This document shows, one piece after another, positions 1 to 64,000 of a stretch of 64,000 nt of DNA (its first letter is position 1; the number at the start of each line of letters is the position of its first letter). The notes under the pieces were generated by a model. That model ran no database searches. It had not been told where the DNA came from and worked only from the letters and a program-made list of their open reading frames with translations. Position numbers and translations under genes: made by a program. The DNA is from Betaproteobacteria bacterium (GTDB lineage: Bacteria > Pseudomonadota > Gammaproteobacteria > Burkholderiales > Ferrovaceae): positions 1-64,000 of the forward strand of contig JAGXAW010000003.1 in NCBI GenBank assembly GCA_018971415.1, written 5' to 3'.

Positions 1-540
1 AACTAGTTTTAATTGATCTCTTTCGTACTTATATACTTCAATGGGATTGGATTGATAAATAATGTATAAATCTTTATTTTTTACTAATGGTATCCAGTTT
101 TTCTCACGAGTAAAGTTATATGGTGATTTAAGTATTTTAAAATTAATTAGTTTTTTATCTTGTAGTTGCGCAAGACACATTGTATTAATGAATTTATTAT
201 CGACAATATCAAGCCCGGTAAATATTATCCATAATTCATTATTCCATTCAAATATTCTTCCATCTTCTAAACCAAATTGACATTCCTTGTTATTTTCAAT
301 TAACTCATTATCATCAATGATATATTTTTCTATTAAATTAAATTGTTCATTATATTTAAAAATCCAATTTTCATTGTAAAAAAAACCTTTTCTATTTCTT
401 ATTTTCTTATTTTCTTCAATCCCTCTTATTAAAACTATCCAATAATTATCTTTCTTAATAATTGAAGGATTACAAAACCTTACTGAAGTTTCTGAAATGA
501 GCTGTATTTCTTTTTGAAAAAATTTATTTAATTGAATCAT
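1..540 (-). CDS. Partial beta-propeller (glycosidase-like) protein, runs off the window edge; not in the ORF track
   Basis: Reverse-strand reading frame open for 180 codons from ATG at 540 to base 1: MIQLNKFFQKEIQLISETSVRFCNPSIIKKDNYWIVLIRG...GLEDGRIFEWNNELWIIFTG...REKNWIPLVKNKDLYIIYQSNPIEVYKY. The GLEDGRIF and EKNWIPL...IIYQSNP motifs resemble GH43/GH130-like propellers. Confidence 0.7.
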   Translation of the reverse strand, partial: MIQLNKFFQKEIQLISETSVRFCNPSIIKKDNYWIVLIRGIEENKKIRNRKGFFYNENWIFKYNEQFNLIEKYIIDDNELIENNKECQFGLEDGRIFEWNNELWIIFTGLDIVDNKFINTMCLAQLQDKKLINFKILKSPYNFTREKNWIPLVKNKDLYIIYQSNPIEVYKYERDQLKLV

Positions 541-1816
541 TTACGTAATTAATTATTTTATGAACTGAATCTATGGTTTTGATTGGCTCTTTTTTTATAA
601 AAAATTGTTTTTGTATTTGCCAGTCCTGAAAGATCTGTATAAGCGACCCAACTATTGAATCAATGTCATTGGCTTGCGCTGTGTATCCATTATATTCAAT
701 GAGTAAATCTTTAAATTGATTGTTCTTATTGATTATTCCATATATAGGTCTTTTAGCCCATAAATAATCGTAAAACTTTGAGGGTATGTATTCTGCGCAA
801 TCATCGGTATTACCATGAATGATTAATAAATAATCCATTTCCTGCATTTTTGTTTGGATCTGCTCTCTTCCCGATATTCCTGTTTTAAAGTCGTGTTCTA
901 ATCGACCATGCTCCACAAACTGTTCTGTTAGTTTTTTTTCAACTATATATTTTTTTGCACTACTATCAATACTTCCACCATAGCAATCTATCTTAATGAC
1001 TTGAGCTACCTTTTCATTTACTTCTTTTAACTTGGCAATTGCTTCTGCTAACCCTTTCATTGACCTAACATTTGATAATGAACCAAAGTGCCCAATATGT
1101 ATAAAGTTTGGATCTCTTTTATATGTTGCCTCTACAACAGGTGGCTCAGCACCGGGTAATATAACTTTACCCTTATCCCCCAATTCAGGATGTCTTCTCT
1201 TAGCGCTTAGCATAGCTTCATCTGTAAACCACCATACTAAATTAGCCTCTCGGCAAATCATTCCCTCAAGTTTTGCCCAAAATTTTAAATTTCTGGTTTT
1301 TGGTACCGTTCCAGGAAATACCATGGGGTCATGTATTTCAGCAATCCATGGCTTTCTAGTTAACCTATTTAACCAAAATCCCGCCCAGTGCGCTGAATAG
1401 GCGCCACCTGTTGAATAAATTAATTCTGGATCAAATCTCTTAATTGCAATATATCCCCAGAAGATCGCGGCAGGCGTCCATGACCATTGGCTTTGTAAAC
1501 CAATTAGCGCTCTTTCTAATAAAATAAAGGGAGACAATATGAGTGAAACTAGACCGGTGGTTGCCTTATAAAATAAACCACGCCCATATTTTTGAGCAAT
1601 TAAGTGCCTAAAATCAAACCGTAATCCAGCTGGACCCCATGGTAATAGTTGTTTATGGTAAAACCTGGTGTCTTTTTTACCAGTTACTGCACTTAATACT
1701 ACTGGCTCAATACCTTCATTGATAAAGTGAGGGATTTTGTCCGTGATAGTAAGACTTGCAGCCCTCCCATCCATGTTGAAGCCGTGGGAGAGTATTAACC
1801 ACCTTCTCTTACTCAC
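524..1816 (-). CDS. Glycosyltransferase, family 4/group 1-like
   Basis: 430 aa ORF with GT-B style architecture; IEIHDP and C-terminal CAEYIPSKFYDYLWAKRPIYGI region typical of GT4 enzymes; overlaps ntrX stop by 4 bp. Confidence 0.75.
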   Translation of the reverse strand: MSKRRWLILSHGFNMDGRAASLTITDKIPHFINEGIEPVVLSAVTGKKDTRFYHKQLLPWGPAGLRFDFRHLIAQKYGRGLFYKATTGLVSLILSPFILLERALIGLQSQWSWTPAAIFWGYIAIKRFDPELIYSTGGAYSAHWAGFWLNRLTRKPWIAEIHDPMVFPGTVPKTRNLKFWAKLEGMICREANLVWWFTDEAMLSAKRRHPELGDKGKVILPGAEPPVVEATYKRDPNFIHIGHFGSLSNVRSMKGLAEAIAKLKEVNEKVAQVIKIDCYGGSIDSSAKKYIVEKKLTEQFVEHGRLEHDFKTGISGREQIQTKMQEMDYLLIIHGNTDDCAEYIPSKFYDYLWAKRPIYGIINKNNQFKDLLIEYNGYTAQANDIDSIVGSLIQIFQDWQIQKQFFIKKEPIKTIDSVHKIINYVNDSIK

Positions 1817-3078
1817 TCTTCCCCTCGTTGTGAAGCGAGCTTAACGCCTAACTGTTTTAATTTGCGGTATAAATGTGTTCTTTCAAGTCCAACCCTCTCT
1901 GCAACACGCGACATATTGCCTGATTCGTTTTGAATATGGTATTCAAAATAGGCCTTTTCAAATAAATCTCGCGCATCTCTCAAAGGCATATCAAAACCAA
2001 TCATATTAAAATGGTTTTTTTGCTGACGATCAAAATCGGATGAAATCTTCATGACATCTTCTGCAACAATATCAGTGTTTGTTGTCGTCAGCGCCAATGT
2101 ACGAATAGCATTCGTTAACGCAGGAAGATTGCCAGGCCATTGAAGCTGTCTTAGGCTATTTAAGGCAGAGGAAGTTAATACCTTATTAGGTATTTCTCCC
2201 ACTTCAATTAATCTGCCTAATATTGCCGTAGCAATTTCTGGTATGTCCTCTGCGTGGTCACGTAATGGTGGAATAGACAGTGTTAACTGTGAAATTCGTG
2301 TTATCAGCTCGGCATCTATAATGTTTTCACTTATCAGTGCACCAACGCTCATACTTGAGGCGCAAATTAGCCTTACATGATGCTTCTCTAATTTCCCTAA
2401 TAACTGAGATAAACCTCTTTGCTCTGTTTTTGTCAGTGTTTTAATTTCTTGTATGAAGATGACGCCACCTTGGCACTCGTTGAGAGGCTCAAAAGGATTC
2501 TCTGCTAACCACTCATTTGCTTCTGGTGCAAACCAAGGCGTATTCGGTTGATGAAGGTAACGGGCAGCAAGCTCTGTTCCACATCCCACTTCACCTAAAA
2601 GAAGAATAGGTGCTAAACGATTGGATACTTGATCTAGTCGCTTCTTTAGTTCACTGACCACAGCGCCTTTACCTAACTGAAGAATTGACAGGTCTGGACG
2701 ATATTGCGTTTCTCCCTTGCGCAGTGCTTTTTCAACAGTAGCCAATAATTTAGGTAAAGTAATTGGCTTTTCTAGGAAATCAACCGCACCAATTCGTGTT
2801 GCCTCAACCGCTGTATCCACCGTTGCATGGCCAGACATCATGACAACGGGCATATTTAGCTGACCCAGACTAACCCATTCACGTAACAGGGTAATACCAT
2901 CCATCTCAGGCATCCAAATATCCAATAAAACAAGATCAGGTCTAGCAGTTTGTCTTAATTGCTTTGCCTCCCAAGCATTAGCAGCTAAGGTGATTTCATA
3001 ACCTTCATCTGATAATATTTCAGACAACAGTTCCCTGATTCCAATTTCGTCATCAACTACCAATATGTGATTCGCCAT
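1813..3078 (-). CDS. ntrX: NtrX-type response regulator with degenerate AAA+ domain and Fis HTH
   Basis: REC domain (VVDDE, LLDIWMPEMDG, FLEKPI), AAA+ remnant, C-terminal Fis-like HTH (MSRVAERVGLERTHLYRKLKQLGV); adjacent to ntrY. Confidence 0.85.
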   Translation of the reverse strand: MANHILVVDDEIGIRELLSEILSDEGYEITLAANAWEAKQLRQTARPDLVLLDIWMPEMDGITLLREWVSLGQLNMPVVMMSGHATVDTAVEATRIGAVDFLEKPITLPKLLATVEKALRKGETQYRPDLSILQLGKGAVVSELKKRLDQVSNRLAPILLLGEVGCGTELAARYLHQPNTPWFAPEANEWLAENPFEPLNECQGGVIFIQEIKTLTKTEQRGLSQLLGKLEKHHVRLICASSMSVGALISENIIDAELITRISQLTLSIPPLRDHAEDIPEIATAILGRLIEVGEIPNKVLTSSALNSLRQLQWPGNLPALTNAIRTLALTTTNTDIVAEDVMKISSDFDRQQKNHFNMIGFDMPLRDARDLFEKAYFEYHIQNESGNMSRVAERVGLERTHLYRKLKQLGVKLASQRGEE

Positions 3079-5240
3079 TACACTTTCTCCGCTACAGGAA
3101 AACCAATACTGACAATGGCTCCACCTGTATCTAAATTACCTGCTTCAATATTGCCTTGATGTTCTTCTACTATTTTTTTTACAATCGCAAGTCCAAGACC
3201 AGTACCTTTTGCCTTGGTTGTAACGTAAGGCTCAAATATACGACTTAAAAACTCTTCTGAAAACCCTGGTCCATTATCACTGATATTTAACATAACTTTA
3301 TTATTATCAACGGTGGTGGTTATAAAAACCTGAGGATGGCTGCAACCCTGTAAGGCATCTAAAGCGTTTTGTACTAAATTATGGATTACTTGTCTTAAGC
3401 GGTTTAAATCACCCTTGATTAAAGGTAAATCGTGCGCCAAGCTTAAAGTAATTTGCTCGTCATTAGTTTCGTACAGCCCCATAATCTCTAAAATTAAATC
3501 ATTAATATTAATCGTCGTGATTTTACTGGCAGAGGATCTTGCGTACTCACTAAAGTCGTTGACCATATTCTTTAGTGCGTCAACCTGGTTTACAATCGTA
3601 GTAATGCCTTTATTGAGTAATTCTTGCTCGGCAACCGGTAATTTCTCTGTTAACTTTAATCGTAATCGTTCAGCAGATAACTGAATAGGCGTTAACGGAT
3701 TTTTTATCTCATGAGCCAAACGTCTTGCCACCTCAGCCCAAGCGGCATCTCGCTGGGCTTGTATCATTTTAGTAATGTCATCAAATACTAAAACATAATC
3801 ACTGTTGTTGCCACCTGGCAAACGCGAGCCTCTAAAATGGATCTTTTTTAATCCACTTTTGGTTTTAAAATCAATGTCACCATCCCAAGTAAAATCCATA
3901 GATTCCTTAAAACGCTGCTCAATATATTGACTTAACTCTGCTAACTCCTCTATGAAATGTCCCCATTTCTCAAGTGCAATATGACGTACTCTAATTAGCC
4001 GTACACCTAAAATCTCATTGGCGCTGACGTTCGCACTTTTTAAAACCAAATGTTGATCTAGGACCATTACGCCTGTCGATAAATTAGATAAAATATTTTC
4101 TTGGTATTGCTTTGCCTCTGTTAATTTTTCCTGGGCTTTTTCTCTGGCCTCTGAGGTTTCCTTCAACTTCTCAGTCATGGTATTAAAAGATTGCGTTAAC
4201 ATTCCCAGTTCATCATTACTGATGACTGGGATTTTTCGGCTGTAGTCACCAAGCCCGATGACTTTTGTAATTTCTGCCAGTAACCCTAATGGGGCGCTAA
4301 TCTTTTCTGAAATAATAAAAGCAGAAATAATGGCACTTAACATACTAAGCAGTAGTACTAAAGACAAATTTAAAGCATAGATTCTCTTTAATCCAGCCCG
4401 CGCCAACAATAACTCCTGATAACCGCGGTAAGCGGCCTCCACACTGTCCGCCTCTTGCGCTAACTCTTTAGAAATCGGTTGAATAACCTGTAAGGCCTTT
4501 AAATTTTCCTCAAAAGAAATGGTGTTCACCGGCACAACAACCCGTAAAAACTGTCCTTTTCCTGGACGACTCTCCACCATTTTGTATGGGCGTTGGCTTC
4601 TTATTTGGTGAATGATATTACTACTTGTGGGCAGCGCTTCAGGAACTAAGGTGTCACTTTGTGCGCTAGCAAAAGAGAGTACTGCCCCTGATTTAGAAAA
4701 TAGCGTCGCCTCCTGTACGCCTGATTGCTCTCGTAAATGATAGAGCATGGTTCCTTCATCAATGATGGAGGCATCAGATAATTGCTGTGCCATAGCCTCA
4801 GCTTTTTGAGTCAAATCATTCAGTAGGGTGTCATAGGTCGTGCGACCTAAATCTAGTCCCGCCGTGAGGGCTTTGTCCACATTCACATCAAACCAGGATT
4901 CGATGCTGTTAGATAAAAACTTTACCGAAACGCCATACACCAAAGTACCTGGAATTGTTGCCATTAAAACAAATATCATTAATAGCTTTAATGTAAGCTT
5001 AGAACCAAACACCTTAGTCTTTATTTTTTTATAAAGTAACACCAACTGAATCAGAATAAGAAAGACTAAAATTAAGGCAACACCAGCACCTATGGCCAGT
5101 AAGCGTGGATAATTCTGAGAAAACAAAGAAGTGTTACCGGTTGCTTCAGACAATAAATAAAGTAATACAACACCAAAGATGGCAGATATCGTTAATATCC
5201 ACTTCAACCAAGAAAAGCCATTACCTTTTTTAGTTGTCAT
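3078..5240 (-). CDS. ntrY: NtrY-type sensor histidine kinase
   Basis: TM segments, HAMP, PAS, HisKA (LAHEIKNPLTPIQLSAERL), HATPase (NDNGPGF-like, GTGLGLAIVKKI). Start placed at internal ATG 5240 (MTTKKGNGF), giving an ATGA overlap with the upstream gene. Confidence 0.9.
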   Translation of the reverse strand: MTTKKGNGFSWLKWILTISAIFGVVLLYLLSEATGNTSLFSQNYPRLLAIGAGVALILVFLILIQLVLLYKKIKTKVFGSKLTLKLLMIFVLMATIPGTLVYGVSVKFLSNSIESWFDVNVDKALTAGLDLGRTTYDTLLNDLTQKAEAMAQQLSDASIIDEGTMLYHLREQSGVQEATLFSKSGAVLSFASAQSDTLVPEALPTSSNIIHQIRSQRPYKMVESRPGKGQFLRVVVPVNTISFEENLKALQVIQPISKELAQEADSVEAAYRGYQELLLARAGLKRIYALNLSLVLLLSMLSAIISAFIISEKISAPLGLLAEITKVIGLGDYSRKIPVISNDELGMLTQSFNTMTEKLKETSEAREKAQEKLTEAKQYQENILSNLSTGVMVLDQHLVLKSANVSANEILGVRLIRVRHIALEKWGHFIEELAELSQYIEQRFKESMDFTWDGDIDFKTKSGLKKIHFRGSRLPGGNNSDYVLVFDDITKMIQAQRDAAWAEVARRLAHEIKNPLTPIQLSAERLRLKLTEKLPVAEQELLNKGITTIVNQVDALKNMVNDFSEYARSSASKITTININDLILEIMGLYETNDEQITLSLAHDLPLIKGDLNRLRQVIHNLVQNALDALQGCSHPQVFITTTVDNNKVMLNISDNGPGFSEEFLSRIFEPYVTTKAKGTGLGLAIVKKIVEEHQGNIEAGNLDTGGAIVSIGFPVAEKV

Positions 5241-5806
5241 GGTTTTAGTGTCCACTGATAGGGAGAGGAAGACAAATTCCAATCGTTATTGGCAATGGCG
5301 TCTATTTGAAAGGGTTTAGGTAATTGCGAAACATCGAGTTTCAATTGTAGCGTTGCTTGATAGGTCTCGTTTTTTTTGAGTAAATTCGCTTCTCCCAAGG
5401 CCCAACTACTCACCTGACCCACTGCTTGTAAGGCTTCATCTAGCGTGTTGTAAGTAACATAGACAGAGCCTACATAAAAACGATAAGAACGAGTGAGCGG
5501 ATTAAAGGTAAGTTTTCTTTCCTGTTGAGAGGAATAAAGTTTCTTATCGAACCAATACCACCTTGATTGAATAATTTCACAATTCAAACTAAAAAATAAA
5601 GGAATACCTCGAGTTAAGGCCTGCTCTAATGTGGAGTTTAATTGCACGTCATAACGGGCATTTATTGTTCCCTTTTGATAATCCACAAGAATACTGCTCG
5701 GATCCACACGAATTCCGTCAGCAAAGGTATTAAACACCGTACCAGTGACAAGTAAGATTAAAAAAATCTTAAATTTTTTGACATACCGCATAGTAAAATC
5801 CGTCAT
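5237..5806 (-). CDS. DUF4390 family protein
   Basis: N-terminal signal-like segment, RWYWFDKK and LTRSYRFYVGS motifs, located between rsmB and ntrY as commonly seen in betaproteobacteria. Confidence 0.75.
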   Translation of the reverse strand: MTDFTMRYVKKFKIFLILLVTGTVFNTFADGIRVDPSSILVDYQKGTINARYDVQLNSTLEQALTRGIPLFFSLNCEIIQSRWYWFDKKLYSSQQERKLTFNPLTRSYRFYVGSVYVTYNTLDEALQAVGQVSSWALGEANLLKKNETYQATLQLKLDVSQLPKPFQIDAIANNDWNLSSSPYQWTLKP

Positions 5807-7040
5807 GGAAACTATCGGGCCTTATAAAACCATCTTCTGGAGAGGCTCCATTAATGAGCGTCGCATCCTTATGTTCTTGTAAAAAATCCCGTATTTGGAG
5901 ACTGGTTTCTTCCTTAAATATCGAACATGTGGCATAAACTAACTTACCTTGTGATTTTAACAAAGGCCACAGACTTCTCAACAATTCTTTTTGCTCAAGA
6001 ACCAACTGTCTAATATCACTCTCTCGTCTTAACCACTTTATATCTGGATGTCGCCTTACAATGCCTGATCCGGTACATGGAGCGTCCAATAAAATTCTGT
6101 CAAAGGGTACTTTATCCCACCACTCGTGTGTGTTTTGCGCGCTAAATGGTTTTATTCCCAAACTCGGCTCTGTAAGCCGCAATCTTTTAATATTGTCCTG
6201 TATTTTTTTTAATCTATCCTCTGATTTATCTAATACCAATAAATCAATAGGTTCATTTTGTTCCAATAAATGACAGGTTTTACCACCAGGAGCAGCACAG
6301 GCATCCAACACACGTGCATGGGCAAATAAATCCATATGTTCTTTAGCATATTGCGCTGAGAGATCCTGAACCGACACCGCTCCTTGGGTGAATAAAGGCA
6401 GTTGATCTACAGAGCAAGGAGCGCTTAAAACAATGGCTTCCTTATTGTGCCAAGCCACTTCTATATTATGGTGTGCTAACTCTTGCAAATAATCCTCAAC
6501 AGAAATACGTTGCACATTTACCCGTAGGGTAAGAGGGGCTCTTTGTTGAGCCTCTCCAAGTATGTCACTCCACAAAGAGGGATACTGGGCTTTAATTTTG
6601 GTTATCCACCATTGAGGATGATTAAAATGAGACTCTTCATTTTGCTGTGCGGCCAAAAGAATCTTATCTTTACCTCTTAAGAAGGTTCTCAATACCGCAT
6701 TGATAAATCCCTTTAATGCGGGATTTTCTAACTTTGCGACAGCATTCACCGCTTGTGACACAACCGTAAACGGCTCATCGGTTGTGTAAACCAATTGAAA
6801 AATTGCTATTAACAATAAATTTTCTATTAACGGTGAAGGAGGGGATTTACATAATTGACTGACAATATGTTTTAATTGCCAACCAAACCTTAATACGCCA
6901 TACACATAACTTTTAACTGCGCCTTGATTAACTTGAATATTTTTCGTTGTTTTAAGGGCCATTAATAGAGCTTGATCTACATTTTTTCCTTCAAAGACGA
7001 AGCGTAAGGTAATGGCAGCGAGGCGTTGGTTTTCTTCCAT
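5769..7040 (-). CDS. rsmB: 16S rRNA (cytosine-967 C5)-methyltransferase RsmB
   Basis: NusB-like N-terminus, DACAAPGGKTCHL, LDAPCTGSGIVRRHPDIKW, YATCSIF motifs. Confidence 0.95.
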   Translation of the reverse strand: MEENQRLAAITLRFVFEGKNVDQALLMALKTTKNIQVNQGAVKSYVYGVLRFGWQLKHIVSQLCKSPPSPLIENLLLIAIFQLVYTTDEPFTVVSQAVNAVAKLENPALKGFINAVLRTFLRGKDKILLAAQQNEESHFNHPQWWITKIKAQYPSLWSDILGEAQQRAPLTLRVNVQRISVEDYLQELAHHNIEVAWHNKEAIVLSAPCSVDQLPLFTQGAVSVQDLSAQYAKEHMDLFAHARVLDACAAPGGKTCHLLEQNEPIDLLVLDKSEDRLKKIQDNIKRLRLTEPSLGIKPFSAQNTHEWWDKVPFDRILLDAPCTGSGIVRRHPDIKWLRRESDIRQLVLEQKELLRSLWPLLKSQGKLVYATCSIFKEETSLQIRDFLQEHKDATLINGASPEDGFIRPDSFHDGFYYAVCQKI

Positions 7041-7969
7041 TACCGGCCTAATACTTCGCCAACTGTTAAGGGGTGACCATGTAAAAACTGACTGGCACTA
7101 ATTGCCTTACCGCCAGCTTTTTGTAGAATACTCACATTTAATGAGCCCTCACCACATTGAACAGTAATGGTTGAGTTAATCCCTATGACAGTTCCTGGTT
7201 GGGAATCAGTATTTGTTAACCCTACTTGTGCTTCATGAATTTTGATGACCTCACCTTGATGAATTGTTTTGGCCGCCAAGTGAGGCTGCCATGCTCTAAT
7301 TTGTCTATCTATTTGAATCGCTGGTAAGGCCCAATTAATTTGGGTCTCTTCTTTAGTGATTTTATGCGCATAGGTGACGCCTAATTGAGGTTGTTTTGTA
7401 CTTGTTAGACTCGAGTATTGCAGTTTGTCTAATACTGAAGACAACCCTTGTATACCCAGCGTTATCAATTTTTCTGCTAAGGTTTTTCCATTATCGTTCG
7501 CTGTAATCGGGCAGGGATATCTCTCTAAAATATCTCCTGTATCCAAACCCTCATCCATTTGCATAATGGTCACCCCAGTTTCCGTATCGCCCGCTTCGAT
7601 AGCTCTTTGAATGGGGGCGGCTCCTCGCCAACGAGGCAATAAGGAGGCATGAACATTGATGCAACCCCACTTGGGGAGAGTGAGTATGGTTTTAGGAATA
7701 ATCAGTCCATAGGCAACTACGATCATCACATCCGCTTGTAGTTCTCTAAAGAGCTGGACTGCGCTTTCGTTTTTTAAGTTTTCAGGTTGATATACTGGGA
7801 TTGCCGCATCTTGGGCTAATAACTTAGTAGGGCATGGAGTAAGTTTTTGTCCTCGCCCTGAGGGTCGGTCGGGTTGGGTAAATACAGCAATAGGCTGAAT
7901 GTTTTTATCTAATAAACCCTTCAAGTGAAGAGCTGCGAACTCAGGAGTCCCACAAAAAATAATTCTCAT
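7040..7969 (-). CDS. fmt: Methionyl-tRNA formyltransferase
   Basis: [38 protein letters not shown]. Confidence 0.97.
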   Translation of the reverse strand: MRIIFCGTPEFAALHLKGLLDKNIQPIAVFTQPDRPSGRGQKLTPCPTKLLAQDAAIPVYQPENLKNESAVQLFRELQADVMIVVAYGLIIPKTILTLPKWGCINVHASLLPRWRGAAPIQRAIEAGDTETGVTIMQMDEGLDTGDILERYPCPITANDNGKTLAEKLITLGIQGLSSVLDKLQYSSLTSTKQPQLGVTYAHKITKEETQINWALPAIQIDRQIRAWQPHLAAKTIHQGEVIKIHEAQVGLTNTDSQPGTVIGINSTITVQCGEGSLNVSILQKAGGKAISASQFLHGHPLTVGEVLGR

Positions 7970-8472
7970 TAAAGTGTTTCTCTGGCGCGTTTTTTTAATT
8001 TTGTTTTAATGCGGTTTTGTTTTAATAAGGAGAGATATTCAACAAAAACCTTACCCTCTAAATGGTCCATCTCGTGTTGAATACACACAGCCAGTAATCC
8101 CTCAGCTTCAAGCTCAAAACTCTCGCCGTTTTCATTAAGAGCCTTAACTCGTATTTTTTTTGCTCTGACTACCTTGTCGTAAATACCAGGCACGGATAAA
8201 CACCCTTCCTCATTCACCGCTTCGCCTTCTTTCTCCAGAATAACAGGATTAATAAATACCCTTAAATCATTTTGTTCTGCAGAAACATCTAAAACAATGA
8301 CTCTTTCATGCACATTAACCTGTGTTGCTGCAAGCCCAATCCCGGGCGCTGCACGCATAGTCTCTGCCATGTCTTGAACTAATGTCTTGATTCTTTGATC
8401 TACACTAGCAACAGGTTTTGCTATGGTATGAAGCCTTTCATCAGGATAATGAAGTATTTGAAGTAATGCCAT
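7969..8472 (-). CDS. def: Peptide deformylase
   Basis: [28 protein letters not shown] motifs. Confidence 0.97.
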
Positions 8473-8847
8473 ATATATAAGTATAAGAAATGCTTTTAAG
8501 AATTGTTAAATTATAGCTGGAGCGCATTAATCCGACCATTGAATAAATGGTAGCTAAGTCCACTTTCTTTTTAAGTTTTGCATGCTTATTGAATGTTGTA
8601 TTGTTATGTTCAACTAGGTATTAACGAAGTTAAGTCTAGTAACCCAATGATTTTAAAGCAAGAAAAATATTATTTTCATTTTTTTACTTATCTTTGTTTG
8701 TTTTTTAAGGGAAAAAATGATTTGATCATGATAGGATAAAAACTGCTTATAAATAGTTGTTACACTGATTTTTATATTTATTGAATTAAATCAATAAGTT
8801 GCGTTTACCGCTTCATTTTTTAAATTTGACGATAGGGCGGTTATCAC

Positions 8848-9300
8848 ATGGTTGATATATTGATTTTTGTTTATGAGAATTTTTTTAACAGTGGCATTTA
8901 TCCCAGTAACAGCACATTGCAAACCCGATTATTCGCCGCTGGTTTTAATGAAAAAGAAGTGAATTTAACCTTAGATTGGTTTGACCACCTCGATAAGTTA
9001 TCGGTTAAATCCGATACAAATCAAGAACCTTCTGGTACTATTCGTTGTTTACACGCACAAGAACAAGAGAAGATTTCTGCTTCGATATGGGGCTTTTTGC
9101 TATTTCTAGAACAAAATAACATTATTTCTCCCACGCAGCGTGAATGGGTATTAAGTAGCATTATGTCCTTAGACATAAACGAAATTGATCTTGAAAGAGT
9201 GAAATTAATCACTCTCATGATTTTATGGCGTCAAGGTCAATCCTCTGAAACTCTCCTACTGGAAGAGCTTCTTCACGAACATGAGTTTTTACTCCACTAA
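8848..9300 (+). CDS. smg: Smg family protein (DUF494)
   Basis: MVDILIFVYENFFNSGIYP; 150 aa, directly upstream of topA. Confidence 0.88.
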   Translation: MVDILIFVYENFFNSGIYPSNSTLQTRLFAAGFNEKEVNLTLDWFDHLDKLSVKSDTNQEPSGTIRCLHAQEQEKISASIWGFLLFLEQNNIISPTQREWVLSSIMSLDINEIDLERVKLITLMILWRQGQSSETLLLEELLHEHEFLLH

Positions 9301-9317
9301 CGACAATATATTAATCC

Positions 9318-11852
9318 GTGAGTACACAATTATTAATCGTCGAGTCACCCTCGAAAGCAAAAACCTTAAAAAAATACCTTGGTCCAGATTTTGAAATCCT
9401 GGCCTCCTATGGCCATGTACGTGATTTAGTCCCTAAAACCGGGGCGGTGGACCCTGATCATGGCTTCGCCATGAAATACCAATTAATCGAGCGCAATGAA
9501 AAACATCTCGAACAAATTTTAAAATCTGTCAAAAATGTAGATTCTGTATTATTGGCAACTGACCCGGATAGAGAAGGGGAAGCAATTGCCTGGCATCTTG
9601 CTGAAATTATCCACTCCAAGAAAGGCTTACAAAATAAGCCGTTAAAACGCGTGGTTTTTTATGAAATTACGCAAAATGCGGTAAAACAAGCGGTGGCCAA
9701 TCCGCGTGAGATTTCAGAGGCGCTTGTTAATGCTCAGCAGGCAAGAAGGGCTCTAGACTATTTGGTGGGTTTTAATCTCTCCCCGCTGTTATGGAAAAAA
9801 ATCCGTCGTGGGTTATCCGCTGGTCGTGTGCAAAGCCCTGCCTTACGCTTAATTGTCGAACGAGAAAATGAAATTCGCGCTTTCACCAGCAAAGAGTATT
9901 GGAGTATTCATCTCGATAGCCATAAAGATGGACAAAGTTTTAGTGCAAAACTGATTCAATTTGATAATAAAAAAATTAACACCCTTGATATTGATTCAGA
10001 AAGTAAGCACCAAGAAATGATCAATCAATTAACTGGCAAAAACACAAAAGTTACCCGTGTTGAAAAAAAGAGAAAAAACAGACACCCGGCACCTCCTTTT
10101 ACCACTTCAACACTTCAGCAAGAAGCTGTAAGAAAGTTAGGTTTTACAACCGACCGTACGATGAAAGTTGCCCAGCAACTCTACGAAGGAATTGATATTG
10201 GCGGTGGCGCTGTGGGTTTAATTTCTTACATGCGAACGGATTCTGTGAACCTATCACAAGAAGCGCTAAAGGATATACGTGGCCACATAACCAATCAATT
10301 TAGCCCTGAATATCTTCCTGAAAAACCTAACTTCTACGCTAACAAAGCTAAAAACGCCCAAGAGGCGCACGAAGCCATCAGGCCAACCTCCATTGCCCGC
10401 ACGCCCGCCAATGTCAAAGAATATTTAAGTTCAGATCAATTTAGACTTTATGAGATGATCTGGAAACGAACTGTAGCAAGCCAAATGACGCAAGCTCAGT
10501 TTGATACGGTAAGTGTGGATATGGCTGTTAATGAAGGTAAAGCTGTCTTTCGAGCTACGGGGCAAACACTGATCTTTCCAGGATTTATTGCTGTATACCG
10601 TGAAGATATTGATGAAGAGTCACAAAGCAACGCAGATGATGAAGCCCGTTTGCCTATCTTAACTGAAGGAGAAATTCTGGATGTTGATCGCATTTGGGGT
10701 GAGCAACATTTCACCCAACCCCCGGCGCGCTACACGGAAGCAAGCTTAGTTAAAGCATTGGAAGAGTTTGGTATTGGAAGACCTTCCACCTATGCCAGTA
10801 TCATTAGTACCTTAATAAATCGAGATTATGTCTTATTAGATAAGAAACGTTTTACCCCCACTGATGTTGGTGAAGTGGTGAATAAGTTTTTAACGGAACA
10901 CTTTAGTCGTTACGTTGATTACGATTTCACAGCCAAACTTGAGGATCAACTGGATTTAATCTCTGAAGGTAAACTGGATTGGCTTCCCGTCATGGACGAC
11001 TTTTGGCGCGATTTTTCTAAACAAATTGAAGACAAAAGCCAAGTGTCACGGGCTGAAGTAACACAAGAAGCCCTTGATGAAGCCTGTCCTCAGTGTGGGG
11101 CTCCACTCATGGTTCGCCTTGGTAAACGAGGTAAGTTTGTGGGTTGCAGTGCCTATCCAGAGTGTAACTACACGCGTAATGTTGACAATGGTGCCAACCT
11201 CTCTGAGCCAGTTTTACTGGGAGAGCATCCTGATAAGAAACTCCCGATTTTTCTTATGAACGGACCCTATGGTCCTTATGTTCAGTTAGGGGAGAGCACG
11301 GAAGAGAATAAAAAACCCAAACGCGTTTCTATTCCTAAACCCACTTCTTTAGAACAGTTTTCACTGGAACAGGGTGTTCAACTCATTAACTTACCTCGTG
11401 AGTTAGGAGTACACCCTGAAAGTAGTAAAAAAATAACAGTTAACATTGGTCGCTTTGGTCCCTATATCCAGCACGATGGTGGTTTTAGATCAATCCCCAA
11501 AACCGATGACATCTTTACGATCTCACTTGATCGTGCAATAGAAATTTTAGCTCAGCCAAAATCCCAGGGGCGTGGCGCCATTAAAAGCTTAGGAAACCAT
11601 CCTGAGGACAACCAACCTATTGGGGTTTACAGTGGCCGCTATGGCCCTTATGTAAAACACGGAAAAACCAATGCGACGTTGCCCTCTGGAGTGGATCCTG
11701 AAAGCGTTACCTTAGAGGAAGCGATTTCTTTATTAGCGCAAAAAGTAGAAAAAGGTCCTTCAAGCAAAAAGAAAACCAAAGGGACTACAAAGAAGACAGC
11801 GAAAAGTGTCACCAAAAAATCCACCAAAAAGAAGACAACAAAAAAATCCTCT

Positions 11853-11867
<15 letters not shown>
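9318..11867 (+). CDS. topA: DNA topoisomerase I (GTG start)
   Basis: LLIVESPSKAKTLKKYLG, DPDREGEAIAWHL, SYMRTDS, zinc-finger C-terminus and Lys-rich tail. Confidence 0.97.
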
Positions 11868-16253
<4,386 letters not shown>

Positions 16254-16465
16254 TAATATACCTTAATTAGTAATTAATAGGAGTTTGTATTTTCAGTGGA
16301 TAAGTTCTAAAAACACTGTTAAAACATTATTTTACGTTAATTAAATTGTTTGGGATAAGTTAATTATTACATGATGATATTTTGTGGATAAGTTACAAAA
16401 AAATAAAAACTTTCTTTTTATCCACAATCTATTCACTTCTTATACCGATCTTTTCCCCATACTTA
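16254..16465. other. Candidate oriC region (dnaA-dnaN spacer) with DnaA boxes
   Basis: AT-rich spacer with TGTGGATAA at 16383-16391, TTATCCACA at 16418-16426, one-mismatch AGTGGATAA at 16295-16303. Confidence 0.7.
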
Positions 16466-17788
16466 TTAACTGCTTAAAATTTGTTGTAATGCCTGATAAT
16501 CTCGCAAAATTGTCTGATCACTGGTACATAGTTCTTGCATTTTACGACAGGCATGAAGAACTGTTGTGTGATCTCTACCCCCAAAGGCTTCTCCAATATC
16601 AGGTAAGCTTAATGAGGTAATATCCTTTGCCAAAGCCATCGCCATTTGTCTTGGTCTTGCAAGAGAACGTGTTCTTTTTTTAGAGAACATATCGGCGACT
16701 TTTATTTTATAGTAATCCGCCACAGTTTTTTGGATGTTCTCCACTGAAATTTGTCTATGCTTAAGCGCTAACAAGTCCTTTAACGCTTCTTTTGCAGATT
16801 GCAGTGTTATGGGTTCATTTTTAAAACCTGAGTATGCTTGAACCCGTTTTAAAGCACCTTCTAACTCTCTTACGTGCGAGCGAATATGCTTTGCAATAAA
16901 AAAAGCAACATCTTCACTTAACTCGATATGTTGCTGTTGCGCTTTATTAATTAAAATGGCAACTCTCATCTCAAGCTCTGGCGCTTCAACAGCAACGGTT
17001 AACCCCCAACCAAAACGAGAAATTAACCGCTCTTCCATGCCGACAATTTCTCGAGGGAAACTATCGCAGGCAATAATGACCTGTTTGTGAGATTCCACCA
17101 AGGCGTTAAATGCAAAAAAGAATTCTTCTTGAGTTCTGGTTTTACCCCCAAAGAACTGAATATCATCCACCATTAAAACATCTAGAGAGTGATACTCTTT
17201 TTTGAAGGTATCAAACGATTTATGTTGATAAGTGCGAACCACATCAGAGACATATTTTTCTGCATGAACGTATTTCACTCTGGCTTTGGGATTGCGTCTA
17301 ATTACATCATTACCTATAGCTTGTATTAAATGGGTTTTTCCTAACCCTACACCACCATAAATAAATAAAGGGTTGTAAGCTTGCCCTGGGTTTTCAGCCA
17401 CTTGAATTGCCGCTGCTCTAGCCAATTGATTGGCCTTACCGGCTATAAAGTTATCAAAGGTGAATTGAGGGTTAAGTTTACTGGGGTAGGGGGTCTGACC
17501 ACTTTCAACCAACTGTATCTCATTATTTTCAATTATGGGATTAGCCTGCGGTCTCGCTTCTATACGTTGAGTAATAAGGACAACTTCGTTAAATCCTTCT
17601 TTTTTTGCCAAATCTTCAATTTTGAGCAGAAATCTGTCTCTAATCCACTGCAAAACAAATCGGTTATTGGCAATGATGGTTAACTTTCCATCCTTTTCTT
17701 CAACACGTAAGGGGTCTATCCATGTTGCAAATTGCTGCTCAGGAATCTCTTGACGAAATTGGTTTTTTATTTGGTCCCAGAATGACAT
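16466..17788 (-). CDS. dnaA: Chromosomal replication initiator DnaA
   Basis: NPLFIYGGVGLGKTHLIQAIGN, DDIQFFGGK, C-terminal GGRDHTTVLHACRK. Confidence 0.98.
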   Translation of the reverse strand: MSFWDQIKNQFRQEIPEQQFATWIDPLRVEEKDGKLTIIANNRFVLQWIRDRFLLKIEDLAKKEGFNEVVLITQRIEARPQANPIIENNEIQLVESGQTPYPSKLNPQFTFDNFIAGKANQLARAAAIQVAENPGQAYNPLFIYGGVGLGKTHLIQAIGNDVIRRNPKARVKYVHAEKYVSDVVRTYQHKSFDTFKKEYHSLDVLMVDDIQFFGGKTRTQEEFFFAFNALVESHKQVIIACDSFPREIVGMEERLISRFGWGLTVAVEAPELEMRVAILINKAQQQHIELSEDVAFFIAKHIRSHVRELEGALKRVQAYSGFKNEPITLQSAKEALKDLLALKHRQISVENIQKTVADYYKIKVADMFSKKRTRSLARPRQMAMALAKDITSLSLPDIGEAFGGRDHTTVLHACRKMQELCTSDQTILRDYQALQQILSS

Positions 17789-17875
17789 TATCTATATGAT
17801 TTTATTAGTTATTATTAATTTACTGGTAAATACAAACGTATTACAGAGAGTTAATTCTACCGTGGTTGATGAAAG

Positions 17876-17908
17876 TTATCCACCGATATATTTTAGGCTT
17901 GTGGATAT
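17876..17908. promoter_or_regulatory. Two near-consensus DnaA boxes in dnaA-rpmH spacer
   Basis: TTATCCACC at 17876-17884 and TGTGGATAT (reverse ATATCCACA) at 17900-17908. Confidence 0.6.
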
Positions 17909-17915
17909 ATTTATC

Positions 17916-17944
17916 TTGACTTGACTGAGATTTTACGGTTTAAT
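17916..17944 (+). promoter_or_regulatory. Putative sigma70 promoter of rpmH operon
   Basis: TTGACT (17916-17921), 17 bp spacer, TTTAAT (17939-17944), 34 bp before rpmH ATG. Confidence 0.6.
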
Positions 17945-17978
17945 CGCGGGTTCACTAATTAGTTTTGTGAGTTTTATC

Positions 17979-18113
17979 ATGAAGCGTACTTACCAACCAT
18001 CAGTTACCAAACGTAAACGTACACACGGATTTCGTGTGCGCATGAAAACCCGTGGTGGCCGTGCAGTTATTAATGCACGTCGTTCACGTGGACGTGCTCG
18101 TTTAGCAGTTTAA
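17979..18113 (+). CDS. rpmH: 50S ribosomal protein L34 (not in ORF track, 44 aa)
   Basis: [44 protein letters not shown]. Confidence 0.98.
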
Positions 18114-18120
18114 GGATGTA

Positions 18121-18477
18121 TTGACCATCATGGCCAACGAAAACTTTTTCGTGGGCTGTGATTTCAATACTGTCTTAAAACAACGTTGTGGCAAAAAAGG
18201 CCGATTATTCAGAGTCTTGGCTTATCCAAACGGTCTTAATCACGGACGTTTTGGCCAAACGGTAGCAAAGAAGATCTGTCCTAAAGCTGTATCGAGAAAC
18301 TATATGAAGCGTGTTATTCGAGAGTTATTTAGAAAACATGCGCCTGAATTAAAGGGGTTAGATGTGGTATTAATGCATCAATCTTATTTTAATTCAACAA
18401 GTTATCATGATGCAGCTGCTGAATTTGAATACTTAACTCAAGCTATTCAATCATGTCGCGATTTATCCAAGTCTTAA
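18121..18477 (+). CDS. rnpA: Ribonuclease P protein component (start could be ATG 18130)
   Basis: [30 protein letters not shown]; between rpmH and yidD. Confidence 0.92.
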
Positions 18478-18662
18478 TCCGCTTTTACCAATGGGTCTTA
18501 AGCCCCATGTTGGGAAGATCTTGTCGTTTTGAACCCAGTTGCTCTCATTTTGCCTATGAGGCGCTCGGCCGACATGGTATGATCAAAGGCGGTTTTTTAT
18601 CAATTAAACGTATCTGCAAGTGTCACCCGTGGCATCCAGGTGGATACGACCCTGTTCCTTGA
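18453..18662 (+). CDS. yidD: Membrane protein insertion efficiency factor YidD
   Basis: [27 protein letters not shown]...[13 protein letters not shown]. Confidence 0.96.
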
Positions 18663-18672
18663 GAGACAATTC

Positions 18673-20322
18673 ATGCCAATGCAACGAATGATTCCATTGT
18701 TAGTCTTTATTTTTTCAAGTTTCATGTTGTGGAATGCTTGGCAACAAGAGCATTTACCAAAACAAAATACAGTCCAAACTCAATCAAATCCTGTTGGTGT
18801 TAATCAGGCATCCTCAACACCAACCTTACCCAGCACTGAAAAAACAATTTCAGCTTCTGCTATTAGCAATAGTGAGTTAACAAATTTAAAGCAAGGTGAA
18901 AGAGTTAAGGTTACTACGGATGTTTTCCAGGCTGAGTTTGACACCGTGGGTGGTGATTTAAAACGTCTAAAGCTCCTTAAGCAGCTCACCACAGGACAAG
19001 ATGCAGGAAAACCCCTAGACTTATTTAATGATGTTGGCGACATTCCCTATGTGGTTCAAACTGGTTTGATTGGCGGTAATTTACCCAATCACACCTCTTC
19101 TTATATTCCAAGCGTGACAAGCGCAACTTTAGAGCCTAACCAAAACAGTGTTTCTTTATCCTTTAAAGCAACGGTACCCAATAAAGTTGAAGTGATCAAA
19201 ACCTATACCTTTACCCGGGGCTCTTATTTGATCACACTAAACACAACTATTCATAACCTTGGAAATCAACCGTTAAAAACTGACAGTTATTATCAGTTTT
19301 TACGTGGATCGAAAGCTCCACCGGGAGATCCAAGGTTTGTAAGCACTTACACGGGACCCGCTTTTTATACTGAAGCATCCAAATTTGAAAAGCTAAGCTT
19401 TAAAGATATCGATAAAGGAGCGCATGATATTCCAGGGCAGGCCAATAACGGTTGGGTTGCCATGATTCAGCATTATTTTGTGTCCGCTTGGTTACCAAGC
19501 CAGGGCACCCAGAGGGAGTTTTACGCCAGGAAGGTGGGTGATGATTTGTATACCGCAGGTTTAATTATCCCAGTTAATGAAATTGCACCTGGAGGAACAT
19601 CATCAGTCAATGTTCCACTCTATGCTGGTCCGCAAGAGGGAGAAAAGTTAAAAGCATTGGCTCCCGGCTTACAATTAACCATTGATTTTGGTCGCCTCAC
19701 AATTATTGCAACCCCTATATTCTATGTGTTAAATCTTATTCATTCTTGGGTGAATAACTGGGGTGTAGCCATTATTCTTCTTACGGTACTCATTAAGCTC
19801 ATCTTTTTCCCGCTCTCCGCTGCAAGCTACAAGTCCATGGCGAAAATGAGAACCTTACAACCTAAAATGACTCGTTTGAAAGAGCAGTTCGGAGAGGATA
19901 AAGCACGCTTAAATCAAGCAATGATGGAGTTGTACCGTACTGAAAAAATCAACCCCTTGGGCGGCTGTTTACCCATGGTGGTGCAAATCCCAGTATTCAT
20001 TTCTTTATATTGGGTGTTGTTGGAAGCCGTGGAATTGCGCAACGCGCCATTTATAGGCTGGATTCATGATTTGTCAGCGAAGGATCCCTTTTATATTCTT
20101 CCATTAATCATGACCGCCTCAATGTTTATCCAGCAACGCATGAGCCCTAAGCCCCCCGATCCTGTTCAGGCCAAGGTCATGATGTTTATGCCCTTAATGT
20201 TTAGTTTTATGTTTTTCTTTTTCCCAGCAGGTCTTGTTCTGTATTGGGTGGTAAACAACATTTTGTCTATCGCTCAGCAGTGGCAAATTACTAAAATGAT
20301 GGGTGATGGCAATAAAAAATGA
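18673..20322 (+). CDS. yidC: Membrane protein insertase YidC/Oxa1
   Basis: Start placed at ATG 18673 (MPMQRMIPLLVFIFSSFMLWNAW); GWVAMIQHYFVSAWLP, NPLGGCLPMVVQIPVFISLYWVL. Confidence 0.96.
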   Translation: MPMQRMIPLLVFIFSSFMLWNAWQQEHLPKQNTVQTQSNPVGVNQASSTPTLPSTEKTISASAISNSELTNLKQGERVKVTTDVFQAEFDTVGGDLKRLKLLKQLTTGQDAGKPLDLFNDVGDIPYVVQTGLIGGNLPNHTSSYIPSVTSATLEPNQNSVSLSFKATVPNKVEVIKTYTFTRGSYLITLNTTIHNLGNQPLKTDSYYQFLRGSKAPPGDPRFVSTYTGPAFYTEASKFEKLSFKDIDKGAHDIPGQANNGWVAMIQHYFVSAWLPSQGTQREFYARKVGDDLYTAGLIIPVNEIAPGGTSSVNVPLYAGPQEGEKLKALAPGLQLTIDFGRLTIIATPIFYVLNLIHSWVNNWGVAIILLTVLIKLIFFPLSAASYKSMAKMRTLQPKMTRLKEQFGEDKARLNQAMMELYRTEKINPLGGCLPMVVQIPVFISLYWVLLEAVELRNAPFIGWIHDLSAKDPFYILPLIMTASMFIQQRMSPKPPDPVQAKVMMFMPLMFSFMFFFFPAGLVLYWVVNNILSIAQQWQITKMMGDGNKK

Positions 20323-21634
20323 TGTGATTGTTGCGTTATCCACTGCCCCAGGGCCCTCTGGCGTTGGGGTAGTGCGCCTCTCAGGTTCTGATCTAACCCC
20401 GTACTTTCAGGCTATTTTAAAAAAAGATGCTCTTAAGCCAAGATACGCTGAGCTGTCTTGGTTTCATGACCCTATGGGGGAGCCTATCGATCAAGGGTTA
20501 GCCATTTGGTTTCCCGCACCGCAATCTTATACGGGTGAGCATGTCCTTGAGATACAAGGCCACGGCAGTATGGTGGTTTTAGCCTCTATCCTACAGTCAT
20601 GCCAGGCACTGGGCGCGAGATTAGCAGAACCTGGCGAATTTACTCAAAGAGCTTTCTTTAACGGCAAATTAGATTTAACCCAAGCGGAAGCTGTCATTGA
20701 TTTAATTCATGCCGACAGTCAAGCAAGTGCAAAAGGCGCTTTAAGGTCCTTAAGCGGGGCGTTTTCTTTGAAAGTAAAGGAAATAAGACAGTCATTAATT
20801 GAGCTACGTATGTTTGTTGAGGGAAGCATCGATTTTTCTGAGGAGGGTTATGACTTTTTGGCAGCCATTCCTAACCAATTATCTCCTCGCTTTATTGCTG
20901 AAGGGTTAAATAAATTAATTCAAGAGGCCACTGATTCCTTGGTTTTTAATCAAGGACGACAGGTGGTGTTAATCGGCGCCCCCAATGTGGGCAAGTCCAG
21001 CATCTTGAATGTCTTGAGCCAGGAAGAGCTGGCAATTGTCACCGATGTGCCTGGTACAACGAGGGACGCCATCCGCAATCAAGTGGTGATTCAAGGGGTA
21101 CCGTTTCATATTATTGACACCGCTGGACTTAGAGAAACAAAAGACCCAATAGAACAGGCAGGGATTGCAAGAACTTGGCAAGCCATTGAAAAAGCAGATA
21201 TCGCTATGCTGGTCATTGACGTAAAGCAGGGGATCACTGAGCAGGACCAACAACTCATAGAACAATTATCCCCGACAACTCCCATCATTAAAGTCGCCAA
21301 TAAGATTGATTTGTTAGAAAGAGTCGATTTTACGGAGGACTGGATCACTGTTTCTGCCAAATCGGGAGTTGGTTTTGACGCGTTAAAAAATAAGCTAATT
21401 GGTTTAAGCGGTGTCAGCGTCAATACCGCACCCCCGTTTTTGGCCCGCGAAAGGCATATCAAAGAATTAAAACAATGTCTGCAACACTTAAAATACTCAG
21501 AGACCGTTACCGAAATAGAGTTTATTGCCGAGGAGTTACGTTTGGCTCAACTCGCCTTAAATGCCGTAACAGGTGAATTTACAGCAGACGACCTATTGGG
21601 TGAAGTGTTTTCAAAGTTTTGTATTGGCAAGTAA
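20303..21634 (+). CDS. mnmE: tRNA uridine-5-carboxymethylaminomethyl modification GTPase MnmE
   Basis: VALSTAPGPSGVGVVRLSG, GAPNVGKSS, DTAGLRE, C-terminal FCIGK. Confidence 0.97.
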   Translation: MMAIKNDVIVALSTAPGPSGVGVVRLSGSDLTPYFQAILKKDALKPRYAELSWFHDPMGEPIDQGLAIWFPAPQSYTGEHVLEIQGHGSMVVLASILQSCQALGARLAEPGEFTQRAFFNGKLDLTQAEAVIDLIHADSQASAKGALRSLSGAFSLKVKEIRQSLIELRMFVEGSIDFSEEGYDFLAAIPNQLSPRFIAEGLNKLIQEATDSLVFNQGRQVVLIGAPNVGKSSILNVLSQEELAIVTDVPGTTRDAIRNQVVIQGVPFHIIDTAGLRETKDPIEQAGIARTWQAIEKADIAMLVIDVKQGITEQDQQLIEQLSPTTPIIKVANKIDLLERVDFTEDWITVSAKSGVGFDALKNKLIGLSGVSVNTAPPFLARERHIKELKQCLQHLKYSETVTEIEFIAEELRLAQLALNAVTGEFTADDLLGEVFSKFCIGK

Positions 21635-21650
21635 TGTTTCACGTGAAACC
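21635..21650. promoter_or_regulatory. parS: parS site 1 (TGTTTCACGTGAAACC)
   Basis: 15/16 match to the conserved chromosomal parS palindrome TGTTTCACGTGAAACA, immediately after the mnmE stop. Confidence 0.92.
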
Positions 21651-21678
21651 TTCTAGGAAGCTTAATAGGCCATAGGTA

Positions 21679-21694
21679 TGTTTCACGTGAAACA
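21679..21694. promoter_or_regulatory. parS: parS site 2 (TGTTTCACGTGAAACA)
   Basis: Perfect 16-bp parS palindrome, 44 bp from site 1; parAB encoded downstream. Confidence 0.95.
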
Positions 21695-21765
21695 TAGGTA
21701 TATTTTTTTTGATCTTTGCAGTATGATAACAAGCCCTTTATAGACCTGATTAAGTTCAACTTTTT

Positions 21766-23661
21766 ATGAATTATCCAGAGCAGTTTGATGTCATTGTGAT
21801 CGGCGGCGGCCATGCGGGCACGGAAGCTGCTTTGGCCTCTTCCAGGTCTGGGGCAAAAACGCTTCTTTTAACGCATAATTTGGATACGCTTGGGCAAATG
21901 TCCTGTAACCCTTCCATTGGTGGAATCGGGAAAGGGCATTTGGTGAAAGAAATTGACGCCTTGGGCGGCGCCATGGCGAAGGCCGCTGATGAGGCGGGAA
22001 TCCATTTTAGAATTTTAAACGCACGCAAGGGTCCCGCAGTTCAGGCCACCAGAGCGCAAGCGGACCGTGTTTTATACAGAAAAGCCATCCGCCGACAATT
22101 AGAAAATCAGCCTAATCTTTTCTTATTTCAGCAGGGTGTTGATGATATTTTGGTTGAGGGTGAGCGTGTATGCGGTGTGGTTACGCAAATCGGTATTCGT
22201 TTTACAGCCCGCTCTGTGGTGTTAACCGCAGGCACTTTTTTGGCGGGGTTAATGCATGTTGGTTTACAGCAAAACCAAGGTGGGCGTGCGGGAGACCCGC
22301 CGGCGGTGACCTTGGCCCATCGTTTGCGTGAATTAAAGTTGCCGGTAGGGCGCTTAAAAACTGGTACGCCGCCAAGAATTGATGGTAAGACCATTAATTA
22401 CTCAAAGTTACTTGCTCAGCATGGCGATAATCCTACTCCTGTCTTCTCCTTCATGGGGAAGGTTGACGATCATCCACAGCAAATACCTTGTTGGATTACT
22501 CATACCACAGAAAAAACCCACGATATTATTCGTTCAGGGTTGGACCGCTCGCCTTTGTTTACAGGGGTTATTGAAGGTGTTGGGCCTCGTTACTGCCCCT
22601 CTATTGAAGATAAAATCCACCGTTTTGCTGATAAAAACCAACATCAAATCTTTTTAGAACCTGAGGGGTTAAGTACCCATGAGGTTTATCCCAATGGCAT
22701 TTCAACCAGTTTGCCCTTTGATGTTCAATGGAATTTGGTTCGCTCGATACCGGGTCTTGAGGGAGCACACTTGCTTCGTCCTGGTTACGCTATTGAATAT
22801 GATTATTACGATCCACGAGCGTTGAAACATTCCCTTGAGTCTAAGCATATTGAGGGCTTGTTCTTTGCTGGCCAAATTAATGGTACAACAGGTTATGAGG
22901 AGGCGGCGGCGCAAGGTTTGTTGGCAGGCATTAACGCTGCTCGATTTACGCGCGCTCAAACTGCATGGGTGCCAGGAAGAGATGAGGCTTACTTGGGTGT
23001 GTTGGTGGATGATTTAGTCACCCAAGGTGTCACAGAACCTTATCGCATGTTTACAAGTCGTGCCGAATACCGTTTGCAGCTAAGAGAGGACAATGCGGAT
23101 TTACGTTTAACTGAAATAGGCCGCAGTTTAGGTTTGGTTGATGATGAAAGATGGCGTTTTTACAATCATAAAAAAGAAGCGGTAGATAAAGAAATTGAAC
23201 GCCTTCAAAACACCTGGGTACACGTTAAAAACGTTGAAGAGGGTTTGTCTGAAACGCTCTTTGGCCAAGCGTTAGAGCGTGATTACACGGCCTTTGATTT
23301 ATTGAAAAGACCCGGTGTTACCTATGAAAATCTACAGCAGTTAGAGGAAGTGAAGAGCCTTAATCCATTATCCAGCGATATTACCAAGCAAGTGGAAATC
23401 GGGGTTAAATATCAAGGGTATATAGCGCGACAACTCACTGAAGTAGAAAGATTAAAGCAATTTGAGCGCGTCAGTATTCCCGTTCAATTTGATTACAGCC
23501 GCGTCAAAGGGTTATCCCGTGAAGTGGAGCAAAAGCTTCTTTTGCATCGTCCTGAGACATTGGGCCAGGCGAGTCGCATTAGTGGTGTCACGCCGGCTGC
23601 TATCACCTTATTAATGGTGCATTTAAAACAATATCAAGATGCCACCCAAGCAGTAGGCTAA
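21766..23661 (+). CDS. mnmG: tRNA uridine-5-carboxymethylaminomethyl modification enzyme MnmG
   Basis: [65 protein letters not shown]. Confidence 0.98.
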
Positions 23662-23666
23662 ATAAC

Positions 23667-24287
23667 ATGACTCAATCATTAGAAGAGGGGCTGTTGGCGT
23701 TAAATATCCATGGGCCAACGCAGGCCCTGGGACAATTAACGCATTATTTGGATTTACTAGAAAAATGGAATCGTACCATTAACTTAACCGCGATTCGTGA
23801 TCGTAACCAAATGATTTTATTGCATTTATTAGACTCCTTGTCGGTTAATGCCCTGCTAAAAGAGCACCAGGTTACAGCACTGTTAGATGTGGGTACGGGG
23901 GCGGGGCTGCCTGCTATCCCTTTGCAGGTGGTGAATCCCAATTGGCAGGTGACAGCGCTTGAGGCAAACCAAAAAAAAGCAGCGTTTTTAACGCAAGCAA
24001 AATTAGAGTTAGCCTTAAATAATTTGACGGTGGTCAATGAGAGGGTCGAGCTGTGGGACGGTCAACAATACCCTTGTATTATCTCGCGTGCTTTTTCAGA
24101 TTTAAGTGATTTTGTAAGTAGAACGCAGCATTTGTTGGCTGATAATGGCCTGTGGGTTGCCATGAAAGGGGTGGTGCCCTTTGAGGAAATGGAAAAACTG
24201 CAAAAAAATTATCTTATTTCAGTGCATTCCTTGATGGTTCCGGGGTTAAATGCTCAACGTCATGCCTTAATAATTAAAAATAGGTGA
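23667..24287 (+). CDS. rsmG: 16S rRNA (guanine-527 N7)-methyltransferase
   Basis: WNRTINLTAIRD, LLDVGTGAGLPAIPLQVV, ISRAFSDLSDF. Confidence 0.95.
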   Translation: MTQSLEEGLLALNIHGPTQALGQLTHYLDLLEKWNRTINLTAIRDRNQMILLHLLDSLSVNALLKEHQVTALLDVGTGAGLPAIPLQVVNPNWQVTALEANQKKAAFLTQAKLELALNNLTVVNERVELWDGQQYPCIISRAFSDLSDFVSRTQHLLADNGLWVAMKGVVPFEEMEKLQKNYLISVHSLMVPGLNAQRHALIIKNR

Positions 24288-24293
24288 TTGAAG

Positions 24294-25070
24294 ATGCACG
24301 TTTTAGCCATTACTAATCAAAAGGGCGGGGTTGGTAAAACCACCACCGCCGTTAATGTCTCAGCTGCTTTAGTTAAACTGGGCCAACGTGTTCTTTTGGT
24401 GGATTTAGACCCGCAAGGGAATGCAACAACAGGTAGCGGTCTTGATAAGTCTAATTTATCTCACAGTGTCTATGATGTTTTGCTCGATCCGGAGATAGCC
24501 AAAGGGGATATTTTTAGCGCGTCAACGGCAGGGTACGATGTGTTGCCCGCCAACCGCAATCTCGCGGGTGCTGAAGTTGAGTTGGTAGAGGGAGAAAGAA
24601 GGGAGTTTAGATTAAAAGAGGCGTTGAGTTTTTGTCGTGATCGTTATGATTTGGTGTTAATTGACTGTCCACCAACCCTGAATTTACTGACGATCAATGG
24701 TCTATCAGCTGCCACCAAGGTAATTATTCCCATGCAATGTGAATATTATGCACTTGAGGGCTTATCTGATCTCGTGCAAACCGTTCGTCGTGTAAGGGGA
24801 CATTTAAACCCGAATCTAGAGATTGAGGGTATTGTAAGAACCCTGCTCGACCCAAGAAATGCGCTAGCCCAACAGGTGTCTGATCAGTTACAAAAACATT
24901 TTGGTGAGAAGGTCTACAACACCCCCATTCCAAGAAATATTCGCCTGGCAGAGGCGCCCAGTCACGGTTTAACGGCCATTGATTATGACCGCTCATCAAA
25001 AGGCGCCAAAGCTTATGTGGCACTAACAGAAGAAATATTAAACAGATTAACCGCAGTGAATCATCAATAA
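24294..25070 (+). CDS. parA: Chromosome partitioning ATPase ParA
   Basis: ITNQKGGVGKTTTAVNVSAAL (deviant Walker A); VDLDPQGNATTGSG. Confidence 0.96.
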   Translation: MHVLAITNQKGGVGKTTTAVNVSAALVKLGQRVLLVDLDPQGNATTGSGLDKSNLSHSVYDVLLDPEIAKGDIFSASTAGYDVLPANRNLAGAEVELVEGERREFRLKEALSFCRDRYDLVLIDCPPTLNLLTINGLSAATKVIIPMQCEYYALEGLSDLVQTVRRVRGHLNPNLEIEGIVRTLLDPRNALAQQVSDQLQKHFGEKVYNTPIPRNIRLAEAPSHGLTAIDYDRSSKGAKAYVALTEEILNRLTAVNHQ

Positions 25071-25081
25071 GAGGCGAATAA

Positions 25082-25945
25082 ATGGTTAAAGGTAAGGGTT
25101 TGGGTCGAGGGTTGGATGCATTGTTAGGCGGCGATGTTGGCATCAGTGAGGCGCAAGATAAGCTTGCCACCTTACCCATTAGTGTCCTAACGCCAGGGCG
25201 TTATCAACCTAGAACAGCGATGAGTGAAGAAGCATTAAATACCTTAGCGCAATCAATAAAAGAGCAAGGTGTCTTGCAGCCTATTTTGGTGCGTCCTCTT
25301 GAGAAGCCTGGCCAGTACGAAATTATTGCTGGAGAAAGACGTTGGCGTGCGGCACAACGAGCTGGAATCAACGAGGTTCCTGTGGTGATAAAGAATATTC
25401 CAGACAAAGCAACACTGGCTGTTGCCTTAATTGAGAATATTCAGCGTGAGGATTTAAACCCGATTGAGGAAGCCAAGGGCTTTACTCGCTTGATTGAAGA
25501 ATTTAAATTAACCCACGATCAGGTGGCTCAAGCCATTGGTCGCTCAAGAAGTGCGGTGAGTAATTTACTGCGTCTATTGGATTTAGACGAATTTGTCCAA
25601 GGACTCATCAACACTGAACAAATTGAGATGGGCCATGCTAGAGCTTTACTTAGTTTACCGCCCATGAAACAACGCCATCTGGCACAGCAGGCTGCAGAGC
25701 ACCATTGGACCGTGAGGGAAATGGAAAATGCTGTTCGTAAAGAATTAAGTGGTGCCAATACAAAACCCAAACACCGAAGCGATCCTGACGTTCTGCGCTT
25801 ACAAAATGAGTTATCAGACACGCTAGGCGCTGTGGTGACCTTTAAAACTGGCGCAAAAAAAGGGGCGGGTTCGTTGTTGATTAAGTATGAGAGCCTAGAA
25901 CAGCTCGATGGTATCTTGAGTTTCTTTAAAACCCAAGGCCATTAA
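25082..25945 (+). CDS. parB: Chromosome partitioning protein ParB
   Basis: KGLGRGLDALLG, GERRWRAAQRAG, ENIQREDLNPIEEA. Confidence 0.97.
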   Translation: MVKGKGLGRGLDALLGGDVGISEAQDKLATLPISVLTPGRYQPRTAMSEEALNTLAQSIKEQGVLQPILVRPLEKPGQYEIIAGERRWRAAQRAGINEVPVVIKNIPDKATLAVALIENIQREDLNPIEEAKGFTRLIEEFKLTHDQVAQAIGRSRSAVSNLLRLLDLDEFVQGLINTEQIEMGHARALLSLPPMKQRHLAQQAAEHHWTVREMENAVRKELSGANTKPKHRSDPDVLRLQNELSDTLGAVVTFKTGAKKGAGSLLIKYESLEQLDGILSFFKTQGH

Positions 25946-25954
25946 AGTATTTCA

Positions 25955-25984
25955 TTGACCGTAATACTCTGAAACGTTTATAAT
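25955..25984 (+). promoter_or_regulatory. Putative sigma70 promoter of atp operon
   Basis: TTGACC (25955-25960), 18 bp spacer, TATAAT (25979-25984). Confidence 0.6.
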
Positions 25985-25986
25985 CA

Positions 25987-26361
25987 TTGCGATTTGCTAC
26001 TTTATTTGTGATACATAAAAAAATTATCCAGATAATCTTACTGCAAGTTTTACTTACCTTATTGATTTCATTAGTATTTTTGGGATTAAAGGGAAAAAGT
26101 AACGCGCTGTCAGCGTTCTATGGCGGCTCAGTAGTGTTTCTACCGAGCATTGCCTACGCCTTAAGAAGCGCTGTGGTAAGAGGAAATAAGCCGCAAGACT
26201 GGCTAGCCGCACAATACGCGGGGGAGAGAATCAAGTTTTTTGTAACCATGAGTTTGTTTGCGCTGGTCTTTAAATATGACAGCCATTTAGAACTTCTGGG
26301 GTTTTTTACAACTTTTTTAGTGGTGCTGGCTGTATATTGGCTGGCGTTATTACAGGCTTAA
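25987..26361 (+). CDS. atpI: ATP synthase subunit I-like protein (non-ATG start uncertain; GTG 26008 possible)
   Basis: Small membrane protein with AFYGGSVVFLPSIAYALR, first in atp operon. Confidence 0.8.
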   Translation: MRFATLFVIHKKIIQIILLQVLLTLLISLVFLGLKGKSNALSAFYGGSVVFLPSIAYALRSAVVRGNKPQDWLAAQYAGERIKFFVTMSLFALVFKYDSHLELLGFFTTFLVVLAVYWLALLQA

Positions 26362-26369
26362 AAGAATAG

Positions 26370-27146
<777 letters not shown>

Positions 27147-27186
27147 TCAGGTAAGGGTTAATTTTTTTAATTAGTTCGTCTTTTAA

Positions 27187-27462
<276 letters not shown>

Positions 27463-27491
27463 TTCGTTAATAGATAAACGGAGTTAAAGGC

Positions 27492-27962
27492 ATGAACATT
27501 AATGCCACACTGCTAGGTCAGGCAATTACTTTTGCTATTTTGATCTGGGTAACAATGAAGTTTATTTGGCCACCCATTACTGTGGCGTTGGAAGAGCGCG
27601 CTAAAAAAATAGCTGACGGTCTTGCCGCTGCAGAACGTGCCAAGTCGGATTTAGCAAACGCTGAAACTAAGTCACAAGAGGCGCTGAAAGAAGCAAAGGC
27701 AAAAGCGGCTGAAATTATTTCGATGTCTGAAAAAAGACGTAATGAAATTATTGAAGAAGCTAAAAACGAAGCCAGGCTCGAAGCTGATCGTGTGTTAGCT
27801 CAAGCAAAAGCTGAGGTTGCACAAGAAATCAACAAGGCTAAAGAGGTTTTGCGTGCGCAAGTCGCTGACCTTGCCATGGCGGGTGCTGAAAAAATTCTAA
27901 GACGTGAAATCAATCCTTCGGCCCACGCTGAATTATTGACGTCCATTAGAGCTGAGTTATAA
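27492..27962 (+). CDS. atpF: F1F0 ATP synthase subunit b
   Basis: [29 protein letters not shown], coiled-coil. Confidence 0.96.
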
Positions 27963-27971
27963 GGATAAGAT

Positions 27972-28505
27972 ATGGCTGAGTTGTCGACTATCGCAAGACC
28001 TTATGCTCAAGCAATCTTTGAAATTGCGCGAGAACAGGGGCAGTACGACAAATGGTCAGAGGCTTTAGCAAGACTCTCTGCCATTGTGAAAGATGATGCC
28101 TTTGCAACCGCTGCAGGGGATCCACGTTTGGATCGCTCCGCTGTGAAGCAGCTAGTGGCGTCTTTATTATCGCAAAGCGATGCTGACATTAGCCATCTCG
28201 TCAATGTATTGGTTGATAATCATCGCTTACTCGTTGCTCCTGCCATATTTACTCAGTTTGAGCATTTGCGTCATGAGCAAGAGGGTATATTGGATGCGGT
28301 TGTAGAGAGTGCATTTCCAGTTAGCGATAGCGAAAAAGGCGCTCTACTAAAAGATTTAGAAAAGAAATTTGGTCGTCAGGTTCGTGCAGATGTTGTTGTT
28401 AAGCCTGAACTCATTGGTGGTGTCAGAATTATTATCGGTGACGTGGTCATTGATGGATCGGTAAAAGCCAAAATTGAACAAATGACCGCCGCTTTAAAAC
28501 ATTAA
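27972..28505 (+). CDS. atpH: F1F0 ATP synthase subunit delta
   Basis: STIARPYAQAIFEIA, ELIGGVRIIIGDVVIDGSVKAKI. Confidence 0.96.
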   Translation: MAELSTIARPYAQAIFEIAREQGQYDKWSEALARLSAIVKDDAFATAAGDPRLDRSAVKQLVASLLSQSDADISHLVNVLVDNHRLLVAPAIFTQFEHLRHEQEGILDAVVESAFPVSDSEKGALLKDLEKKFGRQVRADVVVKPELIGGVRIIIGDVVIDGSVKAKIEQMTAALKH

Positions 28506-28542
28506 GTCGATGAGCTAATACCTCATAGGTTAGGAGAATAGA

Positions 28543-30084
28543 ATGCAGTTAAACCCATCTGAAATTAGTGAACTGATTAAAGCAAAAATAAAAGATTTGC
28601 CAGTATCAGCCGAAGCAAGAACGCAAGGAACAGTGGTATCTGTGACTGACGGTATCGTTAGAATTCACGGATTAACGGATGTGATGCAGGGTGAAATGCT
28701 TGAGTTTCCCAAAAACACTTTTGGCTTAGCATTAAACCTTGAGCGCGATTCTGTGGGCGCGGTAATTTTAGGTGAGTACGAGCACATCAGTGAAGGCGAT
28801 CAAGTTACCTGTACTGGAAGAATTTTAGAAGTGCCTGTAGGACCTGAGTTAATTGGCCGCGTGGTCGATGCCTTAGGTAAGCCTATTGATGGCAAGGGAC
28901 CAATTAATGCCAAAAATACTTCGCCTGTGGAGAAGATTGCTCCAGGGGTGATTTGGAGAAAGTCTGTAACTCAACCTGTACAAACAGGATTAAAGTCCAT
29001 TGACTCAATGGTTCCCATTGGTCGTGGTCAGCGTGAGTTGATTATTGGTGACCGCCAAACGGGTAAAACTGCTGTGGCGATTGACACCATTATCAACCAA
29101 AAAGGCCAAGACATGATTTGTATCTATGTCGCTATTGGTCAAAAAGCCTCATCCATTGTTAACGTGGTCAGAAAACTTGAAGAGCATGGCGCCATGGACT
29201 ACACCATTGTGGTGGCCGCCACTGCATCAGATTCAGCGGCCATGCAATTTATTGCTCCCTATGCAGGTTGTGCTATGGGGGAATATTTCCGTGATCGTGG
29301 TCAAGACGCTCTTATTATTTATGATGACTTGACCAAACAAGCGTGGGCTTACCGTCAAATTTCCTTGTTACTGCGTCGTCCACCAGGCCGTGAAGCTTAT
29401 CCTGGTGATGTTTTTTACCTCCATTCTCGTTTACTTGAAAGAGCAGCAAGGGTTAGCGAAGAGTACGTTGAGAAGTTTACCAACGGTGAAGTTAAAGGTA
29501 AGACCGGTTCACTAACTGCTTTACCTATTATTGAAACGCAAGCAGGTGACGTTACCGCCTTCGTGCCAACCAACGTGATTTCTATTACTGACGGTCAGAT
29601 CTTCTTGGAAACTGACTTGTTTAACGCAGGTATTCGTCCAGCTATTAATGCGGGTATTTCTGTGTCACGGGTGGGTGGTGCTGCACAAACTAAAGTTATT
29701 AAAAAACTAGGTGGTGGTATTCGTTTGGCTTTAGCACAGTATCGTGAACTCGCAGCCTTTGCTCAGTTTGCATCAGACTTAGATGATACAACCCGTAAAC
29801 AACTTGAGCGTGGTCGTATGGTGACTGAGCTGATGAAACAGGTGCAATACGCTACCTTGTCTGTTTCTGAAATGGCAGTGACGCTCTATGCAGTCAATAG
29901 CGGTCACTACGATGATATCGAAGTAAAACGTGCGTTAGCTTTTGAAGCTGGCTTAAAAGCCTACTTAAAAGACAAGTACGCTGCTTTAATGAATAAAATT
30001 GAAAGCAGTAAAGACATGGATAAAGAGGCAGAGAAAGAACTCGAGGCCGCTATCCTGGACTTTAAAAAGAACGGCGTTTACTAG
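28543..30084 (+). CDS. atpA: F1F0 ATP synthase subunit alpha
   Basis: [37 protein letters not shown]. Confidence 0.98.
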
Positions 30085-30141
30085 ATCATCACGTTGACGG
30101 TAAGTAGCTAGGATTGAATAAGTTACTCGATTGGAGTTGAA

Positions 30142-31020
30142 ATGGCAGGTTCTAAAGAAATTAGGATAAAGATCAAAAGCGTACAAAATACGCGTAAGAT
30201 CACAAAAGCCATGGAAATGGTGGCTGCCAGTAAAATGCGTAAGGCTCAAGATCGGATGAGAGCCACGCGTCCTTATGGCGAAAAAATTCGCCAGGTGGCA
30301 GCGCATTTATCCACTGCGCATCCTGAGTATCAGCATCCGTACTTGGTACACAGAGAGCAAATTAAGTCTGTGGGATTTATTTTAGTTACCTCAGACAAAG
30401 GCCTGTGTGGCGGATTAAATACAAACGTATTAAGACAGTTAACCCACGCCATGAAAGAGTGGGAAAGCCGGGGTGCTAAAGTTGAACTCGTTACCATAGG
30501 TAATAAGGGTTTAGGTTTTATGCAAAGAATGGGCGGTAAAGTGATTGCCCAGGTTACTCAGTTGGGTGACACCCCCCATTTAGAAAAATTAATTGGCCCA
30601 GTAAAAGTCATGTTAGACCGTTATGCAAGCGGTGAGATAGATGCAGTTTATATTGCCTATAACCGTTTTATTAACACCATGAAACAAGAGCCAACTTTAG
30701 AGCCTCTGTTGCCTTTGGCAAAGGCTGAGCTTACCTCTGAAGAGCAACAACCAACCAACAGCGCATGGGATTATATTTACGAACCCGATCCTAAGGCGGT
30801 GATTGATGAATTAATGGTGCGTTATGTGGAAGCGCTGGTTTATCAAGCAGTAACTGAAAATATTGCTTCTGAACAAAGTGCGCGCATGGTCGCCATGAAG
30901 GCAGCATCTGACAATGCAGGTAACGTGATTGGCGAACTACAATTGATTTACAACAAATCAAGACAGGCCGCCATTACCAAAGAGTTATCTGAGATTGTGG
31001 GTGGTGCCGCAGCGGTTTAA
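30142..31020 (+). CDS. atpG: F1F0 ATP synthase subunit gamma
   Basis: [36 protein letters not shown]. Confidence 0.98.
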
Positions 31021-31046
31021 CATTCTGATTAATATTTAACGATTAG

Positions 31047-32435
<1,389 letters not shown>

Positions 32436-32447
32436 GGGAGTAACAGC

Positions 32448-32873
32448 ATGACCCAATTAATCCACGTGGATGTGGTCAGTGCCGAGGAGTTAATTTTCTC
32501 GGGAGAAGCTGAGTTTGTAGTACTTCCTGGAGAGATGGGGGAGCTTGGTATTTATCCTAAACATACCCCTCTCATCACTCGCATTAGACCCGGCTCAGTG
32601 AGAGTTCGTGTGCCAGGTCGCGAGGAAGAGGAGTTGGTTTTTGTTTCCGGCGGTATTTTAGAGGTTCAGCCTGATGTGGTGACTGTGTTGGCTGATACGG
32701 CGATTCGCGGTCATGATCTTGATGAAGCTAAGGCCTTGGAAGCTAAAAAACTGGCAGAGGAAGTCTTGGCAGAGCAGTCCGCCACATTGGATTACGCTAA
32801 GGCCTCAGCTGAGCTTGCCACCGCCGTGGCACAGCTCGCCGCCATTCAAAAATTACGCAAAAGTATTCGTTAA
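32448..32873 (+). CDS. atpC: F1F0 ATP synthase subunit epsilon
   Basis: [39 protein letters not shown]. Confidence 0.97.
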
Positions 32874-32885
32874 TAGAGGTGGTGG

Positions 32886-34292
32886 GTGAGTCTCACAAAA
32901 TCCAACCCACCCCATTCTTCCTCCACACTTAGTATTGTTTTGCTGGCAGCGGGTCAAGGCACTCGTATGCGCAGCTCCTTACCCAAGGTATTGCACTCTC
33001 TTGCGGGTAAGCCTCTTATCAATCATGTGTTAGACCGATCCTTCGAGCTTCACGCAGCGCACCGTTTGGTCGTCATTGGCCATCAAGCGGAGCGACTCAC
33101 TCAGCATTTACAGGATCAACCGGTAGATACGCTGATCCAACAACCGCAACTTGGTACGGGACACGCTTTAACGCTGGCCTTGCAACAGATCCCAAAGGAG
33201 TGTCAAACGGTACTCGTTGTTTATGGCGATGTGCCGCTCTTAGAAACCAGTACTTTGCAACGTCTTGTGGATCTTTGTGATGGCCAACATCTTGCTCTAT
33301 TAACAGAAGAAGTTATGGACCCTCAGGGTTACGGCAGAATTTTAAGAGATCAAAACGGGCAGGTGATGGGTATACGGGAGCACAAGGATGCATCAGTCTC
33401 AGAGCTCAGTATTAAAGAAATCAATACAGGCATCATGGCCCTACCACGCCAACCGCTCGACCAATGGTTACAAGCGCTCACCACCAATAATGTGCAAGGT
33501 GAATATTATTTGACGGATGTGGTACAACTTGCCCACCAGCAAGGGATAACAATCAATACGTGTCAGCCACGCTATCCTTGGGAAGCGATGGGAGTAAACA
33601 GTCAAGCGCAACTCGCCAAACTTGAAAGGGCCTTTCAAACGCATCTCGCTCAGCGTTATCAAGATGAGGGCGTATCAATTAGCGACCCCCACCGCTTTGA
33701 TGTGCGCGGGCAGCTCACCTGTGGGCGCGATGTACTGATTGATGTGGGATGCATCTTTGAAGGTCAAGTGGTCTTAGAAGAGGGGGTAAAAGTGGGCCCC
33801 TATACAGTGATTAAAGACACTGTGGTGGAGAGAAATACGGAGATTTTGGCATTTTCTCATCTCGAGGGGGCAAGAATTGGGCCAAACAACCGCATTGGCC
33901 CCTATGCCCGTATACGACCAGGTAGCGTGACCGCTGAAAACGTCCATATCGGGAATTTCGTAGAAACCAAAAAAACCACCATTGGTAAAGGATCGAAAGC
34001 CAATCATTTAACTTATCTGGGCGACACGCAAGTGGGACAGCGGGTGAATGTGGGAGCGGGCACCATTACCTGTAACTATGATGGAGTGAATAAACATCAA
34101 ACTATTATAGAAGATGATGTATTTATTGGCTCAGACACGCAGTTAGTCGCACCTGTCACTATTGGAGCGGGTTCTACTATCGGAGCGGGCTCAACCATAG
34201 TCACTTCTACGCCACCTGACCAACTGACCCTTTCACGTTCTAAACAGGTTTCTCTCAGCCGTTGGCGTCGACCAAAACCCAAACAAGATTAG
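32886..34292 (+). CDS. glmU: Bifunctional GlcNAc-1-P uridyltransferase/GlcN-1-P acetyltransferase (GTG start)
   Basis: LAAGQGTRMRSSLPKVLHSLAGKPLINHV; left-handed beta-helix hexapeptides, NYDGVNKHQTIIEDDVFIGSDTQLVAPV. Confidence 0.96.
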   Translation: MSLTKSNPPHSSSTLSIVLLAAGQGTRMRSSLPKVLHSLAGKPLINHVLDRSFELHAAHRLVVIGHQAERLTQHLQDQPVDTLIQQPQLGTGHALTLALQQIPKECQTVLVVYGDVPLLETSTLQRLVDLCDGQHLALLTEEVMDPQGYGRILRDQNGQVMGIREHKDASVSELSIKEINTGIMALPRQPLDQWLQALTTNNVQGEYYLTDVVQLAHQQGITINTCQPRYPWEAMGVNSQAQLAKLERAFQTHLAQRYQDEGVSISDPHRFDVRGQLTCGRDVLIDVGCIFEGQVVLEEGVKVGPYTVIKDTVVERNTEILAFSHLEGARIGPNNRIGPYARIRPGSVTAENVHIGNFVETKKTTIGKGSKANHLTYLGDTQVGQRVNVGAGTITCNYDGVNKHQTIIEDDVFIGSDTQLVAPVTIGAGSTIGAGSTIVTSTPPDQLTLSRSKQVSLSRWRRPKPKQD

Positions 34293-34377
34293 CAGTCTTG
34301 TGTCTTCATTTACCTATATATCTATTGGCTTATCTGGTGGTCAAAACCACTTTGCGATGGCTTTTTGGTGCAAAGTT

Positions 34378-34734
34378 TTAATCTATAGGCCGGATTTCGA
34401 GCTTTTGGGTGTTCTTTAAGTCATGGTTTATGGGGGGCCACGGTTGCCTATCGGGATGGAAACTATAGGCGAGTGCTGTTAGTTGAACCTGATCATGACG
34501 CCGCTTACGGTAAGAAGTAAGTGGACGTAAAAAAGTGGCGCACGATTTTAAAAAATTAGCACGACGCTCAAGAGTGGTATCACTGAGCGACTTCCCATAT
34601 TGATTAAAAATAAAAACAGCAATTTCTCACCATTTAATCTCATGATCCAGAGCATGATTATTCGGCCAGTGTTGTGCCACTAGAGTTGAATAGATAATTT
34701 CAACCCATGAAGTTTTATTTTTAAGGCTTGTTTC
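34378..34734 (-). pseudogene. Remnant of an unidentified gene with an in-frame TGA and no start codon
   Basis: Minus-strand translation ETSLKNKTSWVEIIYSTLVAQHWPNNHALDHEIKW*EIAVFIFNQYGKSLSDTTLERRANFLKSCATFLRPLTSYRKRRHDQVQLTALAYSFHPDRQPWPPINHDLKNTQKLEIRPID*; TGA at 34627-34629; protein-like composition continues in the same frame across it. Confidence 0.55.
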
Positions 34735-34757
34735 CTAAGACTTAGGCCGCTAACAAT

Positions 34758-35408
34758 TTAAAAGTGGTGTTGGTTTTTTAAACTCATTTGTACAAGAGCA
34801 TTAAGTACCGGAATCATCTGAGCATAGCCGCCTACCATACTGGGAGAGGTGCGGTATTTTCCGTTAATGATGAGTGTGGGTACAGCGTCCACTCCAGCAC
34901 TCATGGCTAACTGGTCGCCACGCTGAAGTTCGGCTTGTACGCTAAAGGAGCGATAAGCGTTGATAAATTGTTGTCGGTCTACACCCTGTTTTTGGATCCA
35001 ATCAAAGAGCTCGTCCTCAGAGAATAAATTAATATTCTCTTCATGAATGGCTTTAAAAATTCGCTCGTGCAATTGACCCACCAAATGCAGGCTGTTAATG
35101 GAGTAGTAGGTTTTGGCGGTCACCGCCCATTGACTGCGGCCAAAGCTGACCGGAACTCTTTTAAAAATAACATTTTTAGGTAATTTCTTCGCCCAAGCTT
35201 CAATGGTTGGCGCGAAATGGGCGCAATGGGGGCAGGCATAGGAAAACACTTCGTCCACTTCAACAAGTTGTGTGTTGTCCGTAGGAATGGCGGGGTCTAT
35301 CACCACATAATCTTTTCCGTTGACAAGGTTGGCGGCCTTAACCACTGGAGTTAAGGAGAGGACGCAAAGGCCGATTAACAGTGAAGAGAGTAGTTTTTTC
35401 AAGATCAT
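34758..35408 (-). CDS. dsbA: Thiol:disulfide interchange protein DsbA
   Basis: Signal peptide, FSYACPHCAHF active site, AVPTLIINGKYRTSPSMVGG. Confidence 0.93.
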   Translation of the reverse strand: MILKKLLSSLLIGLCVLSLTPVVKAANLVNGKDYVVIDPAIPTDNTQLVEVDEVFSYACPHCAHFAPTIEAWAKKLPKNVIFKRVPVSFGRSQWAVTAKTYYSINSLHLVGQLHERIFKAIHEENINLFSEDELFDWIQKQGVDRQQFINAYRSFSVQAELQRGDQLAMSAGVDAVPTLIINGKYRTSPSMVGGYAQMIPVLNALVQMSLKNQHHF

Positions 35409-35426
35409 TACCTCGATAATATTAAC

Positions 35427-36143
35427 TTATTGTTTGATCACAGAAGAGCGAGTTAACCCATTACTTTTTAGAGTACTTAGCAAAGTCTTCACCTCATCCA
35501 TATTGGCAAGAGGGCCAATACGAACACGGTAGAGTTTTTCTGCGCTAGTGCCTGGAGGCAGTACGCTGGCATCAATTCCTATTAAGGCAAGATTAGCCCG
35601 TTGGTCCTCCGCTTCACGGGCCTCTTTAAAAGCCCCTGTTTGCACATAATAGTGAGAGTCACTGGCTTTTTTAGCGTTTTCTTGATCGGCTGTATTGCTT
35701 ACTGGAGGTTTAGAGACCAACTGATTGGGAGAGGTAAGGCTACTCTCAGTACTGACGCCACCTGGCGGCACTACCGCTTGGTTTCCCTCTGTCGCACTAC
35801 TAGGAGGGGCAGTGTTAGGCGTATTGGGTACAACGGGTTGTGGTGTGATGGGTGTTAACAGCGCGCCCACGTTGCCATTACTGCCCTCAACGGTGGTGGG
35901 ATTGATAATCCCGTGTTTAGAGACATCAGGCATGTCATTAATGGGTTTGTCTGAGCTGGTGTCCACTGAGTCCACTTTTTTAACAAAGGGGTTGGGCATA
36001 TGGGTAATGTAGATCGCGGTGATGGCAGAGAGCACCACGCCAAAGACGAGGCCAATTAAAATACCCTTAAAGAGGGTCATTGCGCCACCGGAGTGGCTCT
36101 GATGTTCTCGTGGGGTGCGTGATCTCATTTCAGGTCGGTTCAT
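35427..36143 (-). CDS. SPOR-domain cell division protein (FtsN-like)
   Basis: N-terminal TM, Pro/Ser/Thr-rich linker, C-terminal SPOR domain (YYVQTGAFKEAREAEDQRANLALIG...YRVRIGPL). Confidence 0.85.
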   Translation of the reverse strand: MNRPEMRSRTPREHQSHSGGAMTLFKGILIGLVFGVVLSAITAIYITHMPNPFVKKVDSVDTSSDKPINDMPDVSKHGIINPTTVEGSNGNVGALLTPITPQPVVPNTPNTAPPSSATEGNQAVVPPGGVSTESSLTSPNQLVSKPPVSNTADQENAKKASDSHYYVQTGAFKEAREAEDQRANLALIGIDASVLPPGTSAEKLYRVRIGPLANMDEVKTLLSTLKSNGLTRSSVIKQ

Positions 36144-36156
36144 GGGTGAGTCAATC

Positions 36157-37911
36157 CTACATGGTTAAGGGAGCACTAACGCCTAATAATTTTAAACCAT
36201 CTTTGAGCACCATTGAGATCGCTAAAATCAGTGCCAAGCGAGCGCGACAAAGGGACTCATCCTCCACTAAAAACTGTTGCGAGTTATAGTAGCTATGAAG
36301 CTCTGAGGCCAGTGCCTTAAGATAAAAAGCCAAGGTATGCGGCGCGTAATCCTTAGCTGCTGCACCGATGATATCAGGATAATCCTCAATTAATTGCATC
36401 AAGTTAAATTCATGATCAAGGTTAAGTAGACTAAGATCGCTTTTTACTAAGCTATCTGTGTCTCCTGCCCATTTACTGAGCACGCTATGGATTCTGGCGT
36501 GGGCGTATTGAATGTAATAGACTGGATTATCATTACTGCGGGATTTAGCCAAATCAAGGTCAAAATCAAGATGCTGGTCTGATTTACGCAGGATATAAAA
36601 GAGTCTTGCGGCATCATTACCCACTTCCTCGCGCAGCTCTCTTAAGGTCACAAACTGCGCCTTACGGGTGGACATTTGTACCTTCTCGCCGCCACGAAAA
36701 AGACTAACAAACTGGACAAGTGGTACCGTTAAGCGTTCAGTGTTGTAGCCCAAGGCGCTTAAGGCTGCCTTGACGCGTGGAATATAACCATGATGGTCAG
36801 CACCCCACACATCAACGATAACATCAAAGCCCCGTTCAAATTTATTGGCGTGGTAAGCAATATCAGAGGCAAAGTAGGTATAAATGCCATTCTCGCGTTG
36901 TACGACGCGATCCTTTTCATCACCAAAAGCGGTGGATTTAAACCACAGGGCGCCATCTTGACGATAGAGGTAGCCCTTTTGATCAAGCTCCTCAACCACC
37001 TTTTTAACCGCGCCAGAGTGAAATAGCGAAGCCTCAGAAAACCACTCATCAAAGCTTACCCCAAAGGCCTGTAAATCCTCCTGACAGTCTTTAAGTTGTA
37101 GCGCTAAAACCTGTTGATGAAGTGATTCATAATGCTCTTTTAGTAAGAATTTGGCTCTGGCAATCAGGGCATCCATGTATTTTTCGACTGCCTCCTCAGG
37201 GCCGTCCTCCTCTGGCGCATCAAGATGAAGTAGCACAAACTCATCAGCATGATAGAGGGTGTCTTTCCACTTATCTTTAATGAGTTTGGCCATATCCATC
37301 ACATACTCACCCTGATAGCCGTTACTGGGCAAGGCAATTTTAGAGCCAAAGAGAGCGAGATAACGCAGCCAAGTGGACAGCGTTAAAATATCCATTTGGC
37401 GACCAGCATCGTTGACGTAGTATTCTTTACTGACCTTAAAGCCGGCCTTTTGCAAAATATTGGCAAGCGAGTCGCCAAAGGAGGCACCCCGTCCATGACC
37501 CACATGAAGTGGCCCCGTGGGGTTACTTGAAACAAACTCAATTAACAGTTTTCTATCATGGCCTAGCGTTGTGTTACCCCAAGCGTCCTTGTGCTTTAGC
37601 ACCTCTTGAATAACCTGTTGTTTGGCGCTTGATTTAACAAAAACATTAATAAAACCAGGACCTGCGATGTCACAGCGTTCAATTAAATGGTTTTCTGGCA
37701 GGGCAGCAATAATTTTATTGGCCACCTCTCGTGGCGGTAATTTGAGGGATTTTGCCAGTTGCAAAGCGCCGTTATAGGCGTAATCACCATGACTACTTTG
37801 TTTAGGGCGCTCAAGGGTGCTCACAATCCTCTCGCTTGGCGCCACAGTGTGCATGGCTTGGTGAAACAAAGAATTGAGTTGCGTTAACAGTGGTAGCGAT
37901 GGAGTGTTCAT
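36157..37911 (-). CDS. argS: Arginyl-tRNA synthetase
   Basis: EFVSSNPTGPLHVGHGRGASFGD; KVQMSTRKAQFVTLREL. Confidence 0.98.
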   Translation of the reverse strand: MNTPSLPLLTQLNSLFHQAMHTVAPSERIVSTLERPKQSSHGDYAYNGALQLAKSLKLPPREVANKIIAALPENHLIERCDIAGPGFINVFVKSSAKQQVIQEVLKHKDAWGNTTLGHDRKLLIEFVSSNPTGPLHVGHGRGASFGDSLANILQKAGFKVSKEYYVNDAGRQMDILTLSTWLRYLALFGSKIALPSNGYQGEYVMDMAKLIKDKWKDTLYHADEFVLLHLDAPEEDGPEEAVEKYMDALIARAKFLLKEHYESLHQQVLALQLKDCQEDLQAFGVSFDEWFSEASLFHSGAVKKVVEELDQKGYLYRQDGALWFKSTAFGDEKDRVVQRENGIYTYFASDIAYHANKFERGFDVIVDVWGADHHGYIPRVKAALSALGYNTERLTVPLVQFVSLFRGGEKVQMSTRKAQFVTLRELREEVGNDAARLFYILRKSDQHLDFDLDLAKSRSNDNPVYYIQYAHARIHSVLSKWAGDTDSLVKSDLSLLNLDHEFNLMQLIEDYPDIIGAAAKDYAPHTLAFYLKALASELHSYYNSQQFLVEDESLCRARLALILAISMVLKDGLKLLGVSAPLTM

Positions 37912-37962
37912 AACTTAAATAACAGTGAGTGAATAGTGCATTATAAAGGGTAAAGTTAACGC

Positions 37963-39942
37963 TCAACAATCGATTGGGTCCACATCGATCACCCAGTTTA
38001 CCCCAGAGGGTGAGAGGGGATACAACTCTGTGCTCCAAAGACTTAGTGCCTGCTGCAAGTGAGATCTTGAGGAGGACTGGATGAGAAGCTGTAAACGGTG
38101 TTTATGGCCCACCTTAGCGAGGGTGGGGGCAATCACATCAAAAAGGGTTAAGTGCTCTGCATGAAGCGCCTTGAGGGAGTGTTTAGCAGAATGCATAAAA
38201 CTTTGCAGCGTGGAAAGTTGGGTGGAACTTGCCCTTAAAATTGCCTGGTAACAAAAGGGTGGAAAACCAATGAGACGGCGTTCATTGATTTCATTTTCAG
38301 CAAAACGTTGATAGTCGTGTTCAATGAGCGCCTGAAAAAGAGGATGCTGCGGAAAGGCGGTTTCAATAAATACTTCTCCTTGATCAGCGCCACGACCGGC
38401 TCGCCCGGAGGCTTGAAGTAATTGTGTAAATAAGCGCTCACTTGCTCTAAAGTCGCTACTGTATAGGGCACTATCAACGTTAACAGCGGCAACCATGGTT
38501 AGTTTGGGAAAATCATGGCCCTTAATTAAAATCTGTGTTCCCACCAGAATGTCCACCTGTCCCTGACTAATTTCTTGAATCTGTGTGGCCCATTCACGGC
38601 TTTTTAAGCTATCACTGTCAATTCGAAGAATACGGGCATCTGGAAAGCGCTGTTGTAAAAATTCTTCAATTTTTTGTGTTCCCTCACCGAGGGTAGTGAG
38701 GTCATGACTCTTGCAATGCCGGCAGTATTGATCTAAGGGACGCTGATAATCGCAGTGATGACAACGCAGCTGGCGTTGTCGACGATGAACCACAAGGCGA
38801 GTTTGGCAGTGCTCACAGGTGGCAAGCCACTGACATTGGTTACAGATCAACACCGGCGCAAAGCCGCGACGGTTGATAAAGACCATGGATTGCTGAGCTT
38901 TATCTAATCGCTCACCAATAGCATGAATCAGCCTATCACTGACTGGCTTTGATTCCTCTTGCGAGGCTTTTATTAAGTGTATGGCAGGCAGCGTTGCACC
39001 AGGATGAGCACGCTCCAAGAGGTGAATATGTTGATAGCGTTGTTGTTTAGCGTTCCACCAACTCTCTAGTGAGGGTGAGGCTGAGCCTAACACAACGGGA
39101 ATTTTTTTATTTTGTCCACGCACTAAAGCCAAGTCTCTGGCGTTATAGCGCATCCCTTCAGCTTGTTTGTAAGAACTGTCGTGTTCCTCATCGACGACAA
39201 TAAGACCCAGTTGCTCTAAGGGAGCAAAAATAGACAGGCGCGTTCCTAAAACAATATCGACCTTACCCTCAGCAATTTCTATCCAGCGCTGGGCACGCTC
39301 CTTATCCCCTAATGCACTGTGTAAACTGACCATGGAAGCCTGAGGAAAACGCGCCTGAAAACGCTGCTCCACAAGGGGGGTCAGATTGATTTCAGGCACC
39401 ATGATTAACACTTTTTTACCGCGCTGTAAGGTTCTTTCTACAAGCTCTAAATACACCTCAGTTTTACCGCTACCGGTAATGCCCTGTAATAGCCAAGCCT
39501 TAAATTCATTATGTTTTTGATCAATACTCTCCACAGCAGAGCGTTGTGCTGGGTTTAAAGGCGGTGCGCTTAAGGGCTTAACTGCAATTGCTTTACTGCG
39601 CTTTTTAGGAGGCTGCCAGCCGGCAGTTTTTTTAAGAGCGGGCGGCAGCGCATGCATGATCACGGGCCCTAAGGGGTAATGGTAGTATTGGCTGGTAAAG
39701 CGCAATAACTGAAGAACTTCGTCAGTGATAGGGGGAACATCGCGCCACAGTTGAATGGCTTGTTTAATTTTTTGAGGAGGAACTTGAGTGTTCTCTTTCA
39801 CTGCCACCACAATGCCGACTTTTTCATCACGGCCAAAGGGGACCACAACCCGTAAGCCAATGTCTTCCAAGGTGGCCTCATCACACTGATAATCAAAGAG
39901 TGTATTAAGTGGCAGATCAAGAGCAACTTCAATGAAAGTCAT
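37963..39942 (-). CDS. priA: Primosomal protein N' (PriA helicase)
   Basis: LLQGITGSGKTEVYLELVE, VVDEEHDSSYKQ, Cys-rich zinc motif CNQCQWLATCEHC...CHHCDY. Confidence 0.96.
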   Translation of the reverse strand: MTFIEVALDLPLNTLFDYQCDEATLEDIGLRVVVPFGRDEKVGIVVAVKENTQVPPQKIKQAIQLWRDVPPITDEVLQLLRFTSQYYHYPLGPVIMHALPPALKKTAGWQPPKKRSKAIAVKPLSAPPLNPAQRSAVESIDQKHNEFKAWLLQGITGSGKTEVYLELVERTLQRGKKVLIMVPEINLTPLVEQRFQARFPQASMVSLHSALGDKERAQRWIEIAEGKVDIVLGTRLSIFAPLEQLGLIVVDEEHDSSYKQAEGMRYNARDLALVRGQNKKIPVVLGSASPSLESWWNAKQQRYQHIHLLERAHPGATLPAIHLIKASQEESKPVSDRLIHAIGERLDKAQQSMVFINRRGFAPVLICNQCQWLATCEHCQTRLVVHRRQRQLRCHHCDYQRPLDQYCRHCKSHDLTTLGEGTQKIEEFLQQRFPDARILRIDSDSLKSREWATQIQEISQGQVDILVGTQILIKGHDFPKLTMVAAVNVDSALYSSDFRASERLFTQLLQASGRAGRGADQGEVFIETAFPQHPLFQALIEHDYQRFAENEINERRLIGFPPFCYQAILRASSTQLSTLQSFMHSAKHSLKALHAEHLTLFDVIAPTLAKVGHKHRLQLLIQSSSRSHLQQALSLWSTELYPLSPSGVNWVIDVDPIDC

Positions 39943-39966
39943 GACTTAATGGCCGCTCGCCTTACC

Positions 39967-39975
39967 TGTGGATAA
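39967..39975. promoter_or_regulatory. DnaA-box sequence TGTGGATAA upstream of priA
   Basis: Exact reverse complement of TTATCCACA, 25 bp upstream of the priA start. Confidence 0.5.
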
Positions 39976-40172
39976 GTTTGTGAATAACTTAGTAAAAGCC
40001 TTGTAATGTAACAGATTCTTTCACTTTTATGATTCGTCAAGTACTTTCGTAATAAAATTTTATTTATAAAAAACAAGTACTTACAAAAAAGTTCATTTAG
40101 GCGCCTGATTTATAACGCATTATTTTTTTACGCCTTGTTATTGTGCATAAATAGACGTCTATGCCTTCTTTT

Positions 40173-41237
40173 TTAGCTCTTTTTATGTATGCGTCTACTC
40201 ACGTTATGTACCGCATCCACCAAGATGCCCACATGTTCAGGATTGGTAAAGCGTGAGATACCATGACCTAAATTAAACACATGGCCAGGATGAGGGCCGT
40301 AGGAGGTGAGGATACGTTCCACTTCGTTTTCAATGGCTTCAGGTGAGCCAAAGAGAACTGAAGGGTCCATATTGCCCTGCAGTGCGACTTTTTCACCTAC
40401 CCGAGCTTTGGCATCACTCAGTTCAATCGTCCAATCTAACCCCACAGCATCAAAGCCTATCTCAGCAATACTCTCAAGCCATAGACCGCCACCTTTGGTG
40501 AAAACGATATTAGGGACTCTTCGGCCATCGGCCTGTTTGGTTAACCCTTCAGCGATGCGGCGCAAATAAGCTAAGGAGAAAGCCTGATAAGCAGGGGTCG
40601 ATAGTGTCCCACCCCAGGTATCAAAGACCATGACAGCTTGGGCTCCCGCGGCAATCTGGGCATTGAGGTAGAGAATAACTGACTCGGTGGTCACCTCTAA
40701 AATCTGATGCAACAAATCAGGGCGGCGATAGAGCATGCCTTTGATGTGTCTAAAGTCCTCCGAACCCCCGCCCTCAACCATATAACAGGCCAGGGTAAAG
40801 GGACTACCAGAAAAACCAATTAAAGGCACACTGCCAGAGAGTGAACGCTTGATTTGACTCACTGCATTCATCACATAACTTAAATGAGTATCAGGATCAG
40901 GCACTGAAAGGTTTCTTACCTCCCACTCATCTCGGAGAGGACGCTCTAATTTGGGCCCTTCGCCTTCAGCAAAATAAAGACCAAGACCCATGGCATCAGG
41001 AATGGTGAGAATATCTGAAAATAAAATCGCCGCATCAAGGGGGTAACGCGCCAAGGGCTGCAACGTCACCTCTGTGGCCAAATCAGGATTTTTACACAAA
41101 TCCAGAAAGCTACCTGCACGAGCGCGCGTGGCATTGTATTCAGGTAAATAACGCCCCGCTTGGCGCATAATCCACAGGGGCGTGTAGTCAGTGCTTTGGC
41201 GAAGTAAAGCTCTTAGAAACGTATCATTATGTAGCAT
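40173..41237 (-). CDS. hemE: Uroporphyrinogen decarboxylase
   Basis: [35 protein letters not shown]. Confidence 0.98.
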
Positions 41238-41244
41238 AGTATCC

Positions 41245-42681
41245 TTAACGTGGCAGTACCGATGAACCCATTAGATATTCATCCACTGCTCTAGCCGCCT
41301 GACGGCCCTCACGAATGGCCCAGACCACTAAGGATTGACCACGTCTCATGTCCCCGGCAGCAAATACTTTATCAAGGTTGGTTTTGTAGTTGTCGGTGGA
41401 GGCAGCAATGTTGCCACGACCATCAAGGCCTACGCCTAGACTCTTCAACAGGCCCTCATGCACAGGGTGAACATACCCCATGGCCAACAACACCAAATCC
41501 GCTTTGACTTCAAATTCTGAACCAGGGATTTCTTTCATGACCATCTGACCTTGTTCATTCTTTTGCCAATCAAGACGCACCGCGAGGAGTTTCTCAACTT
41601 TACCGTTACTACCTAAAAAGGCCTTGGTGGCCACACTCCAATCCCTTTGACAGCCTTCCTCTTGCGAACTTGAGGTTCTGAGTTTCATGGGATAGTTAGG
41701 CCATACCAAGGGTTTATTTTCTTTTTCAGGAGGACGAGGCATTAACTCAAACTGAGTGACAGAGAGTGCTCCTTGACGAATCGAGGTCCCCACGCAGTCT
41801 GAACCCGTGTCGCCACCACCAATCACCACCACATGTTTACCGGTGGCCAAAATATTGTTCTCAACACTGTCACCTGCGTTACGTTTATTTTGTTGCGGCA
41901 AGAAGGACATAGCAAAGTGAACACCATTGAGTTCACGTCCTGGTACCTCAAGATCACGGGGATGCTCAGAGCCGCCCGTTAATACCACGGCATCAAAATC
42001 TTTCATCAGTGTGTCGGTGGCAAGAGTGACACCAACATGCACATTGGTTTTAAAGGTAACACCCTCAGCTTGCATTTGCGTCACACGACGGTCAATTAAA
42101 TGTTTTTCCATTTTAAAATCAGGAATACCATAGCGCAGTAAGCCACCAATGCGATCATTTTTTTCAAATACAGTCACATCATGACCCACACGAGCGAGCT
42201 GCTGGGCAGCGGCAAGGCCTGAGGGGCCTGAACCCACGACGGCCACTTTTTTACCGGTTTTTTGCGCAGGAACTTGGGGGGTTACCCAACCTTGTTCCCA
42301 ACCATGATCAATAATGGTGTGCTCAATATTCTTAATGGTCACCGCATCATTATTAATGTTTAAGACACAGGCCGCTTCACAGGGGGCTGGACAAATGCGA
42401 CCAGTGAACTCAGGGAAATTATTGGTTGAGTGGAGCGTCTCTAGTGCGCTTTTCCACTGACCTTTATAAACCAAGTCGTTCCAGTCAGGAATGATGTTGT
42501 TAACAGGGCATCCTGTCTGACAAAAGGGAATTCCGCAGTCCATACAGCGGGCCCCTTGAGTGCTAACTGACTCTAGCGACAAAGGAATAGTGAATTCAGA
42601 AAAACTTTTAACGCGTTGTTCAGGTGGGATAGCACTTTGATCTTGACGTGCTATCTCCATAAATCCAGTAATTTTACCCAT
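41245..42681 (-). CDS. gltD: Glutamate synthase small subunit
   Basis: [52 protein letters not shown]. Confidence 0.97.
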
Positions 42682-45600
42682 GTTGTGTCACCTTATTATC
42701 AAGATGTTGTTCACGTGCCAGTTCAATTAAGGCGCGACGGTATTCCATCGGCATCACTTTAACAAAACGCGGCAGATACTCGTTCCAATTGGCCAGAATG
42801 GTTTTTGCTCGCTCACTGTTCGTGTAGTGCGCATGTTTTTCGATTAAGCTTCTGAGTAACTCCACGTCGGGTTTACCCAGGTGATTGACCTTTACTCGTC
42901 CGTGACTATCAAGGTTACCTCGGCTTTCATCCAGCGCATTGTCCTCTGCAGGAATAGGCTCTAACTCAACCATAGCAAGGTTACAACGTTTTTCAAAATC
43001 ACCGGCTTCATCCAGCACATAAGCCACGCCCCCGCTCATGCCCGCCGCAAAATTGCGACCAGCTTCACCTAATACCACAACGGTGCCGCCTGTCATGTAT
43101 TCGCAACCGTGATCGCCAACGCCTTCCACAACGGCCGTGGCTCCAGAGTTTCTAACTGCAAAACGCTCACCGGCGACACCGCGGAAGTAGCACTCCCCTG
43201 CGATGGCCCCATAGAGTACTGTATTGCCTACAATAATGTTTTCCTCTGGCTTGATCGGGCAAATGGGGTCAGGATAGATCACAATGCGACCACCACAAAG
43301 ACCTTTACCCACATAGTCATTGGCTTCACCCACTAACTCAAAGCTAATACCCTTAGCGAGGAATGCCCCAAAACTCTGCCCTGCAGTGCCTTTTGCTTTA
43401 ACAACAATGGTGTCCTCAGGCAAACCTTGATGACCATAACGCTTAGCCACCTCACCGGAGAGCATGGCGCCCACGGTACGGTTGAGGTTACGCACTTCAG
43501 TAGTAATGGTGACTGCCTCAGCTTTTTCTAAGGCTGCTTTGGCACCGGCGATAAGTTGATGATCTAACGCCGCTTCAAGTCCATGGTCTTGTCTTTCTTT
43601 CCATGAACGGGCCACTTCTTTAGGCATGGCAGGCTGATGGAAGATTCTCGAGAAATCAAGTCCCTTGGCCTTCCAGTGCTCAATGCCTTTTTTCATGTCC
43701 AGCATGTCAACACGTCCAACCATCTCATCGAAGGTTCTAAATCCCATTTGCGCCATATATTCGCGGACTTCCTCAGCCACAAAGAAGAAGTAGTTAATGA
43801 CGTGTTCAGGTTGCCCCGTAAATTTCTTAATCAGTTCAGGGTCTTGGGTGGCAACGCCCACAGGGCAAGTGTTAAGGTGGCATTTTCTCATCATAATGCA
43901 GCCTTCAACCACTAAAGGCGCCGTGGCAAAACCAAATTCATCAGCGCCAAGGAGGGCTGCTACCACCACATCACGACCGGTTTTCATTTGTCCGTCCGCC
44001 TGCACACAAATGCGACCCCGTAGTTTATTCAACACCAGGGTTTGCTGAGTTTCAGCAAGACCTAACTCCCAGGGCGATCCGGCGTATTTAATGGAGGACA
44101 AGGGAGAGGCTCCGGTTCCACCATCGTGACCTGAAATCGTCACATGATCAGCATGAGCTTTAGAGACCCCAGCTGCCACGGTACCAACACCCACTTCAGA
44201 GACCAATTTAACGCTGACACGGGCTTGAGGATTAACGTTCTTCAAGTCATGAATTAGCTGAGCCAGATCTTCAATGGAGTAAATGTCATGGTGTGGGGGA
44301 GGGGAGATTAACCCAACGCCTGGTACTGAATGACGAAGTTTACCGATGTATTGGCTGACTTTGTGACCAGGCAATTGTCCTCCTTCACCTGGTTTTGCCC
44401 CTTGGGCCATTTTAATTTGTATATCGTCGGCATTGACTAAGTATTCCGCAGTCACTCCAAAGCGTCCTGAGGCCACCTGTTTGATGGCTGAGCGCATGGA
44501 GTCGCCATTGGCCATGGGTTTAAAGCGCATAGGGTCTTCGCCGCCCTCCCCAGTATTGGATTTACCACCAATACGGTTCATGGCGATAGCGAGTGTACTG
44601 TGCGCCTCATGGGAAATAGATCCCAAGGACATGGCCCCTGTGGCAAAGCGCTTAACAATGGACTGCGCACTTTCCACCTCCGCCAAAGGAACTGGCTGAG
44701 GGGCTGATTTAATGGCAAAGAGTCCACGCAAAGTCATCAGTTTTTCTGATTGATCATTAATGACTTTAGCGTATTCACGATAGGTGTTGTAGCTGCCAGT
44801 TTTAGTGGCAAGCTGGAGTTTAGAAATGCTCTCAGGCGTCCACATGTGGGCTTCACCGCGGATACGGTAGGCGTATTCACCGCCGGTATCAAGCGCTCCG
44901 GCGTAAAGTGGTGAGCTTGAGTAGGCAAGGTGATGCAATCTAAATACTTCCTCAGCCACTTCAGGTAAACCAATCCCTTCAATTTTGGTGGCGGTCCCCG
45001 TGAAGTAGCGCTGGACGAACTGACTGTTGAGCCCTACCGCTTCAAAGATTTGTGCACCCATATAGGACTGATAGGTGGAAATACCCATCTTGGACATGAC
45101 TTTTAATAAGCCCTTGGAGATGGCTTTAATGTAACGTTTATGGGCCTCTTTAAGGGATAAGTCCTGCGGCAACAAATCACCTAAGTGATCAATGGTCTCA
45201 AAGGCCAGGTAAGGATGCACCGCTTCTGCGCCATAACCTGCGAGTAAAGCAAAGTGATGCACTTCACGGGCTGAACCTGTTTCTACCACAAGACCGGTAT
45301 TGGTTCTTAAACCTTGTTTAATCAAGTGATGATGTACCGCTGAAGTGGCTAAGAGACCAGGAATGGCCACATGATGTTGATCTACGCCACGGTCAGAGAG
45401 AATCAGTACGTTAATGCCTTCTTTAACAGCCTGCTCAGCTTTCGCGCATAGCGCTTCCACAGCTTTTTCTATGCCCTGTTTGCCCTCAGCGATGGGGAAA
45501 TTAATGGATAACACTTGGGCTTTGAATTGGTTGCTGGTGTATTGATCAATCTGTCTTAACTTGTTCATGTCATCGATTGACAGAATCGGCTGTGACACTT

Positions 45601-47314
45601 CAAGTCTGGCTTGCGGCTCTTTGCTGTGTAACCCAAGTAGATTAGGACGTGGGCCAATAAAGGAGACGAGCGACATGACCAACTCTTCACGAATAGGATC
45701 GATAGGAGGGTTAGTCACCTGGGCAAAGAGCTGACGGAAATACTGATATAAGGATTTCGGACGGTTAGAGAGAACAGCCAATGGGGTGTCATCACCCATG
45801 GAGCCCACTGCCTCTTGACCGGTAGTGGCCATGGGGACCATCAGAAACTTAAGCTCTTCCTGGGTCACCCCAAAGGCCTGCTGACGATCCAATAGCGTTG
45901 AGGATTCTTCAGCGATTGTTGCTTTAGATACTGGGAGTTCCTCTAAACGTGTTTGGGTTTTAAGGAGCCATTCACGGTAGGGTTCAGCACTTGCCAATTG
46001 TTTTTTTAGTTCAGCATCACTAACAATACGCCCCTGTTCCATATCGATCAGTAGCATTTTGCCGGGCTGTAAGCGCCATTTTTTAATGATTTTTTCCTGT
46101 GGAATAGGCAGTACACCCATTTCAGAAGCCATCAATACCAAATCATCACTGGTTTGTAAGTAGCGCGCAGGACGAAGTCCATTACGGTCCAAGGTGGCAC
46201 CGATTTGACGCCCGTCGGTGAAAGCTACCGCTGCAGGACCATCCCATGGCTCCATTAAGGCCGCATGGTATTCATAGTAAGCACGGCGCTCTTCATCCAT
46301 TAAGGGGTTACCTGCCCAAGCCTCAGGAATGAGAAGAGTCATGGCTTGGATTAAGGGATAGCCGCCAGCCACCAATAATTCTAAAGCGTTATCAAAACTG
46401 GCTGAGTCAGATTGGCCCTCATCAATTAATGGCCAGATACTTTTTAAATCCTCTCCCAACAAAACAGATTCCATGGCCGCACGACGGGCCGCCATCCAGT
46501 TAACGTTGCCGCGAAGGGTGTTAATCTCACCGTTATGGGCAATCATTCTAAAGGGATGCGCTAAATCCCATGTAGGAAAGGTGTTGGTAGAAAACCGTTG
46601 ATGAACCAAAGCTAAAGCAGAAACCATTTCTGGGTCTTTTAAATCAAGATAGTAAGTGCCCACTTGATCGGCTAACAACATGCCTTTATAGATAATGGTT
46701 TTTGAGGATAAGGAGGGCACGTAAAATTCTTTACGGTCAATGCCTAAGGCAATGACTTTATGTTCACTGCGTTTTCTGGCTACAAATAGCTTACGTTCAA
46801 AGGCATTTTGGTCAGGGCAGTTATCACCTTGAGCCACAAAAATTTGTTTAATGACGGGTTCTACTACCTTAACGCTTTCCCCCAAGCCTTGATTGTTGGT
46901 TGGCACAACGCGCCAGCCCAACACTTTTTGTCCTGCTTCGGTCAAGGAGTTGGCAAGAATCTCTTCACACTGCAAACGCTTTTGCTCATCTTGAGGTAAA
47001 AAGACCATGCCCACGGCATAGTGGTTAATGGCCGGTAAAGTCATATTAAGAGTAGAGGTGACCTTACGTAAAAACGCATCGGGGAGTTGAATTAAAATCC
47101 CTGCGCCATCGCCGGCAAGAGGATCTGCGCCTGTTGCACCACGGTGAGTAAGATGCTCAAGAATTTGTAAGCCCTGTTGAACAATACTGTGACTCTTCTG
47201 TCCCTTAATGTGAGCCACAAAGCCCACACCGCAAGCATCGTGTTCGTTAACGGGATCATAAAGACCTTGTTCAGACGGAATATAAGGATGGTTCACTCGA
47301 ATAACCTCTACCAA
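42674..47314 (-). CDS. gltB: Glutamate synthase large subunit
   Basis: 1546 aa; [78 protein letters not shown]. Confidence 0.98.
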
Positions 47315-47528
47315 TCAATAATGTACTAATTGTTATAAACGGCCAAAAATAAGGCTAACTTAACCCAGACAGCTCTTTTTCACCTAAGTTGCAGGGGCAA
47401 AGGTTGAGTAGCTTAGCATTTAGCTAAGATTTCATACCGGGCATAGGATGATACAGCCATCTTGCATTGAGAGCAACCTTTTTTCAGCCCAAAACGCTGA
47501 CAAGGTAAGGCTAAAACCCCTACCCAAT

Positions 47529-48647
47529 TTACACGGGAAGTTGGGTGGCTGAGCCGATGAAGGGGCTTGAACCGCGACTCAGTAACTGGCGGATAATGTC
47601 CTCCGGAATATCCTGACAAAGCATCGCTTGACCTAAGGACTTAAGCACCACGTAACGGATCTTACCTGCCTCAACTTTTTTATCACTGCTCATTAGGCTC
47701 AAATAGCGATCCACGCCAAGGTCAGGAGCAAGATGAGGTAACTGCAAAGCCTGAGATAGATTAATCACGCGCTGTAAATCAGATGAACTGATTAAACCTA
47801 GCCGTTGTGATAGGGCGCTTGCTATCAACATGCCAGCCGCCACTGCTTCACCATGGAGCCACGTACCATAGCCCATACCAGTTTCAATAGCATGACCAAA
47901 GGTATGGCCAAAGTTCAGTAACGCCCTGATCCCTGTGGTTTCATATTCATCTTCCGCCACAACCTGAGCCTTGTTTTGGCAGGAGCGATAAATCGCCTCA
48001 GTTAATATAGCAGGATCGCGTTGGTTAAGTTGTAAAGTATGCTCCTCTAACCAACTCATAAAGGTAACATCGCGAATAAAACCATATTTGATCACTTCAG
48101 CCAAACCTGCGCGGTACTCCCTATCTGGTAGGGTGGTGAGTGTATCCGTATCAGCCAACACCAAGCGTGGTTGATGAAAGGCGCCAATTAAGTTTTTTCC
48201 TAAATCATGATTGATGCCGGTTTTGCCTCCCACCGAGGAGTCAACTTGAGAGAGGAGTGTGGTTGGAATTTGAATGAATGATACGCCACGCAAGAAAGTG
48301 GCTGCTGCAAACCCCGTTAAATCACCAATCACCCCGCCCCCTAAAGCAATCACTGTTGAGCGTCGTTCAAAGCGTGCTTCCACCAAGGCATCCACAATCC
48401 GCTGGTAAGAGAAAAAATTCTTGTGAACTTCACCGTCAGGCAAGATACATTCATGAACATCAAGTTGACCATTCATGAGCGTCTTCTTAAGCGAAGACAA
48501 ATATAAAGGCGCTACTTTGTCATTACTGACAATCATCACCTGTTGACCCTGGAGGTGAGGTTTAATCAAAGAAAAATCCTGCATTAAGCCACTGCCAATA
48601 TGGATCGGGTAAGCCCGACCAAATAAATCAACGCTGAGTGTTTTCAT
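47529..48647 (-). CDS. aroB: 3-dehydroquinate synthase
   Basis: ALGGGVIGDLTGFAAATFLRGVSFIQIPTTLLSQVDSSVGGKTGINHDLGKNLIGAFHQP. Confidence 0.97.
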   Translation of the reverse strand: MKTLSVDLFGRAYPIHIGSGLMQDFSLIKPHLQGQQVMIVSNDKVAPLYLSSLKKTLMNGQLDVHECILPDGEVHKNFFSYQRIVDALVEARFERRSTVIALGGGVIGDLTGFAAATFLRGVSFIQIPTTLLSQVDSSVGGKTGINHDLGKNLIGAFHQPRLVLADTDTLTTLPDREYRAGLAEVIKYGFIRDVTFMSWLEEHTLQLNQRDPAILTEAIYRSCQNKAQVVAEDEYETTGIRALLNFGHTFGHAIETGMGYGTWLHGEAVAAGMLIASALSQRLGLISSSDLQRVINLSQALQLPHLAPDLGVDRYLSLMSSDKKVEAGKIRYVVLKSLGQAMLCQDIPEDIIRQLLSRGSSPFIGSATQLPV

Positions 48648-49173
48648 GGGTAGTTAAATAATCGTTAATATTTTTTTCAATATGAGCCACTAACTTATCG
48701 ACGCTGTGATGTGCAGTATCAATAACCAAATGCGCTGTTTCTTCGTAAAAGGGGTTACGTTCAATAAACAGCTGTTGTAATTTTTTCAGTGGATCCGTGT
48801 TTTGTAATAAGGGTCTTTGTCGGTCTTTTTTGGTTCTTTTCCATAAATCTTCAACGCGCGCTCTTAAATAGAGGGCCACGCCTTTTTGCTGGAGTAGTTG
48901 ACGGGTGTTAGCGTTAAGTATCGCGCCACCACCAGTGGCTAAGACAATACCTGGTTTTTCAACTAACTCTTTAATGAGTTCAGCCTCCCGTTGCCGAAAA
49001 CCCGATTCACCCTCCAACTCGAAAATGGTGGCAATGGATACCCCTGTGCGGGCCTCTAATTCCTGGTCCGCATCAATAAAGTCTAAGTGAAGTTTTTTGG
49101 CCAATTGTTTGCCAACGGTGGTTTTTCCTGCCCCCATCAAACCGATCAAAAAAATATTTGGAAAAGTATTCAT
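48628..49173 (-). CDS. aroK: Shikimate kinase (start placed at internal ATG 49173)
   Basis: MNTFPNIFLIGLMGAGKTTVGKQLAKKLHLDFIDADQELE; longer ORF to 49326 overlaps the divergent mrcA start. Confidence 0.95.
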   Translation of the reverse strand: MNTFPNIFLIGLMGAGKTTVGKQLAKKLHLDFIDADQELEARTGVSIATIFELEGESGFRQREAELIKELVEKPGIVLATGGGAILNANTRQLLQQKGVALYLRARVEDLWKRTKKDRQRPLLQNTDPLKKLQQLFIERNPFYEETAHLVIDTAHHSVDKLVAHIEKNINDYLTTHENTQR

Positions 49174-49225
49174 GCTGTTATTGTACCCGCGCACCGCATA
49201 TAATGGCGAGTAACCGATTACGAGA

Positions 49226-51481
49226 ATGCAACTTATGTTATTAAAAAGATTGCTCATGCCATTAGGTGTTTTAATGGCGCTAGGCCTAACAGGTGCCGGA
49301 TTAGTGGTTCTTGCTATGGCGCTCATTTATCCCAGTCTTCCCTCCCTTGAAGCAATGACTGACTATCGTCCCAAGGTGCCGCTTCGGGTATTTACCGCTG
49401 ATAATCAGTTAATTGGTGAATTTGGAGAGGAAAAGCGCGTGGTGCTTAAATTGCGTTCTGTTCCCTTACGTATGCGTCAAGCAATTTTGGCGGCCGAGGA
49501 TGACCGCTTTTATCAGCATGGTGCAGTGGATTATCAAGGTGTTTTAAGAGCACTCTTTGCGGATATTTTTTCAGGTAGCGCAAAAGAAGGAGCAAGTACC
49601 ATTACTATGCAGGTTGCGCGTAATTTCTTTTTAAGTAATGAGCGAACAATTACCCGTAAAGTGTCTGAGATTTTGTTGGCCTACAAAATTGAGAGTAACT
49701 TATCGAAAGACCAAATTTTAGAGCTGTACATCAATCAGATTTATTTAGGTCAGCGCGCCTATGGTTTTGGTGCTGCCGCCTATGTGTACTATGGTAAGTC
49801 TCTTGATCAATTGTCCGTCTCGGAAATGGCTATGTTAGCGGGCCTGCCTAAGGCACCATCCAGATACAATCCAATGATTAACCCAAAGCGCGCTGCCTTA
49901 AGGCAGCAATATGTTTTACGTCGTATGCGTGAACTCAATTATATTAACGTGGCTGAGTACAACTACGCCATGGAGCACCCAGGTCATGTGGCCGATAGCC
50001 GTTCAGTGTATTCCGTTAAAGCAGATTACGTGGCGGAATTGGTTCGTCAGTACATGGTCAAAGCCTATGGGGAGAGAGTCTATGGCTTAGGTTATAAGGT
50101 CATTACGACCCTGTACAAGGCCAATCAAAATGCCGCCTTTGATGCCGTTCGTCGCGGAGTGCTGGCCTATGATCATCGACATGGTTACCGTGGTCCTGAG
50201 GACAGCGTGGAACTTCCAGATCACGCTATTACCGACGCTGATCTTGAGGACGCCATCTCCGACTACGACATCAGTAACGGACTTTATCCTGCTGTTGTTG
50301 TTGATGCTTCGACGCAAGAGGTTAGGGCGTATGTTAAGTCGCTCGGTATGATGGTGCTGCGCGGCGATCAGTTAACTTTTGCCAAGGCTGGTTTAGAGGC
50401 TAATGCCAAACATAGCTTACGTATACAACGCGGATCAGTAATTCGAGTTGAGCAGGAAGACAATGGGGTGTGGACGCTGTCACAGTACCCTAAGGTGGAG
50501 TCGGCGTTGGTATCCATTGATAGCCACACAGGAGCAATTCGCGCCTTAGTGGGCGGTTTTGATTTTGATAACAATAAATACAATCATGCCATTCAAGCCT
50601 ATCGCCAACCTGGCTCTAGTTTTAAACCCTTTATTTATTCAGCGGCCTTAGAGAAAGGGTATATGCCTTCTACGCTCATGGATGATTTACCGCTCACGAT
50701 TAACGATCCTAATATTAACGGCGGACAACCTTGGCAGCCGCATAATTATGAGAATGAGTATCTTGGTCCGATGCCACTACGTTTGGCTCTGGCTAAATCT
50801 AAAAACATGGTAGCTATTCGATTATTACAAGCCATCACGCCTTCCTATGCCCATCAGTACATCACGCGTTTTGGTTTTGAACCAGATAAGCATCCTCCTT
50901 ATTTGAGTATGGCGTTGGGTTCTGGTTTGGCAACCCCAGTTCAGATGGCCACGGCCTATGCTGTGTTTGCTAATGGCGGCTTTAGAGTTAAACCCTTTTA
51001 TATTGATCATATTGTCGATGCTCAAGGAAAGATCATCAGTCAAACCATTCCTCAAGTGGCGGGTGAGGGCGCTGAACAGGTGATCGATGAGCGTAATGCT
51101 TTTGTGATGCGCAGTATGCTCAAAGAAGTCATTCGTCAGGGGACGGGTGTGAAAGCTCAAGAGTTGGGCCGTAACGATTTAGCAGGAAAAACAGGGACAA
51201 CCAACGATTTGGTGGATGCATGGTTTACGGGTTTTCAGCCCTCATTGGTCGCAGTTGCTTGGGTTGGCTTTGATAAACCGGTGACGCTAGGCTCTGGTGA
51301 GACGGGAGCGCATGCGGCGCTACCCATTTGGATTGATTACATGAAAGTTGCCTTAAGTCATACTCCCGAGAGTCAAGAGAGTATGCCACCAGGTGTTGCC
51401 TATGTGTCCATTAACCCCGCTACCGGTAAACCTGATAGATCAGGATCAGTGATGGATTACGTGTATACAGATACAAGGTAG
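49226..51481 (+). CDS. mrcA: Penicillin-binding protein 1A (transglycosylase/transpeptidase)
   Basis: ILAAEDDRFYQHGAVDYQGVLRAL, GASTITMQVARNFFLS, RQPGSSFKPFIYSAAL, AGKTGTTNDLVDAWFTGF. Confidence 0.96.
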   Translation: MQLMLLKRLLMPLGVLMALGLTGAGLVVLAMALIYPSLPSLEAMTDYRPKVPLRVFTADNQLIGEFGEEKRVVLKLRSVPLRMRQAILAAEDDRFYQHGAVDYQGVLRALFADIFSGSAKEGASTITMQVARNFFLSNERTITRKVSEILLAYKIESNLSKDQILELYINQIYLGQRAYGFGAAAYVYYGKSLDQLSVSEMAMLAGLPKAPSRYNPMINPKRAALRQQYVLRRMRELNYINVAEYNYAMEHPGHVADSRSVYSVKADYVAELVRQYMVKAYGERVYGLGYKVITTLYKANQNAAFDAVRRGVLAYDHRHGYRGPEDSVELPDHAITDADLEDAISDYDISNGLYPAVVVDASTQEVRAYVKSLGMMVLRGDQLTFAKAGLEANAKHSLRIQRGSVIRVEQEDNGVWTLSQYPKVESALVSIDSHTGAIRALVGGFDFDNNKYNHAIQAYRQPGSSFKPFIYSAALEKGYMPSTLMDDLPLTINDPNINGGQPWQPHNYENEYLGPMPLRLALAKSKNMVAIRLLQAITPSYAHQYITRFGFEPDKHPPYLSMALGSGLATPVQMATAYAVFANGGFRVKPFYIDHIVDAQGKIISQTIPQVAGEGAEQVIDERNAFVMRSMLKEVIRQGTGVKAQELGRNDLAGKTGTTNDLVDAWFTGFQPSLVAVAWVGFDKPVTLGSGETGAHAALPIWIDYMKVALSHTPESQESMPPGVAYVSINPATGKPDRSGSVMDYVYTDTR

Positions 51482-51484
51482 ACA

Positions 51485-53082
<1,598 letters not shown>

Positions 53083-53135
53083 CTAATCGTTAAAAATGAC
53101 GGAACTTTATTCTTTAACTCCTACTCTACCACTAG

Positions 53136-53241
53136 GTTGGCTAATTACTGTTAATTACCAACGCCTGCTCTCTCCCTATGCAGGTGCCTTATTTAAAAGG
53201 CCTTCACCCCCTACCCTTCCCAATTGTAGGGGGTTTTTTTT
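53136..53241 (+). ncRNA. Candidate small RNA: four consecutive hairpins ending in an intrinsic terminator
   Basis: H1 GTTGG-c-TAATTA/ctgt/TAATTA-CCAAC (53136-53162); H2 CCTGC/GCAGG (53164-53184); H3 GCCTT/AAGGC (53186-53201); H4 CCCCCTAC/GTAGGGGG (53207-53233) followed by T8; no ORF assigned. Confidence 0.5.
53207..53241 (+). terminator. Rho-independent terminator on + strand
   Basis: 8 bp stem CCCCCTAC/GTAGGGGG plus T8 (53234-53241); U-tract only on the + side. Confidence 0.8.
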
Positions 53242-53863
53242 ATTCTTCTTCCGCTAACTCATTGATACTGTTCTCTTTTTTAAAGAAAGAGTGAAGTAAT
53301 TCGGTGACCTCATCAAAGCCCTGGCGGTTATGGCTTGAAAAAGGAATAACACTATAAGGTAGCTTGAGGTTCTTTAATTCTGCTTTAACTTCCTGCAATA
53401 CCTTGGTCTGCCCACCACGACCCAGTTTGTCGGCCTTAGTCAACAGGATTAACAGAGGTTTGCCTGTGGGTTCAAACCATTCTAGCAATTGGCGATCAAG
53501 GGGGGTTAGGGGATGGCGAATATCCATTAATACTACCAGTGCCCGAAGAGAGTCACGGTAGGTGAGGTACTGTGACAGAAGCTTCTGCCAATGCAGTTTC
53601 ACAGAGAGGGGCACTTCAGCGTAACCATATCCTGGTAAATCCACTAAAAAGCAGTCATCTCCCAGGGAAAAGTAGTTAATATGCTGCGTTCTACCAGGAG
53701 TTTTACTGGTAAAGGCTAACTTTCTTTGCTGTGTTAAGCAATTAATGGCACTGGATTTACCGGCGTTTGAGCGTCCGGCAAAAGCCACTTCCACAATATT
53801 GTCAGGGGGCAAGCCCTTCCACTCATTGACAGTAATAAAAAACTTAGCTTGGTGAAAATTCAC
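53240..53863 (-). CDS. engB: Ribosome biogenesis GTPase YihA/YsxC/EngB
   Basis: VAFAGRSNAGKSSAINCLTQQ, KTPGRTQHINYF, VDLPGYGYAEV, TKADK. Confidence 0.97.
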   Translation of the reverse strand: MNFHQAKFFITVNEWKGLPPDNIVEVAFAGRSNAGKSSAINCLTQQRKLAFTSKTPGRTQHINYFSLGDDCFLVDLPGYGYAEVPLSVKLHWQKLLSQYLTYRDSLRALVVLMDIRHPLTPLDRQLLEWFEPTGKPLLILLTKADKLGRGGQTKVLQEVKAELKNLKLPYSVIPFSSHNRQGFDEVTELLHSFFKKENSINELAEEE

Positions 53864-53875
53864 TTGGATTATCCT

Positions 53876-55162
53876 TTAGCTTGCCAGCTGACAAAATACT
53901 TTTTCCGCGGCTTCTAGCGTTTCATCAAGCTCCTGTGTGCCATGCACAGTGGAAACAAAGCCAGCTTCAAAGGCTGATGGGGCAAAATAAATCCCTTCGG
54001 TGAGCATGCCATGGAAAAAACGTTTGAAAAGCTCATTATCAGCACGCATGACCTCTGCAAGATTGCTCGGGCACTGCGCTTGAAAATGTAAACCAAACAT
54101 GCCTCCCACCGAGCAGGAGGAGAGGTTAAAGCCATAGCGCCCACCAATTTCCGTTATGCCGTCCATCACCGCCCGGGTTATGTCGCCCAAGCGTTCATAT
54201 AAGCCAGGCTCTCTCGCTAAGCGTAAATTCGCTAACCCTGCGGTCACAGCAACCGGGTTACCCGATAGGGTGCCTGCTTGATAAACGGGTCCCAGTGGAG
54301 CCAAATGCTCCATGATATCTCGTCGTCCACCAAAGGCGGCTAAGGGCATGCCACCACCGATGACTTTCCCTAGTGTAGTTAAATCAGGCTTAATGCCATA
54401 GATAGACTGCGCGCCACCCAGTGCCACTCTGAAGCCCGTCATCACCTCATCAAAGATTAAAACAGCACCATACTGTTGAGTAACTTCGCGGCAGGCCTGT
54501 AAGAAGGCGTGATGGGGAAGAACCATATTCATGTTGCCGGCAATGGGCTCCACGATGATCGCTGCAATCTCTTCGCCATAGCGCTGAAAACAGGCTTTTA
54601 ATGCCTCCACATCGTTGTAGGGTAAAACCAGTGTGTGAGATGCCAGATCAGCGGGAATACCTTTTGAGTCGGGTTGGCCCAAGGTCAAGGCTCCTGAGCC
54701 TGCCTTAACGAGGAGCGCATCACCATGGCCGTGATAGCATCCATCAAACTTTACAATGTTAGTGCGTCCCGTAAAGCCCCGGGCAAGACGAATAGCACTC
54801 ATGGTGGCTTCAGTGCCTGAGCTTGTGAGACGGAGCATCTCAAGGGAGGGCATAAGGGCAATAATTTCCTCTGCCAGTGTGATTTCAAGCTCCGTTGGTG
54901 CACCAAAACTCATCCCATCTTTGGCAATGGCGCACACTGCGTTAACAATCTCAGGGTTGGCATGGCCGTGTAATAGGGGTCCCCATGAACATACATAATC
55001 AATGTATTCTTGGCCTGCAGCATCCCAAAAGCGAGGACCTTTTCCTTTTTGAAAGAAACGGGGTGTTCCCCCTACACTGCGAAAGGCTCGAACAGGAGAA
55101 TTAACGCCACCAGGAATAACCTGTTGGGCACGATTAAATAATTCTTCATTGGTGGTGTTCAT
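53876..55162 (-). CDS. hemL: Glutamate-1-semialdehyde 2,1-aminomutase (start at internal ATG 55162)
   Basis: [65 protein letters not shown]. Confidence 0.97.
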
Positions 55163-55811
55163 GGTGCATCCTTGATTCAATAATAAGTTGTTGGAATTGT
55201 TGTACTGTTTCATTAAGAGTTTCTAAATTCGCTAAGGCACCAACCACAGCAATGGCGTCAGCTCCTGCATGGATGACAGCTTTAGCATTGTTCACAGTGA
55301 TGCCACCAATGGCTACTTTGGTGATTGATCTGAGTGTCCTGTCTTGATCAAATAAATGAAGAGGGGCTATGGCGGCATGAGCTTTGGTGCTGGATGGAAA
55401 AACACTGCCAAAGGCCACATAATCAGCCCCCAGTTCTTGGGCTTTCATTGCAAGATCAAGATCTTGATAACAGGAGGCACCCACCATCAATGTGTGGGTG
55501 GAATAGCGAGTGTTAAGCTCGTTTAAGGATAAATCTTGCGTACCCAAGTGAACTCCATAAGCATTTATTTCCAGTGCCAGCTCCACATCATCGTTAACAA
55601 TAAGGTGGGCACCTCTCTCAGAGAGGTATGACTGCAGTGCACGCGCTTCTTGTTGTTTCATGGCGTTAGACAATTGTTTTCTGCGATATTGAAACCACTT
55701 AACACTATGGCGTGTTAAGGCTTCAGCCCACAGCATAAGCTCGGTAAAGGAGAAGGATTCAGGGGTTATGGCGTAAAGACCGCTTGGCGTGTCGCGTTTA
55801 ATGTGTGTCAC
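55146..55811 (-). CDS. thiE: Thiamine-phosphate synthase
   Basis: [57 protein letters not shown]. Confidence 0.93.
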
Positions 55812-56628
55812 CCGCTTGTCGATCCTCTCTTGCCCAGAATAAGCGATCAGGTATGGGTTGCCCCATCCCTAAGCGAAATGCATCTTTCAGGGTTTGCCAT
55901 GTGTATTCCTGCGCTTCAGCTACGGCTTCTGCAATATCAAGGCCTTGTGCTAATCCTGCGGCAATGGCTGAACTTAACGTGCAGCCAGAGCCATGGTAGC
56001 TTCCAGATAAGCGCTCCCAGCCATCAGCGCGGATGACGCCCTCTCGGCCATAGAGCGTATTAATCACTTGGGTGGTGTGGTGGTGAGTGCCTGTAATCAG
56101 AACATACTCACACCCCGTGGCTAAAATTTCTTCAGCCGCTAGAGCCAAATCTTGATTATCCTCTTCTTGGCTGTCATCTGCTGTGAGTCTAAGGATTTCT
56201 AAGGTGTTAGGAGTAATGATGGTGGATTGCGGGATAATTAAATCCTTCATGGCAGCAATCATGTCCTCAGAGGCCAGTTCATCGCCTCGACCACTTGCTA
56301 AAACTGGATCAAGCACTAAGGGTATTTCTGGGTAGTCAGACACAATCTCGGCGATGGCGGCAATGCTCTCAATACTGCCTAAAACCCCCAATTTAAACAC
56401 GGCGACCGGAACATCTTCCAGAATACAACGGGCTTGATCAGCCACCCACTCAGCATCGAGCGGAAAAACATCCTCTACCCCTGTGGTGTCTTGAATGGTG
56501 ACAGCGGTCACCACAGACAAAGGATGACATCCCATGGAGGAGAGAGTCATGATGTCAGCCTGTAAACCGGCACCCCCGCTGGGGTCGGTGGCGGCAAAGA
56601 CTAAAACGGCTGGTGGTGGAGTGGTCAT
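55798..56628 (-). CDS. thiD: Hydroxymethylpyrimidine/phosphomethylpyrimidine kinase
   Basis: ATDPSGGAGLQADIMT, GCHPLSVVTAVTIQDTTGV, GSGCTLSSAIAAGLA. Confidence 0.95.
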   Translation of the reverse strand: MTTPPPAVLVFAATDPSGGAGLQADIMTLSSMGCHPLSVVTAVTIQDTTGVEDVFPLDAEWVADQARCILEDVPVAVFKLGVLGSIESIAAIAEIVSDYPEIPLVLDPVLASGRGDELASEDMIAAMKDLIIPQSTIITPNTLEILRLTADDSQEEDNQDLALAAEEILATGCEYVLITGTHHHTTQVINTLYGREGVIRADGWERLSGSYHGSGCTLSSAIAAGLAQGLDIAEAVAEAQEYTWQTLKDAFRLGMGQPIPDRLFWAREDRQAGDTH

Positions 56629-56744
56629 GATACAGTTGCTCTTAAAGGCGTCCGGTTTTATGATGTTTGTTTTTGTGGGTAAAGAGTTAAACTCTATTAA
56701 CTCACTATAGTCGAACCATTTTAACTCAATTCTTTAGGAAAAGT

Positions 56745-56927
56745 ATGAATACAGCAGCACCTTTTAAAACCTATTTGTGTCTTATTTGCGGGTATATTTA
56801 TGATGAAGAGCAAGGTGATCCAGAGGAAGGCTTAGCCCCTGGAACGCGTTGGGAAGATGTGCCGGTGAATTGGGTGTGCCCAGAATGCGGAGCCAGAAAA
56901 GAAGATTTTGAGATGATTGAAATCTAG
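56745..56927 (+). CDS. Rubredoxin
   Basis: 60 aa with [44 protein letters not shown] (two CxxC). Confidence 0.96.
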
Positions 56928-57748
56928 CCGTTACTCCAATCTACCCAACCTTGGTAGGCAGTTATCAGAATTAAAATGCCAAATACAATGCGGTAAAAGG
57001 CAAAAGACGTAAAACGGTGCTGGCTCACAAATCGCAGTAATGCCCGCACCGTTATAAAAGCAAAAATAAACGAAAATACACTTCCCACAAAAAATAAAGC
57101 AATGTCTTCACGGTGAAAGAGATGTCGGTATTTCACAACCTCATAGAGAGTGGCTGCAAAGAGCGTTGGAATAGCAAGAAAAAAAGAGAACTCGGTGGCC
57201 GCTTGGCGCGATAAGCCAAAAAACAAAGCCCCCATGATCGTGGCCCCTGATCTTGAAGTGCCAGGTATTAAAGCCAAGGATTGGCAAAGCCCTATTTTAA
57301 GCGCCGTTTGCCAAGTCATTTCCTCCACGCTGTGAATCACGGTTTTATTTTGTCGTGATTCAATCCACAGAATAAAAAAAGCTCCGATGATAAAAGCCAA
57401 GGCCACAGGCAAGGGAGCAAACAGGCTGGCTTTGATTTTTTTGGCGAAGAGTAAACCCAGGACAGCTGCCGGTAAAAAGGCCAGTAACAAGTTTATAACA
57501 AAGCGCTGAGCACTTGGCTTGGTGGGTAAGTCACAAAGTACCTGAGTGATTTTACGGCGGTATTCCCAGCACACCGCCAAAATGGCGGCGAACTGAATAA
57601 CGATTTCAAAGACTTTACCTTTTTCATCATTAAAGTGAAGAAGGCTTCCTGCCAGTATCAAATGTCCCGTGGAGGACACGGGCAAGAACTCAGTTAATCC
57701 TTCAACCACACCTAAAATAGCCGCCTTGGCCAGTAATACGCCACTCAT
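56924..57748 (-). CDS. uppP: Undecaprenyl-diphosphatase
   Basis: [56 protein letters not shown]. Confidence 0.97.
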
Positions 57749-57757
57749 GGTTATTCC

Positions 57758-59695
<1,938 letters not shown>

Positions 59696-59712
59696 TTAGA
59701 CTATGAGTGTAC

Positions 59713-59744
59713 CTCGAAAAGCGAATTTCGTCGCTCAACTCGAG
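59713..59744. repeat. Inverted repeat/hairpin in thiC-pcm divergent spacer
   Basis: CTCGA-aa-AGCGA-atttcg-TCGCT-caac-TCGAG. Confidence 0.6.
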
Positions 59745-59794
59745 AGTTTCTTTTTATCTCGGACGTTTTTGGTAGAATAAAGTTTTAAGTTGCC

Positions 59795-60460
59795 TTGGAG
59801 TCTTTTGTGAATATCGAACAAGCCCGTTTTAATATGGTTGAGCAGCAAATTCGTCCTTGGGACGTGTTGGATTTCACTGTTCTTGATTTGCTGTATGAAG
59901 TGAAAAGAGAGGATTTTGTACCAAGTCAGTATCAAAGCATGGCCTTTATGGATACAGAAATTCCCTTGGCGCATGGAGAATCAATGCTCTCACCTAAGTT
60001 AGAGGCCAGATTACTTCAGTCTTTGGCTTTAAAAGAAAACCATAAAGTATTAGAAATTGGCACAGGCAGTGGTTACATGGCGGCGCTGATGAGTCGTTTA
60101 GCCCACTCAGTCACCACCCTCGAGATTCACCATGATTTAGCGCAGCAAGCACAAGCCAGGTTAACCCGCCATGGCCACCACAATGTCTCAGTGGTGATTG
60201 GTGATGGCGCTCAAGGTTACGGCGAAGCGCTAAGCTGGGACGCGATTTTATTAAGTGGGTCAGTTCCTCAATTGCCTCAAGTTTTTCTAGATAGTCTTGC
60301 TGTGGGAGGCGTATTAATTGCAGTGGTAGGCTTTGCTCCCACCATGTTCGTGACGCGCTACAAACGCTTGAGTGAAAAAGACTACCACAGCGAGGTTTTA
60401 TTTGAGACGGTGATTCCGGCACTTCATCATATAGGCAAAGCTTCACGCTTCGAGTTTTAA
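59795..60460 (+). CDS. pcm: Protein-L-isoaspartate O-methyltransferase family (start may be GTG 59807)
   Basis: MVEQQIRPWDVLD, VLEIGTGSGYMAALMSRLA. Confidence 0.9.
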   Translation: MESFVNIEQARFNMVEQQIRPWDVLDFTVLDLLYEVKREDFVPSQYQSMAFMDTEIPLAHGESMLSPKLEARLLQSLALKENHKVLEIGTGSGYMAALMSRLAHSVTTLEIHHDLAQQAQARLTRHGHHNVSVVIGDGAQGYGEALSWDAILLSGSVPQLPQVFLDSLAVGGVLIAVVGFAPTMFVTRYKRLSEKDYHSEVLFETVIPALHHIGKASRFEF

Positions 60461-61011
60461 TCTGTTTTTTCGTAACTGACCTCAAGAATATCAATTTCAC
60501 GCTTGCCGGCAGGGCTCATGAAGGTAACATGATCGCCCTCCCTGGCCTTTAAAAGAGCCTTGGCAATGGGCGAAATCCAACTGATCTTCCCCTCTGAAGG
60601 ATTGGTTTCATCAATGCCGACAATTTGGAAGCGTTGCTCTTTGCCCTCATTATCACTAATGAGAACATAAGCACCAAAGAAGATTTGATCGTTTCCTTTT
60701 TGTTGTAAAGGATCTACCACCTGGGCAATTTCAAGGCGCTTAGTTAAAAAGCGCAGGCGTCGATCGATTTCTCTTAATCGACGTTTACCGTAGATATAGT
60801 CGCCGTTTTCCGATCGATCGCCGTTTGAGGCGGCCCAAGCAACGGTTTCAACGACCTTAGGACGCTCCTCACGAATCAGCCATTCCATTTCGTTTTTAAG
60901 CCGCTCAAAGCCTTCTGGCGTGATGTAATTGGGGCCTTTGATGGGCGGTATGGATGGATTTATCTCCTCGTCCTCATCCTGGTCGGTATCTTTGGTAAAG
61001 GCTTTGTTCAT
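60457..61011 (-). CDS. greB: Transcription elongation factor GreB
   Basis: NYITPEGFERLKNEMEWLIREERPKVVETVAWAASNGDRSENGDYIYGKRRLREIDRRLRFL. Confidence 0.96.
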   Translation of the reverse strand: MNKAFTKDTDQDEDEEINPSIPPIKGPNYITPEGFERLKNEMEWLIREERPKVVETVAWAASNGDRSENGDYIYGKRRLREIDRRLRFLTKRLEIAQVVDPLQQKGNDQIFFGAYVLISDNEGKEQRFQIVGIDETNPSEGKISWISPIAKALLKAREGDHVTFMSPAGKREIDILEVSYEKTD

Positions 61012-62270
61012 GGTCTGTGGTCAGGCATATAGCGTTTAATGAGTGTCATGATGGCTTCAGTTGCCCCTTGATGGGTGAGGGTAAAGTGTTTACCAGCTTC
61101 CCCCATGGAGGCTCTTTTCTGACTGTCACTTAATAGCTGAGGGATGAGAGTGAGAAGCTCATCAATTTGATTAAAGCGCATGGCAGCGCCCGCATCAAGG
61201 GCGAAGCGGACTGCTTCCTGAAAATTATAAGTATGGGGCCCGACAATAACGGGACACCCCATGGCGGTGGCCTCGATGAGGTTTTGTCCGCCGAAGGGCA
61301 ATATACTGCCACCCATTACGGCAAGATCAGCCGCTTGATAATAGTTACCCATCTCACCCATGCTATCGCCCAAAAGAACACTGATTTCATCGGGTATATT
61401 TTGGCGTTCGCTACGACGCACAAAGGGAATCTGTTTTTTGGTGAGTAACGCAGCCACTTCATTAAAGCGCTGTGGGTGACGGGGGACAAGCAGTAATAGT
61501 TGGTGCTCAATGTTCAAGCGCTGAAAGAGTTTTATGATGATCTCCTCTTCGCCGGGCCTAGTGCTCGCTGCAAGCCATACTTGGCGATGGGTGGACCACA
61601 ATTGACGCAGATTGTCTTGAGCACTTTCCTGTGTTTTTTTGGCCGCATCAAATTTGATGTTGCCCACCACCACCACCTCCTTAGCGCCCAATAGTTTAAA
61701 ACGCTCGGCATCCTGCACCGCTTGAGTGGCAATGACCGTTAACTGGTTTAACACATGTTTGGTTAAGGGTTGATAGCGTTGATAGCGTTGGTAAGAGCGT
61801 TGAGAGAGGCGGGCGTTGACCAAGAGAAGCGGGATTGATTGCTGATGACATTGATCAATTAATTCAGGCCAAATCTCCGTTTCTAATAAAATCCCCATCT
61901 GAGGCCTAACCCGTTTTAAAAAGCGCTGTACAGCGCCCTGTGTGTCATAGGGAAGGTAGCAGCGAAAGGCCAGTTGATTGAGGGTCGCTTCCTCTGTGCT
62001 CCTTCCAGTGGGTGTCATATGAGTCAGAACAATTTGATGATCTTTATAATGATCTTTTAATTGCTGTATGAGAGTCACGGCAGCGCGGGTTTCGCCAACG
62101 GAGACGGCATGCAGCCAAATTACTGGATCCTTCCCCTTAAAGGGAGTAAACCCCAGGCGCTCCAGCCAGTGTTGCCGGTAACGAGAATCTAAACGACTTT
62201 TCCACAGTAAGCGTAAAAAAGCAAAGGGCAGTAACAGTAGAATTAAAAAACGATAGCGAGTCATAAACAC
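61008..62270 (-). CDS. waaA: 3-deoxy-D-manno-octulosonic acid transferase
   Basis: WLHAVSVGETRAAVTLI; LLETEIWPELI; GGSILPFGGQNLIEATAMGCPVIVGPHTYNF. Confidence 0.96.
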   Translation of the reverse strand: MFMTRYRFLILLLLPFAFLRLLWKSRLDSRYRQHWLERLGFTPFKGKDPVIWLHAVSVGETRAAVTLIQQLKDHYKDHQIVLTHMTPTGRSTEEATLNQLAFRCYLPYDTQGAVQRFLKRVRPQMGILLETEIWPELIDQCHQQSIPLLLVNARLSQRSYQRYQRYQPLTKHVLNQLTVIATQAVQDAERFKLLGAKEVVVVGNIKFDAAKKTQESAQDNLRQLWSTHRQVWLAASTRPGEEEIIIKLFQRLNIEHQLLLLVPRHPQRFNEVAALLTKKQIPFVRRSERQNIPDEISVLLGDSMGEMGNYYQAADLAVMGGSILPFGGQNLIEATAMGCPVIVGPHTYNFQEAVRFALDAGAAMRFNQIDELLTLIPQLLSDSQKRASMGEAGKHFTLTHQGATEAIMTLIKRYMPDHRP

Positions 62271-63205
62271 AATTTTAATACAGATTCCACATCAGGCATC
62301 ATACCAATTCCACCCAGGTTGGTAGCGCGATCACTGCCATAGACGCCTGTTGCGCGTGGGTCCGTGTCGGTATAAAGCGCAATCACTTTTTGTTTTAAGG
62401 CAACAGCCAAGTGAGTGAGACCCGTATCCACTCCTACAACCCATTGTGCCTCTTGGAGTAAGCTTGCAAGATGGGTTAAGGATAGGCGTGGCAGCGCCAC
62501 TGCACGATCAACCTGTTGCGCTATGTGCTTGGCGCGCGCTTCCTCTTTTTGATTACCCGAGGGCAGCAAAACCGTTAAGCCCATTAAAGCCATATGGCGA
62601 CCCAGTTGAATCCAGGCATCAACAGGCCACTCTTTACTGGCTCGGCTTGTTCCGTGAAGAAAAACGACCCACGCTGTAGAGGGTGCCATGGAGGCGGGTA
62701 AACTGGGGGCGCTGATCCCATAATCCACTGTGGCGGTTGGTGTATAGCCAAACACTTGACCCAACAGTTGGCGATTACGTTCCACCGCGTGAAGTTGCCA
62801 AGAGACTTGATGAGTATGTTGGTAACACAGAGCAGCCAAGGGCTCTCTAATGCTCCCTTTTTCATAACCATGGCGCTCACCAGGCAGTAGTCTTGAGAGA
62901 AGTGCGCTTTTTATTAAACCTTGGCAGTCCACTGAAACATCGTAGGATGCTTGTTTGATTTGACGAATCCGCTGAAATACCTCGCACCAGGTATCTTTTT
63001 TAAGCCAGTGGTGTTTCCAGCGACGTAGTGCAATGGTTTTAACCTGATTAATGTGGCCATGAAGCAGGGGGATTTCACTAAATGCCTCTTCCACTAGCCA
63101 ATCCACTTTAAGGGATGGATCAAAGTGAGTTACGTCCGTTAAAGCGGGGAGTGCATGAATAACATCCCCTAGCGAAGAGGTTTTAATGAGTAAAAGTTTT
63201 GTCAT
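62261..63205 (-). CDS. waaC: Lipopolysaccharide heptosyltransferase I (start at internal ATG 63205)
   Basis: MTKLLLIKTSSLGDVIHALPALTD; VDTGLTHLAVALKQKVIALYTDTDPRATG. Confidence 0.94.
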   Translation of the reverse strand: MTKLLLIKTSSLGDVIHALPALTDVTHFDPSLKVDWLVEEAFSEIPLLHGHINQVKTIALRRWKHHWLKKDTWCEVFQRIRQIKQASYDVSVDCQGLIKSALLSRLLPGERHGYEKGSIREPLAALCYQHTHQVSWQLHAVERNRQLLGQVFGYTPTATVDYGISAPSLPASMAPSTAWVVFLHGTSRASKEWPVDAWIQLGRHMALMGLTVLLPSGNQKEEARAKHIAQQVDRAVALPRLSLTHLASLLQEAQWVVGVDTGLTHLAVALKQKVIALYTDTDPRATGVYGSDRATNLGGIGMMPDVESVLKLCL

Positions 63206-63353
63206 GAGAGCATTGTAGGGCGATAGAGCCAATGAGGCTAGATTAAATAATGTTAATGATAATGTGCTTCATTATAGCGCCACCAGTAGCGGCCTTAATC
63301 TCTTGTTACAGTGAGAGGCCTCAAGGATAAAGTGGCCATGCTAAAATGAGTTT

Positions 63354-64000
63354 ATGATTATTCTCGTCACAGGAGTTGCTGGGTTCATCGGCATGCATAC
63401 GGCACTAAGACTATTGAAAAATGGTCACAGTGTCATTGGTGTTGATAACCTTAACAGCTATTACTCTCCCAAGCTCAAGGAAGATAGGTTAAACCTCCTT
63501 AGCGCTTATCCCTCCTTTACCTTTTATCATGGGGCCATAGAGGATCGCTCTTTCATTGAGACCATTTTTAAACAGCACAGCATAGGTTATGTGGTTCATT
63601 TGGCAGCGCAAGCTGGGGTTCGTTACTCTCTTGAAGCACCGCAGGCTTATGTGGACAGTAATATTACGGGGCTATTAACCATTCTTGAAATGTGTCGTCA
63701 TTATCCGGTGGAGCACCTTCTCTTTGCGAGCTCCTCCAGCGTCTATGGATCCAACCAATCTATGCCTTGGCATGAGGGGCAGGGGGTTGATCATCCTTTA
63801 AGTTTTTACGCAGCAACCAAACGCGCGAATGAAGCCATGACCCACTCCTACAGCCATTTATTTGCAATACCCATGACGGGACTGCGTTTTTTTACAGTCT
63901 ATGGTCCTTGGGGCCGACCTGACATGGCTTACTTTAAATTTGCAGAAGCCATGCATAGCGAGCAAGTCATCACGGTATTTAATGAAGGTCAAATGTACCG
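63354..64000 (+). CDS. Partial NAD-dependent sugar epimerase (UDP-glucuronate 4-epimerase-like), truncated by window end; not in ORF track
   Basis: Frame from ATG 63354 open to window end: MIILVTGVAGFIGMHTALRLLKNGHSVIGVDNLNSYYSPKLKEDRL...VHLAAQAGVRYSLEAPQAYVDSNITG...FASSSSVYG...SFYAATKRANE. Confidence 0.93.
   Translation, partial: MIILVTGVAGFIGMHTALRLLKNGHSVIGVDNLNSYYSPKLKEDRLNLLSAYPSFTFYHGAIEDRSFIETIFKQHSIGYVVHLAAQAGVRYSLEAPQAYVDSNITGLLTILEMCRHYPVEHLLFASSSSVYGSNQSMPWHEGQGVDHPLSFYAATKRANEAMTHSYSHLFAIPMTGLRFFTVYGPWGRPDMAYFKFAEAMHSEQVITVFNEGQMY

What the first reader, a model, noticed from the sequence alone, without database searches (positions are those of the whole stretch)
53136..53241. 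Four-hairpin candidate sRNA with C/U-rich loops in the hemB-engB spacer
The 169-bp spacer between two minus-strand genes contains four consecutive hairpins on the + strand: an 11-bp stem with a 1-nt bulge (53136-53162), CCTGC/GCAGG with loop UCUCUCCCUAU, GCCTT/AAGGC, and CCCCCTAC/GTAGGGGG with loop CCUUCCCAAUU followed by T8. The U-tract makes the terminator + strand specific, yet there is no + strand gene for it to serve except the converging ORF ending at 52099, about 1.1 kb away. The C/U-rich loops resemble anti-Shine-Dalgarno loops of known trans-acting or toxic sRNAs. I recall an Rfam family named 'Betaproteobacteria toxic small RNA', but I cannot test membership here. I found no convincing promoter by eye.
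Basis: partly seen in the sequence, partly recalled or inferred. Interest (0 to 1): 0.62.

Follow-up and report, generated by a model that had tools for sequence, protein, structure and literature searches.

The report
Envelope-stress-type small RNA beside hemB
The spacer between hemB and engB encodes a conserved four-hairpin regulatory small RNA, the local version of the little-studied 'anti-hemB' RNA; it carries the signature promoter of the cell-envelope stress sigma factor and sits in the same place, relative to engB, as the well-studied ErsA and Spot 42 RNAs, which suggests all three may be versions of one old gene.

Summary
In detail: four + strand hairpins, C/U-rich loops and a T8 terminator (z -5.2). 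The element is the local orthologue of anti-hemB (Rfam RF02837: 46.0 bits, E 1e-8, just under the 49.5 cut-off; two same-genus orthologues pass it). It is not the 'Betaproteobacteria toxic sRNA' (21.6 of 50 bits). All four hairpins covary across betaproteobacteria (20 of 22 pairs with two-sided changes), and 83 G-U versus 11 A-C cells show that the + strand folds. The motif reaches 9/11 or better in 55 of 71 homologous loci (1.6 expected), almost only at spacings 16-17. Outside Burkholderiales the same kind of RNA occupies the polA-engB spacer, converging on the engB 3' end: the position of ErsA (sigma22-dependent) and of Spot 42. Best explanation: a sigmaE-controlled, Hfq-dependent trans-acting sRNA that masks ribosome-binding sites with CUCCCU loops, a betaproteobacterial counterpart of ErsA. 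Expression, sigmaE dependence and targets in this organism are untested. Common descent with ErsA/Spot 42 rests on position, promoter and intermediates, not on significant sequence similarity.

The parts
53101..53107 (+). sigmaE(RpoE)-type -35 element GGAACTT
   Evidence: Contains GAACTT exactly; conserved at the same place in homologues; motif pair in 55/71 loci vs 1.6 expected from shuffles; permuted motifs mean 0.67, at most 9 loci
53125..53129 (+). sigmaE-type -10 element TCTAC (17-nt spacer 53108-53124)
   Evidence: TCTGA in most of the family, TCTAC/TCTAT in this genus; spacing peak at 16-17
53134..53136 (+). predicted transcription start
   Evidence: Inference: 5-7 nt after the -10; agrees with the 105-nt length of B. 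cenocepacia ncS04, the same locus (PMC5688073)
53136..53162 (+). hairpin 1, 11 bp with one bulge; absent from the Rfam anti-hemB model
   Evidence: 6 of 6 modelled pairs covary in A3, 90% of cells paired; 4 pairs also in the unfitted MAFFT/RNAalifold alignment
53163..53185 (+). hairpin 2 with the conserved CUCCCU anti-SD-like loop
   Evidence: 99% of cells paired, 4 of 5 pairs covary
53186..53201 (+). hairpin 3 (GCCUU/AAGGC)
   Evidence: 5 of 5 pairs covary, 80% paired
53206..53241 (+). hairpin 4 with second C/U-rich loop plus U-tract: intrinsic terminator
   Evidence: 5 of 6 pairs covary, 96% paired
53161..53241 (+). match to Rfam RF02837 anti-hemB, model 1-81
   Evidence: 46.0 bits, E 1.1e-8, gathering 49.5
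52069..53070 (-). hemB, divergent neighbour
   Evidence: ORF; homologues 62-73% identical outside the genus
53240..53863 (-). engB (yihA/ysxC GTPase), convergent neighbour; its stop codon overlaps the U-tract end
   Evidence: ORF; homologues next to the sRNA in beta- and gammaproteobacteria

Best explanation
53134-53241 (+) is a gene for a ~107-nt trans-acting small RNA, the local orthologue of the betaproteobacterial anti-hemB RNA. RNA polymerase with the envelope-stress factor sigmaE (RpoE) transcribes it from GGAACTT-N17-TCTAC at 53101-53129, and it stops at its own terminator, which overlaps the engB stop codon. The RNA would bind Hfq through its U-tail and pair through the C/U-rich loops of hairpins 2 and 4 (core CUCCCU) with G/A-rich ribosome-binding sites, repressing several mRNAs when the envelope is stressed. 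It works like Pseudomonas ErsA and is probably the same ancestral, engB-linked gene. Shown here: structure, covariation, strand, promoter motif conservation, gene position, presence of rpoE and hfq. Inferred: transcription in this organism, sigmaE dependence, Hfq binding, targets, common descent with ErsA/Spot 42.
For: Rfam anti-hemB hit, full length; same-genus orthologues G002/G003 at 49.6 bits, above the cut-off; same engB-hemB position, convergent to engB, in dozens of betaproteobacteria. Covariation 20/22 pairs, 91.4% of cells paired vs at most 53% in slid controls; unfitted RNAalifold support, 9 of 10 pairs. GU:AC 83:11. sigmaE motif 55/71 vs 1.6 expected; permuted motifs mean 0.67; spacing peak 16-17. 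rpoE (315.7 bits) and hfq present; rpoE itself preceded by TGAACTT-N16-TCAAA. B. cenocepacia anti-hemB = ncS04: 105 nt, dRNA-seq, RACE and Northern, reported to bind Hfq (PMC5688073). Gamma homologues with the same promoter in polA-engB, two of them above the anti-hemB cut-off. ErsA at that locus is sigma22-dependent and needs Hfq to repress oprD (PMC8395346, PMC8575079, PMC7264166).
Against: The window -10 (TCTAC) differs from TCTGA at two positions. Burkholderia sensu stricto (L021, L026) has lost the -35, and B. cenocepacia ncS04 did not change in seven conditions including osmotic stress and low pH, so sigmaE control is not universal. Same-genus rpoE genes in G001/G002 lack a clear sigmaE site. 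No transcript data exist for this organism. Start sites complementary to the loop are only modestly enriched in the genus and not in the window's own genome.
Confidence: 0.78

Rival explanations
1. Cis-acting element: the RNA mainly acts as an antisense or terminator element on the engB-hemB read-through transcript (as the name anti-hemB suggests), limiting hemB expression.
For: It is fully antisense to the engB-hemB intergenic transcript, and its terminator overlaps the engB stop codon.
Against: In gammaproteobacteria the same kind of RNA lies between polA and engB with no hemB nearby, so hemB cannot be the conserved target; loops are conserved as C/U-rich anti-SD motifs; ncS04 is reported to bind Hfq.
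Confidence: 0.08
2. A housekeeping (sigma70) sRNA of the double-hairpin 'toxic sRNA' type that controls carbon metabolism, with the GGAACTT-TCT motif coincidental.
For: Weak RF02278 similarity (21.6 bits); Burkholderia sensu stricto seems to lack the sigmaE -35; conserved candidate targets are metabolic genes such as transketolase.
Against: Motif conservation far above shuffles and permuted motifs; no sigma70-like promoter in the window and none at 9/11 or better in the homologues.
Confidence: 0.1
3. The hairpins belong to the minus-strand transcript (hemB leader or engB 3' end) and the + strand terminator is incidental.
For: The minus strand also folds (z -3.2).
Against: U-tract on the + strand; 83 G-U versus 11 A-C cells favour + strand pairing; promoter conserved on the + strand; transcript demonstrated for the orthologue in B. 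cenocepacia.
Confidence: 0.03

Closest known systems
anti-hemB RNA, Rfam RF02837 (B. cenocepacia ncS04)
   Same: Same locus between engB and hemB, same orientation, hairpins 2-4, C/U-rich loops, terminator; end-to-end match at E 1.1e-8; ncS04 length 105 nt against ~107 predicted here
   Different: Window copy scores 46.0, under the 49.5 cut-off; the Rfam model omits hairpin 1; Burkholderia itself lacks the sigmaE -35 that most relatives have
ErsA / Pseudomon-1, Rfam RF01719 (Pseudomonas)
   Same: Converges on the engB 3' end; sigmaE-type (sigma22/AlgU) promoter, GAACTA-N17-TCAGA in four of five Pseudomonas loci examined; C/U-rich stretches; Hfq-dependent (PMC7264166)
   Different: Upstream gene is polA, not hemB; different secondary structure; similarity to the R2 model not significant genome-wide (E ~1-6)
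Spot 42 (spf), Rfam RF00021
   Same: Converges on the engB/yihA 3' end; best R2 hit in both the E. coli and Photorhabdus loci is exactly spf
   Different: No convincing sigmaE promoter found (best 8/11, without TC at the -10); controlled by CRP (own knowledge); encodes the small protein SpfP; weak similarity (12.6-17.4 bits)
Betaproteobacteria toxic sRNA RF02278, mmgR/suhB RF00519, Neisseria NmsR sibling sRNAs, alphaproteobacterial cuckoo RNAs
   Same: Small hairpin RNAs with CCUCC/CUCCCU-type anti-SD loops
   Different: Two-hairpin layout or other loci; window scores well under the cut-offs of the first two (21.6/50 and 26.3/41); the others were not tested

Membership tests
anti-hemB RF02837 | Rfam gathering score 49.5 bits | tested here: not met
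   46.0 bits; same-locus orthologues in G002 and G003 reach 49.6. Therefore called an orthologue of anti-hemB, not a formal Rfam member
anti-hemB RF02837 | Full-length match to the consensus structure | tested here: met
   Model positions 1-81 of 81
anti-hemB RF02837 | Location in the engB-hemB spacer, opposite strand | tested here: met
anti-hemB RF02837 | Expressed Hfq-binding transcript | not testable with these tools
   Reported for ncS04 of B. cenocepacia (PMC5688073); hfq gene present in G000
Betaproteobacteria toxic sRNA RF02278 | Gathering score 50 bits | tested here: not met
   21.6 bits, E 0.44
Betaproteobacteria toxic sRNA RF02278 | Growth inhibition on overexpression | not testable with these tools
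   Needs expression in a laboratory strain
sigmaE (RpoE/ECF02) regulon | GAACTT - 16/17 nt - TCTGA-like promoter at the start site | tested here: met
   GGAACTT-N17-TCTAC, 9 of 11; 55/71 homologues at 9/11 or better vs 1.6 expected
sigmaE (RpoE/ECF02) regulon | RpoE-dependent transcription | not testable with these tools
   rpoE present, followed by an rseA-like gene
ErsA/Pseudomon-1 RF01719 | Rfam match | tested here: not met
   No RF01719 hit in the window region even at E up to 5; reached only in Pseudomonas loci
ErsA/Pseudomon-1 RF01719 | Convergent to engB with a sigmaE-type promoter | tested here: met
Spot 42 RF00021 | Rfam match | tested here: not met
   No hit in the window region at E up to 5

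The most novel reading that the evidence does not exclude
anti-hemB is the sRNA arm of the sigmaE envelope-stress response in betaproteobacteria, and anti-hemB, ErsA and Spot 42 are descendants of one engB-linked sRNA gene that kept its place while its promoter (sigmaE kept in most, lost in Burkholderia sensu stricto and enterics) and its upstream neighbour (polA or hemB) changed.
Probability: 0.55. Interest if true: 0.72.

Novelty: new variant of a known kind. Interest (0 to 1): 0.6.

Why it matters
anti-hemB is an Hfq-bound RNA found across betaproteobacteria with no known role or trigger. A conserved sigmaE-type promoter gives it an immediate, testable function (post-transcriptional arm of the envelope stress response) in a group for which the papers searched here describe no such sRNA. 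The shared engB position links three separately named RNA families (anti-hemB, ErsA, Spot 42) into one possible lineage, which would let targets and mechanisms be carried over from ErsA. It also shows that the Rfam model lacks the first hairpin.

Tried and rejected
Toxic sRNA RF02278: rejected by score. sigma70 promoter: none. Minus-strand element: disfavoured by U-tract and GU/AC asymmetry. Other copies in the own genome: weak RF02837 hits (22.8 bits or less) were not confirmed as this family when rescanned against all of Rfam. Target search by AGGGAGA-N3-12-ATG: 26 matches vs 24 reversed controls in G000 and 34-39 vs 21-29 in the other three species; some start sites are conserved in the genus (NrfD-type membrane protein, transketolase; cytochrome b in three of four), but complementarity to a G/A-rich SD is weak evidence and I do not claim targets. 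Genome-wide R2 search in named Pseudomonas genomes gave no significant hit at ErsA; only the coincidence with RF01719 positions is informative. A class-wide promoter+loop pattern gave many chance matches (111 genomes vs 84 for a scrambled pattern), so only hits confirmed by the covariance model and by neighbouring genes were used.

Full report
Observation. The + strand ends in T8; the minus strand folds less exceptionally (z -3.2). hemB (52069-53070) and engB (53240-53863) lie on the minus strand; the RNA would diverge from hemB and converge on engB, the U-tract overlapping the engB stop codon.

Identity. cmscan of 51000-55500 gives one clear match, RF02837 anti-hemB, positions 1-81 of 81, 46.0 bits, E 1.1e-8, against a gathering score of 49.5. 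With the gathering threshold the window has no Rfam hit at all. Of the same-genus genomes, G002 and G003 reach 49.6 and G001 45.4; relatives in the order reach up to 80 bits. I therefore call it the orthologue of anti-hemB at the conserved locus, noting that it narrowly fails Rfam's own rule. The known copy is ncS04 of Burkholderia cenocepacia: 105 nt, mapped by dRNA-seq and 3'RACE, seen on Northerns and reported to bind Hfq (PMC5688073).

Structure and strand. I aligned 49 RNAs from engB-hemB spacers (A1). RNAalifold on the MAFFT alignment, which is not fitted to any structure, recovers hairpins 1 and 2 with two-sided changes in 9 of 10 pairs. A covariance model with all four hairpins (R2) finds 71 matches at 54-105 bits. 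On that alignment, which is fitted to the model and so leans towards it, 91.4% of cells pair, against 37-53% when partners are slid by 1-3 columns, and 20 of 22 pairs show two-sided changes, hairpin 1 included. Hairpin 1 is not in the Rfam model. G-U cells outnumber A-C cells 83 to 11, so the + strand is the strand under selection.

Promoter. No sigma70-like site exists. Upstream of hairpin 1, however, is GGAACTT (53101-53107), 17 nt, TCTAC (53125-53129). In the family and across betaproteobacteria the same place reads GGAACTT-N16/17-TCTGA or close to it. Scored as GAACTT+TCTGA, 55 of 71 loci reach 9 of 11 against 1.6 expected from dinucleotide shuffles, and 35 reach 10 or more against 0.1. 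Three hundred permuted motifs score a mean of 0.67 loci, the best 9, and the sigmaE motif peaks sharply at spacings 16 and 17. This is the classical RpoE/ECF02 promoter form (established knowledge). The loci are related, so these counts are not independent events. The model starts just after the -10 because I cut the training sequences there, so positional constancy is partly built in for those; L009, L094, L105 and L109 were not in the training set and still have the -10 at 1 nt. The 105-nt length of ncS04 puts the Burkholderia start at the same position (the B. ambifaria hit is 109 nt), although Burkholderia sensu stricto (L021, L026) has lost the -35; this would fit the lack of stress induction of ncS04. 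G000 has rpoE (315.7 bits) with TGAACTT-N16-TCAAA upstream and an rseA-like gene downstream, and hfq.

Relation to ErsA and Spot 42. A class-wide pattern search was noisy (scrambled control), but R2 separates the real hits: 15 non-Burkholderiales loci score 18.8-52 bits while the chance matches score nothing. Their neighbours are engB, always convergent, in ten, and polA on the upstream side in nine, in L169 with another gene between. Two of them (L145, L147) exceed the anti-hemB gathering score and both lie beside polA. This polA > sRNA > < engB arrangement is that of ErsA (polA-engB intergenic region, PMC8575079) and of E. coli spf (polA > spf > < yihA). In five named Pseudomonas genomes the engB-flanking RNA is RF01719 Pseudomon-1/ErsA and in Photorhabdus it is Spot 42. 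R2's only hits in these loci fall on ErsA (5 of 5) and Spot 42 (2 of 2), though at 12.6-17.4 bits, which is not significant genome-wide and could partly reflect a shared terminator type. Four of the Pseudomonas loci carry GAACTA-N17-TCAGA, and ErsA is known to be sigma22(AlgU)-dependent and to repress oprD with Hfq (PMC8395346, PMC7264166). Position, promoter and above-cut-off intermediates make common origin likely; sequence alone does not prove it.

Mechanism. Most likely: sigmaE-driven transcription, Hfq binding via the U-tail, pairing of the CUCCCU loop of hairpin 2 and the C/U loop of hairpin 4 with G/A-rich ribosome-binding sites, and repression of several mRNAs. Structure, strand and promoter are shown by comparison; transcription, Hfq binding and targets here are inferred. 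A cis role on hemB is unlikely because gamma copies are not next to hemB. Start sites with AGGGAGAG conserved in the genus (NrfD-type membrane protein, transketolase, cytochrome b in three species) are only leads, since enrichment over controls is modest.

Novelty. In the library searched, anti-hemB RNA appears in very few papers and none links it to RpoE or ErsA. The RNA is a known kind; the sigmaE-type promoter, the extra 5' hairpin as part of the conserved structure, and the ErsA/Spot 42 positional link appear not to have been described there, with the caveat that most subscription papers are not held.

Noticed in passing
L013 2697-2804 and 2821-2933 (Nitrosospira briensis): Tandem duplicate of the sRNA; only the copy at 2821-2933 has the sigmaE-type promoter.
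   Followed up: partly
G231:C33:13446-13935 (non-Burkholderiales gammaproteobacterium): Three tandem matches of the GAACT/GGTCTGACC promoter pattern each followed by CCGCTTTTCTCCCT: possible tandem array of the same sRNA type.
   Followed up: no
L021, L026 (Burkholderia) and L025, L028, L045, L047 (Paraburkholderia): The -35 decays from GAACTT to AAACTT (Paraburkholderia) and is unrecognisable in Burkholderia, where TATGAT appears instead: possible promoter switch from sigmaE to a housekeeping sigma.
   Followed up: partly
L204, L209, L212-L217 (G000-G003): Start sites AGGGAGAG(AG)N-ATG of an NrfD-type membrane protein and of transketolase are conserved in all four species of the genus and complementary to the hairpin-2 loop.
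   Followed up: partly
L160 1546-1653: The polA-engB sRNA of this gammaproteobacterium also matches alphaproteobacterial RF02344 ar14 below its cut-off (38.6 of 58.8 bits, E 7e-4), hinting at links to alphaproteobacterial CU-rich sRNAs.
   Followed up: no
L002 1514-1574 (G000:C7): Sub-threshold match to the leucine operon leader RF00512 (34.8 of 50 bits).
   Followed up: no
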